Below are positions 1 to 64,000 of a stretch of DNA of 64,000 nucleotides, piece after piece. Source of the stretch: Cellvibrio sp. pealriver (lineage in GTDB: Bacteria > Pseudomonadota > Gammaproteobacteria > Pseudomonadales > Cellvibrionaceae); contig NZ_KQ236688.1 in NCBI RefSeq assembly GCF_001183545.1, positions 3,050,395 to 3,114,394 of the forward strand. The letters are read 5' to 3'. The notes under the pieces were generated by a model, which was given only the letters and a program-made list of their open reading frames with translations, did not search any database and was not told the origin of the DNA. The position numbers and the translations under genes are program-made. Numbering within the stretch: position 1 is the stretch's first letter; each line of letters opens with the position of its first letter.

Positions 1-316
1 GCACATACTCTTTACCTTCCGGCGTACTGATACTCTCCTCGGTCTGGGAGCTGAGGATACTGATCATGCGATCGCGAATCAGTGGCAAGTGATGCATCAC
101 CTCTACGGCATTTTCAGCATTTTCCGCGCGCAGCGACAATTCCGCCTTGATATAGCGCGGCTTGCTACCGGGGCCACCGTAATTCACTACCAATGCGGGT
201 GTCAGTGGAATGTAGTTAACACCTTCCGCCACTTTAGGGCCGCCGCCAGATGCCAATACCGGCAACGCAAGCATGCCCGCCATCCACACCACCAATCTCT
301 TCAACACAACCTTCAT
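1..316 (-). CDS. FliL-like flagellar basal-body-associated protein (5' part only)
   Basis: The first 105 codons of a minus-strand gene are present; its 3' end lies beyond the left edge. The N-terminus is basic then hydrophobic (KRLVVWMAGMLALPVLA) and can be a signal peptide or membrane anchor. It is followed by PLTPALVVNYGG and ELSLRAENAENAV, which resemble the start of the periplasmic FliL domain, a protein associated with the flagellar stator and basal body. Start chosen at 316 because GGAG lies five bases upstream; an in-frame ATG at 331 would add five residues (MSGAV). It is divergent from dsbB, not inside a flagellar operon, so it may be one of the stand-alone FliL-like proteins. Family call is from sequence resemblance only. 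Confidence 0.7.
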   Translation of the reverse strand, partial: MKVVLKRLVVWMAGMLALPVLASGGGPKVAEGVNYIPLTPALVVNYGGPGSKPRYIKAELSLRAENAENAVEVMHHLPLIRDRMISILSSQTEESISTPEGKEYV

Positions 317-552
317 AACCGCTCCACTCATTTGAACTTGTCCTGTTTTTTACGCTCCAACAGACGCAATAATATCTCAGCCCCAAGCATAGACTATTTC
401 ATCCATCCGCCAAGCAGGCTTTTTCGCAACAGAAGGAACACGAAAGGCTGGCTCTGGCGCGAGCTTATTGCTTACCATTAGCGCCGCACACCCATAAAAC
501 AAGCGCGATACAAACTGACCCCATACAAAATAGAATCGATTAAGGATTTCCT

Positions 553-1050
553 ATGATCCCCGGCATTCGCACAACCAACCTGATCATCTTCCTCACTTGT
601 ACCGCCATGATGCTCGCCGCCGCTTACATGGAGCACGTCATGAAAATGGTTCCCTGCTCACTCTGTATTACCCAGCGCGGTTTTGTCGTATTAACCGGTA
701 TCATTGCCCTGATTGCCGCAATCCATAACCCTGCACTTACCGGTCGCCGCGTTTATGCTGTGCTCGGCATTATCAGCCCCATTCTCGGCGCTTGCTTTGC
801 CGGCCGCCAACTCTGGTTACAAAGCTTGCCCGCCGATCAGGTGCCCGCATGCGGCCCCGGACTTTCCTATATGTTTGAAGTTTTCCCTTTTATGGAAGCG
901 ATGAAATTGTTGCTGCAAGGTGATGGCAACTGCGCCCACGTCGATAAAATCCTGGGTGTCAGTCTTGCCGCATGGACATTGATCGCCTTTATCGGGCTGG
1001 CTGTCGTGAATCTATACCAACTCATACGCAAGGATCACAAAGCCGCCTAA
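553..1050 (+). CDS. dsbB: Disulfide bond formation protein DsbB
   Basis: Inner-membrane quinone reductase that reoxidises periplasmic DsbA. The 165-residue protein has four hydrophobic segments and both expected cysteine pairs: Cys35-Ser-Leu-Cys38 in a CxxC motif within the first periplasmic loop, and Cys100 and Cys127 in the second loop (VPACGPG and GNCAHV). Length is normal for the family. It lies just upstream of the algQ-type gene, the same neighbour as in Pseudomonas. A short inverted repeat overlaps the stop codon. Start ATG at 553 places the first transmembrane helix directly after a short basic N-terminus. Confidence 0.95.
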   Translation: MIPGIRTTNLIIFLTCTAMMLAAAYMEHVMKMVPCSLCITQRGFVVLTGIIALIAAIHNPALTGRRVYAVLGIISPILGACFAGRQLWLQSLPADQVPACGPGLSYMFEVFPFMEAMKLLLQGDGNCAHVDKILGVSLAAWTLIAFIGLAVVNLYQLIRKDHKAA

Positions 1051-1057
1051 GCGGCTT
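1040..1057 (+). terminator. Hairpin overlapping the dsbB stop codon
   Basis: Perfect 7-bp stem AAGCCGC/GCGGCTT with loop CTAA, overlapping the dsbB stop. The following bases are only moderately T-rich, so it may be a weak terminator or an mRNA-stabilising hairpin. Confidence 0.4.
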
Positions 1058-1194
1058 GCCCTTGCGAATCAGATGGCCTATTGTGGCAAACTCAAAACAA
1101 CAGCAGCCTGCTTGCTGTTATCTGGTATCCATAGCCATGCGCCGGATACCCGATATAAAAACAGGCTGCGCTTGAACAACGATAGGATTAACTG

Positions 1195-1659
1195 ATGTTA
1201 GAAAATTGCAAAAGTGCCAAAGAACGCTGGGGTGGTGTGAACGACATTATTGACCGCTGGTTGGAAGAGCGTCAGGCAATGCTGGTGCAGTACTGTGCAC
1301 TCAGCGGTCTGGATCAAGACCTGAGCGATTTGCAGCGCGGAGAGAAACTGCGCAGCTTTTGTCAAATTCTGGTGGACTATGTTTCTGCCGGTCACTTTGA
1401 AGTCTACGATCAGTTGATCAAAGAAGGGCGCGAGTTTGACGATGCCGATGCATTAAAAGAAGCCAGCAAACTGTACGACATTGTCGATAGCACAACCGAA
1501 AAGCTGCTCGACTTTAATGACAAATACCTTGAAACCGATGACTTGGCATCGCTGACTGATGACCTGTCCAAACTCGGCGAAGTACTGGAAGTGCGCTTTA
1601 GCACTGAAGACCGTTTGGTTGCCGTACTTCATACATCGCACAAAGATCTGGTGAGCTAA
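1195..1659 (+). CDS. algQ: Rsd/AlgQ family anti-sigma-70 regulator
   Basis: Rsd in E. coli and AlgQ in Pseudomonas bind the housekeeping sigma factor (RpoD) and free RNA polymerase core for other sigma factors. The 154-residue protein carries the family opening ERWGGVNDIIDRWLEERQ and YCALSGL, then an all-helical, acidic body of the expected length. AGGA lies seven bases before ATG 1195. The arrangement dsbB - algQ - FKBP isomerase - algP matches the Pseudomonas alg regulatory locus, which supports the AlgQ name, although no alginate genes are in this window. A strong bidirectional terminator follows. Confidence 0.93.
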   Translation: MLENCKSAKERWGGVNDIIDRWLEERQAMLVQYCALSGLDQDLSDLQRGEKLRSFCQILVDYVSAGHFEVYDQLIKEGREFDDADALKEASKLYDIVDSTTEKLLDFNDKYLETDDLASLTDDLSKLGEVLEVRFSTEDRLVAVLHTSHKDLVS

Positions 1660-1687
1660 ATATTACCGACCACCAAATACCGCGCAT

Positions 1688-1718
1688 AAAAAAACCCGCT
1701 CTTGAGCGGGTTTTTTTA
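1688..1718. terminator. Bidirectional intrinsic terminator between algQ and the FKBP gene
   Basis: Stem AAAACCCGCTC/GAGCGGGTTTT with a two-base TT apex and A/T runs on both sides, placed between convergent gene ends. It can stop transcription from either direction. Confidence 0.9.
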
Positions 1719-1736
1719 TGCCTCAGAAAGCAGAGA

Positions 1737-2477
1737 TTACTTGGCTTCTGGTGCTGCTTCTGGCGCTTTAACTTCCAGCAACTCAACTTCGAAAATCAAG
1801 GTTGATGATGGCGGGATTGGGCCTTGGCCACCAGCACCGTACGCCAACTCTGATGGGATCACAATTTCCCACTTGGAGCCTTGCGGCATCAATTGCAAGG
1901 CTTCAGTCCAACCTGGAATTACGCCATCCAATGGGAAAGTAGCAGGCTGGCCGTTTTTCACAGAACTATCAAACTCGGTACCGTTGATCAGCTTACCGGT
2001 GTAGTGCACGGTTACAGTGTCAGTCGCTTTTGGCTTGGCACCTTTGCCTTCAGTAATTACACGGTATTGCAAACCACTTTCAGTGGTGGTTACGCCTTCT
2101 TTGGCTTTATTTTCTTCAAGGAATTTTTTGCCTTCAGCAATGTTGGCTTCGCTCAGCTTCTTTTGTTCTTCTTCTTGTTTTGCCATGGCTTTTTGCTGAA
2201 CTTCTTGCATGATTTTTTGCATATCTTCTTCACTGATACGCGACTCTTTACCGTCACGCACATCAGTCAATGCCAGCGCCAGTGCTTCTGGCTCAATTGC
2301 CAAACCACCGTTTTGCAGGTTCTTACCCAGGTTTTGGCCAATGATGTAGTTGGCTTTTTGCTCAAGGCTAGTCAGTTTTGCACTGTCATCAACTGGCTTG
2401 GCTTCTTCTTTGTTGCAGCCGATCAGGCCAGCGGTCGCAGCCATCAGGCCAACAACCAATAAACGTTTGTTAAACAT
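1737..2477 (-). CDS. fkpA: FKBP-type peptidyl-prolyl isomerase lipoprotein (FkpA/Mip-like)
   Basis: Cell-envelope prolyl isomerase and chaperone. The 246-residue protein has a signal peptide with lipobox LIGC (Cys21), an FkpA-type helical N-terminal dimerisation segment (SLEQKANYIIGQNLGKNL, residues ~37-54), a long charged helix, then a C-terminal FKBP domain from about residue 135 with VTVHYTGKLINGTEFDSS, GVIPGW and LAYGAGG. A short Ala/Pro/Glu tail closes it. The ribosome-binding site AAGG lies just before ATG 2477. The presence of a lipobox suggests membrane attachment, unlike soluble FkpA of E. coli. Position between algQ and algP matches Pseudomonas, where the homologue is simply called an FKBP isomerase. 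Confidence 0.9.
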   Translation of the reverse strand: MFNKRLLVVGLMAATAGLIGCNKEEAKPVDDSAKLTSLEQKANYIIGQNLGKNLQNGGLAIEPEALALALTDVRDGKESRISEEDMQKIMQEVQQKAMAKQEEEQKKLSEANIAEGKKFLEENKAKEGVTTTESGLQYRVITEGKGAKPKATDTVTVHYTGKLINGTEFDSSVKNGQPATFPLDGVIPGWTEALQLMPQGSKWEIVIPSELAYGAGGQGPIPPSSTLIFEVELLEVKAPEAAPEAK

Positions 2478-2911
2478 AATGCACCTTATTAGTAATCATT
2501 AATTTGTAATCATGGTCTGTGAAGCAAGCCAACTGCTCGCCTGGTTCCTAGCCGACACCTTACTGCGATGCCAGAGCAGGCGGCAATGGTATACCAACTT
2601 CAGCAAAATGTGCGCGTTTTTAGCGCCCCGGCAAGGCAAACACCCGCATAAACTGTGTGCTATCGCGCATTGCCTCCAATCAGCCACATTGGCAGTCGCA
2701 TTGCGATCAGGATTGTGAGCTCTTGTGACTGGCAAAGGCGTGCGAAGTTCAAAACAGGTTCGCAATCAATATCAGTTCTTAGGTACCCGGAGGGCATACC
2801 CTTTTTAACAAGGCAAAGCTACAATTCGCTCACCTTACATCAAGGCATCCAAGCCGATAACTGTGACTTTCCAACGCATATTTTTCCAACACATCTACGA
2901 TAGGTATTTTT
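2478..2911. other. Intergenic region between divergent FKBP and algP genes
   Basis: 434 bases without a convincing gene. It must hold the divergent promoters. Short open frames here have no ribosome-binding site and read like chance composition. An AAGGTGC ribosome-binding site serves the FKBP gene and AGG before 2912 serves algP. I see no clear inverted repeat or terminator. Confidence 0.6.
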
Positions 2912-3778
2912 ATGGCCGCCGCAAAAAACCCAAAAATCTCAATTGCTGAGTTGGAACAACAGATTGCCAAACTCAGTGCTGCACTTGATAAAGCCCGCGC
3001 ACAGGAATTGACTGCCGCAACCAAAGCAGTCGCCGCAGCACAAAAAAATCTGGCAACAGCCAAGAAAAAAGTGGCCGCTGCCAGTGCGAAAGGTGCATCG
3101 ACCGCTGCTGCAAAAGCCCGTATCGCACAAGCAAAAAAAGAACTGGCTGCACACAACAAAACCTTGGGCGATGCACAAGCCGCATTGGATAAACTCACCA
3201 CCGCACAAGCAACTGCCAAAGCCGTCGCCAAAGCAGTCGCTGAACAACTGAAAGAAAGCGGCACAAAAAGCGGCTCGGCAAAAAAAGTGAAATCTGCAAA
3301 GAAAACAGCAGCAAAAAAAGATTCAGCCAAAGAAACTGCTGTTGATACAAAACCGGCTACCGATAAAAAAGCAGCCGCTAAAAAGACCGCAGCCAAAAAA
3401 GAAAAAACCAGCAGCAAAGATAAACCAGCAGCAGCAAAACCTGCCAAAACAATAAAAGCAGCACCCAGCACACCTGCTGCTACAGCAGTTGAAAAAGCAG
3501 CAGAAGCAAAAGCAGCGCCGAAAAAAATCGCCAAAAAAGCTACTCCTAAAAAAGTAGCGGCCAAAAAAACCACTGACAAACCCGTCACTGCGCCAGTAGC
3601 TGATGCAACACTTGCTACAGCCGCTGACGCACCTGTCACCGCAGAGCCAACACCGGTTGTTGAAGCACCTGTTATTGAATCACCGGTTGCAACTCCTGCC
3701 CCGACAGAAACACAAGCGCCAGTGACACCTGCAACTGCATCATTGCCATTTGATGATGACCAGGGTGCCTTGAGTTAA
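2912..3778 (+). CDS. algP: AlgP-type histone H1-like Lys/Ala-rich protein
   Basis: A 288-residue protein with an N-terminal coiled-coil stretch (ISIAELEQQIAKLSAALDKA and KKELAAHNKTLGDAQAALD) followed from about residue 120 by repeated AAKK, KKTAAKK and KKVAAKK blocks resembling eukaryotic histone H1 tails, then a Pro/Ala/Thr/Val-rich acidic tail ending FDDDQGALS. Pseudomonas AlgP (AlgR3) has the same design and binds DNA; it was described as a regulator of algD. The location next to algQ and the FKBP gene supports orthology. The lysine repeat is encoded by mixed AAA/AAG and GCA/GCC codons and may vary in length between strains. DNA binding here is inferred from composition. Confidence 0.88.
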   Translation: MAAAKNPKISIAELEQQIAKLSAALDKARAQELTAATKAVAAAQKNLATAKKKVAAASAKGASTAAAKARIAQAKKELAAHNKTLGDAQAALDKLTTAQATAKAVAKAVAEQLKESGTKSGSAKKVKSAKKTAAKKDSAKETAVDTKPATDKKAAAKKTAAKKEKTSSKDKPAAAKPAKTIKAAPSTPAATAVEKAAEAKAAPKKIAKKATPKKVAAKKTTDKPVTAPVADATLATAADAPVTAEPTPVVEAPVIESPVATPAPTETQAPVTPATASLPFDDDQGALS

Positions 3779-3805
3779 TAAACTCTATTACTCGCACAAA
3801 AACAA

Positions 3806-3828
3806 AGGGCGTTTTTACGCCCTTTTTT
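3806..3828 (+). terminator. Intrinsic terminator after algP
   Basis: Stem GGGCGT/ACGCCC with loop TTTT, followed by TTTTTT, 28 bases after the algP stop. Confidence 0.9.
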
Positions 3829-3916
3829 ATCACAATCGTTTTTTATAACAATAAATTCACTTGCAATAGCACATCACCTCCCATACTTAATCATTATGAA
3901 TATGGAGGTAACAACT

Positions 3917-4153
3917 ATGCTCACAACCAACAGCAGCGTGGATATGCATCAATTGTTTTCACAATTGGGGTTAGAGTCCAGCAACCTCGCTATAGCACGA
4001 TTCATCAAACACCATCATTTACCTGAGGGTATTGCGCTGGAAAAAGCGGATTTTTGGACACCCGCCCAACGCCAGCTGATCCACCAAAGCTTGAAAGAGG
4101 ATGCCGAATGGAGTCAGGCAGTAGATCAATTAGCCGCGCTCTTGCGACACTGA
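3917..4153 (+). CDS. DUF2789 family small protein
   Basis: A 78-residue protein with the DUF2789 pattern: HQLFSQLGLESSNLAIARFI near the N-terminus, GIALEKADFWTPAQ in the middle and EDAEWSQAVDQLAALLRH at the end. Function of the family is unknown. Start set at 3917 because the strong ribosome-binding site GGAGGT (3904-3909) sits eight bases upstream; the in-frame ATG at 3896 would place this site inside the gene. The 3' end overlaps the end of the convergent TIGR02444 gene by 24 bases, so the two transcripts are antisense there. Confidence 0.85.
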   Translation: MLTTNSSVDMHQLFSQLGLESSNLAIARFIKHHHLPEGIALEKADFWTPAQRQLIHQSLKEDAEWSQAVDQLAALLRH

Positions 4154-4714
4154 TGTGCGACAGACACATGCCGCACCAATAACCGTTAGCGCCTGTGCAA
4201 TAGCGGAATCAGCAACACCTGATGTATGCAGATAAAAGTGGAGATTCTTTTCAGGTGCTGTTGCCGGATCAGACCGAGGGGCGCTTCCCCAAGTTTGCAC
4301 CTGAAGCTCAAGCCAATACAGGAGTTGTCGCTCAGCTTGCAGTTCAGCCTGCTTGATGTGGGCACGAACGCTTTCAATGCCTTCATCACCCACACCAAAT
4401 TCCGCCTTCATTTGCCGCCGCAAGTTCCGTAGTGGCTCAATATAGTTAGCATTCCATGTGCGGATACGCACCTGTGCATCCGCCAAGCGCGGTTGATCAA
4501 GTACATAACCTTGCACGCCCAGCCAGCAACACCAGAGCAACATATTCACATTAACACCCTGCTCATCTTGCAAGCGCAGACAGCAGTCAGCCACACCGGG
4601 CTGTGCATAGAGTGCGAGCGAAAAATCCCACAGTGAATCAGGCGCTGGTACAGGTGCTTGCATAAAGAATCCACTAGCAGGAATTTGGAGCAAGTCTGCT
4701 AGAATGCGCGCCAT
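4130..4714 (-). CDS. TIGR02444/DUF2390 family protein
   Basis: A 194-residue protein of a family of unknown function found beside yheS in many gammaproteobacteria. Recognisable features are SLWDFSLALYAQPGVADCCL, a Cys/Trp-rich hydrophobic stretch NMLLWCCWLG, and WNANYIEPLRNLRRQMK; the C-terminal third is variable. Its 5' end overlaps the start of the divergent yheS gene by a few bases and its 3' end overlaps DUF2789, so it is wedged tightly between two rightward genes. Start ATG 4714 gives a typical family length. No regulatory signal could be separated from the overlapping coding sequence. Confidence 0.8.
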   Translation of the reverse strand: MARILADLLQIPASGFFMQAPVPAPDSLWDFSLALYAQPGVADCCLRLQDEQGVNVNMLLWCCWLGVQGYVLDQPRLADAQVRIRTWNANYIEPLRNLRRQMKAEFGVGDEGIESVRAHIKQAELQAERQLLYWLELQVQTWGSAPRSDPATAPEKNLHFYLHTSGVADSAIAQALTVIGAACVCRTSVSQERG

Positions 4715-6638
4715 GATTCAATTACAAAACATCTCCGTACAACGCGGCACCAAATTTTTATTGGATTCCGCCGACCTCACTATTTACCCGGGCCAAAAAG
4801 TCGGTTTGATCGGCGCTAATGGCACAGGGAAATCCACCTTGTTTCAACTGTTATTGGGAAGCCTGCAAAGCGATACCGGCTCGCTGGATATTCCCAGACA
4901 ATGGCGTATCGCCCATATGGCGCAGGAAGTTGGTCACACCAACCGCAGCGCATTGGATTATGTGCTGGATGGCGATAGCGAATTGCGTCGCTTGGAGCAA
5001 GAAATTGCACAAGCCAATCTCGATATTGAACACAACGGTGAAAAGCTCGCGCACTTGTATAGCGATATGGAAAACATCCATGCTTACACAGCTCCGTCGC
5101 GCGCGCAGCAATTATTAAACGGTTTGGGGTTTGCTCCGGGCGATGCAGAGCGACCTGTTTCTGATTTTTCGGGCGGCTGGCGGATTCGCTTAAACCTTGC
5201 CCAAGCACTAATGTGCCCATCGGATTTATTACTGCTTGATGAGCCAACCAACCACCTGGATCTGGATGCAACCCTGTGGCTGGAAGAGTGGTTAAAACGT
5301 TACGCAGGTACGTTGATTATTATTTCGCACGACCGCGATTTTCTCGACAATATTGTTGACCGGATTGTGTGTATCGAGCGCCAGAAGCTGGATCTTTACA
5401 GCGGTAACTATTCTGCGTATGAGCGCCAGCGCGCCGAAAAATTAGCGCAGCAACAAGTGAGCTATGAAAAGCAACAAGCGCGCATTGCTCACGTTGAAAG
5501 TTATATTCGTCGCTTCCGCGCGCAAGCCACCAAAGCACGCCAGGCACAAAGCCGCATTAAAGAATTGGAGCGTATGGAAAAAATTGCGCCCGCCCATATC
5601 GATTCACCGTTTACGTTCACATTTAAATGCCATGACAAAATGTCGGTGCCGCTGGTGCATATCACACGTGCGAGCATCGGTTATGGCAGCGGCTCCGATC
5701 ACAAAATTATTCTCAATAACGTAGAGCTAGCAATCCGCGCAGAAACTCGCGTGGGCTTACTCGGCCCCAACGGTGCAGGTAAATCCAGCCTGGTAAAAAC
5801 ACTCGCGGGGTCCCTACCGTTAATCGCCGGCGATCGCACCAATGGCGAACATTTCAAGCTCGGTTATTTTGCCCAGCATCAACTGGAAGCACTGGACATC
5901 AATGCTTCCGCGGCACTGCATATCCAACGCTTGTCACCGCAAGCGCGCGAACAAGAGATACGCGATTTTCTTGGCAGTTTTGATTTTCATGGCGACCGCG
6001 CGTTTGAGCCGATTACACACTTTTCCGGCGGAGAGAAAGCACGTCTGGCATTGGCCATTATTGCGTGGGAAAAGCCGAATGTGTTGCTGCTCGATGAACC
6101 CACTAACCATTTGGATTTGGAAATGCGCCACGCATTGACCATGGCGCTACAGGAATTTGAAGGCGCAGTGATTGTGGTATCGCATGACCGCCATTTATTA
6201 CGTAACACCGTCAATGAATTTTTATTGGTAGCCGATGGTAAAGTAGAAGAGTTTGATGGCGATTTGGAAGACTATTACCAATGGATGCAACAACAAAAAG
6301 CCAAAACAGTTGCGGCAGAAAAAGAGACTCCCGTTGCCACTGACAGTGATGTTAAAGTTGATAAAAAAGCCCAGCGACAACAGTCAGCCGCAGCGCGCGC
6401 GCAATTAAAACCACTGACCAATAAATTAAAATCACTTGAAACTCAGATGGAAAAATTGCAAGCCCGCCTGGGTGAAATAGAAAATCAGCTAGGTGATCCT
6501 GCTATTTACGATGAAAAAAACAAAAACACCTTGCAACCACTTTTACAAGAGCAAGCCAAACTGCAAGCCCAACTGGAAGAGTCCGAAGAAAGTTGGCTAC
6601 TGGTGAGTGAAGAATTGGAAGCGGCAAGCCAACAGTAA
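4713..6638 (+). CDS. yheS: ABC-F family ATPase YheS
   Basis: Soluble twin-ATPase of the ABC-F class, members of which act on the ribosome. Two nucleotide-binding domains are complete: Walker A GANGTGKST (about residues 34-42), signature SGGWR and Walker B LLLLDEPTNHLDLD in the first; GPNGAGKSS (about 350-358), SGGEK and LLLDEPTNHLDLE in the second. The linker between them has the arm/linker helices, with RFRAQATKARQAQSRIKELE. A C-terminal coiled coil (KLKSLETQMEKLQARLGEIE) completes a YheS-like length of 641 residues. ATG 4713 (MIQLQN) fits the family N-terminus better than the in-frame ATG at 4704. A strong terminator follows. Confidence 0.93.
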   Translation: MIQLQNISVQRGTKFLLDSADLTIYPGQKVGLIGANGTGKSTLFQLLLGSLQSDTGSLDIPRQWRIAHMAQEVGHTNRSALDYVLDGDSELRRLEQEIAQANLDIEHNGEKLAHLYSDMENIHAYTAPSRAQQLLNGLGFAPGDAERPVSDFSGGWRIRLNLAQALMCPSDLLLLDEPTNHLDLDATLWLEEWLKRYAGTLIIISHDRDFLDNIVDRIVCIERQKLDLYSGNYSAYERQRAEKLAQQQVSYEKQQARIAHVESYIRRFRAQATKARQAQSRIKELERMEKIAPAHIDSPFTFTFKCHDKMSVPLVHITRASIGYGSGSDHKIILNNVELAIRAETRVGLLGPNGAGKSSLVKTLAGSLPLIAGDRTNGEHFKLGYFAQHQLEALDINASAALHIQRLSPQAREQEIRDFLGSFDFHGDRAFEPITHFSGGEKARLALAIIAWEKPNVLLLDEPTNHLDLEMRHALTMALQEFEGAVIVVSHDRHLLRNTVNEFLLVADGKVEEFDGDLEDYYQWMQQQKAKTVAAEKETPVATDSDVKVDKKAQRQQSAAARAQLKPLTNKLKSLETQMEKLQARLGEIENQLGDPAIYDEKNKNTLQPLLQEQAKLQAQLEESEESWLLVSEELEAASQQ

Positions 6639-6699
6639 AAAGTCGTTATCGCTCGCAATAAATACTCACCAACATAAAATATTGATTAACTCAAAAACA

Positions 6700-6727
6700 A
6701 AAAGCCGGCAAAAATGCCGGCTTTTTG
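6700..6727. terminator. Bidirectional terminator between yheS and the outer-membrane barrel gene
   Basis: AAAAAGCCGGCA/TGCCGGCTTTTT stem with a short A-rich loop; A and T runs flank it, so it suits both converging genes. Confidence 0.92.
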
Positions 6728-6763
6728 TTTTGCAAATTCACATTAAAAAATCATGCAGCAGCA

Positions 6764-7339
6764 TTAGAAGTTCATGCGAAGACCAACACCAAATTCAGAA
6801 GCCTCAGAGCCAAATCCGACATCACCAGTTACTGCAAATTGCGGAGCAAACCAGTAGGCAACACCGCCACCCAAAACGGTATTACCGTCATACACAGTAT
6901 GGTGAGCTAATTCTACTTTTGCTTCCAAATTGTTATTGATAAAACCACGCAAACCAACAGCAGCAATCAAACCTGAATCACTGTTACCACCATCGGGCGA
7001 CATATGCTCTGCGCTTACCGTACCATAAAGACTGGAGTCCGCACCAAACACTGTGCGATAGCCAATACCTGCACTGATTGTTTCTGAGCCACAACCACGG
7101 CCACTAACATCGCTATAAGAACCCACAGCAAAAAAATCGCTATTTAATTCCATACTGCCATTCAAGCGCAGGCCATCCTGGTCACAATGATAATCGTCTA
7201 TATCTTGCTCAACAAACTGTAACCCGGCGTAGTTGTAGCTGATTCCTGGAGCGGCCTGCACACCAATACTTGCGCACACACCAACCACTGCGGATAAATA
7301 AGTCAGCTTTTTAATTGTACTGTTCATTGAATTGTTCAT
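6764..7339 (-). CDS. Small outer-membrane beta-barrel protein, family not recognised
   Basis: A 191-residue protein with a signal peptide (KKLTYLSAVVGVCASIGVQA, cleavage after about residue 29) and a body of alternating polar and hydrophobic residues typical of short beta strands with aromatic girdles (SYNYAGLQFVEQDID, LYGTVSAEHMSP, GGVAYWFAPQFAVTGDVGFG). It ends in Phe (GLRMNF), the usual outer-membrane insertion signal. Two cysteines in presumed loops may form a disulfide. The start at 7339 is supported by GGAG eight bases upstream; a second ATG at 7327 is possible. It is probably an OmpA/OmpW-sized eight-stranded barrel. Function cannot be stated. Confidence 0.8.
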   Translation of the reverse strand: MNNSMNSTIKKLTYLSAVVGVCASIGVQAAPGISYNYAGLQFVEQDIDDYHCDQDGLRLNGSMELNSDFFAVGSYSDVSGRGCGSETISAGIGYRTVFGADSSLYGTVSAEHMSPDGGNSDSGLIAAVGLRGFINNNLEAKVELAHHTVYDGNTVLGGGVAYWFAPQFAVTGDVGFGSEASEFGVGLRMNF

Positions 7340-7522
7340 TGAATTTATCTCCCATTAAAGTCTTTCAGGGCCGATACTAGTTTGTAAGGATGAACAAATC
7401 CTGAATATCAATTCAGAATGTTGTTTGTTTTTTTATTATTGGTGGAGGTTATCAGAAGAAGGGTGAGCCAGTTCTCGATAGAATTCATTACCACATTTTT
7501 ATTGATTGTAGAAATGCAATTC

Positions 7523-8176
7523 CTATACAAGCCGATCAAGCATGGCTAATACGGTTTGTACAGCGACCCATATTAATCCACTTAAAAATATCCAGGCAGC
7601 AATACCAATACCTATACCGGTAAGTACGCAAACACCATCGCGCTCAATCAAGCCTAACGCAATAAAAAGAATTCCCAGAGCGGGCAATAAATTTCCCAGA
7701 GGAATTGGAAGCACCAGCAAAAATGCGAGAGAAACACAAAACGCACCCAATAGACGCTCTGCATTGTTTTTTGTAAGGAAGAGGATACGTGGGCGCATCA
7801 GTTTTTCTATTCGCTGCAGCCAGGGAGCTACTTTATTGATCAACGCTTGAAAATCGACCGTTGCGACGGAACGGTTGGCAATCCAACCCGGTAGATATAC
7901 GCGCTTATGCCCCAATGCCATCTGCACTGCAACAAACAACATCGGCAGCCCCGTGACAGTCGATACACCAGGAATACCCAGAATAGGTAACGAATTAGGC
8001 AGCGCAAAAATTAACAGGATGAAACCAAATGACCGCTGCCCGAGCGATTCCGTAATATCACGCACACGCACGCGCTCAGCCTGAAAATTTGCTGCAATAT
8101 CCATTAGCAAGGAGGACAAACTAGGGCTCGAATGACGCTGGGCAGTGAGTTTCGGATCAGCAGGAGACGATGACAT
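7523..8176 (-). CDS. ExoD family membrane protein
   Basis: A 217-residue protein of the ExoD family, named after a Rhizobium protein affecting exopolysaccharide synthesis and alkaline tolerance. Family markers are LGQRSFGFILLIFALPNSLPILGIP (read in parts), the GVSTVTGLPMLFVAVQMALG stretch, LPGWI, and a cluster of hydrophobic helices at the C-terminus (LLPALGILFIALGLIERDG and IGIAAWIFLSGLIW). A cytoplasmic N-terminus of about 45 residues precedes the first helix. It stands alone between a barrel gene and a FemAB-like gene, so context gives no function. Role in polysaccharide production here is only by family name. Confidence 0.88.
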   Translation of the reverse strand: MSSSPADPKLTAQRHSSPSLSSLLMDIAANFQAERVRVRDITESLGQRSFGFILLIFALPNSLPILGIPGVSTVTGLPMLFVAVQMALGHKRVYLPGWIANRSVATVDFQALINKVAPWLQRIEKLMRPRILFLTKNNAERLLGAFCVSLAFLLVLPIPLGNLLPALGILFIALGLIERDGVCVLTGIGIGIAAWIFLSGLIWVAVQTVLAMLDRLV

Positions 8177-8338
8177 TGATCAACCAAAAAATTGTCGGGT
8201 TGGCAGGATTCTACTGTAGTCTGAATAAAAATAACCAGCACGATAGGATCAGAGTTGCGTAACTTTACCTTTTACACAAGACTCTCTTAAGATCCAACGT
8301 GATCGAATGGCGATGGCTAATTTCGGCAGGGTGCAATA

Positions 8339-9496
8339 GTGCATATCCAATTTATCAACTCAATACAGCAAATTTCTCCTGCTCAGTGGAATGCACTATG
8401 CCCCGACGGCTACCCATTTATACGTCATGAATTTATCGCAGCACTTGAGCTCAGCGATTCCACCACTGCAGAAACAGGCTGGCAGCCGCAGCACTTGCTG
8501 ATATTTTCGGGGGCGCAACTTATTGCTGCAATGCCCGGCTACATCAAAACACATTCTTATGGTGAGTATGTATTTGATTGGGCGTGGGCTGATGCCTATC
8601 GCCGACACAACCTCCCTTATTATCCGAAATGGATCAATGCAATTCCTTTTACGCCCTGCACCGGCCCCCGTTTATTGTGCGCACCGGGGATGCAAAGCGG
8701 CGAACTGATTGACCGGGTAGTGCAAACACTTTCAACCTATTGCATCGAGCACAATCTATCGGGCTGGCATTGTTTATTCCCTGATGACAACCTAAGTGAA
8801 CAATTTAAACAACGGCATATACCGCAACGGATTGGCTGCCAATTTCACTGGTTCAATCATCACTATAAAAGCTTCGATGATTTTCTGGCACGAATGAATT
8901 CGCGTAAACGAAAAAATATTCTTAAAGAACGCAAGCAGGTAAAAGAGCAGGGATTTTATTTTTCATCCAAAACCGGAACACAACTAACGCCCGAGGATTG
9001 GGATTTATTTTATCAACTCTATCGCAACACCTACCTTAAGCGCAGCGGACATGCTGGCTATTTATCGGCGCAATTTTTTCACTCTCTCGGCGCAACCATG
9101 CACGACAACCTGGTGTTGATCTGCGCCCATAACAGCACACATGAACGCGCTGATAACACTATTGCAGCCGCACTGTTTATACGCGATGAGCGCACTATTT
9201 ATGGCCGTTACTGGGGCTGCATGGAAGAATTCCAATTCCTGCATTTTGAAACCTGTTATTACCAAGGCATTGAGTTTGCCATTGCACATAACATAGAGCG
9301 GTTCGACGGTGGCGCACAGGGAGAACATAAAATTGCACGTGGTTTTGAGCCAACGCTCACCTACTCCAACCACTGGATTAACAGACAGGATTTTGCAGGG
9401 GCAATTGCCCATTTCATTGGGCAGGAAGCAAACGCCATCAAACACTATGCAGAAGACGCGCGAGCCATGCTACCGTTTAAAAATAAGGATGAGTAA
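8339..9496 (+). CDS. FemAB-like/DUF482 peptidogalycan biosynthesis family protein (GNAT fold)
   Basis: A 385-residue cytoplasmic protein matching the PF04339 family (FemAB-like acyltransferase fold; exact substrate unknown). Visible signatures are QWNALCPDGYPFIRHEFI near the N-terminus, FDWAWADAYRRHNLPYYPK, PFTPCTGPRLL, MNSRKRKNILKERK, GRYWGC, FETCYYQGIEFAI and FDGGAQGEHKIARGFEP, the last being the most conserved part of the family. The start is GTG 8339 with AGGG eight bases upstream. It is monocistronic, with a strong terminator after it. Whether it transfers an amino-acyl group to a cell-wall precursor is not established by the sequence. Confidence 0.88.
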   Translation: MHIQFINSIQQISPAQWNALCPDGYPFIRHEFIAALELSDSTTAETGWQPQHLLIFSGAQLIAAMPGYIKTHSYGEYVFDWAWADAYRRHNLPYYPKWINAIPFTPCTGPRLLCAPGMQSGELIDRVVQTLSTYCIEHNLSGWHCLFPDDNLSEQFKQRHIPQRIGCQFHWFNHHYKSFDDFLARMNSRKRKNILKERKQVKEQGFYFSSKTGTQLTPEDWDLFYQLYRNTYLKRSGHAGYLSAQFFHSLGATMHDNLVLICAHNSTHERADNTIAAALFIRDERTIYGRYWGCMEEFQFLHFETCYYQGIEFAIAHNIERFDGGAQGEHKIARGFEPTLTYSNHWINRQDFAGAIAHFIGQEANAIKHYAEDARAMLPFKNKDE

Positions 9497-9540
9497 CACT
9501 GATGCTCAAAGCATAAAAAGACTGCAAAACAAGGCAAAAA

Positions 9541-9568
9541 AAAACGGCGCAGATTGCGCCGTTTTTTT
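9541..9568. terminator. Bidirectional terminator between the FemAB-like gene and a chemoreceptor gene
   Basis: AAAACGGCGCA/TGCGCCGTTTT stem with loop GAT and A and T runs on either side, between convergent gene ends. Confidence 0.93.
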
Positions 9569-9587
9569 ATTGCGATAAATGTAATCG

Positions 9588-11078
9588 TTACACTTTGAAA
9601 CTATCAATTTGTTTTTTCAACTCACTGGTTTCATTGATCAACTGACTACCGCTGTGATTGACCACCTGGGCATTTTCCACCACGTTTTCTGACAACCCAT
9701 GAATAGCGGTAATGTTTTTACTGACCTCATTTGCGACCGAGCTTTGCTGATGCGATGCTGTAGCAATTTGATGGTTCATATCGTTAATGATGCCAATATT
9801 CGCGCGGATTTTATCCAGCGCCCCACCGACTCTGGATGCGGTATCAATAGTTTCGCGCGCAGAAGCTGTACTGGTATTCATTGCTTGATGCGCCTCATCG
9901 GCAGCGCGCTGTAGTTGCACAATGATCGATTCAATTTCTTCAGTTGATGAACGGGTTTTTTGTGCAAGCGAACGCACTTCATCCGCAACCACCGCAAAGC
10001 CACGCCCTTGCTCCCCCGCGCGCGCTGCTTCAATCGCAGCGTTAAGGGCGAGCAAGTTGGTTTGCTCGGCAATCGTGCGGATCACTTCCATTACCGAACC
10101 AATATTTACCGAATTATTTTTTAGTACCTGAATTTTTTGCGCGGTTGATTCAATTTGGTTAGTCAGGCGATTAACGTTTTCCAATGAAAGATTAACGATC
10201 TCATTACCTTCTTCCGCGAGGATACTGGTGGCATTAGTACGCTCAGCCGTATCGCCAGCGTGACGCGCAATTTCGGTTGCGGAGGCCGATAACTCTTCTA
10301 CTGCCGTCGCCACCAATTCAATTTCGCGCAATTGTTGCGAGGTAGAATTCACCGTACTTTCGGTGGCATTACTCATTTTGTTAACGTTGGTGCGCACCTT
10401 GTCATTCACTTGCACTACGTTGCGAATAATGTCAGCGATATGCTCCATTACGCGGTTAAAATTGTGCGCGAGCGCGGCGATTTCATTTTGGCTGTCGGTC
10501 GGTAGACGACGGGTCAGATCGCCGCCGCCATCCGCAATCGTCGCCAGTGAACGGGTCACTTCATCTACCGGTGCCAACACCAGACTGCGGATCAATACAT
10601 AGACTGTAATCAAGCTGGCTGCCAGCAGTGCCAATACGGTAAAAATTGTGGTTTGTCGCTGATGGGACAAGGTTTCATTTAATTCCTGAGTGGAAAAACG
10701 GATGCTGTAACTTCCAATCGTGCTGCCGTTGTACACAATCGGGATTGCATCGCGGGAGAGTTGGTTTTCACTCTGGTCGCCATCGTCGGCTTTGGCCAAA
10801 GATTGCCCACGGTGATCGACCACATTGACCGAGGTCACCAGAGAGGTATTCACCAGGGATTTGGCGATCGCTTCAATCTGCTGGAAGTCGTAGGCAAACA
10901 CCGCCTCCAGAATCGAGCTGTTGGTCAGCGAGATCATCGCCGAGGTTTCGGCTTCCAGTTTTTCTTCCAGGTTATCGGAAGCAATTTTGTCATTGACCAG
11001 GGCGACTATGACGGCAATAACCACCATCGCAACCGCCAACACCAACATCAATTTGGTGAGTAAGGATTTTTGTACCAT
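9588..11078 (-). CDS. Methyl-accepting chemotaxis protein
   Basis: A 496-residue transmembrane chemoreceptor. Transmembrane helix 1 is at about residues 8-28, then a periplasmic sensor of about 115 residues with the pattern [20 protein letters not shown] seen in small double-layer (sCache-like) sensors, helix 2 at about 143-165, a HAMP domain, and a methyl-accepting signalling domain with the conserved tip [19 protein letters not shown]. No C-terminal CheR pentapeptide is present. The ribosome-binding site is GGGGGA right before ATG 11078. A 14-bp palindrome (11086-11099) lies immediately upstream. The ligand is unknown; no chemotaxis kinase genes are in the window. Confidence 0.92.
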
Positions 11079-11442
11079 GTGTCCCCCGAATATATTCGGC
11101 TATTAGAGTTATTGGATTACCCACTATTCGCTATTGTTGACGGCAGCAATGCACCAATCTTGAGCACATCTTTCCTGGGCTGGGGTAATTATCTATTCAA
11201 CGGTATACGGTTTTGTTAGGTGAGCTGTAGTAGTCAGCCGGTGATCCACCGGTGTTGTATACCAGTTAGCAGAGTATAGACTCAGGTTGGAAAAGCTGCG
11301 CGAAGAAGAAAAGAAGATCTAAAAAGATGTTTTTAATGCCGCAAAGCATAAAGAAAGGAATAAGAAAGAGCAGAGAGAGGCATATCCGCAGCGAAAACGG
11401 TCACTTATTCACCATTTTCACTGCGGACATTTTTACTACTGG
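11079..11442. other. Intergenic region between the chemoreceptor 5' end and the ntrC 3' end
   Basis: 364 bases without a gene. It contains the palindrome CCGAATATATTCGG at 11086-11099 just before the chemoreceptor ribosome-binding site, a small CCGGTG/CACCGG hairpin at 11238-11252, and a 13-bp stem hairpin at 11385-11427 shortly after the ntrC stop. The single mismatch of that last stem becomes a G-U pair only in the minus-strand RNA, which suits a 3' hairpin of the ntrBC transcript; it lacks a good T run. Confidence 0.6.
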
Positions 11443-12879
11443 TTAATCATCACCATCGCCATCAGGATCATTGCCACCTGCCATTCCCAACTCTTTCAGT
11501 TTGCGGGTCAAGGTATTGCGCCCCCAGCCCAGTAAATTGGCAGCATCGCGTTTGCGACCGGCGGTGTACTTGAGCGCAGTTTCAATCAAAGCCCGCTCGA
11601 AGGTAGGTACAGCCTCGCTCAACAATTGATGCTGACCGCGACTCAGCGCCTGGTCGGCCCAGTGACGCAGCGCCTTTTCCCAATCATCGGCCGGGGTGCT
11701 GGTCTCTTTGTTTTCAAGCAGTTCTGGTGGCAAATCTTCGATGTGCACTTCACGCCCGGACGCCATTACGGTGATCCAGCGGCAGGTATTCTCCAACTGA
11801 CGCACATTGCCCGGCCATTGCAATGAACAAAAATACTCTTCGGTCTCAGGCAACAGTACTTTGGGATCCACATTCAATTCAGTGGCTGCTTTATGCAGGA
11901 AAAAGCGCGCCAACTTGGGAATGTCTTCGCGGCGATTAGCGAGCTTGGGGATATGGATGCGGATGACGTTCAAACGGTGGAATAAATCCTCGCGAAAGCG
12001 ATTCTCTGCCACCAAGGTTTCAAGATTCTGGTGAGTAGCGGCGATGATGCGCACATCCACTTTTACCGGGGTATGCCCGCCGACGCGATAGAACTCGCCA
12101 TCGGCCAATACCCGCAACAAACGGGTTTGGGTTTCGGCTGGCATATCGCCGATTTCGTCGAGGAACAACGAGCCGCCGTTGGCTTGCTCAAAGCGCCCCT
12201 GGCGCTGTGCAGCAGCGCCGGTAAAGGCACCTTTTTCGTGGCCGAACAGCTCGGACTCCATCAAGTCTTTGGGAATAGCCGCCATATTCAGCGCGATAAA
12301 GGGTTCGTTACGGCGCGGACTGTGGCGGTGCAGCGCGCGCGCCACCAGCTCTTTACCGGTACCCGACTGACCATTGATCAACACGGTGATGTTGGATTGC
12401 GACAGGCGGCCAATCGCGCGGAACACCTCCTGCATCGCAGGCGCTTCGCCGATGATTTCGGTATTGGTTTCCAGGTTGTTATCCGGCGCATGCTCGCTTT
12501 TTTGCTCTTGCGCGTGGGCGAGCGCGCGTTGGGTCACCGCGACGGCATCATCGACATCAAACGGCTTGGGCAAGTATTCGAAGGCACCCCCTTGATAGGC
12601 AGCAACGGCGCTATCCAGATCCGAATGGGCAGTCATGATGATGATCGGGATCTGCGGATGAGTAGTGTGCAGGTTGCCCAGCAGCGTCAGGCCGTCGGTG
12701 CCCGGCATACGGATATCGCTGATGATGGCATCGGGCGTATCGCGGTTGAGCTGGCTCATGGCGCTATCGCCCGAATCAAATACGCGGGTTTCTATGTTCG
12801 CTCCTTGCAGGGCTTTTTCCAGCACCCAGCGGATCGAGCGATCATCATCAATAATCCAGACTTTGTTAGACTTCTGCAT
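11443..12879 (-). CDS. ntrC: Nitrogen regulator NtrC (sigma-54-dependent response regulator)
   Basis: DNA-binding activator of nitrogen-control genes at sigma-54 promoters. The 478-residue protein has a receiver domain (phospho-acceptor Asp55 in IISDIRMPG, acidic pocket IIDDDR), a central AAA+ ATPase with Walker A NGQSGTGKE and the sigma-54 contact loop GAFTGA, and a C-terminal Fis-type helix-turn-helix (RDAANLLGWGRNTLTRKLKEL). ATG 12879 is used: GGAAG is appropriately spaced and the protein then begins MQKSNKVWIID, as in the family; an upstream in-frame start would add 24 residues overlapping ntrB. It overlaps the ntrB end by 14 bases, so the two are translationally linked. NtrC-type sites are visible before ntrB and glnA. 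Confidence 0.97.
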   Translation of the reverse strand: MQKSNKVWIIDDDRSIRWVLEKALQGANIETRVFDSGDSAMSQLNRDTPDAIISDIRMPGTDGLTLLGNLHTTHPQIPIIIMTAHSDLDSAVAAYQGGAFEYLPKPFDVDDAVAVTQRALAHAQEQKSEHAPDNNLETNTEIIGEAPAMQEVFRAIGRLSQSNITVLINGQSGTGKELVARALHRHSPRRNEPFIALNMAAIPKDLMESELFGHEKGAFTGAAAQRQGRFEQANGGSLFLDEIGDMPAETQTRLLRVLADGEFYRVGGHTPVKVDVRIIAATHQNLETLVAENRFREDLFHRLNVIRIHIPKLANRREDIPKLARFFLHKAATELNVDPKVLLPETEEYFCSLQWPGNVRQLENTCRWITVMASGREVHIEDLPPELLENKETSTPADDWEKALRHWADQALSRGQHQLLSEAVPTFERALIETALKYTAGRKRDAANLLGWGRNTLTRKLKELGMAGGNDPDGDGDD

Positions 12880-13939
12880 GTTGCGCTTCCATTGGTAAGT
12901 AGAGCGAGAAACGGGTTTTGCCCGGTTCGCTTTGGCACTCGATGAGGCCATGATGTTGATGGATGAGATGTTGCGAAATGGTCAAGCCAAGCCCGGTACC
13001 TTCGGCGCGGCCAGAGATCATCGGGTAGAAAATGTTTTCGATCATGTCGGCCGGAATACCGGGGCCGTTGTCGATAATGTCGATGCGGCACACCAGCGAG
13101 TGATGCTTGCGGCCGATGGTGTATTGGCGCTGTATACGGGTGCGCAGCTGGATCACACCATTGAGCACACTGGCTTCAACCAGCGCCTGCATAGCGTTGC
13201 GCACAATATTCAGCAGCGCCTGGATCAGCATCTCTTTGTCGCCCTGCATGGCAGGAATACTCGGGTCGTAGTCGCGTACGATTTTGATCGCATCGCTGCT
13301 TTCGGCCTTGATGATATTGGCTACACGCTCAATCGCCTCGTGAATATTGAGCGATTGCCATTTGGGCAGCTGGTTCGGGCCGAGCATGCGGTCAACCAGA
13401 TTACGCAGGCGGTCCGCCTCATCGATAATGATATTGGTGTATTCACTCAGGCCTGAATGGGGCAGCTCGCGCGCCAGTAACTGCGCCGCGCCACGGATAC
13501 CACCCAGCGGGTTTTTAATCTCATGTGCCATGCCACGCACCAGATTGCGCGTGGTTTCATGTGAGGTAGTCAGCATCTCTTCGCGGCTAATGCGCAGCAG
13601 ACGGTCAATTGGCTGTATTTCGATAATCAAACCATCGTGGTCGCCAAAGGGCGTTACGGTGTAATCCACCGTGATAGTACCGCCACTCAACAAACGCCAC
13701 TCAGCATGGCGCTTGGTGTAATGATTTGCCTGGGCAGCCGCCAGTTTTAACTGGCGATCTGTCTCATCTGATTCATAGAAAAAATAGGTGATAGGTTCGC
13801 CGGTATTGCTCTCGCAACTCATCGCCATAAGCGCTTCAGCAGCGGGGTTCATATGGCATAGCAACAAGTCCGCATCTACCAGAATGATGGCAGTGCTCAA
13901 ACTATCCAATATGGGTTTGTAGATATCGCGCGGGCTCAC
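12866..13939 (-). CDS. ntrB: Nitrogen sensor histidine kinase NtrB (GlnL)
   Basis: Cytoplasmic sensor kinase/phosphatase that controls NtrC and is itself governed by PII protein. The 357-residue protein has an N-terminal PAS domain (LDSLSTAIILVDADLLLCHM onward), the H-box MAHEIKNPLGG with His139, and an ATP-binding domain with N box NIVRNAMQAL, G1 DNGPGIP and G2 GTGLGL. There is no transmembrane segment, as expected. The start is GTG 13939, directly after an in-frame TAG; AGGAG lies about eleven bases upstream, slightly far. A perfect NtrC-type palindrome lies 137 bases upstream of the start and suggests autoregulation independent of glnA. Confidence 0.96.
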   Translation of the reverse strand: MSPRDIYKPILDSLSTAIILVDADLLLCHMNPAAEALMAMSCESNTGEPITYFFYESDETDRQLKLAAAQANHYTKRHAEWRLLSGGTITVDYTVTPFGDHDGLIIEIQPIDRLLRISREEMLTTSHETTRNLVRGMAHEIKNPLGGIRGAAQLLARELPHSGLSEYTNIIIDEADRLRNLVDRMLGPNQLPKWQSLNIHEAIERVANIIKAESSDAIKIVRDYDPSIPAMQGDKEMLIQALLNIVRNAMQALVEASVLNGVIQLRTRIQRQYTIGRKHHSLVCRIDIIDNGPGIPADMIENIFYPMISGRAEGTGLGLTISQHLIHQHHGLIECQSEPGKTRFSLYLPMEAQHAEV

Positions 13940-14069
13940 CAGCTAATGCTCTCCTGAACGCCTCGACAATGGGCATGGAGGCTACTGCAAAAACCAAACC
14001 AAGTAGAAATAAGGCCAGATTCAGCAGTTTTAGCCGCCAAACCTGTCCATAATGGGGAATATCAGGAAA

Positions 14070-14090
14070 ATTGTAGCACCATTTTGGTGC
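14070..14090 (-). promoter_or_regulatory. NtrC-type palindrome abutting a -10-like element, upstream of ntrB
   Basis: GCACCATTTTGGTGC at 14076-14090 is a perfect 15-bp inverted repeat that fits the NtrC site consensus. On the minus strand it is followed at once by TACAAT (14070-14075), a good sigma-70 -10 element, with no clear -35. NtrC bound here would cover the promoter, as at E. coli glnL, so the simplest reading is autorepression of ntrBC. Confidence 0.8.
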
Positions 14091-14092
14091 GA

Positions 14093-14632
14093 CTATTTTG
14101 GAGTGGGCTTTGGAAGGGCATTGTTTTTAATATTTGGCCGAATAACGTTCACAATCACCGGTGGCGATGTGCCCAATGATCGACCATCGGCATCAATCGC
14201 CTCCACCACCAGAGTGTGAGTTCCCCTTGGGACATCTTTGACGATGATGTTATTCCCCGTCGTTTCTTCCAGCAGCTCACCATTCATGAAGTAGACCAGC
14301 AAATGTCCGGGCTGGAGCGCCGGCTCTATGTTGATCGCAATTGCCAGATCACGTTGCCCGACAGGAATTGTGACATCCGAGCGCGGACTGATAATACCGA
14401 TACGGTAATCCACCGCAGCCTGTTGCACCCCCATAGTGTCTACCGGCACAGACTGGGGCAAAGGCGGAGGACTAGGGACAGTATTGATCTCACGCAGCTC
14501 GATTTTTTCTGCCTTGTCAGATTTTGGTTTATCCGTGTAGATAACACGGCCATCTTTATCTACCGTCTTGTACACATCGGCCAAGGTCCATGGAGCAATC
14601 AATACACATAACAACACTACAAACAGGCGCAT
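14093..14632 (-). CDS. DUF4124 domain envelope protein
   Basis: A 179-residue exported protein. A signal peptide (MRLFVVLLCVLIAPWTLA) is followed by the short DUF4124 motif DVYKTVDKDGRVIYTDKP, then a Pro-rich spacer and a beta-rich C-terminal domain (GHLLVYFMNGELLEETTG; GTHTLVVEAIDADGRSLG) that resembles an Ig-like or carboxypeptidase-regulatory-like fold. Function is unknown. A DUF4124 gene between glnA and ntrB is also seen in Pseudomonas, so the position looks ancestral. Its stop codon is two bases from the NtrC palindrome of ntrB. A terminator separates it from glnA. Confidence 0.85.
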   Translation of the reverse strand: MRLFVVLLCVLIAPWTLADVYKTVDKDGRVIYTDKPKSDKAEKIELREINTVPSPPPLPQSVPVDTMGVQQAAVDYRIGIISPRSDVTIPVGQRDLAIAINIEPALQPGHLLVYFMNGELLEETTGNNIIVKDVPRGTHTLVVEAIDADGRSLGTSPPVIVNVIRPNIKNNALPKPTPK

Positions 14633-14683
14633 AATTTTTCCCTCATGGATTCACCCCCCAAGAGTAGCCCTATCGCCCCCAAA

Positions 14684-14717
14684 GAAAAAGCCCGCCCCCT
14701 TGCGGGTGCGGGCTTTT
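14684..14717 (-). terminator. Intrinsic terminator after glnA
   Basis: Strong GC-rich stem AAAAAGCCCGC/GCGGGCTTTTT with a short irregular loop and T run on the minus strand, 50 bases after the glnA stop and before the DUF4124 gene. Confidence 0.9.
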
Positions 14718-14769
14718 TCACAGATCGCCAGCAGGTACTGGCGATCAGCATGGCTTACACAGACATCAC

Positions 14770-16170
14770 TTACACAGAGTAGTAAAGTTCAAATTCTACT
14801 GGGTGTGGAGTCATGTTAACGCGTTGGATCTCTTGTTTCTTCAGGTCGATGTAAGCATCGATGAAGTCTTTAGAGAATACGCCACCAGCCAACAGGAACT
14901 CGTGGTCAGCTTCCAGAGCGTTAAGCGCCTCTTCCAAAGAAGCACACACTTGTGGAATTTCGGCTTCTTCTTCCGGCTCCAGGTCGTACAGATCTTTGGT
15001 AGCTGCTTCGCCCGGGTGGATCTTGTTCAGAACACCGTCGATACCCGCCATCAGCAATGAAGCGAAGCACAGGTATGGGTTAGCAGTTGGGTCTGGGAAG
15101 CGAGTTTCGATACGCTTGGCTTTCTCGCCAACAGTGTAAGGAATACGGATAGAAGCAGAGCGGTTGCGAGCAGAGTAAGCCAGCATTACTGGCGCTTCAA
15201 AGCCTGGAACCAAACGCTTGTACGAGTTGGTAGACGCGTTACAGAAAGCGTTCAGTGCTTTAGCGTGCTTGATGATACCGCCGATGTAGTACAGGGCAGT
15301 TTCAGACAGACCAGCGTAAGCGTCGCCCGCGAATTGGTTTTTGCCGTTCTTGGAGAAAGACTGGTGAACGTGCATACCTGAACCGTTATCACCGATCAGA
15401 GGCTTCGGCATAAAGGTAGCAGTTTTACCGTATTGGTGAGCTACGTTGTGTACGCAGTACTTGAGGATCTGTACTTCGTCCGCCTTCTTAACCAGAGTGT
15501 TAGCACCTACGCCAATTTCACATTGACCAGCGTTAGCAACTTCGTGGTGGTGAATTTCAATTTCCAGGCCCATAGCTTCCATGGCGTTACACATAGCGCC
15601 ACGAATGTCGTGCAGTGAGTCTACTGGAGCAACGGGGAAGTAACCGCCTTTTACGCGTGGAGCGTGGCCGTGTTTACCTTCAACGTCGTCACCTGATGAC
15701 CATGCTGCTTCTTCAGATTTGATCTTGTAGAAAGCGCCGCCCATTGAGCTGTGGAAGTGAACGCTGTCGAAGATGAAGAATTCTGGTTCTGGACCAAACA
15801 GAGCTACGTCGCCCAGACCGGTAGACTTCAGGTATTCCTCAGCGCGCAAACCGATAGAACGTGGGTCGCGGTCGTAGCCTTGCATGGTTGCAGGCTCAAC
15901 GATGTTACAACGAATGTTGATGGTTGCTTCGTCGTAGAAAGGATCCAGAACGGCAGTTGAATCATCCGGCATCAGAATCATGTCTGAGTCGTTGATGCCT
16001 TTCCAACCGGCGATAGAAGAACCGTCGAACATCTTGCCATCAACAAAGAAGCTGTCGTTAACCACGTGTGCAGGGAAAGTCACGTGTTGCTCTTTACCTT
16101 TGAAATCGGTGAAGCGCAAATCAATCCAGCGAGCTTCGTGTTCTTTGATCAGGTCTAAAGTCTTAGACAT
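14770..16170 (-). CDS. glnA: Glutamine synthetase type I
   Basis: ATP-dependent ligation of ammonia to glutamate; dodecameric cytosolic enzyme. The 466-residue protein has the family start [24 protein letters not shown], the metal-binding [29 protein letters not shown], and the adenylylation site DLYDLEPEE with Tyr near residue 396, so it is of the GSI-beta type regulated by covalent modification. ATG 16170 follows a GGAGG ribosome-binding site; an upstream in-frame extension of 35 codons is rejected. The upstream region has a sigma-54 promoter and NtrC enhancer sites. Located between thiI/antiporter genes and ntrBC, as in Pseudomonas. Confidence 0.98.
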
Positions 16171-16335
16171 TGAATGCCTCCAAGTTGTAATAGCCCGAAG
16201 GCTACGGATTGTGAAAGTTGTTATTGCGGCCGATAAGCCCCCCCGAGGGAGCAACTTACCTGAAATTTTTCCCACTTCATCCGGGCGCGCGACTCATTTC
16301 GGTGAGCGGGGCAAGACTAGGGTGTCAGAAAAGGG

Positions 16336-16350
16336 GCAAAATATATGCCA
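16336..16350 (-). promoter_or_regulatory. Sigma-54 promoter of glnA
   Basis: On the minus strand TGGCATATATTTTGC has the invariant GG and GC exactly 10 bases apart, matching TGGCAC-N5-TTGC in all but one position. It predicts transcription from about 16324, leaving a leader of about 154 bases before glnA. Confidence 0.88.
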
Positions 16351-16423
16351 TTCAAGGAAAATAGCAATAAGCGTTGTGAAATAAGGCTTTCGCGCGATAA
16401 GCAAAAACCTGAAAACGCACAAA

Positions 16424-16440
16424 AGAATCATTTTGGTGCA
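16424..16440 (-). promoter_or_regulatory. NtrC enhancer site, promoter-proximal
   Basis: AGAATCATTTTGGTGCA has one perfect TGGTGCA half and a partial second half. Its centre is about 108 bases upstream of the predicted glnA start point. Confidence 0.75.
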
Positions 16441-16455
16441 CAAAATACTCGCAAA

Positions 16456-16472
16456 TGCACCATTTTGGATCA
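16456..16472 (-). promoter_or_regulatory. NtrC enhancer site, promoter-distal
   Basis: TGCACCATTTTGGATCA has one perfect TGCACCA half and five of seven matches in the other. Its centre is 32 bp from the proximal site and about 140 bases upstream of the predicted start. Confidence 0.78.
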
Positions 16473-16574
16473 AAAAGCATTGACTGCTAACATTGCTTTA
16501 CCGCTCTTCTCGCAAACAACATGAACATCCCTATTGGCTGCGCCAATTTGCACCATTTTGTATACGGCATCATC

Positions 16575-16609
16575 CTTTTAGCTTTTAGCTTTTAGCTTTT
16601 AGCTTTTAG
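16575..16609. repeat. Tandem repeat, five copies of CTTTTAG
   Basis: Five exact head-to-tail copies of the 7-mer CTTTTAG between the glnA enhancer region and the antiporter gene, followed by a degenerate CTAAAG. Such a tract can change length by replication slippage. Confidence 0.97.
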
Positions 16610-16738
16610 CTAAAGCCCTGATAAAAACTATCAATAGGGTTAGCATCGAATGGCGCAATAATTCACTGTAGTTTGCCGCCCTTGTCCACAGGACTCCAAA
16701 AAACACGATAAAAACCTAAAGTGGTAAGGGCTCGCAAG

Positions 16739-17947
16739 ATGCACATGACAACAACAGAAATATTCCTGATCGCGATGGTGATCATTTTTACTATTCCCTA
16801 CCTGATCTGGCGCCTTGGCCGGACAGATTACTGGGCACCCTTGGTGGTCGTTCAAATTATTATGGGGATAGTACTTGGCCCCGGCGTGTTGGGTAACGCT
16901 TTTCCTGAATACTACACCTTTGTCTTTAATCCGGATGTCATCAAATCGCTCAACGGTATTGCCTGGTGGGCGGTGATGATTTTTGTGTGGATCGCCGGTA
17001 TTGAGCTGGATCTGAAAAAAGCCTGGGAATACAAGCGCGAGAGCGGCATCACCGCTGGTTTGGCGCTGGGCACACCACTGCTGTTTGGCTGTGGTGCCGC
17101 GGTAGTCTTGATGGGATTTAGCGATGGCTGGATGGGGCCAAAAGGCATGACCTGGCAGTTTATCCTCGGTGTCGGTATGGCCTGTGCGGTAACTGCCTTG
17201 CCCATTTTGATCCTGCTAATGGAAAAGCTGGAAATCCTGCGCCAGCCTATTGGCCAACGTATTCTGCGCTATGCCAGCCTCGACGACATTGCCATCTGGG
17301 GCGTATTGGCGCTGATCCTGCTGGATTGGGAGCGCGTAGGCCGCCAAGGCATGTTCCTGGTGGGCTTTGCCATCGCTGCTTACCTGTTCCGCAAATTGAT
17401 GCTGGCCATTCAGGAGAAAGATCGCTGGTATTCCGGTTTTATCTGGCTGGCGGTTATCGGCTTGGCCGCTGATTGGGCAGGTTTGCACTTCATGGTAGGC
17501 GCGTTCCTCGCTGGCGCAGTGATGGATGCCGACTGGTTTAATCAGGAAGACATGGACAAGCTGCGCCACTTTGTACTGATGATCATTATGCCGGTGTTCT
17601 TCCTCAGTACCGGTCTGCGTACAAACTGGGAGGTGGGCGGCGCTACCGTATTTATCGCAGCAGCCATCCTATTGGTCGCCTCGGTATCGGGTAAGCTGGT
17701 GGGCGTTCACGCGGCCGGCAAAATCCTCAAATGGCAAAAAGGCGAAGCATCGATTATCGGTTGGCTGCTGCAAACCAAAGCATTGATTATGATCATCTTT
17801 GCCAACGTGCTGCTCGACAAACAGATCATCACCAGTGAGACCTTTACCGCGCTGCTGATCATGGCAGTCGCCAGTACCATGCTAACCGTGCCGGTGGTAT
17901 CACCCAAGTTGGCCAAAATCAGGGAGCTGATTTTCCGTTCCAAGTAA
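16739..17947 (+). CDS. Cation:proton antiporter (CPA2/KefB-like Na+/H+ exchanger)
   Basis: An integral membrane exchanger of about 402 residues with a dozen hydrophobic helices. The order GIVLGPGVLG, WIAGIELDL, VGMACAVTALPILILLMEKL, SLDDIAIWGVLALIL and LHFMVGAFLAGAVM corresponds to the Na_H_Exchanger fold, and the acidic pair in the helix SLDDIAIW is where the transport aspartates lie in this family. There is no C-terminal TrkA-N/RCK domain, so it differs from KefB/KefC. ATG 16739 is preferred over the upstream GTG 16721 because AAGGG lies upstream; ATG 16745 is also possible. The ion specificity cannot be read from the sequence. A terminator follows. Confidence 0.88.
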   Translation: MHMTTTEIFLIAMVIIFTIPYLIWRLGRTDYWAPLVVVQIIMGIVLGPGVLGNAFPEYYTFVFNPDVIKSLNGIAWWAVMIFVWIAGIELDLKKAWEYKRESGITAGLALGTPLLFGCGAAVVLMGFSDGWMGPKGMTWQFILGVGMACAVTALPILILLMEKLEILRQPIGQRILRYASLDDIAIWGVLALILLDWERVGRQGMFLVGFAIAAYLFRKLMLAIQEKDRWYSGFIWLAVIGLAADWAGLHFMVGAFLAGAVMDADWFNQEDMDKLRHFVLMIIMPVFFLSTGLRTNWEVGGATVFIAAAILLVASVSGKLVGVHAAGKILKWQKGEASIIGWLLQTKALIMIIFANVLLDKQIITSETFTALLIMAVASTMLTVPVVSPKLAKIRELIFRSK

Positions 17948-17979
17948 GTCATCCAGCAGGGAAGGAACGCAATACGGAT

Positions 17980-18011
17980 AAAAAAGCCCCGGATCAGCTG
18001 GGGCTTTTTTA
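17980..18011. terminator. Bidirectional terminator between the antiporter and chemoreceptor genes
   Basis: Stem AAAAAGCCCC/GGGGCTTTTT around a nine-base loop, with A and T runs on both sides, between convergent genes. Confidence 0.92.
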
Positions 18012-18028
18012 TTGCTCACAGTGTTGTT

Positions 18029-19648
18029 TTAGATGACAAAACGCGTGACCAGGCTATTCAATTCGGTCGCCAAACGCGCCAGCTCATAGGTTGCTGCACT
18101 GGTTTGATTAGCGCCCGCTGCGGATTGGGTGGATAGATCGCTGATATTGACAATATTGCGGTCAACTTCGCGCGCCACTGCCGCCTGCTCTTCCGATGCG
18201 CTGGCAATCAGCAGGTTGCGCTCGCTAATCTGCCCGGCTTTTTGATAGATCTGCTCCAGCGCCTCACCCGCTTGCTCGGCAACACCCAATGTCTGCCCTG
18301 CGTGTTGTACGCTGCCGCGCATGGAATCCACCGCCGCCGCGGTACCGCCTTGTACTTTGCTGATCATCTGCTCAATTTCCTGTGTGGACACTTGAGTGCG
18401 ATGCGCGAGTGCACGCACTTCATCGGCCACTACCGCAAAACCACGCCCCGCTTCGCCCGCGCGTGCCGCCTCAATAGCGGCGTTTAACGCAAGCAGGTTG
18501 GTTTGCTCGGCAATCGCGCGAATCACATCCAGCACCTTGCCAATATCCTGGGATTGATCTGCCAGACCACTGATCAGCGCTGAGGTGCGGGTAAATTCTT
18601 CGGTCATGGATTTTAATGCCGACACCGTATGGCCAACCTTATCCCGCCCCTCATAAGCAAGGCGTGAGGATTCGTTGGAGGCTTCGGCAGTACTCACGGC
18701 ATTGCGTGCTACTTCGTCCACTGCGGCGCTCATTTCTGTTACTGCAGATGCTGCCTGTTGGATCTCATCATTCTGGCGCTGCAGGTTGCGCGACGAGTCC
18801 TCCGCAACTGAACTCAGCTCTTCACCCGCCGATGCCAGTTGTACCGATGCATTGCCAATCTGGCTGATAGCACTGCGCAGGTTATCTTGCATACGCGCCA
18901 GCGCTGCCAGCAGCTGCGCTGGCTCATCGCTACCCTCAACATGGATGGACTGGGTAAGATTACCACTGGCAATGGTCTCGGTTGATTTCACGGCTTGTTG
19001 TAACGGGCTCACGATACTGCGCGAGAGCACTAGGGCGAGCATAGCCGTAATAATTAATGCCAAGACTATGCTGGCAATCACCCAGGTTTTACTACTGCTA
19101 TAAGTTTTTTGGGATTGCTCTGCCGCTGCCGCTGCACCGTCTCGATTGATTTTGCCCAACTCCAGTAGCATCTGGGTCATTTGGTCGGCAAGCGGGTTTT
19201 GCTCTGTTTCGATAATCAATAACGCCGCCTGTTGGTCGCCCTGTTTCATTGCTGCTAGTACCTTTTCGGTACCCTGCATGTAGCGGCTTTTGACATCGCG
19301 CAACTCGCTGAATATCCGGCGCTCCTCCGGTTCGGTAATCAGTTTTTCGAAGTTTGCTTGCGCCACCTCAACATCCTGCGCGCGTGCGCGCAGATTGCTT
19401 TCGGCTTGGGCAATCCCCGCCGGATCTACATCAATCACAGCACGCACGGCATTCACCCGGTAACGCATTAGCGCCAGATTCAATTCACCCACAGCACTGA
19501 GCGCAGGAACCCAGATACTTTTGACCTCATCAGCCTTCTCCTGCATGTTGGCCATGTTATTCAAGCCAAACAGCCCCTGCAGGAGCAGGATCAACGCCAG
19601 CGCGCCAAAACCCAGCGTCAGACGTGAGCCTATGTTTATATTTCTCAT
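18029..19648 (-). CDS. Methyl-accepting chemotaxis protein with four-helix-bundle sensor
   Basis: A 539-residue chemoreceptor. Transmembrane helix 1 (about residues 8-28) leads into a periplasmic four-helix-bundle ligand domain (WVPALSAVGELNLALMRYRV, then ARAQDVEVAQANFEKLI), helix 2 lies at about 190-212, then HAMP and a signalling domain with the tip [21 protein letters not shown]. No CheR-binding pentapeptide at the C-terminus. The start is ATG 19648 with AGGTGA upstream; a TTG one codon earlier is unlikely. GCCGATAC at 19723-19730 (minus strand) resembles the -10 of a sigma-28 promoter, but its -35 partner is poor. Ligand unknown. Confidence 0.92.
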   Translation of the reverse strand: MRNINIGSRLTLGFGALALILLLQGLFGLNNMANMQEKADEVKSIWVPALSAVGELNLALMRYRVNAVRAVIDVDPAGIAQAESNLRARAQDVEVAQANFEKLITEPEERRIFSELRDVKSRYMQGTEKVLAAMKQGDQQAALLIIETEQNPLADQMTQMLLELGKINRDGAAAAAEQSQKTYSSSKTWVIASIVLALIITAMLALVLSRSIVSPLQQAVKSTETIASGNLTQSIHVEGSDEPAQLLAALARMQDNLRSAISQIGNASVQLASAGEELSSVAEDSSRNLQRQNDEIQQAASAVTEMSAAVDEVARNAVSTAEASNESSRLAYEGRDKVGHTVSALKSMTEEFTRTSALISGLADQSQDIGKVLDVIRAIAEQTNLLALNAAIEAARAGEAGRGFAVVADEVRALAHRTQVSTQEIEQMISKVQGGTAAAVDSMRGSVQHAGQTLGVAEQAGEALEQIYQKAGQISERNLLIASASEEQAAVAREVDRNIVNISDLSTQSAAGANQTSAATYELARLATELNSLVTRFVI

Positions 19649-19888
19649 CAATACTCACCTTTGTGGAAAACAGCCAATTTGCCTCACCGGATCAACCCGA
19701 TGGGAGACTAATGTGTTTTTAAGTATCGGCCACAAATGGCAAAGGTAAAGGCGATAAAATTACCTTTGGCACTGATCGCAGGTGCAAATAAAGACGTAAC
19801 GACCCGCCAAATTTCACCTGCTATTGCTTTATAATCGCCGCCTTTTTAGCCAGCCAGCACCGGCTGCATTCTCTCAGGCGCGATATCC

Positions 19889-21367
19889 ATGCATGTTGTT
19901 GTTAAAGTTTTTTCCGAAATCATCATCAAAAGCACACCCGTCCGGAAGCGCTTTATCAAGCAATTGCGCGATAACCTGCGCCTGCTGCTAGGCAATTTAG
20001 GGGTGGATATTGATGTACAGCGCGATTGGGAAAAAATCGAAATCCGCTGCCCCAATGCCGATGCCGAAATTGCCGCGCAGATCGCCGAGGTGCTGGCGCA
20101 CACGCCGGGTATCGCTAACTTTGCCGTGCTGCACGATTATCCGCTGGGTGACCTGGATTCCATCTTCCAACACACCCTGACCCATTGGCGCGACGCGCTT
20201 GCAGGCAAAACCTTTTGCGTGCGCGTTAAGCGGGTGGGCAAACATCCCTACAGTTCGGTCGATGTTGAGCAATATGTCGGCGGCGGATTACTGCAGCACT
20301 CGAACGCCAAAGGCGTTAGCTTGCATAAACCCGATGTCACCGTACACCTTGAAATTAAAGGCGATCGCCTCTGGGTGCTTACCAGCAAAACCCAAGGCAT
20401 GTGCGGCTATCCACTCGGTGCGCAAGATCCGGTACTGTCATTGATTTCCGGTGGATTTGATTCGACGGTTTCGACTTATCTGTGCATCAAGCGTGGCCTG
20501 CGCGCGCACTACTGCTTTTTTAATCTTGGCGGGCGCGCACACGAAATTGGCGTAAAAGAAGTCGCCTATTATTTGTGGAATAAGTACGGCGCATCGCATC
20601 GCGTTAAATTTGTCACCGTGCCGTTTGAAGAAGTCGTAAAGGAAATTCTGGAAAAAGTCGATAACCCCTACATGGGCGTTACGCTTAAACGCATGATGCT
20701 GCGCGCCGCTGAAAAAGTCGCGGAGTCACTGGAAATTCCCGCACTCGTCACCGGTGAAAGTGTGGCGCAGGTATCGAGCCAAACACTGGTCAATTTAAAT
20801 GTGATTGACCGCGCGATTGACATGCTGGTGCTGCGCCCGCTCGCCACTATGGATAAGGGCGACATCATTGATCTCTCGCGCAAAATCGGCACCGAAAGTT
20901 TTGCCGCGAGCATGCCGGAATATTGCGGCGTAATCTCAGTGAACCCGACCACTCGCGCTAAACTGCCCAAACTTGAACACGAAGAAAGTAAGTTCGACAT
21001 GGCCATTCTGGAGCGCGCCATCGCCGAGCGCCGCGCACAAAATATCGATGAAATTGTCGATGAGTTGGATGCAGATTTATCGGTACCCGTGGTGGGCGAA
21101 GTCAATGCCCCCGATGTGATTATCGATATCCGCCACCCGGACGAGCAAGAGGCCAGCCCATTAAAACTTGTGGATGTAGAAGTGCTCACTATTCCGTTTT
21201 ATTCACTCAACCACAACTTCGCTAATCTCGATATGAGCCGCCAATATTATCTCTACTGCCAAAAAGGTGTAATGAGCCAACTGCATGCGGCTAATTTAAA
21301 AGATGCAGGAAAATTCAATGTCGGCGTATATCGTCCCGAACCCAAGAGTGCTTGCGCTATTTCATGA
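19889..21367 (+). CDS. thiI: tRNA 4-thiouridine synthase ThiI
   Basis: Adenylates uridine-8 of tRNA and transfers sulfur to form 4-thiouridine; in enterobacteria it also supplies sulfur for thiamine thiazole. The 492-residue protein has an N-terminal ferredoxin-like and THUMP region, the PP-loop SGGFDST (residues 187-193), conserved Cys345-region EYCGVISVNPTTRAK, and a C-terminal rhodanese domain with the catalytic cysteine in YLYCQKGV (Cys457). Presence of the rhodanese domain marks the gammaproteobacterial long form. AGG lies ten bases before ATG 19889. Synteny thiI - glnA is as in Pseudomonas. Its stop overlaps the next start as ATGA. Confidence 0.97.
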   Translation: MHVVVKVFSEIIIKSTPVRKRFIKQLRDNLRLLLGNLGVDIDVQRDWEKIEIRCPNADAEIAAQIAEVLAHTPGIANFAVLHDYPLGDLDSIFQHTLTHWRDALAGKTFCVRVKRVGKHPYSSVDVEQYVGGGLLQHSNAKGVSLHKPDVTVHLEIKGDRLWVLTSKTQGMCGYPLGAQDPVLSLISGGFDSTVSTYLCIKRGLRAHYCFFNLGGRAHEIGVKEVAYYLWNKYGASHRVKFVTVPFEEVVKEILEKVDNPYMGVTLKRMMLRAAEKVAESLEIPALVTGESVAQVSSQTLVNLNVIDRAIDMLVLRPLATMDKGDIIDLSRKIGTESFAASMPEYCGVISVNPTTRAKLPKLEHEESKFDMAILERAIAERRAQNIDEIVDELDADLSVPVVGEVNAPDVIIDIRHPDEQEASPLKLVDVEVLTIPFYSLNHNFANLDMSRQYYLYCQKGVMSQLHAANLKDAGKFNVGVYRPEPKSACAIS

Positions 21368-22422
21368 GTGGTGCAAGCACCATAGCGCAGAAGGAACGAT
21401 TAGTTGAATTTGATTACCTGCGCGGTATGGCCATCGCCATGATCGTGCTGGGGCATTCTATTTTTCTTTCACAACCAGTATTTCCAGCACTGTTGGAAAA
21501 TCTACTGCGCGGCGGCACCGGCTTATTTGTGTTTATTTCCGGATTTTTCTTTCACCGCGTTTTTTATCCGCGCTTTCACTACACTGACTTTATCCGTAAA
21601 AAAGCTCGCTTATTGTTAATTCCTTTTGTCATTATTTCATTATTTGCTTTAGCGATCCGCATGCTCGGCTGGTGGCAGGACGGGCTGAACATACAACAGA
21701 ACTTACTCAACGCTTGGTACACACTGCGCAACGGCTACGTGCTTTATCCGCATTGGTATATCCCGTTTATTTTTCTTACTTTTTTGTGCTCGCCGCTCCA
21801 TGCCATTTATATCCGCACACCATTATCAATACAGATATTCGTGCTGCTGACTTTTTCATTAATTGCATTGTTGATGCATCGTCCGCAATCCAACTCCAAC
21901 TTTTTGCAATCGCTGGTGTATTTCACGCCCTACTATTTATTGGGGATTTTATTCTCGCAGTATGAAAAACCCTTGCGTCGTTTTCATTGGCCTTTGTTGT
22001 ACATCAGCGTTGCAGTGATTGCCACTACTGCGCTGGTGCAAACTTATGTTCTCGTTCATCTCGGCAATTACCACAAAGCACCGTTTACTTATGAAGGCTG
22101 GGATTTGCAATTTATCCAGATTTTGTTTGGCTGCATCGCCATGCTCGCACTCTGCCGCCATATCCGCCCGTGGCTGCAACAACATTTGTGCTGGCTCGCG
22201 GAATTAAGTTTTCCGATTTTTTTTATTCATCCATTACTAACAATTGCACTGGAAAATATTGCAGCATTGGATGCAATCAAACTTTACTTCCCCGTCACCA
22301 GCATAGCGGCAAGTTTGTTTGTGTTTACGCTGGTATTTTTGATTCAGTTTTATGGTTCGGCGGGGGTTGCGCTAGTCATTCAGAAAGTCTTTAAAAAACA
22401 CAGTAAATTGATTGTGGGATAA
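21364..22422 (+). CDS. Acyltransferase 3 family membrane protein
   Basis: A 352-residue polytopic protein of the acyltransferase-3 family, which O-acylates exported sugars and other envelope targets. The opening VEFDYLRGMAIAMIVLGHS has the conserved Arg-Gly and His of the active region, followed by GGTGLFVFISGFFFHRVF; HWYIPFIFLTFL and SFPIFFIHPLL match later conserved helices. Ten hydrophobic segments can be counted. ATG 21364 overlaps the thiI stop (ATGA), so translation is probably coupled; no good ribosome-binding site is seen. A TTG 12 bases earlier is rejected. Substrate unknown, and the link with thiI is likely positional. Confidence 0.88.
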   Translation: MSGASTIAQKERLVEFDYLRGMAIAMIVLGHSIFLSQPVFPALLENLLRGGTGLFVFISGFFFHRVFYPRFHYTDFIRKKARLLLIPFVIISLFALAIRMLGWWQDGLNIQQNLLNAWYTLRNGYVLYPHWYIPFIFLTFLCSPLHAIYIRTPLSIQIFVLLTFSLIALLMHRPQSNSNFLQSLVYFTPYYLLGILFSQYEKPLRRFHWPLLYISVAVIATTALVQTYVLVHLGNYHKAPFTYEGWDLQFIQILFGCIAMLALCRHIRPWLQQHLCWLAELSFPIFFIHPLLTIALENIAALDAIKLYFPVTSIAASLFVFTLVFLIQFYGSAGVALVIQKVFKKHSKLIVG

Positions 22423-22439
22423 AACCTTATCAATTCAGA

Positions 22440-22844
22440 TCACACCCAATTCTCCACACGCAATCCATTCACGCGCAAAAACTCTTTTTCATTATTAGTC
22501 ACGAGCGTCCAATCTTGGGAGCGGGCGTGGGCGGCAATCCATAGGTCATTATTGCCAATCAGCTGACCGGATTTTTGCAAGCTTGCCCGAATATCGCCGT
22601 AATGATTCGCGACATCTTCCGACAATTCGGCAATGGTAATCATGCTGGCGAGATCATTAATGACCGCTAATGCGCGATCTTTCGAATGACTTTTTTATGC
22701 ACCAAAGCGCAGCTCACCCAAGGTAATGACCGACATGACTAATTGATTGGCAGAATATTGCTGAAAGCGTTCGCGCACGGAGGGTGGATTATATTTGGCG
22801 ATATAAATACAGATGTTGGTATCCAATAAGAAACGCTGATCCAT
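22440..22844 (-). pseudogene. vapC: VapC-type PIN-domain toxin interrupted by an in-frame stop
   Basis: The PIN-domain ribonuclease gene begins at ATG 22844 (AAAGGA upstream): MDQRFLLDTNICIYIA with catalytic Asp8, then VITLGELRFGA with Glu44. Codon 50 is TAA (22695-22697), after which the same frame continues without shift as KSHSKDRALAVINDLAS, NNDLWIAAHA and LVTNNEKEFLRVNGLRVENW, the conserved C-terminal half of VapC. The expected residue at codon 50 is Glu (GAA), so one G-to-T change explains the break. The remaining 49-residue fragment lacks the second acidic cluster and should be inactive. Without the stop the protein would be 134 residues, the usual VapC length. Confidence 0.9.
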
Positions 22845-22854
22845 AAAAAATCCT

Positions 22855-23085
22855 TTAGAAAATATCCCTTTCCTGTGGTGGGGTATCGTCACGGCCTTGT
22901 TCCATAAAATCGGATGGCAATTGGGTTAATGCATCAAAAATCGCTGTAGCCTTGGGCGCTATGGCTCGCAGTACAACCTCATCGCCACGCCGAAAAATCT
23001 CCACTTCATCTACATCAAAACGGAATTCCTTGGGTAGGCGAACCGCTTGGCTATTACCAGACTGAAAAACCCGCGCGAACGTCAT
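22855..23085 (-). CDS. vapB: VapB-type antitoxin (AbrB/SpoVT fold)
   Basis: A 76-residue protein with the swapped-hairpin DNA-binding motif of VapB antitoxins: FARVFQSGNSQAVRLPKEF followed by VDEVEIFRRGDEVVLR. The C-terminal tail (DFMEQGRDDTPPQERDIF) is acidic and disordered, as expected for the part that clamps the toxin. ATG 23085 is chosen with AGAGGT upstream; the longer open frame has an atypical N-terminus. Its stop is ten bases before the vapC start, the usual vapBC layout. With vapC broken it is an antitoxin without an intact local partner. The pair sits between acyltransferase and typA genes, probably acquired. Confidence 0.92.
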   Translation of the reverse strand: MTFARVFQSGNSQAVRLPKEFRFDVDEVEIFRRGDEVVLRAIAPKATAIFDALTQLPSDFMEQGRDDTPPQERDIF

Positions 23086-23289
23086 AGGGCACCTCTCAAT
23101 TACGCCGTGTTCACAACACAAATAAGTATCTACAAACAGTATATACATGCGCATTCTGACAAACCAGCCTAAATTTTCGCCAATTAGCGTCTGCTAGACA
23201 TATCCGCGTCACAGTCAGATAGGTATAATGCGCGCCTTTTTACGCGTCCCCACTTGCCTGATACAGGCACCATCAAGAGAAATCCCACA

Positions 23290-25113
23290 GTGACAGATCA
23301 ATCAGCTATCGAAAAACTGCGCAATATTGCGATTATCGCCCACGTTGACCACGGCAAAACCTCTATGGTTGACCAGTTGTTGCGTCAATCCGGCACCCTC
23401 GACCGCCGCGATGACACCGGCGACCTGATCATGGACAGCAACGATCAGGAACGCGAGCGCGGCATTACCATTCTGGCGAAAAACACCGCCATCAAGTGGA
23501 ATGACTACCGCATCAACATCGTGGATACCCCCGGACACGCCGACTTCGGTGGCGAGGTAGAGCGCGTACTGTCGATGGTTGACTCGGTATTGCTGATTGT
23601 GGACGCGGTTGGCGGCCCAATGCCCCAGACCCGTTTCGTAACCTCCAAAGCCTTTGAACAAGGTTTGAACCCAATTGTGGTCATCAACAAAATTGACCGC
23701 CCGGGTGCGCGCCCTGAGTGGGTAATCGATCAGGTGTTCGATCTGTTTGACCGTTTGGGTGCGACTGAAGAGCAATTGGACTTCCCGATTGTTTACGCCT
23801 CTGCATTGAACGGTGTTGCTGGCCTGTCACCCGATGACATCGCTGATGACATGACCCCGCTGTTCCAAATGATCGTCGATAAAGTACAACCACCGAAGGT
23901 TGACCTCGATGGTCCGTTCCAAATGCAAATCTCTGCATTGGATTACAGCAGCTATGTAGGTGTAATCGGGATTGGTCGTATCACCCGCGGTAGCCTCTCG
24001 CCCAACCAACAAGTCGTGGTAGTTGATCACGAAGGTAACCAGCGCAAAGCGAAAGTATTGCAAGTGATGGGTTACCACGGTTTGCAACGTATCGAAACCG
24101 ACAAAGCTTACGCGGGCGATATCGTGTGTATTACCGGTGTAGACAAACTCGGCATCTCCGACACCCTGTGTAGCCCTGATGCGGTTGAAGCCCTGCCAGC
24201 GCTTTCTATCGATGAACCAACCGTGAGCATGACCTTCCAGGTAAACGATTCGCCGTTTGCCGGTAAAGAAGGCAAGTACGTGACCAGCCGCAATATTAAA
24301 GACCGCTTGGAGCAGGAACTGATTGCCAACGTTGCACTGCGTGTACAACAAGGCGATTCGCCGGATAAATTTATCGTGTCTGGCCGCGGTGAATTGCACC
24401 TGTCGGTATTGATCGAAAATATGCGCCGCGAAGGCTATGAGCTGGGTGTATCGCGTCCTGAAGTAGTGAAGAAGATTGTGAACGGCGAAGTGCACGAGCC
24501 GTTTGAGCAAGTGGTTATCGACGTTGAAGAAGAGCATCAAGGTAAAGTGATGGAAGAACTCGGCCTGCGTAAAGGCGAGTTGACCAACATGGAGCCGGAT
24601 GGCAAAGGCCGTATCAAGTTGGAATTCTTGTGCCCATCGCGCGGCTTGATTGGTTTCCGTGGCCAGTTCCTGACCATGACTTCCGGTTCCGGCATCATGA
24701 CCAGTATTTTTGATCACTACGGCCCGGTAAAAGAAGGCGAAGTGGCCAAGCGTCAAAACGGTGTGTTGGTATCAATGGTGAAAGGCAAGACTCTGGCTTA
24801 CGGCTTGCACCCATTGCAAGATCGCGGCCGCTTGTTCCTCGGCGCTGGTGTGGAAGTTTACGAAGGCCAGATCGTGGGTATTCACTCGCGCTCTAACGAC
24901 TTGGTAGTAAACCCAACCAAGGCCAAACAATTAACCAACGTTCGTGCATCAGGTACTGACGATGCGCTGACCCTGTCACCGCCAATCCGTCACACGCTGG
25001 AACAAGCGCTGGAATTTATTGAAGACGACGAGCTGGTAGAAGTAACACCACAATCGATTCGTCTGCGCAAAAAACTGCTCACCGAAAACGAGCGTAAACG
25101 CGCAAATAAATAA
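23290..25113 (+). CDS. typA: Ribosome-associated GTPase TypA/BipA
   Basis: Translational GTPase involved in 50S assembly and stress responses. The 607-residue protein starts with [20 protein letters not shown] (G1), and has RGITILAKN (G2 threonine), [15 protein letters not shown] (G3), [10 protein letters not shown] (G4) and a C-terminal domain with [14 protein letters not shown] and [18 protein letters not shown], both specific to TypA rather than LepA or EF-G. GTG 23290 is taken as the start, giving a family-typical N-terminus, with AAGAGA upstream; a TTG at 23254 is less likely. In Pseudomonas typA is also close to thiI. A terminator and then a palindromic repeat follow. Confidence 0.97.
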
Positions 25114-25134
25114 TTTACGTTTGTTCGCGTAAAC

Positions 25135-25172
25135 TAAAAATCCCCGACGCGAAAGTGCCGGGGATTTTTTTT
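25135..25172 (+). terminator. Intrinsic terminator after typA
   Basis: Stem AAAAATCCCCG/CGGGGATTTTT with a twelve-base loop followed by a T run, about 22 bases after the typA stop. Confidence 0.93.
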
Positions 25173-25211
25173 AGTGCTAGTGCTATTGAGTAATTGAACG
25201 TGCCATTGGCA

Positions 25212-25307
25212 CTTGCGAATACCTCTGCAGGACACGCCGTAAACCCATCCATGGGGGCTTGTCTTCGACTTCCCTGTCTCAGACAGTCCTGCAGAGGTAT
25301 TCGCAAG
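25212..25307. repeat. Variable-arm palindromic repeat, copy 1
   Basis: Two perfectly complementary 22-bp arms (25212-25233 and 25286-25307) flank a 52-bp core that starts ACGCCGTAAACCCATCC and contains the small hairpin CCCA-TCCA-TGGG. Copies 2 (45601-45706) and 3 (49352-49457) share the core but have unrelated arms. Located between the typA terminator and the TauE gene. No coding capacity. Confidence 0.9.
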
Positions 25308-25341
25308 CGCCTTGAAATATTTTCGCAAGTAGATTTTACGT

Positions 25342-26145
25342 ATGGATATTTATTTTATTGTTTCGCTTTTAGCTCTCGGTGCCTTCACCGGATTTTTTGC
25401 CGGGCTTTTTGGTATTGGCGGCGGCGGGATTATGGTACCGATGCTGACCTTGTTATTCACCCAGCAGCAATTCCCCGCTGAACACATAGTGCATATGGCA
25501 CTTGCCACATCGATGGCGGCAATTGTGCCCACCGCTATCGCCAGCTTGCGCGCGCATCACAAACATCAAGCGGTGATTTGGCCAGTGGTAGTACAGATTA
25601 CTCCGGGAATTTTATTGGGGACATTTGCCGGAACCTTTTTAGCGAGTTATTTATCGGCAGCACCGCTCGCGATTTTCTTCTCCTGCTTTATGGCATTTGT
25701 CGCACTGCAAATGGTGCTCAACCGCAAACCAAAACCCTCGCGTCAACTACCGGGGCTATTCGGCATGAACGCAACCGGCTCCGGGATAGGGGCGATTTCT
25801 GCATTAGTGGCCATTGGTGGCGGCACACTGACAGTGCCGTTTTTGGTGTGGTGCAATGTGACGCTACCGGTTGCGATTGGCACATCGGCCGCAGTGGGAT
25901 TACCTATCGCAATTTCCGGTGCCGTCGGCTACATCACCAACGGCTGGAATGAAACCAACCTTCCGCTGTACACACTGGGCTACGTTTACTGGCCAGCGGT
26001 AATTGCCATGGCCTGTATGAGTTTTTTCAGCGCACCGCTGGGTGCCAAGCTTGCACACCGATTGCCCATCGCGCTGCTAAAAAAATTATTCGCATTATTA
26101 TTGGTTGGCCTATCGGCGCAAATGCTCTTCACCATTTTTGGCTAG
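25342..26145 (+). CDS. TauE/SafE family membrane permease (DUF81)
   Basis: A 267-residue protein with eight hydrophobic segments in two homologous halves. The first half has the family motif FFAGLFGIGGGGIMVPML and the second half the matching GAISALVAIGGGTLTVPFLV; this internal repeat defines TauE/SafE exporters, linked in characterised cases to sulfite, sulfoacetate or other organic anions. LATSMAAIVPTAIAS and GTSAAVGLPIAISG are the paired following helices. The start ATG 25342 has no strong ribosome-binding site. It lies directly after palindromic repeat copy 1. The substrate cannot be told from sequence or neighbours. Confidence 0.9.
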   Translation: MDIYFIVSLLALGAFTGFFAGLFGIGGGGIMVPMLTLLFTQQQFPAEHIVHMALATSMAAIVPTAIASLRAHHKHQAVIWPVVVQITPGILLGTFAGTFLASYLSAAPLAIFFSCFMAFVALQMVLNRKPKPSRQLPGLFGMNATGSGIGAISALVAIGGGTLTVPFLVWCNVTLPVAIGTSAAVGLPIAISGAVGYITNGWNETNLPLYTLGYVYWPAVIAMACMSFFSAPLGAKLAHRLPIALLKKLFALLLVGLSAQMLFTIFG

Positions 26146-26192
26146 CGCATTTCACATCAGTCCATGTAAGCAACCGTGCTGTGCTGTGCTGG

Positions 26193-27209
26193 TTAATGTT
26201 TTAATACATTAACCAACGCCGCAATATGGTCAGCACGATCATTTAGCGCAGCAATGTAATCATACTTCTCGCCGCCCGCCGCGATAAATGCATGGCGATT
26301 TTCAACGGCCAATTCTTCCAGCGTTTCCAAACAATCGGCACTGAATGCAGGAGAAATAATCGCGATATGCTTGATGCCGTCTTTGGGCAATTGTTCCAAT
26401 GTCTCATCAGTATAAGGCTTCAGCCATTCTTCGCGACCAAAGCGCGATTGGAAACTGGTGAGGCAAATACTTTTATCAAGACCGAGTTTTTCCTGCACCA
26501 ACCGCGTGGTTTTTTGGCACAAACAAAAGTAAGGGTCGCCCGCCGTTAAATAACGCTTGGGCATGCCGTGGTAGGAAAAAATAATTTTTTGTGGCAAACC
26601 ATTTTTTTCGATGTGTTCCCGTACCGAATTGGCGAGCGCTTCTACGTACAACGGGTGATCGCAATAATTATTAATAAAATGTAATTCAGGCACCCAGCGC
26701 CAGTTTTTTAATTCTGTCGCAACTGCATCAAAGGTCGAACCGGTGGTTGGCCCCGCATACTGCGGATAAAGCGGGAGCACAATAATTTTACGCACGCCCT
26801 CTTTTTGCAATTCGCGCAGCGCACCTGCGATTGATGGGTTGCCGTAGCGCATACCCAATTTCACACTGTAACCATCACCCAATTGTTGCTGGATTGCCGC
26901 CTGTTGCTGTTTGCTGATCGCAAGCAGCGGCGACCCTTCACTGGTCCACACACTTTTATAAAGCGCGGCAGATTTTCTGGGGCGTATGCGTAAAATAATC
27001 CCGTGCAACACCATCATCCAAATAAGGCGCGGCACTTCAATTACGCGTGGGTCAGATAAAAACTCAGCCAAATAGCGGCGCAAGGCGGGAGCAGTGGGTT
27101 CATCGGGCGTGCCCAAATTTGCAAGCAGCACACCAACGCGCGGAGCAGGGCGGTTGGCGGCGTGAAACACCGGGTCTATATCGTAATTCAATGCGCTAAA
27201 ACGACTCAT
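26193..27209 (-). CDS. hemH: Ferrochelatase
   Basis: Inserts Fe2+ into protoporphyrin IX in the last step of haem synthesis. The 338-residue protein has the N-terminal motif VGVLLANLGTPDEP, RYLAEFLSDPRVIE, the active-site histidine in IIFSYHGMPKRYL, the sequence YFCLCQKTTRLV and the conserved glutamate segment FSADCLETLEEL. Length and lack of a transmembrane segment fit bacterial ferrochelatase. GGAG lies ten bases before ATG 27209. It converges on the TauE gene with 47 bases between stops and diverges from a DCC-family gene. No other haem genes are nearby. Confidence 0.97.
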   Translation of the reverse strand: MSRFSALNYDIDPVFHAANRPAPRVGVLLANLGTPDEPTAPALRRYLAEFLSDPRVIEVPRLIWMMVLHGIILRIRPRKSAALYKSVWTSEGSPLLAISKQQQAAIQQQLGDGYSVKLGMRYGNPSIAGALRELQKEGVRKIIVLPLYPQYAGPTTGSTFDAVATELKNWRWVPELHFINNYCDHPLYVEALANSVREHIEKNGLPQKIIFSYHGMPKRYLTAGDPYFCLCQKTTRLVQEKLGLDKSICLTSFQSRFGREEWLKPYTDETLEQLPKDGIKHIAIISPAFSADCLETLEELAVENRHAFIAAGGEKYDYIAALNDRADHIAALVNVLKH

Positions 27210-27313
27210 GAAATGCTCCGAAGAATGATCTGGTTTTCAAACAGCACGTAAGTATATAGGGAAACCAAAACCGGCGTTTAACTGAAGCGAATAGCTTCAT
27301 CAGGAAACTTGTC

Positions 27314-27712
27314 ATGCCATTACCCGCGCCCATCCATTGCGCCCAACTCTTTTTTGATGGCCGCTGCAGCCTGTGCGCGCGGGAGATGGCTCTTTTACGT
27401 AAACATAAACGTCCCGGATTAGTGTTGGTTGACATTCACACGCTGGAGAACATAGACAGCAGCATACGGCAACAAATGCTGCTGGAGTTGCACATGTTGC
27501 TCCCTGACGGGCAATGGCTGCGCGGTGTCGATGCCAGCGTTAGCGCGTGGAGTTTTACCCGGTTCGGATTTTTGTTGCAGCCGCTACGCTGGAAAATTTT
27601 TGCTCCATTAGTGGATAAGCTTTACAAACACTGGGCAGTAAGACGCTACTGCAATTTGTATGGTGAATGTTCGATTCAAACCAAAGAGGTGGCCTGCAAT
27701 GAGCCGAAATGA
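27314..27712 (+). CDS. DCC-family thiol-disulfide oxidoreductase (DUF393)
   Basis: A 132-residue protein of the DUF393 family, thioredoxin-like proteins named for a conserved Asp-Cys-x-x-Cys motif. Here it reads LFFDGRCSLCAREMALLRK near the N-terminus, with both cysteines present, and a later VDASVSAWSFTRFGFLLQPL segment typical of the family. AGGAAA precedes ATG 27314. The last bases overlap the start of the next small gene, so the two are likely cotranscribed. Family members are predicted redox enzymes without a defined substrate. Confidence 0.87.
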   Translation: MPLPAPIHCAQLFFDGRCSLCAREMALLRKHKRPGLVLVDIHTLENIDSSIRQQMLLELHMLLPDGQWLRGVDASVSAWSFTRFGFLLQPLRWKIFAPLVDKLYKHWAVRRYCNLYGECSIQTKEVACNEPK

Positions 27713-27986
27713 GCGCGCATTAATTTTTAGCATGTCTGATTGCGCAAGCTACCTTGCAGGAACAACCCTGGAACCAGAAGGTCTTTCAGATGCAGTAACC
27801 ATGCTGCGCGCTCCCGATGGCAAAATCAGAAAATTCCCCAGCGCTTACCGCGCGCAAGAAGCATTGAAAGAGATGGGGTTTGAGCGCGGCTGGTTAGTCA
27901 TGCAATCCCCTTACGATGAAATGATTGGCAACGGCCCCGCAGCACAAAAAACGGAATTGCCATTGGTATTCAGTCGCGAAGCCTGA
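27699..27986 (+). CDS. Small conserved hypothetical protein (possibly DUF6482-like)
   Basis: A 95-residue cytoplasmic protein. The end sequence LVMQSPYDEMIGNGP and the AYRAQEALKEMGFERGWLV stretch recall a family of short proteobacterial proteins ending in a DEM-Gly motif; the assignment is tentative. ATG 27699 has GAGGTG eight bases upstream and overlaps the DCC-family gene by 14 bases, so it is read as the second gene of a two-gene unit. No transmembrane segment, cysteine pair or nucleotide-binding motif is visible. Function unknown. Confidence 0.7.
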   Translation: MSRNERALIFSMSDCASYLAGTTLEPEGLSDAVTMLRAPDGKIRKFPSAYRAQEALKEMGFERGWLVMQSPYDEMIGNGPAAQKTELPLVFSREA

Positions 27987-28023
27987 CTCGATGCAGCAAA
28001 AAAAGAGGTGGCAAAAAAATCGC

Positions 28024-28437
28024 TCAGGGATTTAAAAAATCACCGCTCTCGATAACGGCTAATCCATCGGGCGTTTGTTGATAGGCATAAACCCAGCAGG
28101 CAATTTCTTTTTCATTATCAGCGTTAGCAAAAACGGTTATTCGTTGATACTCCTGATCCGGTGTCGCTGGATAACTGCATTCTTCATACTCATCCAATGC
28201 CGATAATTGCGCAGCATCCTTGAGGCGATAAATTTCACCTTTCACCCAATCACCGCTTTCATCTATGACCAGCGCCGGATAATAACTCACACGATAAAGC
28301 CTGCCGCGCACGCGCGCCTTGGCAATAAATTCAGCACCCGCAAGATAACGCTGATGCGCACCGGTAGTGCAATCGCGTCGCAAAGTACCGTAGACAAATA
28401 AAAAAGTGCCGTAAACAAATAAATAAGAATCAGCCAT
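28024..28437 (-). CDS. Gamma-glutamylcyclotransferase-like protein (AIG2/GGCT family)
   Basis: A 137-residue GGCT-fold protein. The family has the N-terminal substrate loop VYGTLRR and a conserved catalytic glutamate near LDEYEECSYP. Other markers are VRGRLYRVSYYPALV and VWVYAYQQ-like CWVYAY. The N-terminus is odd: the first beta strand and loop LFVYGT occurs twice in tandem (LFVYGTFLFVYGTLRRD) because of an approximately 20-bp DNA duplication. The second copy carries the family-consistent context. AGGTGA lies before ATG 28437; translation could also function from a shorter form, but no internal start is present. Related proteins degrade gamma-glutamyl peptides; substrate unknown. Confidence 0.86.
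   Translation of the reverse strand: MADSYLFVYGTFLFVYGTLRRDCTTGAHQRYLAGAEFIAKARVRGRLYRVSYYPALVIDESGDWVKGEIYRLKDAAQLSALDEYEECSYPATPDQEYQRITVFANADNEKEIACWVYAYQQTPDGLAVIESGDFLNP
28384..28423. repeat. Tandem duplication within the GGCT-like gene
   Basis: Two adjacent near-identical 20-bp units encode LFVYGT twice. They differ at three positions, two of them silent third-codon changes, so the duplication is not very recent. Confidence 0.85.
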
Positions 28438-28449
28438 TGATCACCTGTT

Positions 28450-28481
28450 AAAAAAATTCCCGCAACTGCGGGAATTTTTTA
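28450..28481. terminator. Intrinsic terminator between the sugar dehydrogenase and GGCT-like genes
   Basis: Stem AAAAAATTCCCGCA/TGCGGGAATTTTTT with a short loop, A and T runs on both sides. It stops leftward transcripts of the sugar dehydrogenase before the GGCT-like gene. Confidence 0.9.
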
Positions 28482-28503
28482 TGCCGGTTTATATAAGCAC
28501 GAT

Positions 28504-29628
28504 TTAGCGTGGGGAAACCTGCAGGATTTTCCCTTTGCCTTCATCGGTTGCCAAATAGATCAAACCATCTGGCCCTTGCACAATTGAACGCAAGCGCTGC
28601 CCTATTTCTTTTTGCAGCATACGTTCTTCTTTTACAATTTTATCGCCATCCAGCACTAAACGCACCAACGTCTGCTCACGCAAACTGGCCAGCAAAATAT
28701 TATTTTTCCACTGCGGAAATTTATCGCCGGTGTAAAAAATAAATCCTGCGGTTGCAATGGAAGGAACCCACTTATAAGTTGGCTGCTCCATTCCGTCTTT
28801 ATGTGTACCTTCACCAATTTTTCCGCCACCGTAATTTTCACCGTAGGTGATCACCGGCCAGCCATAATTTTTTGCGGCGCGATCAATGTTCAATTCATCG
28901 CCACCCTGTGGGCCATGCTCGCCAGTCCACAATTCTTTGGTGATAGGGTTGATCGCTGCGCCCTGCATATTGCGATGTCCAAACGACCAAATTTCTGGCA
29001 GCGCACCAGGCGTTTTTACAAAGGGGTTATCTTTTGGCACTGAACCATCGGCATTGATGCGCACCACTTTGCCTTGGTGATTATCCAGCGTTTGCGCTTT
29101 GTCTTTTTCGCTGTAGCGATCACCCAGCGTGATAAACAAAGTGCCATCCGGTGCCCATACCAAACGCGAGCCAAAATGGTTGTTGCTGTTCACTTTGGGT
29201 TGCTGGCTAAAAACACGCGTGACATTTTCCAGCGCATTGCCATTTAATGTAGCCGAGCTCACTGCGGTGCTGTTACCGCCTTTGCCCGGTTCAGAATAAC
29301 TGAAATAGATTTTTTTGCTGGTGGCAAAATCCGGTGCAGTCACTACGTCCAATAATCCGCCTTGGCCTTGCGCAACAATTTCAGGCAACCCGGTCAAAGG
29401 CTTCCCGATTTTTCCGTCGGCCGTCACTACACGCATCCGGCCTGCGCGCTCGTTTACCAGAATACTGCCATCGGGCAAAAAAGCCATGCCCCACACATTT
29501 TCCAATCCTTCCGCAATAACATTTACCTGAATGGTACCGGCTTCTGTTTTCACTTCTACCGGTTTGGCATGCGCGACAGGCAATGCGAGCGACAATGACA
29601 AGGCTGCCGCGAGTAATGAATATTTCAT
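28504..29628 (-). CDS. PQQ-dependent aldose sugar dehydrogenase (YliI/Asd family)
   Basis: Periplasmic six-bladed beta-propeller enzyme oxidising aldoses with PQQ. The 374-residue protein has a signal peptide (MKYSLLAAALSLSLALPVAHA) and the GSDH domain: NVWGMAFLPDGSILVNERAG, GGLLDVVTAPDFA, NNHFGSRLVWAPDGTLFITLGDR, EIWSFGHRNMQGAAI, ELWTGEHGPQGGDELN and NYGWPVITYG. These are the PQQ- and Ca-binding blades of the family. ATG 29628 has AGGAG seven bases upstream; a longer frame to 29688 is rejected since the signal peptide would be buried. The PQQ genes are not in the window. The natural substrate is not shown. Confidence 0.93.
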   Translation of the reverse strand: MKYSLLAAALSLSLALPVAHAKPVEVKTEAGTIQVNVIAEGLENVWGMAFLPDGSILVNERAGRMRVVTADGKIGKPLTGLPEIVAQGQGGLLDVVTAPDFATSKKIYFSYSEPGKGGNSTAVSSATLNGNALENVTRVFSQQPKVNSNNHFGSRLVWAPDGTLFITLGDRYSEKDKAQTLDNHQGKVVRINADGSVPKDNPFVKTPGALPEIWSFGHRNMQGAAINPITKELWTGEHGPQGGDELNIDRAAKNYGWPVITYGENYGGGKIGEGTHKDGMEQPTYKWVPSIATAGFIFYTGDKFPQWKNNILLASLREQTLVRLVLDGDKIVKEERMLQKEIGQRLRSIVQGPDGLIYLATDEGKGKILQVSPR

Positions 29629-29830
29629 TGATAAACTCCTATTGGAAAAACATGAATTCGTAACAATGGGCTCGCAAAACAGAGCCACGAAAATATAGTT
29701 TGACCTGATGTGGCCAGTGTAGTGTCGTCAGGGTGTCCGGCTTAAAGCTGGATTCGATAATGCGGGCTAGGGTAACAAGCCCACCAGAGGCAGGCAATTC
29801 AAGGATTGTTAAGGAATTACCAAGGCGTAA

Positions 29831-30451
29831 TCAACGCGCCTCGGCAGCTGGGAATGCGGGAATTTTTTTAGCCAGCGCAGCACAGGGTTTGTGGCGATGG
29901 CAATCCACAAAGTGATCATTCACCATGCCGCAGGCCTGCATAAAGGCATAGCAAATAGTTGAGCCGACAAAATTAAATCCTCTCTTCTTGAGCGCTTTGC
30001 TCATAGCGTCGGATTCCGGTGTGGTAGCTACCGCATCATGCATGCCGCGCAAGGTATTTTGCACAGGCTTGAAGTTCACAAAGCTCCATAAAAAGTACAC
30101 AAAATCGTCGCCATTTTTTTTCATCGCCAATAATGCTTTTGCATTTTTCACAGTACTTTCCAGTTTCAGGCGATTGCGGATAATGCCATCGTTCAGCATT
30201 AACTTTTCTATTTTGGCGGGCGTGTAACGCGCGATTTTTTCAGGATTAAAATGATCGAACGCGGCGCGATAATTTTCGCGTTTGCGCAACACCGTAATCC
30301 AGGATAAACCTGCCTGCGCGCCTTCCAGGATGAGCAATTCAAATAGTTTTTGCTCATCAAATACCGGAACACCCCATTCGGTATCGTGGTATTCACAGTA
30401 AAGAGGATCATAACCACACCAGCTGCAACGGCATTTTTCAACGCTTGGCAT
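29831..30451 (-). CDS. tag: DNA-3-methyladenine glycosylase I
   Basis: Base-excision repair enzyme removing 3-methyladenine. The 206-residue protein has the Tag zinc ligands: Cys in the N-terminal CRCSWCGYDPLY segment with His in EYHDTEWGVP, and His/Cys in the C-terminal VNDHFVDCHRH. The helix-hairpin-helix core AGLSWITVLRKRENYRAAF and VNFKPVQNT follow the family pattern. AGGAAA precedes ATG 30451. It is followed upstream by the WYL regulator gene in the same direction, 19 bases apart, so the two may be cotranscribed. Confidence 0.95.
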   Translation of the reverse strand: MPSVEKCRCSWCGYDPLYCEYHDTEWGVPVFDEQKLFELLILEGAQAGLSWITVLRKRENYRAAFDHFNPEKIARYTPAKIEKLMLNDGIIRNRLKLESTVKNAKALLAMKKNGDDFVYFLWSFVNFKPVQNTLRGMHDAVATTPESDAMSKALKKRGFNFVGSTICYAFMQACGMVNDHFVDCHRHKPCAALAKKIPAFPAAEAR

Positions 30452-30470
30452 AACGCTATTTCCTATCAGG

Positions 30471-31196
30471 TTAATCGGAATGTGTTTCCATTTTCTCGGG
30501 TTCTTGCTCGCATCGCTCTTTCATCAAATTTAAAAAATGCTTGAGACTTTTTTGGTCGTGCGTCGCAAAGCTGTTATCAGTGAGAATGGTGGTTTGAATG
30601 CGGTCGAGGCGGAAGGTGCGATAGTCATTGCGCAATTGGCACCATGCCACCAGCGTCCACACTTTGCCCCAAAAAATCATGCCGAGTGGTTCAATCGTGC
30701 GCGAGCTGTGCTCTTCATCGGCGCGTACATAATCGATCACCACACAGCGATGCAAACGTATCGCCTCGCGCAGCGGTTGGCTGTGGGCGGTGTAATATTT
30801 TTGTACCTCTTCCATATTCGGCACGAGCAGCGGCAGGGTTTCATCGCTATGGCGCAAATGGTCGGGCAAGACCGCAAGAATTTTTTGTATCGCCTGATTG
30901 GCATGGATCGCCATGTCAGTATCGCCCCAACTGCTGACCATGCGCGCGCCGAGCAACAGCGCCTCTACTTCCTCGCGGTCAAACATCAATGGTGGAAGCT
31001 GGTAGCGGTGCGACAGGCGATACCCAACCCCCGCTTCACCTTCAATGGGTACGCCGGAGAGGCTGAGCGATTGGATGTCGCGATAAATCGTGCGCTCGGA
31101 AACGCGCAAATGCTCGCTCATCTGTTTTGCGGTGAGCACCGTGCGGCGGTTGCGCAGCAGGGTAGTAAGCTGGAAAAGACGTTCAGCGCGATGCAT
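30471..31196 (-). CDS. HTH and WYL domain transcriptional regulator (YafY/DeoR-like)
   Basis: A 241-residue regulator with an N-terminal winged helix (RLFQLTTLLRNRRTVLTAKQ, LRVSERTIYRDIQSLSLSG) and a central to C-terminal WYL domain (YVRADEEHSSRTIEPLGMIF, WTLVAWCQLRNDYRTFRLDR). WYL proteins often sense nucleic-acid or nucleotide ligands and control stress or defence genes. ATG 31196 is the first true ATG; TTG 31211 is possible but less likely. It sits just upstream of tag in the same direction, which makes DNA-damage control of tag possible, though that is only inference from position. Confidence 0.9.
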   Translation of the reverse strand: MHRAERLFQLTTLLRNRRTVLTAKQMSEHLRVSERTIYRDIQSLSLSGVPIEGEAGVGYRLSHRYQLPPLMFDREEVEALLLGARMVSSWGDTDMAIHANQAIQKILAVLPDHLRHSDETLPLLVPNMEEVQKYYTAHSQPLREAIRLHRCVVIDYVRADEEHSSRTIEPLGMIFWGKVWTLVAWCQLRNDYRTFRLDRIQTTILTDNSFATHDQKSLKHFLNLMKERCEQEPEKMETHSD

Positions 31197-31380
31197 AACA
31201 AAGTCCCGCAATCAGCCAGAAGAAACAGGGAATCGAACAGAGAATGCGCTATGCTAGCCGCCACCCCTGACAGTTTATGTCAGCATGTAGGCAAGTGTTA
31301 ACCCACGCGTAGTGTGCTACCTTTAGTGGACGTTATTCCCCAGCGCGATCCCCAGTGATTACCCCGAACAAGGCGAGTTT

Positions 31381-32352
31381 ATGCAGATTTTTTATCCCGA
31401 GATAAAACCCTACCAGCGTCACCAAATTGCCGTAGAGCCGCCCCACGAACTGTATGTCGATGAATCCGGAAACCCCGATGGCATTCCTGTGCTGTTTGTC
31501 CACGGCGGCCCTGGTGCGGGTTGTGGCAAATATGACCGCCGCTTTTTCGATCCTGAGGTCTATCGCATTGTGCTGTTCGACCAACGCGGCGCAGGCCGTT
31601 CGCGCCCACACGCCGAACTCGACAACAACACCACACAAAAGCTGGTGGACGATATAGAAGTGATCCGCAAAACCCTCGGCATCGAGAAATGGGTGTTATT
31701 TGGCGGCTCCTGGGGCTCAACCCTGAGTCTGGTCTATGCCCAAACCTATCCCGAACGCGTACTGGGTTTGATCTTGCGCGGCATTTTTCTGTGCCGTCAG
31801 GAAGACATCCATTGGTTTTATCAGGAAGGTGCCAACCGTTTGTTCCCCGATTACTGGGAAGACTTTGTAGATCAAATCCCGGCGGACGAGCGCAACAATA
31901 TATTGGCGGCTTACTACCATCGCCTGATTGGCGAAAACCAGATCCAGCAAATGTCGGCCGCCAAAGCCTGGGCTGGCTGGGAAGGGCGCACCGCCACCCT
32001 CAAGCCCTGTCAGGATGTCGTGGACTCCTTTACCGAGCCGCACCGCGCGCTGTCGCTCGCGCGTATTGAAGCGCACTACTTCATGAATAACTCGTTTCTT
32101 GAACCCAACCAGATCCTGCGCGATGCCCATAAGCTCGCCGGTATTCCCGGGGTTATTGTGCACGGCCGCTACGATGTGATCTGCCCGCTGGATAATGCCT
32201 ATGCATTACATCAAGCATGGCCAGACTCCGAGCTGATTATTATCCGCGAAGCGGGTCACGCATCGCGCGAGCCCGGCATTGTCGATGCACTGATTCGCGC
32301 AACCGACGATATGGCCAAAACCTTACTGAACACGGGCGATCAACTCGCGTAA
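31381..32352 (+). CDS. pip: Proline iminopeptidase
   Basis: Serine peptidase of the alpha/beta hydrolase fold (family S33) that removes N-terminal proline. The 323-residue protein has the oxyanion HGGPGAG, the FDQRGAGRS motif, the nucleophile elbow GGSWGS (Ser about residue 110), the acid in GRYDVICP and the histidine in REAGHAS. There is no signal peptide. AAGGCGAG precedes ATG 31381. A strong terminator follows, then dtd. Length and motifs match the monomeric proteobacterial type. Confidence 0.95.
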   Translation: MQIFYPEIKPYQRHQIAVEPPHELYVDESGNPDGIPVLFVHGGPGAGCGKYDRRFFDPEVYRIVLFDQRGAGRSRPHAELDNNTTQKLVDDIEVIRKTLGIEKWVLFGGSWGSTLSLVYAQTYPERVLGLILRGIFLCRQEDIHWFYQEGANRLFPDYWEDFVDQIPADERNNILAAYYHRLIGENQIQQMSAAKAWAGWEGRTATLKPCQDVVDSFTEPHRALSLARIEAHYFMNNSFLEPNQILRDAHKLAGIPGVIVHGRYDVICPLDNAYALHQAWPDSELIIIREAGHASREPGIVDALIRATDDMAKTLLNTGDQLA

Positions 32353-32373
32353 CCTCGCAAGCAACCAGCCTTG

Positions 32374-32403
32374 AAAAAACGGAGCCAGCAGGCTCCGTTT
32401 TTC
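32374..32403 (+). terminator. Intrinsic terminator after pip
   Basis: Stem AAAAACGGAGCC/GGCTCCGTTTTT with loop AGCA, 22 bases after the pip stop. Confidence 0.93.
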
Positions 32404-32466
32404 TTGGGGCACAATACAGTCACCACGGTTCACATTATTTAGCAATTTATAAAAGCGGAAAATTTC

Positions 32467-32907
32467 ATGTTAGGCCTCATCCAACGCGTTAAACAGGCAT
32501 CAGTCGTAGTCAACAGCGAAACCGTCGGAGCCATTGACCAAGGTATTTTATTATTATTGGGCATCCAAAAAACCGACACCCAAGACACCGCCAATAAACT
32601 GATCGACAAATTACTCAGCTACCGGATTTTTTCCGATAGCGACAACAAAATGAATTGCAGCGTGCAGCAAATTGACGGCGGTATTTTGGTAGTCTCGCAA
32701 TTCACCTTGGCGGCCGACACCAAAAAAGGCACCCGCCCCAGCTTTTCCTCCGCTGCACCACCGCAACAAGCGGAAGCACTCTACGATTATTTTGTCGCGC
32801 AGCTGCGCAGCAAACACCCAAAAGTCGCCACCGGTATTTTTGCCGCAGACATGCAAGTGAGCCTGATTAATGATGGGCCGGTGACCTTTATGTTGGAGAT
32901 AGAATGA
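32467..32907 (+). CDS. dtd: D-aminoacyl-tRNA deacylase
   Basis: Hydrolyses D-aminoacyl-tRNAs and mischarged glycyl-tRNA(Ala). The 146-residue protein has the start MLGLIQRVKQASVVV, the active-site SQFTLAADTKKGTRPSF and the closing GPVTFMLEIE that contains the Gly-cisPro region of the family. Length is standard. The stop lies in the second unit of a 17-bp tandem repeat (32890-32940) made of the gene's own last bases. GGAAA precedes ATG 32467. Monocistronic as far as can be seen, after the pip terminator. Confidence 0.96.
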   Translation: MLGLIQRVKQASVVVNSETVGAIDQGILLLLGIQKTDTQDTANKLIDKLLSYRIFSDSDNKMNCSVQQIDGGILVVSQFTLAADTKKGTRPSFSSAAPPQQAEALYDYFVAQLRSKHPKVATGIFAADMQVSLINDGPVTFMLEIE

Positions 32908-32940
32908 TGTTGGAGATGGAGTGATGTTGGAGATGGAATA
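32890..32940. repeat. Three tandem 17-bp repeats at the dtd 3' end
   Basis: Three contiguous copies of ATGTTGGAGATRGARTR. The first encodes the end of Dtd (MLEIE); the others lie after the stop, each again beginning with ATG and containing a GGAG. The copies differ by one to three substitutions. Confidence 0.93.
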
Positions 32941-32998
32941 ATCCTGCGATGAAATAGTCATGCCTGCTTAACCTTTATTTTAATCATGGAACCGATAC

Positions 32999-33418
32999 AT
33001 GAACATTCAAATTGCACATACCCAAAAAGAGATTATTGCTTGTTATGCAGTAATGGTCGAGTTGCGCCCGCATCTGTCACAGGATGATTTTTTAGCGTTG
33101 GTTGAGCGCATGCATAACAATCACGGCTACGATCTGGTCTATCTGGATGACAATGGCATTAAAGCGGTAGCGGGCATACGCATTGCGGAATGGCTTTACA
33201 CCGGGAAATATCTTGAGATCGATGATTTGATTACAACTGCCGCAGCGCGTTCACAAGGTTATGGTGCAATGTTATTTGATTGGGTTGCAGATTACGCACG
33301 CGAAAACCACTGTGTGCAACTACGGTTGGTTTCCGGTGTGCAACGAATTGATGCGCACCGGTTTTATGAAAACAAAGGCATGAAGTTTGAAGCGAAATAT
33401 TTTTCACTGAATTTATAA
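32999..33418 (+). CDS. GNAT family N-acetyltransferase
   Basis: A 139-residue acetyltransferase-fold protein. Motif A for acetyl-CoA binding reads ARSQGYGAMLFDWVADYA, preceded by the beta strand YLEIDDLITT, and the end has RLVSGVQRIDAHRFYENKGM, the normal GNAT motif B. GGA lies eight bases before ATG 32999. Its last six bases overlap the end of the convergent binding-protein gene. The acceptor substrate is not known. Confidence 0.9.
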   Translation: MNIQIAHTQKEIIACYAVMVELRPHLSQDDFLALVERMHNNHGYDLVYLDDNGIKAVAGIRIAEWLYTGKYLEIDDLITTAAARSQGYGAMLFDWVADYARENHCVQLRLVSGVQRIDAHRFYENKGMKFEAKYFSLNL

Positions 33419-34315
33419 TTCATTATTTTCACGCATGAGCTGTGTTTTTTCTCTTAATTCATCAAGCGAGATCCACAGTTCTTTGCGCTCAAGCGGTGTT
33501 GCTTTGGGAAGGAAAGGGTTTTCCATGTAAAAGGCTTTCCGGTTGGGCAAGTCCGCTTTTATCAATACGTCCTTCACTTCTTTACTCGCATAAAAATAGC
33601 GGTCGAAACTGCCATCGGCGAGCATTTTTTCTAGTCCTTCTTCCAAATCTTTTGCAACTTCTGGGCGGTGTTTACTGACAAAGAAATAAGTAGGTAATGG
33701 ATAAACCAACACCAAATTTTTTTCCACATCCAATGCAAGCGTGGGGAACGCCGCTAATTCATTCCAAGCTTCATTCGCGCCGCGCGGGAAGGCATCAAAC
33801 CGGGCACCATCGAGCATATGGAACAGGCCGGGTTTTTTGGTGATTTTAACTACCTTGAAACCGGATTTTTCCAAAATGTCCGAGTCTTGCCAGGTTCTGA
33901 CTTGGCCGAGGGAAAATTGGCGCAAATCGTCGAGCGTTTGCACACGATCAAAACGCGCTTGATCGCCTTTGCGGATCAACAAAATGCGATGACTCATTAA
34001 ACCGCGATAGGCATCGATACGGATGGGAATAAAATCGTCTTCCATTTGCGCCGAGGTGCCGCCCCACATCACGGTGATGTCACCCGATTTCATGGATTCC
34101 ATTACCCGGTCGCGCGAATAGGTTTCTGCCGTTGTGAGGTAGGTGTATTGCTTGCCGGACTGGCGCAGTGCCAGTTTTAACAGCTCCTGCATGTAGTCCG
34201 ACTGCACCCTGTTCGGTTTGTTATAGGTGATTGCCAGCTCGCTGTCAGCAAGCGCGCTGCCGGAAATTGCACACACAAAAAGCGTTATCAGTGAAAAAAT
34301 AATTTTTGTGTTCAT
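33413..34315 (-). CDS. Periplasmic substrate-binding protein, PBP2-like
   Basis: A 300-residue exported protein with a signal peptide (IIFSLITLFVCAISGSALA) and a type 2 periplasmic-binding fold: the start SELAITYNKPNRVQSDYMQE, the middle QTLDDLRQFSLGQVRTWQDS typical of the hinge region of solute-binding proteins, and FDAFPRGANEAWNELA. No membrane permease or ATPase gene is adjacent, so it may serve a receptor or kinase rather than a transporter. GGTGACAGG precedes ATG 34315. It lies 44 bases after the KduD-type gene in the same direction and could be the last gene of the pectin operon. Confidence 0.82.
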   Translation of the reverse strand: MNTKIIFSLITLFVCAISGSALADSELAITYNKPNRVQSDYMQELLKLALRQSGKQYTYLTTAETYSRDRVMESMKSGDITVMWGGTSAQMEDDFIPIRIDAYRGLMSHRILLIRKGDQARFDRVQTLDDLRQFSLGQVRTWQDSDILEKSGFKVVKITKKPGLFHMLDGARFDAFPRGANEAWNELAAFPTLALDVEKNLVLVYPLPTYFFVSKHRPEVAKDLEEGLEKMLADGSFDRYFYASKEVKDVLIKADLPNRKAFYMENPFLPKATPLERKELWISLDELREKTQLMRENNEL

Positions 34316-34337
34316 TGCCTGTCACCCGTTAGCAGCA

Positions 34338-34353
34338 CCCCTCCAAAGAGGGG
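34338..34353 (-). other. Short hairpin between kduD and the binding-protein gene
   Basis: Six-base stem CCCCTC/GAGGGG with loop CAAA and no T run. It may modulate expression of the downstream gene within one transcript. Confidence 0.4.
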
Positions 34354-34359
34354 CGAGTA

Positions 34360-35154
34360 TTAGATTTCGTTAGACGGCTTGCCAATCGTTGCCAGAATTC
34401 CACCATCGACATACACAATTTGGCCGGTGACAAAATCGCTGGCTTTTGATGCAAGAAAAATGGTCGCGCCTTGCAAGTCATCCGGGTCGCCCCATTTGGC
34501 GGCAGGTGTGCGGTTGATAATAAAATCATTGAACGGGTGGCCATCCACACGGATGGGTTCAGTTTGGCTGGTAGCAAAATAACCGGGGCCAATGCCATTC
34601 ACTTGCACATTGTATTTCGCCCATTCAGTGGCCATATTCTTGGTCAGCATTTTCAATCCGCCTTTGGCAGCCGCGTAAGCGCCGACAGAATTGCGACCGA
34701 GCTCGCTCATCATTGAACAGATATTAATAATCTTGCCCTGACGACGCTCTACCATTTTGCGCGCAACCGGACGCGTCATGGTAAACACACCGGTTAAATC
34801 GATTTTGATTACTTCTTCAAAATCTTCCAGCGACATTTCCAGTAACGGCGTGCGCTTGATAATGCCCGCGTTATTAATCAGGATATCGATAGCGCCATGG
34901 TCTTTTTCAATTTGTTCAACCGCTGCAATGACTTGATCTTCATCGGTGACATTGAATTTGTAACCAAATGCCTTGAAACCTTTTGCGCGATATTCATTAA
35001 CCGCATTGTCGATTTTTTCTTGCGACGAGTTGCCATTAATAATTAAGGTTGCGCCTGCACTGGCAAGGCCGGACGCCATGGCCATGCCCAAACCGTGAGT
35101 CGCGCCAGTGACCAGCGCGATTTTTCCGGTTAAATCAAACAGTGGATGATTCAT
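34360..35154 (-). CDS. kduD: KduD-type SDR: 2-keto-3-deoxygluconate 5-dehydrogenase / gluconate 5-dehydrogenase family
   Basis: A 264-residue short-chain dehydrogenase: cofactor motif TGATHGLGMAMASGLA, NNAG, the catalytic Ser in IINICSMMSEL and YAAAKGG (Tyr-x-x-x-Lys), and the closing YVDGGILATIGK. The sequence most resembles gluconate 5-dehydrogenase-like SDRs, but it directly follows kduI and lies in a pectin cluster, so reduction of 2,5-diketo-3-deoxygluconate to 2-keto-3-deoxygluconate is the likely role. GAG precedes ATG 35154. A palindromic repeat (35182-35248) lies between it and kduI. Function is inferred from context as much as sequence. Confidence 0.85.
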   Translation of the reverse strand: MNHPLFDLTGKIALVTGATHGLGMAMASGLASAGATLIINGNSSQEKIDNAVNEYRAKGFKAFGYKFNVTDEDQVIAAVEQIEKDHGAIDILINNAGIIKRTPLLEMSLEDFEEVIKIDLTGVFTMTRPVARKMVERRQGKIINICSMMSELGRNSVGAYAAAKGGLKMLTKNMATEWAKYNVQVNGIGPGYFATSQTEPIRVDGHPFNDFIINRTPAAKWGDPDDLQGATIFLASKASDFVTGQIVYVDGGILATIGKPSNEI

Positions 35155-35181
35155 GTTTTTATCTCAATTTAAATGGGAGTC

Positions 35182-35248
35182 GTCATCCTCGCGTAGCGGG
35201 ATCCAGATTTTAAAACGCAATCCATGGATACCCGCACGCGGGTATGAC
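35182..35248. repeat. REP-like inverted repeat, GTCATCC family, copy 1
   Basis: Left end GTCATCCTCGCGTAGCGGG and right end CCCGCACGCGGGTATGAC form two hairpins and an outer inverted repeat. Related copies lie at 52266-52325 and 60878-60951. This copy sits inside the presumed kduI-kduD transcript. Confidence 0.85.
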
Positions 35249-35257
35249 AGAACAAAC

Positions 35258-36097
35258 TTATTTCAATTCACTGGGCTTGTGATGATCCATATCGGTGTAA
35301 TCGTGGTTCTCTCCCGCCATGCCCCAAATAAACGTGTAGTTCGCCGTGCCTACGCCCGAGTGCATTGACCAAGGTGGTGAGACGACCGCTTGTTCATTAC
35401 CAACCCACAGGTGACGGGTCTCTTCCGCTGGCCCCATGAAATGGCATACCGCATGGTCTTGTGGAATGTTGAAATAAAAATAGGCTTCCATACGGCGGCT
35501 GTGCGTATGCATGGGCATAGTGTTCCAAATACTGCCGGGTTTTAATTCGGTCATCCCCATTTGCAATTGGCAGGTATCCAGTACGGTGCTGATCATCAGC
35601 TGATAAATATCGCGCTCGTTGCAGGTATCGCCTGCGCCCATGTGCAACACCTTGCTGTTTTCTTTATTTAATTTTTTGGTGGGATAAGTGCAATGTGCGG
35701 GTGTTGAATTCAAATAAAATTTGGCTGGATTGGCTGCATCGACACTGGAGAAAATCACTTCTTTGGCACCGCGACCAATATACAGCGCCTCTTTGGTGTT
35801 GATCTCATAGACCTCACCATCGACCGATACATTACCTGCACCGCCAATGTTAATTGCGCCCAATTCACGGCGCTGCAAAAAATATTCTGACTTTAATTGA
35901 TCGTAGGTTTCCAGCGCGACCGGCTTGGTTGCCGGAAATGCACCGCCCACCATCAACCGCTCATAATGCGTGTAGGTAAATAACACTTCATCTGCAGAAA
36001 AAATATTTTCCACCAGAAAATGCTTGCGCAATTTTTCGGTATCGTAATTTTTGTAGTCGTCGACGTGGACGGCAAAACGCTCTTCAAGGACTTTCAT
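35258..36097 (-). CDS. kduI: 5-keto-4-deoxyuronate isomerase
   Basis: Converts 5-keto-4-deoxyuronate, the breakdown product of unsaturated galacturonate, to 2,5-diketo-3-deoxygluconate. The 279-residue cupin has the zinc-binding MPMHTHSRRMEAYFYF, which supplies His, His and Glu, and a later His in PPWSMHSGVGTANYTFIWG; GRGAKEV and LHMGAGDTCNERDIYQ are further family marks. ATG 36097 gives the usual N-terminus MKVLEERFAVH; the open frame extends 12 codons further but without a fitting start. A GC-rich hairpin separates it from the GH105 gene upstream. It is followed by kduD. Confidence 0.96.
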   Translation of the reverse strand: MKVLEERFAVHVDDYKNYDTEKLRKHFLVENIFSADEVLFTYTHYERLMVGGAFPATKPVALETYDQLKSEYFLQRRELGAINIGGAGNVSVDGEVYEINTKEALYIGRGAKEVIFSSVDAANPAKFYLNSTPAHCTYPTKKLNKENSKVLHMGAGDTCNERDIYQLMISTVLDTCQLQMGMTELKPGSIWNTMPMHTHSRRMEAYFYFNIPQDHAVCHFMGPAEETRHLWVGNEQAVVSPPWSMHSGVGTANYTFIWGMAGENHDYTDMDHHKPSELK

Positions 36098-36118
36098 AAT
36101 AAAACCTGCTAATTTGCT

Positions 36119-36141
36119 CCTCCCCCTTGGCAAGGGGGAGG
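36119..36141 (-). other. GC-rich hairpin between the GH105 gene and kduI
   Basis: Perfect 10-bp stem CCTCCCCCTT/AAGGGGGAGG with loop GGC and no T run, in the 63 bases between two co-directional genes. It resembles a dispersed intergenic repeat type and could protect the upstream part of the mRNA or reduce kduI expression. Confidence 0.75.
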
Positions 36142-36160
36142 CTGGGAGGGGGTAAATATT

Positions 36161-38683
36161 TTATTGCTTCAGCAATTTATACATTTCAAGACCCGCCAAA
36201 ATAAACGGCGTATTGCCTTTAGGGTCGTTAGAAACAATGCGTTCGGTCATGTAATAGTTGTAGCTACCATCGCGACCAAAGCCCAAACCAGCCACCAGGC
36301 ATTGATCATTCATACTGATTTTTCCATCGGCGTGTACAGTGACAAATTCATTAATCATGCCTTGATAACTTTTCACCGCAAGCTCGCGATAGGTGTCTGC
36401 AGGCAAGTAACCTTTATTAACAGCTTTGGCATAAAAGTAAGTGAACATGGCGCTCGCGGTCGATTCACGATAGTTCGCAATCTCGCCCGGCTTATCCATA
36501 ATTTGCCACCAGGTCCCTGTACCCGCATCTTGATAGCGCGCAATATCCGCCGCTAACTCCACCGTAATATCGATCAGCGTTTTGCGCAATTCGGTTTCAG
36601 ATTCAGGCAAATAATCGAGCACATCTACCAGCGCCATGGCATACCAACCCAAGCCGCGCGCCCAGTATTGCGATGCACGGCCATTTTCTTTGTTTGCCCA
36701 ATTCGCTTGTTTTGATTCATCCCACGCGTGGTAATAAAGGCCGGTGTCCGGGTTGCGTAAATGTTTGCGCGCGACCACAAATTCATGCACTGCCTCTTTA
36801 AAACTTTCGTGCTGTTGTTCACCACTTTCATACAGCGATGCATATTGCGCAAGGAACGGCATGCCCATGTAAACACCATCCAACCACAATTGGTTAGGGT
36901 AAGTGGCGCGATGCCAAAACGCGCCTTCACTGGTACGTGGATGGCGTTTTAAATTTTCACGCAAAAAATCCACCGCTTTGCGATATTTTTCTGCACCGGT
37001 TTTTTGCTCCAGCAAAATCACCATTTGCCCCGGCTTAGTCAGGTCGATACTGAATAAATCCGGTTCAAATGTATGGATATGGCCGTCATCGCGAATGTAA
37101 CTGCCGGTCACGGTTTCCAATGCGCTGGTGTACGCAGGGTCAGGGCTTAATTCATTTAATTCTTGCAATGCGGCAATTTGCATTCCCACCACATCGTATT
37201 CAAATTTTCCGGGGCGTTTGCGGTATTCGTCCCAACCTTGATAGTGGTAATTCAATGTTTTGCGCGCGAGCTCGGAATCGGCCAATTTTTTAGACCAGCC
37301 CAACGCAGCATCTGCATCAACTGGATTCTTTTTTGCATCGGCACTGAGTGTAGATTCAAAACGGATGCGCGGAGTTTTGGTCAAACGCTCCACTTCCTGG
37401 TCGAGGTAAGCTTTAAAGTCAGCCTCGGTTTTAATGCCATCCAGTTCATGCTCCCAAGCGGCAAGAAAATAATATTCCAGCTCACCGCCTTTATCTTTCA
37501 TCACCGATACATAGGAATTTTCATCCTGGGTTTGTTCGGCGCGGTCATCGCGACGGAAAATTACCGCCATGCCTAAATGGTCATTTTCACCGCTCAGACT
37601 TTGCTTGCCCCAGCTGGCAACATAGGTCCAGGCGTAGCCGCTGATTTCTTGCGGCCCTTCCAACAGAGTGGTGCCTTTATGCTTGACCAAACCAATGGCC
37701 AGATTCGGCAGTTGTTTGCTCGCTTTGAGTTTGACATTCACCAAACGGCTGCCAGCGTTCATGGAAAAGTGCGCAGCGAGATCTACTTTTTGGTTGTTGA
37801 TTTGCCAGCCGTTGTAATTGATTTTAAAGCCGGAATAAATATCGCCATTGTTGGTGATGATGGCATCGCGGGTATCAACTTGCGACACCAAGTCAACGCT
37901 CTTGCCATTCCAAAAACCAAAACCACCCATGCCGAGGGATTTACCCACTTTCAGCACATCTACGCCCCAATCAGCATTGATGTGATAGTCGTCGTAATTA
38001 TTCACACCGACATTTTGCAACACGACATCGTTAACGCGTTTGCCAAAAATATCAAAACCGTTGCGCCAATCGAGATAAATACGGTACGCCACTTTGTCCG
38101 ATTCTATGCCGGGGCCTTCATAGCGAATCCAATAGGAGTGGTCGGTATACTGTGGCGGTGGCGTTACGCTCTGCACATTTTTAAATGTGCCACCCACATA
38201 TTCTTTGCCTTTCCATTCGCCGCCTTCTTTAATGGAAATTTCAGCCTGGGTTTGTTTTGTTAACGCGGGCTTGGCGATGGATGGATCACGGGTAACGGTA
38301 AAATATTTAATTTCTGCCGGAGCAAAATCCGCTACCAACAACAAACTATCGAGCGTGCCATCGCCATCGGTATCAACCGTTTGTGATGGCTGAGCTTGAT
38401 CACCTACCAATACATTCAGGTGTTTTATTGCATCATCTCCCGCGCTTATTCCCAAATCATAAAACGGGAAATAAACCGGTTCGCGCTGCAGCGCAAAAGC
38501 ATTGGCATTGGTAATCTCTGCCGTTGCCAAAGTAAATTGTTGTTCAGCGTGCGCAACAGATGTTGTAGCCGTGGCATTTTGTTTATCAATGGATTGCTCT
38601 GTGGTTTTTTCCGGTGAGCATCCAACCAATGCTGCCAAAAAAATACCGCCATAAATTACTTTATTTTTAAACAATAGACTCAC
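36161..38683 (-). CDS. DUF4861 - GH105 fusion lipoprotein (unsaturated uronyl hydrolase)
   Basis: An 840-residue exported protein with a lipobox (LAALVGC, Cys22). Residues about 55-430 form a DUF4861 domain (VDTDGDGTLDSLLLVADFAP; WIRYEGPGIESDKVAYRIYLDWRNG split in the text; FGFWNGKSVDLVSQVD). Residues about 460-840 form a GH105 domain with LWLDGVYMGMPFLAQY, YHAWDESKQANWANKENGRA, YWARGLGWYAMALVDVLDYL and TASAMFTYFYAKAVNKGYL, typical of unsaturated rhamnogalacturonyl or galacturonyl hydrolases. The enzyme would release unsaturated uronate from oligomers made by pectate or rhamnogalacturonan lyases, delivering KduI substrate. Most GH105 enzymes are single-domain and about 360-400 residues. Start GTG 38683 follows AGGGG. 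Confidence 0.9.
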   Translation of the reverse strand: MSLLFKNKVIYGGIFLAALVGCSPEKTTEQSIDKQNATATTSVAHAEQQFTLATAEITNANAFALQREPVYFPFYDLGISAGDDAIKHLNVLVGDQAQPSQTVDTDGDGTLDSLLLVADFAPAEIKYFTVTRDPSIAKPALTKQTQAEISIKEGGEWKGKEYVGGTFKNVQSVTPPPQYTDHSYWIRYEGPGIESDKVAYRIYLDWRNGFDIFGKRVNDVVLQNVGVNNYDDYHINADWGVDVLKVGKSLGMGGFGFWNGKSVDLVSQVDTRDAIITNNGDIYSGFKINYNGWQINNQKVDLAAHFSMNAGSRLVNVKLKASKQLPNLAIGLVKHKGTTLLEGPQEISGYAWTYVASWGKQSLSGENDHLGMAVIFRRDDRAEQTQDENSYVSVMKDKGGELEYYFLAAWEHELDGIKTEADFKAYLDQEVERLTKTPRIRFESTLSADAKKNPVDADAALGWSKKLADSELARKTLNYHYQGWDEYRKRPGKFEYDVVGMQIAALQELNELSPDPAYTSALETVTGSYIRDDGHIHTFEPDLFSIDLTKPGQMVILLEQKTGAEKYRKAVDFLRENLKRHPRTSEGAFWHRATYPNQLWLDGVYMGMPFLAQYASLYESGEQQHESFKEAVHEFVVARKHLRNPDTGLYYHAWDESKQANWANKENGRASQYWARGLGWYAMALVDVLDYLPESETELRKTLIDITVELAADIARYQDAGTGTWWQIMDKPGEIANYRESTASAMFTYFYAKAVNKGYLPADTYRELAVKSYQGMINEFVTVHADGKISMNDQCLVAGLGFGRDGSYNYYMTERIVSNDPKGNTPFILAGLEMYKLLKQ

Positions 38684-38746
38684 GATCTACCCCTCTCTTG
38701 CGTATCAATTTTTGCGCATTAATCGCACAGGCTTTAATAATCAAAT

Positions 38747-38775
38747 AGGGATGCCAGCGAACTGGCATCCCTTTT
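38747..38775 (-). terminator. Hairpin after the TonB-dependent receptor gene
   Basis: Perfect 11-bp stem AGGGATGCCAG/CTGGCATCCCT with a TTCG tetraloop on the minus strand, followed by a weak TATTTGATT tract. It may partly terminate the receptor transcript. Confidence 0.7.
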
Positions 38776-38844
38776 TGTTGCTTTCACCATTTATTGCTTT
38801 CGCAATTCACATACTGCATGTCGCACATATGCGCTCAAACACTA

Positions 38845-41583
38845 TCAGTATTTGTATTGCACACCGAGATAGTATTGACGGCCAGTTGAGTGGTAGTAAG
38901 AAAGACGTTTTTCATCTTCCGTACCAACCCATTGGTCATCCACTTCGTCGGTCAGGTTTAATGCTTCGAAGGTAAATTTCCAGTTATCGTTTAACTGATA
39001 ACCGAAGGATGCATCAACGTTGAACGTTTCGTTAACACCTTCTTCAACGTTGCCATCGCGACCCACTGGATAAGTGAGGTATCCGCTGCGGGTTGCAGCA
39101 GACACACGAGCGCTGAATGCATCGTCTTCGTAGTATAGCGTCGCACTGGTTGTTTCATCGGACAGGTCAACCAAAGGTTTGGTCGCCTGAACCAGACCTG
39201 CGGTGTTCAGGTAATCCATGTCGGACTCAATGCTGGTGTAAGAACCGATGAAACCGAAGTTACCCCAAACACCCGGCAGGAAAGTGAACGGCTGTTGGTA
39301 GCTAATTTCGTAACCATCCAAATCACCGCCAGGACCATTGGTTGGAACGGTGTATTGCCACTCAAGGTTTTCATTACAGTTTGCACCGTAACCACCCAGT
39401 GCAGCGCCGTTTTTGGTACAAGCATCTATCGCAGCCTGAATTGGCAAACTCAACTCACTGGCCAATTCGCTATAAACACGTGAAGAGTTCAGCGATTGGA
39501 TATGGCTCGCAATTTCTTTCTTGAACAACGTCAACGCGATCATGCCTTCTTCAGAGAAATACCACTCAGCACCTAAGTCATAACTCTTGGCTTTGGTTGG
39601 CTCAAGGAATGGGTTACTGCCGCTTACCTGACGGTTAGTACCGTTTACGGTTACGCTAGTTGCCGGAGTCAGGCTACTCAACCCTGCGCGTGAAATACCT
39701 TCGGAATAGCTTGCACGTAACAAGAAGTCCTCAACTGGCTCCAAGCTCAAATTCAGTGAAGGCAGTGTGTCGGAGTAATCGTGATCTACAGTGATCCACT
39801 GTGCAGGGGTTGTCAGAATATAGCCTGAAGTGCTTTGCTCGGTATCAAAGCGACGCACACCTACATCACCGCGGAATGGCATGCCGGCAATTTCAGTTTC
39901 AAAATCCACTTGCACAAAGTAACCCAGCGTTTCTTCAGAAACGTCATACGTACCGGTAGTCGCGGTTGAACTGGTGTTGATCACCATCGGCAAATCAAAC
40001 AGGTTGTAGGCTTCCATAATGGCTGCACGGTTAGGAATCAACCACGCACGGCCATCGCCCACACCAGCTTTGTACTCTGAAATAAAATCAGGATTAGACT
40101 GGATGTTAACGCCGTTGGCACCTTCACCACCCTGATAGGAGTATTGATCAGTGCTGAAATTAAATTCTTTTTGTTCAACACCAAATTTGAATGTCAGACC
40201 ATCCGCCAGATCGTATTCAAAATTGATTTTTGCCGCTTCACTTTCATTCAGTGTAGATTGCGGACGCTGACGCACAGCAGTAGCCACCCATGAGGCTTTC
40301 TCATAAGCCGCATCACCAAAAGTAAGGGTCGGAGTGTAGCCACGATAATCATAAGTGAAGCGCTGATTGCTCGCTTGCATCAACAATGTATTTTGGATTG
40401 GGTTGTCGTAATCGGATTTGGTTTCGCCGTACATGGCATTCACACGGAAGCTTTCACCAAATTCCTGCTTCACATTCAAGGTACCTTGAGAGAAGTCAGT
40501 TGATGCTTCGTCAAAACGGTTTTCAGAGAGCAAACGAATACCGGCCAAATCTGCATACACCAGAGTATCACCCTGAATTTCGTAATCCAGCACATTACCG
40601 GTAGTTACGTTAGTGCCAGGGTTGAGCGATGCCTGCATAAAAAGCTCTTGGCGAGTGGTATCAAATTTTGCCCATAAGCCATCCAGACTGATTTCAGTAG
40701 TATCAGTTGGACGGAATTGCAAAGACAAACTGGAGCCCAAGCGTTCCATTTCGTGCGTATAGGAATCGTAACGGGGAATACGTGGCTTGAATGACGAATT
40801 CACTTCATGAGAAGCAGTGATTGGCGCTCCATTGAGGAAGCCAAAACGGTTGGCACTTGCCTCACTCCAACGCACCGTACTAGTGCCTTCGTCTTTTACA
40901 TCACGCTCGGAATAAGACAATGAAAAAAGCGCACCGAATTTTCCATCGGCAAACGTATTACTCACCAAGAAAGAAGTAGCAGGATTGGTTTTTTCAGCGT
41001 CTTCGTTGTAGCCCAATTGGCCGGATGCGGTGAAAACAAAACCATCGTAATCAAATGGCTGCGCTGCTTTCAAATCAACGGTTGCACCCAATGAACCTTC
41101 TGCAATTTCTGCAGAACCGGTTTTACGCACTGTCAATGAGCTGAATAAATCTGATGTGAATGTGTTGAAGTCAAAACCGCGGCTGCGGTTGTTACCACCA
41201 ACAGCGTCGGTACCGCCAGTAGTAGAAATAGTCTCCATGCCGTTCAAACGCACGGTGGTAAATGCAGAGCCCAAACCACGCACAGCAATTTGACGACCTT
41301 CACCACCAGAACGGGTAATGGCTACACCGGAAATGCGCTGCAAGGATTCAGCGAGGTTGTTATCTGGAAACTCAGCAATGTCTGATGCAACAATTGAATC
41401 GGTAAAACCGCTTTGATTGCGTTTGATGTTCATCGCATTCTGCAAGCTGTCGCGGAAACTACCGGTAACAATGACCTCTTCTACGGTATCGTCTCCAGCA
41501 CCCTGATCTTGTGCATAAGCGCCCATAGACAACGTACCGGCCATCATGGCTAACACGATCGGATTGAGTTTAAATTTTCTCAT
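38845..41583 (-). CDS. TonB-dependent receptor, presumed pectin-oligosaccharide transporter
   Basis: A 912-residue outer-membrane transporter. Signal peptide to about residue 24, TonB box VEEVIVTGSF, plug domain (ESLQRISGVAITRSGGEGRQ, VRGLGSAFTTVRLNGMET) and a 22-strand barrel ending in YYLGVQYKY with a terminal aromatic residue. The pattern fits the large TonB-Xanthomonas-Caulobacter subfamily used for plant glycans rather than siderophore receptors. It lies between GH28 and DUF4861-GH105 genes in the same direction, so import of pectin oligomers is the likely role. GGGGAA precedes ATG 41583. No SusD-like partner is present, as expected for this lineage. Confidence 0.93.
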   Translation of the reverse strand: MRKFKLNPIVLAMMAGTLSMGAYAQDQGAGDDTVEEVIVTGSFRDSLQNAMNIKRNQSGFTDSIVASDIAEFPDNNLAESLQRISGVAITRSGGEGRQIAVRGLGSAFTTVRLNGMETISTTGGTDAVGGNNRSRGFDFNTFTSDLFSSLTVRKTGSAEIAEGSLGATVDLKAAQPFDYDGFVFTASGQLGYNEDAEKTNPATSFLVSNTFADGKFGALFSLSYSERDVKDEGTSTVRWSEASANRFGFLNGAPITASHEVNSSFKPRIPRYDSYTHEMERLGSSLSLQFRPTDTTEISLDGLWAKFDTTRQELFMQASLNPGTNVTTGNVLDYEIQGDTLVYADLAGIRLLSENRFDEASTDFSQGTLNVKQEFGESFRVNAMYGETKSDYDNPIQNTLLMQASNQRFTYDYRGYTPTLTFGDAAYEKASWVATAVRQRPQSTLNESEAAKINFEYDLADGLTFKFGVEQKEFNFSTDQYSYQGGEGANGVNIQSNPDFISEYKAGVGDGRAWLIPNRAAIMEAYNLFDLPMVINTSSTATTGTYDVSEETLGYFVQVDFETEIAGMPFRGDVGVRRFDTEQSTSGYILTTPAQWITVDHDYSDTLPSLNLSLEPVEDFLLRASYSEGISRAGLSSLTPATSVTVNGTNRQVSGSNPFLEPTKAKSYDLGAEWYFSEEGMIALTLFKKEIASHIQSLNSSRVYSELASELSLPIQAAIDACTKNGAALGGYGANCNENLEWQYTVPTNGPGGDLDGYEISYQQPFTFLPGVWGNFGFIGSYTSIESDMDYLNTAGLVQATKPLVDLSDETTSATLYYEDDAFSARVSAATRSGYLTYPVGRDGNVEEGVNETFNVDASFGYQLNDNWKFTFEALNLTDEVDDQWVGTEDEKRLSYYHSTGRQYYLGVQYKY

Positions 41584-41856
41584 AGCTATTCCCCATCTTT
41601 TATTGTGATTAAATCATTGAGCTAGCGTAGCTGTGTCATTCATCGCACTCACAGCGTGACAACAGATGACACGGTTTCACAAACACCACAGTAGTTGCCG
41701 CACCTTGACGACGAATGACTGCTGCAATTTGTAATCTGGTTTTGTTTCAATCCAGGCATTAACCAATCGCACTGGATCAATCACGGTTTTTATTCATGGA
41801 TGCGGCGCGTAACTTCCGCAGAAATTTTTATGTCAATAACGCTGCCTTGGCAGCCA

Positions 41857-43323
41857 TCACACTTTGAATTCAACACCCTGGATTAAAACTCCGTCCGCAA
41901 CAAAGTTATCCATTTTTTCCAACACACCAATTTCACCCACTTGGGAAAATTGGCAATTGGTGAGATGCAAATTTTGAATCGGTGAGCGCTCATAGCCACG
42001 CACCTGAAATACTTTTACTGCTTTTTGGCAAGTGAGGTTGCGGATATCGATATTGCGCACGATGGGCGTAAATTTTCCGGCGTCGCCTTCTTCGTAATCA
42101 AAGTCGATCACAATGGCGGTGTGCACTTCGCCAATGGAAACATCGCGGATAAAAAAGTTTTCAATCAAACCGCCGCGCACTGAATTGGTTTTGATGCGAA
42201 TGCCGCGCTCCAGATCCGGGCTGCTCATTTCGCAATGCTCAACAAATACGTTGCGCGCACCGCCGGAAATTTCGCTGCCGATCACAACACCGCCGTGACC
42301 GCTGCGCATTTTGCAATGGCTGATAAGAATATTTTCAGAGGGGATATTGATCCGGCGGCCATCGGCATTGCGGCCAGATTTAAGTGCGATGCAATCATCG
42401 CCGGTATCAAACAAACAATTTTTGATCACAACATTTTTGCAGGACTCAGGATCACAACCATCGGAATTGGGGCCGAGGCTCGCAAAATCGACACCATCGA
42501 TAGTGACGTTTTCACACAGCACCGGATTGAGCAACCAAAAAGGCGCATTGGTAATGGTGATACCTTCAATCAATACATTGGTGCATTGGTAGGGCTGGAC
42601 AAACACCGGGCGCAAGTAAGAACCTTCGGCATAAATGCGCTGCGCAACCGGCACATTGTTTTCCATGTCTTGCATCAGTTTATTGCGCGCTTCCGCCTGG
42701 GTTGGAACGCCGGGAATACCCCAGTCAACCGAGCTGAAATTGCTCCCCTTCCAGGGCCACCAGGTAGTGCGATTAGCCTGGCCATCCACCGTACCTTTTC
42801 CGGTCACGGCAATATTGGTTTGCTTGTAGGCGTAAATCAGCGGGGAATAACCCATGATCTCCATACCTTCCCAGCGGGTTAATACTTCAGGCAGGTAAGC
42901 TTTGGGATCGGTCTTGAATGCGATGGTCGCATCACCGGTGATATGCAGGTTGACGTTGGACAATAAATGGATCGGGCCCGTTAAGTAGCGCCCCCCAGTC
43001 ACCAGCACTTTACCGCCACCTGCGCTGTGGCACGCGGCGATTGCTTTGGCAAATGCCTCGCTGCAATCGAAAACGCCGCCCGCTTGTGCGCCAAAATCGC
43101 GGACATCAAACGTGCGCTCAGGAAATGTAGGTGCAACCACTTGCTGGCGAATCTGCTCTGCCAGTGCCCAGGCATCGGCCACGGCATTGTGATCGGCTTT
43201 GACAGATGCCTGGCGGGCACAGCCCGACCCCACACTTGCCAATGCACCAAGCCCAACCACGCCGGGCAGGGTGCGGGAGATAAAGTCACGGCGACCTGAT
43301 TGTAATAGGCAGTTATCTTTCAC
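41857..43323 (-). CDS. Polygalacturonase (glycoside hydrolase family 28)
   Basis: A 488-residue exported GH28 right-handed beta-helix enzyme that hydrolyses polygalacturonate or short galacturonides. The catalytic motifs are NSDGCDP (about 284-290), TGDDCIALKSG (about 308-318), SGHGG (about 342) and RIKTN (about 377). The N-terminus has a twin-arginine signal, SGRRDFISR, and a hydrophobic segment, so export by Tat is likely; a nearby Cys lacks a canonical lipobox. NVLIEGITITNAPFWLLNPVL points to an exo-type enzyme group. The start is GTG 43323, preceded by GAGAG. It probably heads the leftward pectin transcript, with an operator-like pair 270 bases upstream. Confidence 0.94.
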   Translation of the reverse strand: MKDNCLLQSGRRDFISRTLPGVVGLGALASVGSGCARQASVKADHNAVADAWALAEQIRQQVVAPTFPERTFDVRDFGAQAGGVFDCSEAFAKAIAACHSAGGGKVLVTGGRYLTGPIHLLSNVNLHITGDATIAFKTDPKAYLPEVLTRWEGMEIMGYSPLIYAYKQTNIAVTGKGTVDGQANRTTWWPWKGSNFSSVDWGIPGVPTQAEARNKLMQDMENNVPVAQRIYAEGSYLRPVFVQPYQCTNVLIEGITITNAPFWLLNPVLCENVTIDGVDFASLGPNSDGCDPESCKNVVIKNCLFDTGDDCIALKSGRNADGRRINIPSENILISHCKMRSGHGGVVIGSEISGGARNVFVEHCEMSSPDLERGIRIKTNSVRGGLIENFFIRDVSIGEVHTAIVIDFDYEEGDAGKFTPIVRNIDIRNLTCQKAVKVFQVRGYERSPIQNLHLTNCQFSQVGEIGVLEKMDNFVADGVLIQGVEFKV

Positions 43324-43591
43324 CAGTGTTAGCTCTCGTGTTGTCTTGCGTTTTAATTTTTTTGTTTTTCTTATTACTTACTTTTACTGACTTCTTTTAC
43401 TTACAGCCTCGCTTCACAGCTCTGAGGGCCGCCTTTGAGCCTTTTGCTGCAGGGCGAAGCATCAAAAAAGATAAACATCCTCATATAGAGTGAAAAACAT
43501 TCTGGATGTCATATTCGATAAATGCAATACAGCCACCCCAAAAAAAACCACTATTAGGTAATTTTTCGTTAATTTAGCCATTTAATGGTCA

Positions 43592-43605
43592 TGTATACGT
43601 TTACA
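43592..43605. promoter_or_regulatory. LacI-type operator, pectin region, first of a pair
   Basis: TGTATACGTTTACA, a 14-bp near-palindrome with a central CG as bound by LacI-family regulators. An identical copy starts 32 bp further on. Confidence 0.7.
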
Positions 43606-43623
43606 TTTTAAATGCGATAGTTT

Positions 43624-43637
43624 TGTATACGTTTACA
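43624..43637. promoter_or_regulatory. LacI-type operator, pectin region, second of a pair
   Basis: TGTATACGTTTACA again, exactly 32 bp (three helical turns) from the first copy. Flanking sequence differs, so the match is not part of a longer repeat. Confidence 0.7.
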
Positions 43638-43781
43638 CATGTAAATCAATAAAAATAATTTGAAATTTTTGTTTTTTGGCAAAAGAAAAATTATTTCAAT
43701 AAATGCAAATAAATTAGGATAAAAATGTTTTTCACTGCGCCATCTTTTTATGTAACAGGCTAAGGTTTCCTGTCGCACAAA

Positions 43782-43795
43782 TGAAAACGGTTACA
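43782..43795. promoter_or_regulatory. Degenerate LacI-type operator upstream of uxaA
   Basis: TGAAAACGGTTACA differs at two positions from TGTAAACGTTTACA. It lies about 280 bases before uxaA and upstream of the leader terminator. Confidence 0.45.
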
Positions 43796-43888
43796 TTGCG
43801 GGTTTTATGGGTTTTGGGGCTGTTGCGAGGGGTAAAAATCCGGCGTAGATTTGATCCCGGTATTGACCGAATACCATTGCCGATTTTG

Positions 43889-43913
43889 AGGCGCCGCAAG
43901 GCGCCTTTTTTTT
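43889..43913 (+). terminator. Intrinsic terminator in the uxaA leader
   Basis: AGGCGCC-GCAA-GGCGCCT stem-loop with a GNRA tetraloop followed by eight T residues, on the plus strand. No rightward gene precedes it between 43324 and here, so it can act as an attenuator of uxaA or end an unseen RNA. Confidence 0.85.
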
Positions 43914-44062
43914 CGGGACAGTTTTAGCAGGCGATAAATACACCGTATCGACACCCGCCAGAGTGCAATCAGGATACGGCCAGTCGCAAATGATAAGACC
44001 CATCGTAATAAGTGAGGCGGTCTACACTTATCACTTAGAGTCAACCAGAGAGAGACATCAGC

Positions 44063-45583
44063 GTGAGCAGCATTATTGTTTTACATGACAGTGATAACGT
44101 CGGTATCTGTAAAGTCGCGCTGCCTGCAGGCGTATTGTTTGCCGAGCGTGATGTCACCCTCGCACGCGATATTCCGGCCATGCACAAAGTGGCTGTGCGC
44201 CCCATCGCCAAAGGCGAACCTATCCTTAAATACGGGCAGACCATCGGCTTTGCCAGTGAAGACATCCCCGCCGGTGAGCATGTGCATGTACACAACTGCG
44301 TCATGGGCGAGTGGGAAAAAGATTACAGCTTTGGAAAAGATGCCAAAGCCACCGAATTTGTACCGGCCGACCAACGCGCCACTTTCCAAGGTTACAAGCG
44401 CGCCAACGGCAAAGTGGGCACACGTAACTACGTGGGCATTATCACCACCGTGAATTGCTCGGCTACAGTCGCCAAAGCCATCGCCCAACATTTCACCTTT
44501 TCCGGCGAGCTGGAACAATTTCCTCATATCGATGGCGTGGTTGCCATGACCCACGACAGCGGCTGCGGTATGCGCTCGGACGGTGAAGGTTACGAAACCC
44601 TGCGCCGCACTTTTAATGGCTACGCACGCCACCCGAATTTTGGCGGGGTGATGATGGTTGGCCTGGGCTGCGAGACCATGCAGATCCAGCGGGTGATGGA
44701 AGAGTGTGGCCTCGCCGATTCCAAAACCTTTACTGCATTTACTATTCAAGATGTCGGCGGCACGCGCATCGCAATTGAAAAGGGCATTGAAACCCTGCGC
44801 GCAATGTTGCCCTTGGTGAATCAAGCACGGCGTGAAACCGTACCCGCGAGTGAACTGATTATTGGTTTGCAATGCGGCGGCTCGGATGCGCTCTCTGGCA
44901 TTACCGCCAACCCGGCGCTGGGTATTGCGGGCGATATTTTAGTGCGCCACGGCGGCACAGTCATTTTGTCCGAGACACCGGAAATTTTCGGCGCAGAACA
45001 TTTGCTCACGCGCCGCGCGCAATCGCCAGCGGTTGCACAAAAATTATTGGATCGCATCGAGTGGTGGAAAGATTACACCGCGCGCAACGATTTTGAATTA
45101 AACAATAATCCATCGCCCGGCAACAAAGCCGGTGGCCTCACCACGATTATTGAAAAATCCCTCGGTGCGCAAGCCAAAAGCGGTTCAACTAATTTGACCG
45201 ATGTGTTTTTGTACGGTGAAGACGTTACCACCAAAGGTTTTGTGTTTATGGATAGCCCGGGATACGACCCGGTATCCGCCACCGGGCAAGTTGCATCGGG
45301 TGCACAAATTTTGTGTTTCACCACCGGCCGCGGCTCGGCTTTTGGTTGCAAGCCAGCACCGAGTATCAAGCTTGCTACCAACAGTAAAATCTATAACCAC
45401 ATGCAAGAGGATATGGATTTGAACTGCGGCAAAGTGTCCGATGGTGAAATCAGCTTGGAAGAATCCGGTCAGGAAATTTTTGCAGAAATCCTTGCGGTTG
45501 CTTCCGGCAAAAAAACCAAAAGCGAATTGCTCGGCTATGGCGATAATGAATTTATCCCATGGAAAATTGGTGCAGTGGTGTAA
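44063..45583 (+). CDS. uxaA: Altronate dehydratase
   Basis: Dehydrates D-altronate to 2-keto-3-deoxygluconate in the galacturonate pathway. The 506-residue protein has the N-terminal SAF-like domain (LPAGVLFAERDVTLARDIPA, IPAGEHVHVHNC) and the larger UxaA domain with GYKRANGKVGTRNYVGI, THDSGCGM, VGLGCETMQ, LQCGGSDALSGI and a closing FTTGRGSAFGCKPAPSIK, where conserved cysteines and histidines bind the metal. Start GTG 44063. UxaB and UxaC are not in the window. A palindromic repeat (copy 2) follows the stop by 17 bases. A rightward terminator lies in its leader. Confidence 0.95.
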   Translation: MSSIIVLHDSDNVGICKVALPAGVLFAERDVTLARDIPAMHKVAVRPIAKGEPILKYGQTIGFASEDIPAGEHVHVHNCVMGEWEKDYSFGKDAKATEFVPADQRATFQGYKRANGKVGTRNYVGIITTVNCSATVAKAIAQHFTFSGELEQFPHIDGVVAMTHDSGCGMRSDGEGYETLRRTFNGYARHPNFGGVMMVGLGCETMQIQRVMEECGLADSKTFTAFTIQDVGGTRIAIEKGIETLRAMLPLVNQARRETVPASELIIGLQCGGSDALSGITANPALGIAGDILVRHGGTVILSETPEIFGAEHLLTRRAQSPAVAQKLLDRIEWWKDYTARNDFELNNNPSPGNKAGGLTTIIEKSLGAQAKSGSTNLTDVFLYGEDVTTKGFVFMDSPGYDPVSATGQVASGAQILCFTTGRGSAFGCKPAPSIKLATNSKIYNHMQEDMDLNCGKVSDGEISLEESGQEIFAEILAVASGKKTKSELLGYGDNEFIPWKIGAVV

Positions 45584-45927
45584 ATCCAATTTTTGTGCGT
45601 GATGGACTCCGGTATTCCCTCCGGGACACGCCGTAAATACATCCGTGTAGGCTCGACTGCGGCATCCATGCCGCAGACGGTCCCGGATGAAATACCGGAA
45701 TCCATCTGCAAGATCATCACGCAGAATTAGAAACGTAAATAAAACAGTATCTGGAATACTCGGGATCAATCAAAGAATTGACTCGTCAAAATAACCAGCA
45801 ACAAGCTGGAATCTACTAGAAGCAAGTTACGGCAAGTTCCATTCGTATCGTCAACCACATTAATACTGTTATTGATGGAAACTTGTATTGCCGAAAATTT
45901 GCCACGACTACAGAGGGCGACAATAAA
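45584..45927. other. Intergenic region uxaA - pntAA
   Basis: 344 bases. The first part is variable-arm palindrome copy 2. The rest has no gene that I can support and presumably carries the pntAA promoter; no -35/-10 pair stands out. Confidence 0.7.
45601..45706. repeat. Variable-arm palindromic repeat, copy 2
   Basis: Arms 45601-45627 and 45680-45706 pair over 24 of 27 positions. The 52-bp core starts ACGCCGTAAATACATCC, has the small hairpin TACA-TCCG-TGTA and a second, perfect hairpin CTGCGGCAT/ATGCCGCAG (45657-45676). A further outer match TGCGTGATG (45596-45604) pairs with 45715-45723 across a 12-bp insertion. Confidence 0.88.
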
Positions 45928-47085
45928 ATGAAAATTGTAATTTCTAAAGAGCGACGCGCGCACGAGCGCCGCGTTGCTGCAACACCCGATACCGTCAAAA
46001 AATTTATCGCACTGGGTTTTGATGTGGCGATTGAAAAAGATGCCGGTATTGCCAGCCGTATTAGTAACGAATCCTATCAGGAAGCGGGAGCAACCATCAG
46101 CGATAACCTCGCTGACTTGTTGGGCTCTGCTGATATCGTATTAAAAGTGCAGCGTCCGTTATTGGCGAATGAAGGCGATGTGAATGAGCTCGCACTGATC
46201 AAACGCGGCGCGCTATTAATCGCCATGCTTGCACCTTACGCCGAACCCTCGGCAATTCAACAATATGCCGATGCCGGTATCACCGCACTGACATTGGAAT
46301 TTGTACCGCGCATTACCCGCGCGCAATCGATGGACGTGCTCAGTTCGCAATCCAACCTCGCCGGTTATCGCGCAGTATTGGAAGCCATCAATGTATACGA
46401 CCGCGCCATGCCAATGATGATGACCGCCGCAGGCACCATTGCACCGGCACGCGTGATGGTGTTGGGCGCGGGCGTTGCCGGTTTGCAGGCCATCGCCACG
46501 GCAAAACGATTGGGCGCAATTGTGTCTGCTACCGATGTGCGAGCTGCATCCAAAGAGCAAGTGGAAAGCCTTGGCGGAAAATTTGTGATGGTGGAAAGCG
46601 ATGAAGTGAAAAACGCTGAAACCGCAGGCGGATACGCCAAAGAAATGAGCGACGACTACAAGCGCCGTCAGGCGGAGTTGGTTGCAGAAACCTTAAAGAA
46701 ACAAGACATCGCTATTTGCACTGCGTTAATTCCCGGCCGCAAAGCGCCTACATTAATTAATGATGAAATGGTGCACAGCATGCGCCCTGGTTCAGTGATT
46801 GTTGATCTTGCCGCGGAGCAAGGCGGCAATTGCACGCTGACCAAACCGGGTGAAATTGTTGAAGTAAATGGCGTGACGATTATTGGCTTGTTCAATATTC
46901 CCAGCCGCTTATCGGCCGATGCCAGCGCACTTTACGCCAAAAATATTTTAAATTTTGTAACACCCATGATCGATGCCAACAAACAGTTCAACGTGAATTG
47001 GCAAGACGACATCATCGCGGCAACCGTGCTTACATGCGACGGCGCGATAGTTCATCCCAACTTTAAACCGGCTACATCTGCCTAA
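45928..47085 (+). CDS. pntAA: NAD(P) transhydrogenase alpha subunit, part 1 (NAD-binding)
   Basis: Peripheral NAD(H)-binding domain I of the proton-translocating transhydrogenase. The 385-residue protein starts MKIVISKERRAHERRVAATP and has VMVLGAGVAGLQAIATAKRLGA, the Rossmann motif, plus the RPLLANEGD and mobile-loop region DDYKRRQAELVAETLKKQDIA (shown in part). ATG 45928 has GAGGG upstream; the frame extends further but without family similarity. In E. coli domains I and II are fused; here they are separate genes. It is 12 bases upstream of pntAB, forming an operon. The enzyme could balance NADPH against NADH from uronate metabolism. Confidence 0.95.
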   Translation: MKIVISKERRAHERRVAATPDTVKKFIALGFDVAIEKDAGIASRISNESYQEAGATISDNLADLLGSADIVLKVQRPLLANEGDVNELALIKRGALLIAMLAPYAEPSAIQQYADAGITALTLEFVPRITRAQSMDVLSSQSNLAGYRAVLEAINVYDRAMPMMMTAAGTIAPARVMVLGAGVAGLQAIATAKRLGAIVSATDVRAASKEQVESLGGKFVMVESDEVKNAETAGGYAKEMSDDYKRRQAELVAETLKKQDIAICTALIPGRKAPTLINDEMVHSMRPGSVIVDLAAEQGGNCTLTKPGEIVEVNGVTIIGLFNIPSRLSADASALYAKNILNFVTPMIDANKQFNVNWQDDIIAATVLTCDGAIVHPNFKPATSA

Positions 47086-47097
47086 GGGGAAGTGATC

Positions 47098-47397
47098 ATG
47101 GAAACCAATTTTGTTTCGCAACTCTCTATTTTTGTGTTGGCGATTTTTGTGGGTTACTACGTTGTGTGGAGCGTAACGCCCGCACTGCACACACCTTTGA
47201 TGGCAGTGACCAATGCGATCTCTTCTGTGATTATTGTCGGTGCATTAATTGCGGTTGGCCCCGAGGGCATGAGCCTGTCAAAAGTATTGGGCTTTTGCGC
47301 GATGGTGCTGGCAGCAATCAATATTTTTGGTGGCTTTACGGTCACGCACCGCATGCTCGCTATGTATAAAAAGAAAAATAAAGCAGGGGAGAAATAA
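47098..47397 (+). CDS. pntAB: NAD(P) transhydrogenase alpha subunit, part 2 (membrane)
   Basis: Membrane part of domain II. The 99-residue protein has three hydrophobic helices with the family motif VTPALHTPLMAVTNAISS and ends in a basic tail (YKKKNKAGEK). ATG 47098 follows GGGGA seven bases earlier; GTG 47092 is rejected. It lies between pntAA and pntB with short gaps. Split alpha subunits are common in proteobacteria outside the enterics. Confidence 0.95.
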   Translation: METNFVSQLSIFVLAIFVGYYVVWSVTPALHTPLMAVTNAISSVIIVGALIAVGPEGMSLSKVLGFCAMVLAAINIFGGFTVTHRMLAMYKKKNKAGEK

Positions 47398-47399
47398 TC

Positions 47400-48806
47400 A
47401 TGTCATCACTCAATGAAAATTTAACCTCGCTCGCGTATTTGGTGGCCGCTGTTTTATTCATTATGGCGCTGCGCGGTTTGTCATCACCCGAGTCATCGCG
47501 CAAAGGTAATTTGTTTGGCATGCTGGGTATGACTATCGCCGTGGTTACGACGGTGTTAAGCCCCGCAGTGACTTCTTATGGCTGGATTTTATCGGCACTC
47601 GCGATTGGCGCCGTGATCGGGATTTTTATCGCGCGCAAGATTGCGATGACCGCCATGCCGCAATTGGTTGCAGCCTTTCACAGCTTGGTAGGTATGGCCG
47701 CTGTATTGGTTGCCGGTGCTGCATTTAGCAACCCTACCGCGTTTGGAATTGTCAACGCAGCGGGTGAGATTTATATCGCCAGCCGCATTGAAATGGGCTT
47801 GGGTGTTGTGATTGGTGCAATTACCTTTTCCGGTTCCGTGATTGCGTTTACCAAACTGCAAGGTTTGGTATCGGGCAAGCCGATTGTATTTGCAGGCCAG
47901 CATTTTATTAACGCCATTCTCGGCGCAGCGATTCTCGGTTTGATTGGTTATTTTTGTGTGGATCAATCGCCTTGGGTATTTTGGGGAATGACGGCGCTCG
48001 CATTTGTCATTGGTGTGCTGCTGATTATTCCCATCGGCGGTGCGGATATGCCCGTGGTGGTTTCCATGCTCAATTCCTATTCCGGTTGGGCCGCTGCTGG
48101 TATTGGTTTTACCTTGCATAACGATGCGCTAATCGTCACTGGTGCACTAGTCGGCTCGTCAGGTGCCATCCTCTCCTATATCATGTGCAAAGGCATGAAC
48201 CGCTCGTTTTTTAACGTGATTCTCGGTGGTTTTGGTGCAGATACATCAAGCGCGGGTGCAGCAGCTGGTGGCGATGATCGCCCGGTAAAACAGGGCAGCG
48301 CAGAAGATGCCGCGTTCATTATGAAAAATGCGGGCTCGGTAATTATTGTTCCCGGTTACGGTATGGCCGTTGCGCAAGCGCAACATGCCTTGCGTGAAAT
48401 GTGCGAAGAATTAAAAAAAGCCGGAGTCAAAATCAGTTACGCGATTCATCCGGTCGCTGGCCGTATGCCAGGGCATATGAACGTATTGCTCGCCGAGGCG
48501 AATGTTCCTTACGACGAAGTATTTGAACTGGAAGACATTAACAATGAATTCCAAACAGCGGACGTAGCGTTTGTCATAGGCGCTAACGATGTCACCAACC
48601 CCGCAGCCAAAACCAATCCGCAAAGTCCGATTTTTGGTATGCCGATTCTGGAAGTGGAAAAGGCGCGCACTGTATTGTTTGTGAAGCGCTCAATGGCGTC
48701 AGGCTATTCCGGTGTGGAAAACGAATTATTCCATCGCGATAACACCATGATGTTATTTGGCGATGCGAAAAAAATGGTGGAAACCATTGTTAAAAATATT
48801 GCGTAA
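47400..48806 (+). CDS. pntB: NAD(P) transhydrogenase beta subunit
   Basis: Completes the proton channel and carries the NADP(H)-binding domain III. The 468-residue protein has about nine transmembrane helices (ending near residue 265; VVVSMLNSYSGWAAAGIGFT is a conserved stretch), then domain III with IIVPGYGMAVAQAQHALREM, ISYAIHPVAGRMPGHMNVLL and FVIGANDVTNPAAK, all involved in NADP binding. ATG 47400 starts two bases after the pntAB stop. A hairpin with a T run follows. The three pnt genes are embedded among uronate genes rather than beside housekeeping genes. Confidence 0.97.
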   Translation: MSSLNENLTSLAYLVAAVLFIMALRGLSSPESSRKGNLFGMLGMTIAVVTTVLSPAVTSYGWILSALAIGAVIGIFIARKIAMTAMPQLVAAFHSLVGMAAVLVAGAAFSNPTAFGIVNAAGEIYIASRIEMGLGVVIGAITFSGSVIAFTKLQGLVSGKPIVFAGQHFINAILGAAILGLIGYFCVDQSPWVFWGMTALAFVIGVLLIIPIGGADMPVVVSMLNSYSGWAAAGIGFTLHNDALIVTGALVGSSGAILSYIMCKGMNRSFFNVILGGFGADTSSAGAAAGGDDRPVKQGSAEDAAFIMKNAGSVIIVPGYGMAVAQAQHALREMCEELKKAGVKISYAIHPVAGRMPGHMNVLLAEANVPYDEVFELEDINNEFQTADVAFVIGANDVTNPAAKTNPQSPIFGMPILEVEKARTVLFVKRSMASGYSGVENELFHRDNTMMLFGDAKKMVETIVKNIA

Positions 48807-48841
48807 CCTGTTTTACGTTATTTGCGTTCTGGAGCCATATT

Positions 48842-48869
48842 GAGTGCCCTTAAAAGCACTCTCTTTTTA
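48842..48869 (+). terminator. Probable intrinsic terminator after pntB
   Basis: GAGTGC/GCACTC stem around an eight-base loop followed by TCTTTTT, about 36 bases after the pntB stop. Confidence 0.7.
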
Positions 48870-48920
48870 CATGAACCGACTTCATATTTTTTTGCCCGCA
48901 GAAATAAGTAGTAAGCCGTT

Positions 48921-49316
48921 ATGAAGATTGAACATTTTGCTGTAAACGTTGCCGACCCGATTGCCATGGCCGAATGGTACGTTGCCCATATGGGGTTGCG
49001 TGTGGTGCGCAAACAGGATGGCGGCGCTAACACACATTTTCTCGCAGATGATTCCGGCGATGTCATGCTTGAAATTTATAATAATCCGCCCGACCAGGTA
49101 CCGGATTATAAAAATATGAATCCGCTGTTATTGCATTTGGCATTTGTGTGTGACAACCCGGAACAGAAGCGCGCCGAACTGGAAGCGGTAGGCGCAAGCT
49201 TTGCGGAAGAAGTGCATATTAAAGATGGATCACATCTGGTGATGATGCGCGACCCTTGGGGGCTGGCAATCCAGTTGTGTAAGCGTGGAAATAAAATGCT
49301 GAAGTGTCAGCAGTGA
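48921..49316 (+). CDS. VOC/glyoxalase superfamily protein
   Basis: A 131-residue vicinal-oxygen-chelate protein. Strand-helix pattern IEHFAVNVADPIAMAEWYVA, MLEIYNN, LHLAFVC and a C-terminal MMRDPWGLAIQL are typical; His5, Glu and the C-terminal region offer the metal ligands, but substrate is unknown. It follows the pnt operon after a terminator and converges on kdgK across palindromic repeat copy 3. It may detoxify or isomerise an aldehyde intermediate of sugar-acid breakdown, but this is only positional inference. Confidence 0.88.
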   Translation: MKIEHFAVNVADPIAMAEWYVAHMGLRVVRKQDGGANTHFLADDSGDVMLEIYNNPPDQVPDYKNMNPLLLHLAFVCDNPEQKRAELEAVGASFAEEVHIKDGSHLVMMRDPWGLAIQLCKRGNKMLKCQQ

Positions 49317-49351
49317 TGTATCAAATAAACTTAAAAACATACTTCGAACCC

Positions 49352-49457
49352 GTTTGCTGTTAAGGTTTTTGTTTCGAAAACGCATCAACCCATCCGTGGG
49401 GCTCACATTCGCCATCCATGGCTCAAGTGTTTCGAAACAAAAACCTTAACAGCAAAC
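49352..49457. repeat. Variable-arm palindromic repeat, copy 3
   Basis: Two perfectly complementary 28-bp arms (49352-49379 and 49430-49457) flank a 50-bp core containing ACGCATCAACCCATCCG, small hairpin CCCA-TCCG-TGGG and second hairpin GCCA-TCCA-TGGC. Arms differ completely from copies 1 and 2. Placed between convergent VOC and kdgK genes. Confidence 0.92.
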
Positions 49458-49487
49458 TCACAATAGAATTGTGTTCGATTGATCGGC

Positions 49488-50429
49488 CTATGCGCCAAGT
49501 TCTTTATCAAAAACAGCTTTATCAATAATTGCACCGCGATGGCGAATGATAATACCGGCGCAGCGAATACCTTGTTTGGCAGAATCCTCAATGGATTTTT
49601 TCTGCAAACGCCCGGCGAGATAGCCAGCGTTAAATGTATCGCCCGCACCGGTAGTATCAATAACACCTTGCACCGGTGGAACAGGTACACAGATTTCAGC
49701 ATCGGGCGTAATGATTACCGCATCGTCAGCACCACGCTTTAATACCAGCTCGCTCAGATTGTAATTTGCATAACGCTGCTTGCAACCTTCGATGCTGTCA
49801 TCGCCCCACAGGAGTTGTTCGTCGTCCAGCGTGAGCAAAGCAATGTCGGTGTATTCCATGATTGCGAGCATGGCTTGTTGCGCTTCGCCTTTGTCGCGCC
49901 ATAAACGCGGACGATAGTTGCTGTCGAATGCAACGATCACATCTTGTTGACGCAGTTTGTGCAAGGCGTTGTACAAAAACTCGCGCGACTTTTCGCCGAT
50001 GATCGCGAGCGTAATACCGCTCAGGTAAACGCAGTTGCAATTCACCAGTTTTTGGCAAAGCTGGTCTGCCGCTTCTTGCGATTGGAACAATTCGCGCGCG
50101 GGGGCTTCTTTACGCCAATAGAAAAATTCGCGCTCGCCATCCGGGCGGTTGCGAATGATGTACAAGCCAGGTGAGCGGCCGGGTATTTGTTTGATCATGC
50201 CGGTGCCGATATCTTCATTGGCCATACGCTGCATGATTTGCGCGCTGTAAGGGTCATCGCCCAATTGGGTGACGTAATCAGTCTGCAAACCCAAACGCGC
50301 CATATAAACGGATGTGTTGTAGGTGTCACCAGCGAAGGAAAGTGCCATCGTTTCGCGGCCGTTGCTGTCGGCAGTCGGGAAAGGAGAAAGCTCCACCATG
50401 ACTTCGCCAATTGCTGCTATGTGTGCCAT
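49488..50429 (-). CDS. kdgK: 2-keto-3-deoxygluconate kinase
   Basis: Phosphorylates 2-keto-3-deoxygluconate to KDPG, joining both pectin-sugar branches to the Entner-Doudoroff aldolase. The 313-residue PfkB-family kinase has IGEVMVELSPFPT, the substrate-binding FAGDTYNTSVYMARLG, and the closing anion-hole motif DTTGAGDTFNAGYLAG with the catalytic Asp. ATG 50429 is chosen with GGAC upstream; a 30-codon extension is unlike the family. An inverted repeat TGCGCT-N6-AGCGCA lies about 72 bases upstream. It is divergent from the UxuB-type gene. Confidence 0.94.
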   Translation of the reverse strand: MAHIAAIGEVMVELSPFPTADSNGRETMALSFAGDTYNTSVYMARLGLQTDYVTQLGDDPYSAQIMQRMANEDIGTGMIKQIPGRSPGLYIIRNRPDGEREFFYWRKEAPARELFQSQEAADQLCQKLVNCNCVYLSGITLAIIGEKSREFLYNALHKLRQQDVIVAFDSNYRPRLWRDKGEAQQAMLAIMEYTDIALLTLDDEQLLWGDDSIEGCKQRYANYNLSELVLKRGADDAVIITPDAEICVPVPPVQGVIDTTGAGDTFNAGYLAGRLQKKSIEDSAKQGIRCAGIIIRHRGAIIDKAVFDKELGA

Positions 50430-50763
50430 GTTAATTGTCCACAGATATACAAATGAATATTTATAAATTACGTGTGCAGTGCTTGTTAGGTAATTCGATG
50501 TGCGCTTTAAACAGCGCAATAATTAACCCGGCAACTATATCACTTGTTAATTATCAACCCTAGAAATTTGTGAAATTAAAATGAAGTTGTTTCAAAAAAA
50601 ATGATTTTTCCTGATTGGAAATAAAGTTATTTTTATTGCAGGAAAAATATTTTTTCAGTGCTGTTTTTATATTTTATAAGCACCGTACATACAGGTTTAT
50701 TTTTTTACATTTTTATTTTTGCGTTTTTTTATTGACCGCCATTAACCTTGCTGGATTTTTATA
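50430..50763. other. Divergent control region kdgK - uxuB
   Basis: 334 AT-rich bases. It holds an inverted repeat TGCGCT-TTAAAC-AGCGCA (50501-50518) near kdgK and a long-loop inverted repeat ATTTTTCCTG/CAGGAAAAAT (50604-50613 and 50639-50648) on the uxuB side. No LacI-type TGTAAACG palindrome is present here. Promoters must lie here but cannot be placed with confidence. Confidence 0.6.
50501..50518. promoter_or_regulatory. Possible operator upstream of kdgK
   Basis: Perfect 6+6 inverted repeat TGCGCT/AGCGCA separated by six bases, centred about 80 bases before the kdgK start. A dimeric repressor could bind; no regulator is identified. Confidence 0.4.
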
Positions 50764-52254
50764 ATGAGTCGTTTAAACAACAACAGTTTGTCACAGTTAC
50801 CCAAAGACGTTGCCTTACCAAAGTATGATCGCGTGCACTTGGTGCCCGGTATTGTGCACTTGGGCATAGGTGCATTCCATCGCGCGCACCAAGCTTTTTA
50901 TACAGAAGCGGTATTAAACCAGTTTGGCGGTGATTGGGGCATTATCGGTAGCAGTTTGCGTTCACCCAGTGTGCGCGACCAACTTGTCCCGCAAGATTGT
51001 TTATACACCTTGGTTGAACGTTCGGGCGATGGCGAAAAATTACAAATTATCGGTGCCGTAACCGACACTTTGGTCGGCCCGGAAAATCCGGCTGCATTGG
51101 TTGCAACCATGGCGCAACCGAATATTAAAATTGTATCGCTCACCGTGACTGAAAAAGGTTACTGCCACGACCCTGCAAGCGGAAACCTGAACGAAAACCA
51201 CCCCGATATCATTCATGATTTACAACACCTGGATAAACCGGTTTCTGCCATTGGTTTTATTGTTGCCGCATTAAAACAGCGTTTTGAAAAAAATCAAAAG
51301 GCATTCACTGCATTGAGTTGCGATAACCTGCCCAATAACGGTGAAGTGCTGGAAAAAGTCGTGCTGCAATTTGCGCAAAAAATTTCACCGGCACTCGCAA
51401 GCTGGATTAAATCCAACGCCACTTTTCCCAGCACCATGATTGACCGTATTGTTCCAGCTACAACCGATGATGACCGTCGCGATATTGAAGCGCGTTTGAG
51501 CATTAACGGTGAACCCGTGCGCGATGAAGGCATGGTGGTGTGCGAACCTTTTTCGCAGTGGGTTGTAGAAGATAAATTTGCTGACGGCCGCCCTGCCTGG
51601 GAAAAAGTCGGTGTGCTCTTGGTTGACGATGTACGTGTTTTTGAAAAAATAAAATTGCGCTTATTAAATGGCGCTCACTCCACTATGGCCTACACCGGTT
51701 ATCTCTCCGGCTTCCAATACATCAGTGAAGTCATGGAGCAACCTGCATTTGTGAATTTGGTAAAAACTTACATGGCGCGCGAAGCCGGTGAAACCATCAG
51801 TGCGCCTGCAGGTTTTGATATTGAAGCTTACAAACAACAATTGCGCGACCGCTTTTCCAACAAAGCACTCAAGCATCGCACTTGGCAGATCGCTATGGAT
51901 GGCTCGCAAAAATTGCCACAGCGTTTATTGGAAACCCTGCGCGAACAATTAGCGGGCAACGGCAACATCGATATTTTATGTTTGGGCGTTGCCGCCTGGA
52001 TTCGCTATGTATCCGGTGTGGATGAACAAGGTAATGCGATTGAAGTGTCCGATCCGCTTGCAAAAGAATTGCGTGCCTCCTGCGATGCCAATCAAGGTAA
52101 CCCTGCAGGTATGGTAAAAGCGGTTGTGGAAATTCAAAAAGTATTTGGCAGCGATTTAATTAATGAAGCGCGTTTTGTTGCAACAACGACGCAGTGGTTG
52201 GAGCGTTTTTATAGCAAAGGTGTATTCAATTCTATTAAGGACGCTTTTCAATAA
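50764..52254 (+). CDS. uxuB: Mannitol dehydrogenase family oxidoreductase, probable hexuronate (fructuronate/tagaturonate) reductase
   Basis: A 496-residue polyol-specific long-chain dehydrogenase. Motifs are VPGIVHLGIGAFHRAHQAFY at the nucleotide-binding end, SLTVTEKGYCHDPASG, and the catalytic region KLRLLNGAHSTMAYTGYLSG with Lys, Asn and His. The family covers mannitol 2-dehydrogenase, fructuronate reductase (UxuB) and related enzymes. Position beside kdgK and in the uxaA-containing cluster makes a uronate substrate likely; tagaturonate reduction (the UxaB step) is possible because UxaA needs altronate and no other reductase is here. A REP-like repeat follows. Confidence 0.85.
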   Translation: MSRLNNNSLSQLPKDVALPKYDRVHLVPGIVHLGIGAFHRAHQAFYTEAVLNQFGGDWGIIGSSLRSPSVRDQLVPQDCLYTLVERSGDGEKLQIIGAVTDTLVGPENPAALVATMAQPNIKIVSLTVTEKGYCHDPASGNLNENHPDIIHDLQHLDKPVSAIGFIVAALKQRFEKNQKAFTALSCDNLPNNGEVLEKVVLQFAQKISPALASWIKSNATFPSTMIDRIVPATTDDDRRDIEARLSINGEPVRDEGMVVCEPFSQWVVEDKFADGRPAWEKVGVLLVDDVRVFEKIKLRLLNGAHSTMAYTGYLSGFQYISEVMEQPAFVNLVKTYMAREAGETISAPAGFDIEAYKQQLRDRFSNKALKHRTWQIAMDGSQKLPQRLLETLREQLAGNGNIDILCLGVAAWIRYVSGVDEQGNAIEVSDPLAKELRASCDANQGNPAGMVKAVVEIQKVFGSDLINEARFVATTTQWLERFYSKGVFNSIKDAFQ

Positions 52255-52265
52255 CATTTCCCAGC

Positions 52266-52325
52266 GTCGCACTCACTCGTAGGGATCCAGCTTGCAAAAA
52301 TGGATCCCCGCTTCGCGAGGATGAC
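52266..52325. repeat. REP-like inverted repeat, GTCATCC family, copy 2
   Basis: Right half GGATCCCCGCTTCGCGAGG with ATGAC end matches copies 1 and 3; the left half (GTCGCACTCACTCGTAGGG) has drifted. Located between uxuB and the CE8 gene. Confidence 0.75.
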
Positions 52326-52417
52326 GACTCGCGATGATTATTCCCCACGCCCAAGCTCGGCTTGGGAAGCGAAAAATTCAAACCAATTACCCATTCTTGC
52401 CCAGCGGAGCTACATTA

Positions 52418-53539
52418 ATGATTGCCAAGCAGCTACCCGGAATCAGTTGTATTTTTCTCGCAACACTGTTTATTTTCGGTTGTGCCAATCAGCCCACGTC
52501 TACTTACGATGCCTGGGTGGATCGCTCTGCAAAATCAACAGTCCATCACTTCACGAGTATTCAGGCTGCACTGGATGCTGCACCCAACAACTCCATAAAA
52601 CCCTATCGAATTTTTATTGCCTCAGGCGAGTACTATGAAAAAATTGTTATCGCCAAACCCAATATTCATTTGATCGGAGAAAATAAAAATAACACGCGCC
52701 TGTATTACGATGCTTACGCCGGGCAACAATCTACTGATATAGGCGCAACCAAAGGACAAATTTGGGGCACCTCGGGTTCCGGCACATTAATTATTCGCGC
52801 AGCGGATATACAACTTCACCACATCACAATTGAAAACAGTTTTGACTTTATCGGCAATGATGCACTTGCCGATGATGACACAAACCGTGTTGCCAATACC
52901 CAAGCCGTTGCATTGCATTTGGATAACGGCAGCGACCGCTTTCTTGCGCGCCATGTCCGTTTGCTCGGCAATCAGGACACCTTATTTGTAAACGCCGGAC
53001 GCAGTTGGTTTGATCAGGTTTTTATTGCAGGCAACATTGATTTTATTTTCGGGCGCGGCAATGCACTTTTTACCCAGTCAGAGATTCACACCACTGGGCG
53101 TGGCAAACCGGCGAATCCTCATGCGTTTTTGGTTGCACCTTCAACCAATATTGCGGATGAATTCGGTTTAACGTTTATCGATTGCACACTCACCCGCGCA
53201 GCATCTGTACCGGATAATTCCGTACCGCTCGGCCGCCCATGGCACCCCACCACCCAATTTGCCGACGGACGCTACGCCGACCCCAATGCAATTGGCAAAG
53301 CAGTATTTATTAATAGCTGGATGGATGCGCACATCACTACAGATGGTTGGTATTCCATGAGCGGCACCGCAAAAGACGGCAGTAAAATGGTGTTCCTGCC
53401 TGAAGACTCACGCTTTTTTGAATTTAATAGCCGGGGCCCCGGCGCAGCGATTAACCACAAACGCCGTCAATTAAATGCGGCAGAAGCCAACGCATATACC
53501 CGCGAAAAAATATTGGGCGATTGGAACCTAACACATTAA
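52418..53539 (+). CDS. Pectinesterase (carbohydrate esterase family 8), lipoprotein
   Basis: Removes methyl groups from pectin, making substrate for polygalacturonase and lyases. The 373-residue protein has a lipobox signal (IFLATLFIFGC, Cys about residue 22), then a CE8 beta helix: FTSIQAALDAAP, LGNQDTLFV (oxyanion Gln and catalytic Asp, about 184-189), GNIDFIFGRGNALF (nucleophile Asp, about 205) and VPLGRPWHPT (Arg and Trp, about 271). All active-site residues are present. ATG 52418 has GGAG upstream; the open frame extends 28 codons earlier but that would bury the signal. Anchoring suggests action at the outer-membrane surface. Confidence 0.95.
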   Translation: MIAKQLPGISCIFLATLFIFGCANQPTSTYDAWVDRSAKSTVHHFTSIQAALDAAPNNSIKPYRIFIASGEYYEKIVIAKPNIHLIGENKNNTRLYYDAYAGQQSTDIGATKGQIWGTSGSGTLIIRAADIQLHHITIENSFDFIGNDALADDDTNRVANTQAVALHLDNGSDRFLARHVRLLGNQDTLFVNAGRSWFDQVFIAGNIDFIFGRGNALFTQSEIHTTGRGKPANPHAFLVAPSTNIADEFGLTFIDCTLTRAASVPDNSVPLGRPWHPTTQFADGRYADPNAIGKAVFINSWMDAHITTDGWYSMSGTAKDGSKMVFLPEDSRFFEFNSRGPGAAINHKRRQLNAAEANAYTREKILGDWNLTH

Positions 53540-53640
53540 GCAGGGAGCTCAAGGATGAGACTATCGCCACGTCATTACCAAAAACACGCGATTTAAAATT
53601 TAATATAACCGGATCGCGCCAGAGCCTGCACCAACCAATT

Positions 53641-53669
53641 ATTTTATTGGGAAAAATACCCAATAAAAT
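53641..53669 (+). other. Hairpin after the pectinesterase gene
   Basis: Perfect 11-bp stem ATTTTATTGGG/CCCAATAAAAT with loop AAAAATA and no T run. It may protect the 3' end of the pectinesterase mRNA. Confidence 0.6.
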
Positions 53670-53712
53670 CCAAACCGCAGTATCTGTAATAAAAATGTCA
53701 TAGACAAAACCT

Positions 53713-53740
53713 ACATTGCCTGAGATTAATCAGGCAATGT
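53713..53740 (+). promoter_or_regulatory. Hairpin directly before a chemoreceptor start
   Basis: Perfect 11-bp stem ACATTGCCTGA/TCAGGCAATGT with six-base loop, ending six bases before ATG 53747. The only Shine-Dalgarno-like AGG of the leader lies inside the right arm, so folding would hide it. Confidence 0.6.
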
Positions 53741-53746
53741 ATTGTT

Positions 53747-56029
53747 ATGAAAATTTCTGCGCGTTTAATGTTGGGTGCCATAGCAATGACTGGGATTGCT
53801 GTGGTGTTAGCGGCTGGCACTACCAGTTGGTTAGCACTGAAAGAATCCAAGCAGGCGCTGTCACAAAATCTGGAACAACAATTTCAGGCACTGGCAGAAA
53901 GCCGCGCCCAGGCAATCCAATCACAATTTACCAGCTACTCTGATTTGTTATTGTCGCTATCCCACGGGCGCATGACGCAGGAAGCGGTGTTCGCATTAGT
54001 GCGGCCATTTGCATCCTATCGCTATGAAGTAAGCCCGCTATCCATCGAAGAACTGCGCAGCCAGTTAACCCAGTGGTATCAGCAAACCTATTTACCCTAT
54101 GACCGGCAAAGCAACCGCACGGCTGCGCCCGATACCTCACAATGGGTGCAACAATTTTCATTGGAAACTTTATTAATCCAACATCATTATCTGCAACAAA
54201 ATTCGCAGCCTATGGGCCAATTGGATTTAATGGATGATGCTGCCGACGCAACCATTTACGGACAACAGCATCGCCGCTACCAAAGCAGTTTCCGCGATTT
54301 GGTTAATCGTTTTGGTTTTAGCGATTTACTCTTGGTAGACAGCCAAAGTCTCGCCGTTATTTATTCCGTTGCCAAAACACCGGTGCTGGGCAGCTCATTA
54401 AAAGATGAGCCGTTTTCTAAATCACCTTTGGCAACACTCGCCCAACAATTGCAAAATGCCGATGGCAATCAATTGCTGCTGTCAGAGTTCCATCACAACC
54501 AATGGCGTTTTGGCGAGCATCTGGTTTATTTGGGCGTACCGGTTTTTCACGATGCGCAAAGCCCGACCAAAGCGATTGGTTTTTTAATTGCAGAAATTCC
54601 GGCAGCGCGACTTACCAATATCATTAGCGCCAACCAACGTTGGCAAACACTTGGCTTGGGCAATACTGGCGATATTTATCTTGTCGATTCCCACCATTCA
54701 TTAATTACCGGGTTGCGCGCCGAACAGGAACAACCTGAAACACAAACCGGTGGCTATCGCACCATCAACACCGTTCCTGTTAACCAAGCACTTGATGGCA
54801 AACGCGGTGTAGGTGAACAACAGGATTATCGCCAACAAACTGTAGTCAGCAGTTGGCAACCATTGCAGATCCACAACCAATCATTTGCATTAATTGCCCA
54901 GCAATCACCTGAAGAAGTATTTTCTTCGCTTGATCATTTGGAATTTACCGTGTGGCGCAGCGTGATTATTGCGTGCCTGGTGTTATCGATTATTGCAGCC
55001 GGATTTGCTTATGTGTTTGCGCAATTTATTGGCAATCCGTTAAAGCAATTGGCGCAGACAATTAAAACCGCAGCACAGGAAAAAAATCTCGCCAGCCAAT
55101 TTGCAGTGCAGCGCAACGACGAGCTGGGCGATATAGGCCGCTCACTGAATTATTTATTCAGCGAATTAAATTCGGTGATGCATCAGGTCAACAGCTCCAG
55201 CGAGCAAAGTTTGCAAGGCGCACTGGAAAATGTCACGACTACTCGCCAGTGCCGCGATGAAACCGCGCGCCAGCGCCATGAGATGAACCATGTTGGCGCT
55301 GAAACCGAAGCGGTGGTGAAATCCATGAGCGACATTACCCATCGCCTGAATGCCGTTACGCAAAAAATAAATCAGGCGATGCTGGCGGCGAGCGATGGAA
55401 AATCGCGCGCAACCCGTGTCGCCATGCAAATGCAAACACTGGCAGAACAAGTGGGCGACTCCTGTTCAACACTAGGGGAATTGCGCACCGCAACAGATAA
55501 TATTGGCTCGGTGCTGGATACCATCCACAGTGTTGCCGAGCAAACCAATTTGCTCGCACTCAACGCCGCCATTGAGGCAGCGCGAGCAGGTGAGCACGGG
55601 CGCGGTTTTGCAGTGGTGGCAGAAGAGGTGCGCCGCCTTTCGTTTGATACACAAAAAGCGACGGGTGAAATCAATAAAATGATTGATCACTTACGCACAA
55701 CCGTACTGCAAATTTCAGAAGGATTGGAAGCGGAACAAAAAACAGCGCAGGCTTGTTTGCAAGAAACCAATGCGACACAGGAGTCACTCGCCCACGTACA
55801 ACACGCCGTGGCTGATGCCAATACTATAGCGCAGCACATCAACACCAGCGCACAGGATGAAAGCAGCCGCGCACTTGCGATGCGCAGCCGCTTGATTAAA
55901 TTGGTAACGGGGATTAATGAAACGGATATCGCGATTGCGCGTTTAGCTGAGGGCGCTGAACAACAAAATGCATTGGCAAACAAAGTCATGACGGCGGCAA
56001 AAGTGGTGAAGTTTGCACGCAGTCATTAA
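53747..56029 (+). CDS. Methyl-accepting chemotaxis protein with large periplasmic sensor
   Basis: A 760-residue chemoreceptor. Helix 1 is at about residues 8-30, a periplasmic sensor of about 370 residues follows with two Cache-like repeats ([20 protein letters not shown] and [20 protein letters not shown]), helix 2 lies at about 405-428, then HAMP and the signalling tip [21 protein letters not shown]. It directly follows the CE8 pectinesterase gene in the same direction, so its ligand may be a pectin product; this is inference. The ribosome-binding site is poor and a stable hairpin precedes the start. It ends eight bases from the convergent GDYXXLXY gene. Confidence 0.92.
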
Positions 56030-56037
56030 TATCAACC

Positions 56038-56556
56038 TCACTCGCCGATGATGTGTTTGAGGTCTTTATCGAACATGCCTGCTAACAACACTTCTCCGTT
56101 AGCGTTGACTCGGAATTGGCCGTAACGCGCAGCCTCGTAAGACTGCGCATGCCCCTCCTGAAAAAAGAAAGCATTGGTTGCAAATTTAACCGCGCCGTTT
56201 CGCACACGGTATTGCAGTTTAATTTCGTTCTTATCCAACACACCGCCAGTGTAAATCCGCACAAAGTCTGCGCGGCTCTCTGCATCCAGTTTAACGACAA
56301 CAAAACCATCGCCTGCATCAGCATTGCGGTTCCAACCGCGATAATTATCTGATTTTGGCAACGCATCGTAAATCTGCTGCGCCACACGGAAATTCAACGC
56401 CATGTAATCACCTTGCATTAATGAGCGAGGATCAACCGGAGCCAATTCCAAATACACAATGTCGCCATGAGCAAGGTGCTTTTCTTTTTCAATAATTGAC
56501 CAATTTACTAACCCGAGTACCACTACCAGTGCAGCGACTGCGACAACCTTAGACAT
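56038..56556 (-). CDS. GDYXXLXY-domain protein
   Basis: A 172-residue protein with one N-terminal hydrophobic segment (VVAVAALVVVLGLVNWSII) and the family motif, here LMQGDYMALNF, where the last aromatic is Phe instead of Tyr. DPRSLMQGDY and GFVVVKLD, LQYRVRNGAVKF follow the family pattern. The function is unknown. It is the last gene of a three-gene unit with DUF4401 and DUF2157, spacing one base to the DUF4401 gene. The exported part probably faces the periplasm. Confidence 0.88.
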   Translation of the reverse strand: MSKVVAVAALVVVLGLVNWSIIEKEKHLAHGDIVYLELAPVDPRSLMQGDYMALNFRVAQQIYDALPKSDNYRGWNRNADAGDGFVVVKLDAESRADFVRIYTGGVLDKNEIKLQYRVRNGAVKFATNAFFFQEGHAQSYEAARYGQFRVNANGEVLLAGMFDKDLKHIIGE

Positions 56557-56557
56557 A

Positions 56558-57610
56558 TTATTCGCCCTCCTGCACTGGAAAAAATGTCACCAACGCCCAG
56601 CGCAAAGCCAACAACACCACACCAATCAACAATAAAGAAAGCGATTTCTGCAGCAGCGTCGTATCAAGACAATAGTAATAGGTAGACAGGTAAGCGAGCA
56701 GCGATACAACACCGAGCCCCATCAGGATGCGATTACTATTTGCAAACCCCAATAACAACACCGCCATGCCCACGGTGATTCCTCTCGCCTCTAACGAGAC
56801 AAGGCATAACAACAAGGTGCCAGCAAAAACCGCGACAGGTATTTTTTCACCCAGCGAATGAAAATGCCTACGCAATAATTGTGCGACCATCCAGAGCACA
56901 ACCATACCGCTTAGCACTTCAGCCATCCAGGGTTGCACAACGCTGTGGCTGACATCGTAACGCCAATCCCATAAATCACTGGAAAACCAACTGGTTCCAT
57001 TAATGATCAAGAGCGCAAATACCAACCCATAACCAACCGGCTGCATAAGTGAAAAATAATTTGGATAATGAAATTCATTCAGCCACACCCAAACCGTTAC
57101 CAACAATAAAATACTGCCAAACACAAACGGAAAACCCAGCGACATCATCGCAATATAAAACGCTACAGCTGCACAAAAACCGGAAAAAACGCGGTGGAGA
57201 TAACTGGGTATTAACACCACGAGCATCAACTGGGCAAGACCTATTGAAAACAAGACCAGACTGTCGTTATTGATAAGCCCAAATAGCGCAAAAATACTCA
57301 AACCCTGACCGGCGAGACTAATCGCCAAGGCAAGATGTTCTGTAAATTCATTTTTTGCGCTGCGAAAAATAATGCACGCAATGCCGATCATCAGCACACC
57401 CACCACCAGTGCAGTGGAAAGCTCGCGCCATAAATCCGATAGCGACAGACCGACAAACCCCATCAGAAATAACGCAGCTAACCAGCCAGATATTCCTAAC
57501 AACACTTTGATATACCAAGGCGATGCGTCTTTATTTTTTGCGGGCATATCGCCTTGAACTACTCCTGCTTGCTGTAATGTTTGCCAGAGTATTTGTTGTG
57601 TGCGGCTCAT
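56558..57610 (-). CDS. DUF4401 membrane protein
   Basis: A 350-residue protein with about ten transmembrane helices (LLGISGWLAALFLMGFVGLS, LSIFALFGLINNDSLVLFSIG and others in parts), short loops and a soluble N-terminus of about 30 residues. It fits the DUF4401 family, which is nearly always found with DUF2157 and GDYXXLXY genes. Start overlaps the DUF2157 stop by four bases (ATGA), so translation is coupled. Function unknown. No charged intramembrane motif characteristic of a transporter is obvious. Confidence 0.87.
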   Translation of the reverse strand: MSRTQQILWQTLQQAGVVQGDMPAKNKDASPWYIKVLLGISGWLAALFLMGFVGLSLSDLWRELSTALVVGVLMIGIACIIFRSAKNEFTEHLALAISLAGQGLSIFALFGLINNDSLVLFSIGLAQLMLVVLIPSYLHRVFSGFCAAVAFYIAMMSLGFPFVFGSILLLVTVWVWLNEFHYPNYFSLMQPVGYGLVFALLIINGTSWFSSDLWDWRYDVSHSVVQPWMAEVLSGMVVLWMVAQLLRRHFHSLGEKIPVAVFAGTLLLCLVSLEARGITVGMAVLLLGFANSNRILMGLGVVSLLAYLSTYYYCLDTTLLQKSLSLLLIGVVLLALRWALVTFFPVQEGE

Positions 57611-58593
57611 AGATCCAACTCCTTATGCACTTTGCGCAACCACATAGCGGCGGCGGTACTTAATCCGATTATCGATAATGCAATTAACAATAAACCGCTG
57701 CCATCATCCAAGGTGCTGAATAAATTGTCGGTCATCAGCGCAACAACAACTGAAATCACCGATAAACACGCACCGGCGAGCATAAATAAATCGGGCCGCT
57801 GATAGCGGTAATAACCCAGTAGCGCGGCCATATACGCAAGCCATGCCGCAAAATGGATGATCGCATTAGCCTCGCGCTCAAAAATACCGTAAAACGCCAG
57901 ACAGGTCGCGGCAATACCTGCGGCCACTGCAATTATCCGTGTCGCCCAAGCTGAGCGCAGCCAGGCTAATGTTTTAGCGAGCAATTCCCAACAGACCAAC
58001 GCCGTCGTATTGAACAAAAATAAACCCCATATCAGCGCGAGATCGGAATGAAATAAAAAGCTGAAGGTATTGCGAAAGGTCTTGAAATACAGAATGGCCG
58101 ATAAATTCAACAATACCAGCCACACAATCCACAGCGAGGGAAAACGCGCGAGCAATGTCCACGGCAGAATCAGCAGCGCCCAATTAAAAAATAATTGCCA
58201 GGGATCGGCTCCGGTTTGGTACGTCTGGCCGAAAAGCGCAAGCAAAATACCCAGGCCGATACTCGCCATACATAACGATAATTTGCCCAACACCGGATGC
58301 CGTTGCCATTTGCAATATCCGGCAACACTCGCTGCGATAAATACCTCGACCATCGCAAATTTTGCAAAGCGACCGAGGTTGTCCCAGTTGTAGGCAATAA
58401 AAAATAGCAGGGAAAATACCAGCGCAAGAGCGCCCAGCCACAGCAATAGCTGCTCAATAAAATGTCGCCATCGCTGGCGGTCAGGATAAAGCCCAGCCAA
58501 TTCAAGCGCTGCCGGGATTTGCTCCGGCGGAAGCGCGCCCCGCTCAATTAATTCAAGCAATGGGGCGCGATTTGAAGGTTCTGTTGGTTGCAT
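57607..58593 (-). CDS. DUF2157 membrane protein
   Basis: A 328-residue protein: a soluble N-terminus (ELIERGALPPEQIPAALELA and RHFIEQLLLWLGALALVFSL) followed by about ten hydrophobic helices. FFIAYNWDNLGRFAKFAMVE is the most diagnostic DUF2157 stretch. It is the first gene of the DUF2157-DUF4401-GDYXXLXY unit. Upstream (58594-58682) is the end of fbp with no terminator visible, so read-through from the gluconeogenesis operon is possible. Function unknown; the trio may form one membrane complex with a periplasmic part. Confidence 0.87.
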   Translation of the reverse strand: MQPTEPSNRAPLLELIERGALPPEQIPAALELAGLYPDRQRWRHFIEQLLLWLGALALVFSLLFFIAYNWDNLGRFAKFAMVEVFIAASVAGYCKWQRHPVLGKLSLCMASIGLGILLALFGQTYQTGADPWQLFFNWALLILPWTLLARFPSLWIVWLVLLNLSAILYFKTFRNTFSFLFHSDLALIWGLFLFNTTALVCWELLAKTLAWLRSAWATRIIAVAAGIAATCLAFYGIFEREANAIIHFAAWLAYMAALLGYYRYQRPDLFMLAGACLSVISVVVALMTDNLFSTLDDGSGLLLIALSIIGLSTAAAMWLRKVHKELDL

Positions 58594-58682
58594 GGTGGTT
58601 CTTCCTGTTGAACACAGTTGTCCGCACCATAGTAGAGAGTGACTGCCGTTATTGCCAGCACCCGATTAGCCAGACGAGAAGG

Positions 58683-59651
58683 CTATTGCAAATAACCCAA
58701 ACACTCACTCACTTCATTTGCTGAACCTAAAATTACCGCCACACGTTCATGCAATTGCGTGGGTTGGATATCCAAAATTCGCTGTGTTTCGCTGCAGGCT
58801 TTGCCACCGGCATTTTCAATTAACATCGCCATGGGATTGGCTTCATACAACAAGCGCAACTTTGCTGGCTGTTTGGCGTTGCGGTTATCGGACGGATATA
58901 AAAATATTCCGCCGCGCGTCATTACGCGGTGCACATCGCCCACCATGGCCGCGTTCCAGCGCATGTTGTAACGTTTGCCTCGCGCACCGGTTTCACCCAG
59001 AATCAGATCATCAATATAGCTGCGCATATTGTCATTCCAGAAACGCGCGTTGCTCATGTTGATGGCAAATTCTTGTGTGTCCTGCGCGATGCGGATGTGG
59101 CCGGCAGTCAATAAAAAATTACCCTGGGTAGAATCCAACGTAAAACAGTGCGTGCCTTTGCCGGTGGTGATGACTAATAGAGTAGATGGGCCGTAGAGCT
59201 CATAACCGGCGCAGACTTGTTGTGCACCCTTCTGTTTAAATTGTTCTTCACTGCCATGCGCAATACCATCCAGCACGCGATAAATACTGAAAATAGTTCC
59301 AATCTGGCCGTTGATGTCGATGTTGGATGAACCATCGAGCGGATCAAAAGCCACCAGATATTTTCCTGCTGCGTTGCCAGCCACAACGGTGTCTTCCTCT
59401 TCCGATGCGATAGCAGCGACAGCACTGTTGGCGAGCAGCAAATCTTTTAACAATTGGTTAGAAATCACATCCAATTGTTTTTGCGTTTCGCCCTGGATAT
59501 TTTCATCCTGTGTTGAACCCAACACACCGGCAAGAGCGCCCTGACGCACAAGGAAAGCAATTTCTTTGCTCGCATCGACGATGGTTTCGATCACCCGCAC
59601 AAGGTCATCAGCTACATCGTCGCTGCGCAAGACACTGAATAAATTTTTCAT
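58683..59651 (-). CDS. fbp: Fructose-1,6-bisphosphatase class I
   Basis: Hydrolyses fructose-1,6-bisphosphate, the committed gluconeogenic step. The 322-residue protein has the metal site [27 protein letters not shown], the ARFWNDN and [27 protein letters not shown] stretch (shown in parts) and [22 protein letters not shown] 59651 is used with AAGAG upstream; a TTG further up is rejected. It lies 29 bases after fba and is the third gene of tpiA-fba-fbp. Slightly shorter than the E. coli protein. Confidence 0.96.
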
Positions 59652-59680
59652 GTGTTTACTCTTCAATAAATCTGTTGCAT

Positions 59681-60763
59681 TTACCGATAACGATTAAGGC
59701 AGTTCAAATCGGCAAAGGATTGTTCAAGGCGCTTCACCATGTACTCTTCACTTTTACGCAGCCAAACGCGTGGGTCGTAAAATTTTTTGTTGGGTTTTTC
59801 ATCGCCCTCGGGGTTGCCAATTTGACCTTGCAAATAATCGGCATTGGCTTTGTAGTAATCCATAGTGCCTTCCCAGAAAGCCCACTGGGTGTCGGTATCG
59901 ATATTCATTTTTACCACACCGTAGCGGATGGATTGCGCAATATCTTCCGCATCAGAACCCGAACCGCCGTGAAAAACAAAATCGAGGCTGTTGTATGGCA
60001 CACCGAATTTTTCACTCACGTAGGTTTGTGAGTTGCGCAAAATTTCTGGCGTGAGTTTGACGTTGCCCGGCTTGTAAACGCCATGCACATTGCCGAAGGA
60101 AGCCGCGATAGTAAATTTGTCGCTGATCGGGCGCAATTTTTCGTAAGCGTAGGCTACATCCTGCGGCTGGGTGTAGAGCGCGGAATTATCCAGATGGCTG
60201 TTATCGACGCCATCTTCTTCGCCACCGGTGCAGCCCAATTCAATTTCAAGCGTAATGCCAAGCTTGCTCATGCGCGCGAGATAGTGCGCCGAGATTTCAA
60301 TATTTTCTTGCAGCGATTCTTCCGATAAATCAATCATGTGCGAACTGAACAGCGGCGCGCCGGTTTGTGCAAACTGTTTTTCGCTGGCATCGAGTAAACC
60401 GTCGATCCAGGGCAATAATTTTTTGGCGGCGTGGTCGGTGTGCAAAATCACCGGTACACCATAGGCAACCGCAACAGTGTGGACATAATGAGCCGCCGCG
60501 ATTGAACCGAGAATAGAACTGCCCTGGCCATCGAGCTTGATGCTTTTACCGAGAAAAAATGCCGAGCCGCCTTGCGACAATTGCACAATCACTGGCGAAT
60601 TCACTTTGCGCGCCGCTTCGAGCGTAGCGTTAATGGTATTGGTGTTGGCTGCATTCACGGCAGGATACGCAAAGCCGCCTGCTTTGGCGGCATTGAATAA
60701 GGTTTTTACCGCATCGCCAGTGGCAACACCGGGGGCAACAAGGTTAGCGAGACTGTTCATCAT
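59681..60763 (-). CDS. fba: Fructose-bisphosphate aldolase class II
   Basis: Zinc aldolase joining dihydroxyacetone phosphate and glyceraldehyde-3-phosphate. The 360-residue protein is of the E. coli FbaA type (class IIA): [40 protein letters not shown] with zinc His and catalytic Asp, [33 protein letters not shown] and [19 protein letters not shown] precedes the double ATG; the first (60763) is chosen. It follows tpiA after 209 bases holding a REP-like repeat and precedes fbp by 29 bases. Confidence 0.97.
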
Positions 60764-60877
60764 AAAATCCTGAGCTGTGGTTGATTTTTGTGATGACCGA
60801 GTTATTCGCCGATTGGATTTTTTAGTTTTTCTTTTTTGATTTTTCTATTGGAGTAGCAACTTTTTTATAGTGGAGTC

Positions 60878-60951
60878 GTCATCCTCGCGCAGCGGGGATC
60901 CATAAGTTTTAACGCAACATCAAACGCTGGACTCCCGCACGCGGGAGTGAC
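60878..60951. repeat. REP-like inverted repeat, GTCATCC family, copy 3
   Basis: Left end GTCATCCTCGCGCAGCGGGG and right end ACTCCCGCACGCGGGAGTGAC, each able to form a hairpin, between tpiA and fba in the same transcript direction. Best-preserved copy of the family in the window. Confidence 0.88.
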
Positions 60952-60972
60952 GTTAACAACATTTTCTATACA

Positions 60973-61734
60973 TCACCCTGCGATTTCTGATGCCTGTTCG
61001 CAAATCGCCACAAAATGCCCCGGGTCCAAACTGGCACCGCCGACCAGAAGGCCATCGATATCCGTTTGTTGCAATAAATCCTGCGCATTGCTTTTGGTGA
61101 CGCTGCCACCGTAGAGAATGCGCACACGGTTTGCAGTGGCCTGATCAAAAATATGCGCGAGTTCCGCGCGGATAAATTGATGCACTTCCTGCGCGATTGC
61201 CGGTGTTGCTGCAAGGCCGGTGCCAATCGCCCAAACGGGTTCGTAGGCGATGCATAAATCCTTGCCGGTCACATCAATATCGGTAAGGCCGCCGCGCAAT
61301 TGCTCACGCAAAATTCGTTCAGTGATATTGGCTTCGCGCTGCTGCCGGTTTTCACCGACACAGAGCACTGGCAGTAAGTCGTGATTCAATGCGGTGCGCA
61401 CTTTGATCTGACAGCCCTCGTTATTTTCCGCAAACATGGCGCGGCGCTCCGAGTGACCAATCAAACACAACGAGCAGCCCGCCTGCTTGAGCATTTGCGC
61501 GGAGGTCTCACCGGTGTAAGCACCGGATTCGTAGCGGCTCACGTTTTGGCTGCCAATCTGCAATTCGGAATATTGCAAAAAGGTCATCATGTCGCGCATG
61601 TACAAATAGGGCGGACAGATGGCGATTTGCGCAGCAAAGTGTTTACCGATAAACGAAGCCACCGAGGTGCAGATCAGATCCAGACCGCCATTCAATTTCC
61701 AGTTGGCGATTACAATGGGTTTGCGTTGTTTCAT
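60973..61734 (-). CDS. tpiA: Triosephosphate isomerase
   Basis: Interconverts glyceraldehyde-3-phosphate and dihydroxyacetone phosphate. The 253-residue TIM barrel has the catalytic Lys in VIANWKLNG, His in LIGHSERR and Glu in IAYEPVWAIGTG, and the phosphate loop ILYGGSVTKSN and DGLLVGGASLD. ATG 61734 gives the normal N-terminus; the frame extends 34 codons upstream through a terminator hairpin and is rejected. The ribosome-binding site is weak. A paired LacI-type operator and an intrinsic terminator precede it, so its expression is probably regulated. It lies apart from the secG/nusA neighbourhood common in other gammaproteobacteria. Confidence 0.96.
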   Translation of the reverse strand: MKQRKPIVIANWKLNGGLDLICTSVASFIGKHFAAQIAICPPYLYMRDMMTFLQYSELQIGSQNVSRYESGAYTGETSAQMLKQAGCSLCLIGHSERRAMFAENNEGCQIKVRTALNHDLLPVLCVGENRQQREANITERILREQLRGGLTDIDVTGKDLCIAYEPVWAIGTGLAATPAIAQEVHQFIRAELAHIFDQATANRVRILYGGSVTKSNAQDLLQQTDIDGLLVGGASLDPGHFVAICEQASEIAG

Positions 61735-61750
61735 GGTGAATAACTCATGT

Positions 61751-61790
61751 AAGAAAAAACACCCCTGTTGCTGTGGGCGGGCAACAGGGG
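61751..61790 (-). terminator. Intrinsic terminator in the tpiA leader
   Basis: Perfect 10-bp stem CCCCTGTTGC/GCAACAGGGG (61762-61790) followed on the minus strand by TGTTTTTTC, ending only about 17 bases before the tpiA ATG. Any transcript started at the upstream operators must pass it. Confidence 0.88.
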
Positions 61791-61910
61791 CAGTTCTGAT
61801 AGAGAAAATGCTACACAGGGGAATGAAATCGGGCAATAGCGAAGCAGAATTATTTTGCTTAAAAATGGTTTTTTGTAGAAATTAAATCCTAAATAAACAG
61901 CTAAAACACG

Positions 61911-61924
61911 TGTAAACGTTTCAT
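61911..61924. promoter_or_regulatory. LacI-type operator upstream of tpiA, first of a pair
   Basis: TGTAAACGTTTCAT, matching the first ten positions of the perfect palindrome TGTAAACGTTTACA found 32 bp away. Confidence 0.65.
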
Positions 61925-61942
61925 TTAAACCGCAAATAAAAA

Positions 61943-61956
61943 TGTAAACGTTTACA
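61943..61956. promoter_or_regulatory. LacI-type operator upstream of tpiA, second of a pair
   Basis: TGTAAACGTTTACA, a perfect 14-bp palindrome with central CG, six bases after the diguanylate-cyclase stop codon and about 210 bases before tpiA. Confidence 0.78.
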
Positions 61957-61961
61957 TTTCA

Positions 61962-63578
61962 TCATTGCGCAGGCACATCCTCATCGACAGCGGAGACACC
62001 TTCGGGGCAGTAGATGGCATAGTTATTTTTACCCTGCCGTTTGACTGCATACATGGCCTGGTCTGCATGCTTGCGCAAGCTGAGCGGGTTGTCGCCGTGG
62101 TCAGGGTAAAGCGCAATCCCGATACTCATACCGATCTTTTCCAACACGCCGGGCTGCACATCGATCGGAATTTGCTGGGCATCGAGTATTTTCCGGGCGA
62201 TGCGCTCAACCATATCGATATTCCCCGCGTGGTTGAGCAGCAGCAAAAACTCATCGCCACCCAAACGCGCAACCACATCGGATTCACGCACCAGTTTGCG
62301 CAGACGCTGGGCGACGGTGTACAAGACTTTATCGCCAGCATCGTGGCCGTAGGTGTCATTGATGAACTTGAAGCGATCCAGATCGATCATCATGATGGCG
62401 AACTCGGAGCCGCCAACGGGAGCTTGCTGGACCAGTTCAGCCAAAGCGGTCTCCGCCGCCTGACGATTACTCAACCCGGTGAGACTGTCCTTTTCTGCCA
62501 GTTCGCGAATGCGGTCTTCGGAATATTTCCGCTGGGTAACGTCGTACATAACACCTTCTACCGTCACCCCTTGTTGCGCGTTGCCCGCCGGGGAAAAAAT
62601 GCAGTGCACCCAGCGCACCCCATCACTGTTTTCGCAGCGGATTCTCAAGTCAGCAGAGTGGGGGCGCTTACTGATCAGCGCCAGCTTTATCAGGGAAGCG
62701 GCCTGCTCCTGATCAAGAAAAACCCGCGCAACAATATTGTCATCCACATGCTCTACCGGATGATTTTCAGCTAGCCCGGTCAACCGGAAAAAGGCGGGGT
62801 TTGCAGTCACCAACGTACCCTGTTCGCGCACCAAAAAAATACCGGCACTGCTGTCTTCAAAAATACCGCGAAAGCGCGTCTCCAATAATTCAACGCGATG
62901 GCGCAATTGGCGCTCCTCTTCCAACATTTTTTCAACCGTGTGCAAAAGCGCGTTGATGTCGCCAGCGAGCAAACCAATTTCATCACCGCGGTGCAGGTTG
63001 TGCACATCAAGCCTGCTGCCATCGCCGGGAGTAATGCGATGCAAGCGGCCGGACAAATAGGAGAGTGGCCGCGTCATCATTCCGTACACAAGAATTAATA
63101 CCAGGAGCGCAACGACGGCGGCCTGCGCAGCGAGCCCCATTGCTGTTGCCATAGCAGAGTCGCGGGCGCGCAATGCAATGAGCGGAATATTGGGCGCAAC
63201 AGCAAGCTCACCGACAATTTCTTTTTCATCAAAAGGGGAGTGCAGCACAATGGAAATCAATGGATTTTTTTTGCTGTCCGCAGATTTTCCGTTTTGACCG
63301 ATGATTTCATTGTTGGCTGTGATTTTTGCACCGACCACAATATCGTTTTGTGTCAGACCAGAGACTACCTGCTGCGCCAATTCACGGTTGCCAACATAGG
63401 CGGCAATAGCGGCAGTAGCCTGTACAGTTTCCAGCAATTGCTGCACCGAACGCTCACTGTCACTGAATGAATTTTCGTAACTGCGCTGATAAAAAAATTG
63501 CGATGACACTATCACCACAAACAGTGCCGCTGCTGCAACGCTCAGTGAAACTTTGATGTGCAAACTTTTGATATTCAT
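61962..63578 (-). CDS. Membrane diguanylate cyclase (HAMP-PAS-GGDEF)
   Basis: A 538-residue protein making cyclic di-GMP. Transmembrane helix 1 at about residues 10-30, periplasmic sensor of about 110 residues, helix 2 at about 148-168, HAMP, a PAS domain (FEDSSAGIFLVREQGTLVTA), and a GGDEF domain. The active site is an intact GGDEF in ARLGGDEFLLL (about residue 438), and the inhibitory I-site RESD is placed five residues before it, so product feedback is expected. No EAL domain. The start overlaps the stop of the upstream binding-protein gene as ATGA, so the two are probably a sensor unit. Confidence 0.94.
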   Translation of the reverse strand: MNIKSLHIKVSLSVAAAALFVVIVSSQFFYQRSYENSFSDSERSVQQLLETVQATAAIAAYVGNRELAQQVVSGLTQNDIVVGAKITANNEIIGQNGKSADSKKNPLISIVLHSPFDEKEIVGELAVAPNIPLIALRARDSAMATAMGLAAQAAVVALLVLILVYGMMTRPLSYLSGRLHRITPGDGSRLDVHNLHRGDEIGLLAGDINALLHTVEKMLEEERQLRHRVELLETRFRGIFEDSSAGIFLVREQGTLVTANPAFFRLTGLAENHPVEHVDDNIVARVFLDQEQAASLIKLALISKRPHSADLRIRCENSDGVRWVHCIFSPAGNAQQGVTVEGVMYDVTQRKYSEDRIRELAEKDSLTGLSNRQAAETALAELVQQAPVGGSEFAIMMIDLDRFKFINDTYGHDAGDKVLYTVAQRLRKLVRESDVVARLGGDEFLLLLNHAGNIDMVERIARKILDAQQIPIDVQPGVLEKIGMSIGIALYPDHGDNPLSLRKHADQAMYAVKRQGKNNYAIYCPEGVSAVDEDVPAQ

Positions 63579-64000
63579 TCGTCCAACGCCAGCTCCATCA
63601 CCACTTTGACATTTGCCGGCAGCGGCTGTTTGCTCACATAGGCAATTGCTGCCGGTTCAGCGGCCACTTCTTGTATCAACGCTTTTTCATCAGCCACTTG
63701 CCGGGGCGGCGACATGCGCCCGGCAAACACCAGCGTCGCCCAATAGGCATCGACCTGGGCTTCGTTTTTGCCGGTGAGATATTTGTAAAATCCGGCGCGC
63801 AGCGGTGTGCCCGCTTTTAAATCCAGCGTTTGCGCTGGTTGTTTGTTGGGGAAGACCGATACACGCCCCATAAACAAATCCACGATTTGTTTTTTCTCCA
63901 GTGTCGCCACCGGATTGTGCGCGTTAACGATCACCAGTATTTGCGCCTGGAGCGGGCCGCTGAGGATCAGCGCGACAATTAACAACATCACTCTGGCCAT
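63575..64000 (-). CDS. Small PstS-like periplasmic binding protein
   Basis: A 141-residue exported protein: signal peptide RVMLLIVALILSGPLQA, then LVIVNAHNPVATLEKKQIVDLFMGRVSVFPN, a pattern of short phosphate-ABC-transporter-like binding proteins (shown in parts), GFYKYLTGKNEAQVDAYWATLVFAGRM and AIAYVSKQPLP. It begins with ATG at the very last base of the window, so upstream in-frame starts cannot be checked. It overlaps the diguanylate-cyclase start by four bases and lacks transporter partners, which suggests it feeds a periplasmic signal to that protein. Confidence 0.82.
   Translation of the reverse strand: MARVMLLIVALILSGPLQAQILVIVNAHNPVATLEKKQIVDLFMGRVSVFPNKQPAQTLDLKAGTPLRAGFYKYLTGKNEAQVDAYWATLVFAGRMSPPRQVADEKALIQEVAAEPAAIAYVSKQPLPANVKVVMELALDE

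Follow-up and report, generated by a model that had tools for sequence, protein, structure and literature searches.

Three palindromes in a Cellvibrio genome are probable copies of an old, structured repeat related to TwoAYGGAY, YPAL and Ysr224

Our analysis suggests that three palindromes of the window, the whole stretch of 64,000 nucleotides from Cellvibrio sp. pealriver that was analysed, are probably copies of an old, dispersed and structured repeat whose stem evolves by compensatory change and which is related to TwoAYGGAY, YPAL and Ysr224. We suppose that the arms of each palindrome are the element's own stem, with a sequence that shifts by compensatory mutation. Such arms would change fast but together, so that old copies would look unrelated while each still pairs with itself, and they would be inherited with the element when it spreads. 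A sequence-only reading of the window had offered three explanations, i.e. insertion of a core into existing palindromes, copying of the second arm from the first, or selection for an RNA whose apex is fixed and whose stem is free, and this three-way explanation is partly supported by the data below.

In an inverted-repeat search of the window (arms of at least 15 nt, at most 150 nt apart) the three copies were the longest inverted repeats among the best 25 of 28. Moreover, a search of the window with covariance model R1, which was built from 71 copies including window copies 1 and 2 but not copy 3, matched these three copies only. Hairpins P2 and P3 of copy 1 were assigned from the window sequence together with the structure given by the alignment, model R1 and RNAalifold. 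Names of neighbouring genes come from reading their translations. The features are:

25208..25311, minus strand: element copy 1 (R1 99.9 bits at 25210-25309, minus strand; RF01731 32.5 bits)
25286..25311, minus strand: right arm of copy 1, the 5' strand of stem P1 (inverted-repeat search)
25208..25233, minus strand: left arm of copy 1, the 3' strand of stem P1 (inverted-repeat search; 25/26 pairs)
25260..25285, minus strand: hairpin P2 of copy 1, loop 25270-25275 reading AGGGAA on the minus strand (ANGGAN type)
25244..25255, minus strand: apex of hairpin P3 of copy 1, loop 25247-25252 reading AUGGAU on the minus strand
Neighbours of copy 1: TypA/BipA-like GTPase gene (plus strand) and TSUP-like permease gene (plus strand)
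45601..45706, minus strand: element copy 2 (R1 104.1 bits; RF01731 33.9 bits; RF02770 26.5 bits on the plus strand)
45601-45627/45680-45706: arms of copy 2, 24/27 pairs (inverted-repeat search)
45664-45669 and 45641-45646, minus strand: loops of copy 2, P2 AUGGAU and P3 ACGGAU
Neighbours of copy 2: UxaA-like gene (plus strand) and PntA-like gene (plus strand)
49352..49457, minus strand: element copy 3, with divergent core (R1 67.0 bits, E 1.7e-16; RF01731 34.8 bits)
49352-49379/49430-49457: arms of copy 3, 28/28 pairs (inverted-repeat search)
49414-49419 and 49392-49397, minus strand: loops of copy 3, P2 AUGGAU and P3 ACGGAU
Neighbours of copy 3: VOC-family gene (plus strand) and convergent KdgK-like gene (minus strand)

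The three elements with self-paired arms described by the sequence-only reading are real, with 22/22 pairs in the inner part of copy 1 (25/26 when extended), 24/27 in copy 2 and 28/28 in copy 3, and 50-52 nt lie between the arms in all three. The shared core claimed for them holds for copies 1 and 2, whereas that of copy 3 is divergent, being missed by both the exact and the one-mismatch core pattern and found by R1 at 67 bits. The position just after gene ends holds for copies 2 and 3, 17 and 35 nt past a stop codon, but not for copy 1, which lies 94 nt past a stop codon, beyond a terminator-like hairpin, and 30 nt ahead of the next start. Elsewhere in the window, a perfect 18-bp inverted repeat with a 2-nt loop and A-/T-rich ends (1684-1721) is probably a two-way terminator.

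The minus strand of the element folds as a clover-like three-way junction, in which the arms form stem P1 of ~27 bp and two hairpins, P2 and P3, carry ANGGAN loops. RNAalifold, unaided, gave the same three-way junction, with P3 as 3 bp plus an outer GCC/GGC helix. In the 71-copy alignment, from which rows L058 and L060 were left out, covariation was 0.959, compared with 0.212 after shuffling and at most 0.183 after sliding. Standard pairs filled 94.9% of pair cells, a percentage inflated by picking the 71 rows at an arm score of at least 14, while the type of mismatch is unaffected since all mismatches were scored alike. All 24 modelled P1 pairs show two-sided changes in these copies, the outer 20 of them with 4-6 standard pair types each, and the closing pair of P2 (C-G in 49 rows, U-A in 22) covaries across all 71. 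P1 length is mostly 25-29 bp (quartiles in an arm-length survey of copies). The P2 loop, which the search pattern does not include, reads ANGGAN in 91 of 116 copies (shuffled mean 8.6, maximum 17), and GGA is kept in 9 of the 12 distinct non-ANGGAN P2 loops among the matches listed; the P3 loop is ANGGAN in 71/71, as the search pattern dictates. Sequence is what is conserved in the junction and loops, and pairing is what is conserved in the stems; arm sequences drift via compensatory pairs.

The mismatches left in the arms reveal which strand must fold. Read on the plus strand, they were A·C in 122 cases, G·T in 9, C·T in 63 and C·C in 19, with T·T (5), G·A (4) and A·A (3) being rarer; 116 of 150 copies were used, and the 34 left out had an arm score below 12 or odd spacing. 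Plus-strand A·C, G·T and C·T are G·U, A·C and G·A on the minus strand. The 122:9 asymmetry of A·C over G·T (p=2e-26) recurs copy by copy, with A·C in excess in 68, the reverse in 6 and equality in 42. Among the 71 alignment rows, minus-strand P1 mismatches were G·U 65, G·A 30 and G·G 9, and A·C, C·U, U·U and A·A 3 each. Strand-symmetric mutation would yield equal A·C and G·T at any base composition, since G-C and A-T pairs go either way; thus the minus strand must pair. The ratio of A·C to G·T was 28:1 with both genes along the folded strand (22 copies), 31:1 with both against it (30), 24:5 and 12:2 in the two mixed classes, with convergent or divergent neighbours (20 and 17 copies), 25:0 inside a crude ORF (24) and 2:0 at a contig edge (3). 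The pairing constraint acts on one strand, whichever way the neighbouring genes run. We rejected the idea that selection acts on a read-through mRNA, since copies sense and antisense to both neighbours have the same asymmetry. No orientation bias to genes was seen in a survey of 136 copies (27 within a crude ORF, 4 without a flank), the 105 with both flanking ORFs splitting into 31, 25, 20 and 29. Likewise, no replichore bias was found in 76 copies of S. maltophilia E301 (17+/19- and 23+/17-, taking the record start as origin). The folded strand is the more stable one in 61 of 71 copies.

The family is widely dispersed. The core with at most one mismatch occurs in 36 of 76 relatives, and the window genome holds 15 copies by the exact pattern and 19 when one mismatch is allowed. 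In public genomes the core pattern gave at least 118 stretches, with Stenotrophomonas, Xanthomonas, Marinobacter, Microbulbifer, Rheinheimera, Methylotuvimicrobium and also Yersinia similis among the matches listed. At two mismatches or fewer, copies numbered 525 in M. buryatense, 154 in Marinimicrobium agarilyticum, 69 in Y. similis, and 58, 76 and 94 in three S. maltophilia genomes. R1 (71 copies) matched 77 of 369 genomes of the class, with at most 11 candidates scored per genome, so that copy counts per genome are lower bounds. A search of E. coli with one Sodalis copy gave 21-base matches only. As copies were collected by the core pattern, this choice partly imposes the conservation seen in the core and P3 loop, but not that in arms and P2 loop. 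Self-complementarity of arms, as previously claimed, is beyond chance: the own-arm pairing score was 10 or more in 126 of 150 distinct copies from many genomes, compared with 0.7% of 3000 cross-paired arms. When left arms were compared copy against copy, nearly all pairs were no closer than shuffles, with a small surplus of related arms (0.67% of pairs scoring 10 vs 0.07% shuffled).

At orthologous loci the arms change and remain paired. One locus in the genus of S. maltophilia (G076) has 22 distinct arm alleles in 35 filled rows, and at a window-genus locus the arms differ in 8/8 rows; rows with fewer than 20/27 paired (e.g. L257, L357) were left out of the ortholog sets. In allele pairs differing at nine positions or fewer, from five sets, 594 cells had changed on both sides and were still Watson-Crick, 25 had changed on both sides with another outcome, and one-sided change was seen in 197; alleles are shared between pairs, so that events are not independent, and 429 of the 594 come from one locus. 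For example, L374 and L376 are two compensated pairs apart within a shared 26, and L247 and L253 also two, one a transversion. A small set from a neighbour element (5 alleles) had 10 one-sided and no two-sided changes. Transversions make up 253 of the 594 compensated changes, many for a route through G·U, which counts against our main reading and would allow part of the change to be templated. Across species, pairing of the arms is preserved at fixed loci. Taken together, strong covariation, compensatory changes between orthologs and wobble tolerance on one strand support selection for a structure with fixed apex and free stem. Thus, this part of the earlier proposal stands as to structure, but its wording as an RNA does not follow, because single-stranded DNA would give the same signature.

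Whether arms travel with the element was seen most directly outside the window's genus. In Y. similis, arms are near-identical to the letter in 20/20 copies fetched (chosen by exact core), and in M. buryatense the arms are common to 7/7 copies chosen by model score, all of them within a miniature transposon. The latter copies (L435-L441, G391) all lie within a ~160-bp repeat with near-complementary ends (GCAATTCCCA... / ...TGGGAATTGC); judging from these repeat ends, the element spreads in M. buryatense on the miniature transposon, and similar spread has been reported for YPAL in the available part of PMC2229807. Near-alike arms were also noted by eye in some other copies, e.g. L008, L009, L011, L139 and L146. 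Hence the earlier statement that arms have no mutual similarity is correct, by eye, for the three window copies but not for the family. Among 63 copies of the window-genus group, a set holding some orthologs, arm similarity correlated with P2 similarity (Mantel r 0.18, 0/2000), mean arm identity being 0.47 where the P2 halves were more than 0.9 identical and 0.35 where less than 0.5. The correlation persisted without ortholog sets (r 0.21, 56 copies, 3/2000) and was not significant within the window's own genome (r 0.03, 17 copies, 830/2000) or within genome G011 (r 0.12, 18 copies, 268/2000). The missing link within genomes makes our main reading less sure and a copying origin of arms slightly likelier. 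Fixed loci, comparisons between genomes and two species (Y. similis and M. buryatense) show arms being inherited; for spread within the window's genus we infer this. As further observations on arrangement, 21/21 copy pairs within 600 bp in S. maltophilia E301 (G078) are inverted with cores facing, at a spacing of 227-426 bp; inverted pairs in the window's genus occur in both orders. In Y. similis, L225, L228, L231 and L232 have the same terminator-like hairpin on both flanks of the copy, which is consistent with long target duplications at dyads.

Sites with a core-less palindrome or a single arm bear on how the arms arose. At the L025 locus only one arm is present in G109, G131, G139 and G141, with a ~3-bp repeat at the junction (by eye), and R1 finds no element there in these species. 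On a tree of 42 rows built from flanking coding sequence, the four one-arm rows need 4 changes among 36 filled rows (3-4 in bootstraps), 2 of which are forced by well-supported branches. A midpoint root places the element in both deep clades and its absence in two outer species. Sixteen forks of the tree are weak, there is recombination at the loci (chimeras L299, L307), and rows L363, L364 and L365, whose anchors are missing, were left out. G103, G125 and G114, also outside the tree, have neither element nor arms at this locus by reading and by R1. The L074 locus has a core-less palindrome (L312), one-arm remnants (L300, L306, L308, L311) and fusions. One-arm sites without a core look like late losses, and after the L074 locus and the tree we dropped them as pre-insertion targets. 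At the copy-1 locus, compared in 18 relatives, G019 has the element reversed and with other arms, G006 has a core-less palindrome, and R1 finds the element in G019 alone. Other events at these loci include the split in G137 (L277, L278), where the halves of the L025 locus lie on separate contigs, each of which passes into foreign sequence at the element, a pattern suggestive of a rearrangement through it. L303 carries an insertion within element E1, which we take to be an IS3-family element. Some copies of the G076 genus (L279, L305, L308, L311 and L313) carry a further palindromic stretch of ~80 bp, inserted into the region of P2. A different hairpin, with a loop of the GGGAT type (GCCAGGGATGGC), lies at the copy-1 locus of G018 (L198) and may be another kind of ANGGAN element.

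If palindromes already in place, e.g. terminators, had received the core at their tip, the core-less palindrome of G006, which matches the outer arms of the G019 element, would be a target, and YPAL targets span or adjoin dyad symmetry in the available part of PMC2229807. Deletion between short repeats yields core-less palindromes as well, as in L312, and arm length is narrow (quartiles 25-29). Usual terminator stems are shorter than this. Together with the arms common to copies in Y. similis and in M. buryatense, these points make insertion very improbable and remove it as a general cause. Snap-back or template-switch synthesis, in which the first arm would be the template for making the second or restoring its perfect match, no selection being involved, fares somewhat better, since it is favoured by the one-arm sites at two loci (L025 and L074), by the many two-sided transversions and by arm similarity not tied to P2 similarity within single genomes; the last point keeps some room for insertion too. 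Copying would treat both strands alike or follow the replication strand, and would not produce a 122:9 asymmetry following the element's own strand. Moreover, the one-arm junctions lie, by eye, at ~3-bp direct repeats, as in slippage deletions, and the one-arm rows are nested among filled rows on the tree. Copying is therefore improbable, and as a general cause it is not supported, given this nesting and the shared arms of the two species.

A more serious alternative, which we still regard as rather unlikely, is that the minus strand folds as single-stranded DNA during replication, transposition or cruciform extrusion and is a substrate of a hairpin-reading recombinase or transposase, like REP or IS200/IS605 ends; the fold would then be kept for mobility or DNA binding and not as RNA. 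G·T, G·A and G·G are also the best-tolerated mismatches in DNA. The folded strand is the more stable one under DNA parameters in 60/71 copies, nothing ties it to gene direction, close pairs in S. maltophilia E301 are always inverted with cores facing, and the M. buryatense copies lie within a miniature transposon. Against this, arms are kept paired at unmoved loci across many species, for which mobility alone does not account, and the 76 copies of S. maltophilia E301 have no replichore bias.

The probable kinship of our structured repeat with named families is based on loops, junction and strand. TwoAYGGAY (RF01731) lies on the same strand, with window copies matching over model positions 1-168, and both have two hairpins with ANGGAN/AYGGAY loops on one strand and G-A pairs in a stem. 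The external stem of TwoAYGGAY is poorly conserved according to the part of PMC4333381 available, as is P1 here with its several pair types per outer pair. Unlike the Rfam hairpin, P3 of the window family is much shorter. At the gathering cut-off of 43 bits RF01731 had no match in the whole window or in 18 further loci, and its scores of 32.5-34.8 bits in the three copies are all below this value, which counts against our main reading. With short stretches, microRNA families scored at about this level too, also below threshold, which can happen with any long hairpin; hence the RF01731 score alone is weak, and the likeness rests on loops and junction. TwoAYGGAY is listed in PMC2864571, PMC11701678 and PMC7657543, and rated in the accessible text of the first as probably RNA and probably not cis-regulatory.

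For Ysr224 (RF02770), 20/20 Y. similis copies score 124-134 bits, above its cut-off of 70, and the same 20/20 match R1 on the opposite strand at 64.9-71.5 bits, with the fold in common. Window copy 2 reaches only 26.5 bits with RF02770, copies 1 and 3 have no listed match, and the window arms differ, whereas the 20 fetched Yersinia copies have near-identical arms. Ysr224 is treated as an abundant or multi-copy sRNA in the available parts of PMC9029176 and PMC12112432. Compared by description and not by sequence, the Y. similis element is probably YPAL / RU-2, given length, genus and copy number; YPAL is a mobile intergenic element of ~168 bp in the part of PMC2229807 available, with target duplications of 3-26 bp as its criterion. 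Unlike this miniature transposon, 97 copies of the window family have no conserved ends outside the arms. YPAL is also mentioned in the accessible parts of PMC2267715, PMC2847712, PMC2759123, PMC3733652 and PMC5193452. Like REP/BIME, our elements are intergenic palindromes often found as inverted pairs, but REP is a tagged hairpin of 20-40 bp (PMC3733652, available part) and ours a three-way junction of ~105 bp with a variable stem, and neither GTAG nor CGTC is present as an invariant tag in the window-family alignment. In the literature searched, the exact core words had no match and no paper joined TwoAYGGAY with YPAL or Ysr224, a link that De Gregorio 2006 (YPAL) could hold. No named element had been recognised from the sequence, and the core was found to lie largely in a described family (TwoAYGGAY, Ysr224, YPAL), a result that the sequence-only reading itself had listed as contradicting it.

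An ANGGAN hexaloop with apical GGA is the consensus of CsrA/RsmA sites. Both P2 and P3 of the window family have GGA in an apical ANGGAN loop. This agrees with the proposal, in the available part of PMC4333381, that TwoAYGGAY binds CsrA. We therefore put forward, tentatively, that the folded strand may be an RNA made independently of its neighbours that would bind CsrA/RsmA-type regulators by its two GGA loops. Several results count against this: Ysr224, the annotated sRNA, is the strand opposite to the predicted folded strand; gene-orientation bias is absent; and CsrA occurs in 73 of 76 relatives, whether the element is present or not, with no match in G002 (nine copies, 85% complete), so that co-occurrence with CsrA is uninformative. 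Furthermore, no position within 70 nt of the stem exceeds 0.25 bit in 97 copies, except one base beside the stem, and this missing flank conservation argues against an autonomous sRNA.

A more speculative and rather doubtful extension is that the tens to hundreds of mobile double-GGA hairpins in gammaproteobacterial genomes form a transposon-borne CsrA/RsmA sponge acting in trans, of which YPAL, Ysr224 and TwoAYGGAY would be pieces; the one-strand fold would then be kept locus by locus, whatever the direction of neighbouring genes. By our reading, two Rfam entries from opposite strands belong to one family, to which a transposon-like repeat of Yersinia probably belongs too, and A·C vs G·T mismatches in a palindrome provide a simple test for the strand that has to fold. 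Repeats thought to be passive would tune a global regulator if the loops bind CsrA.
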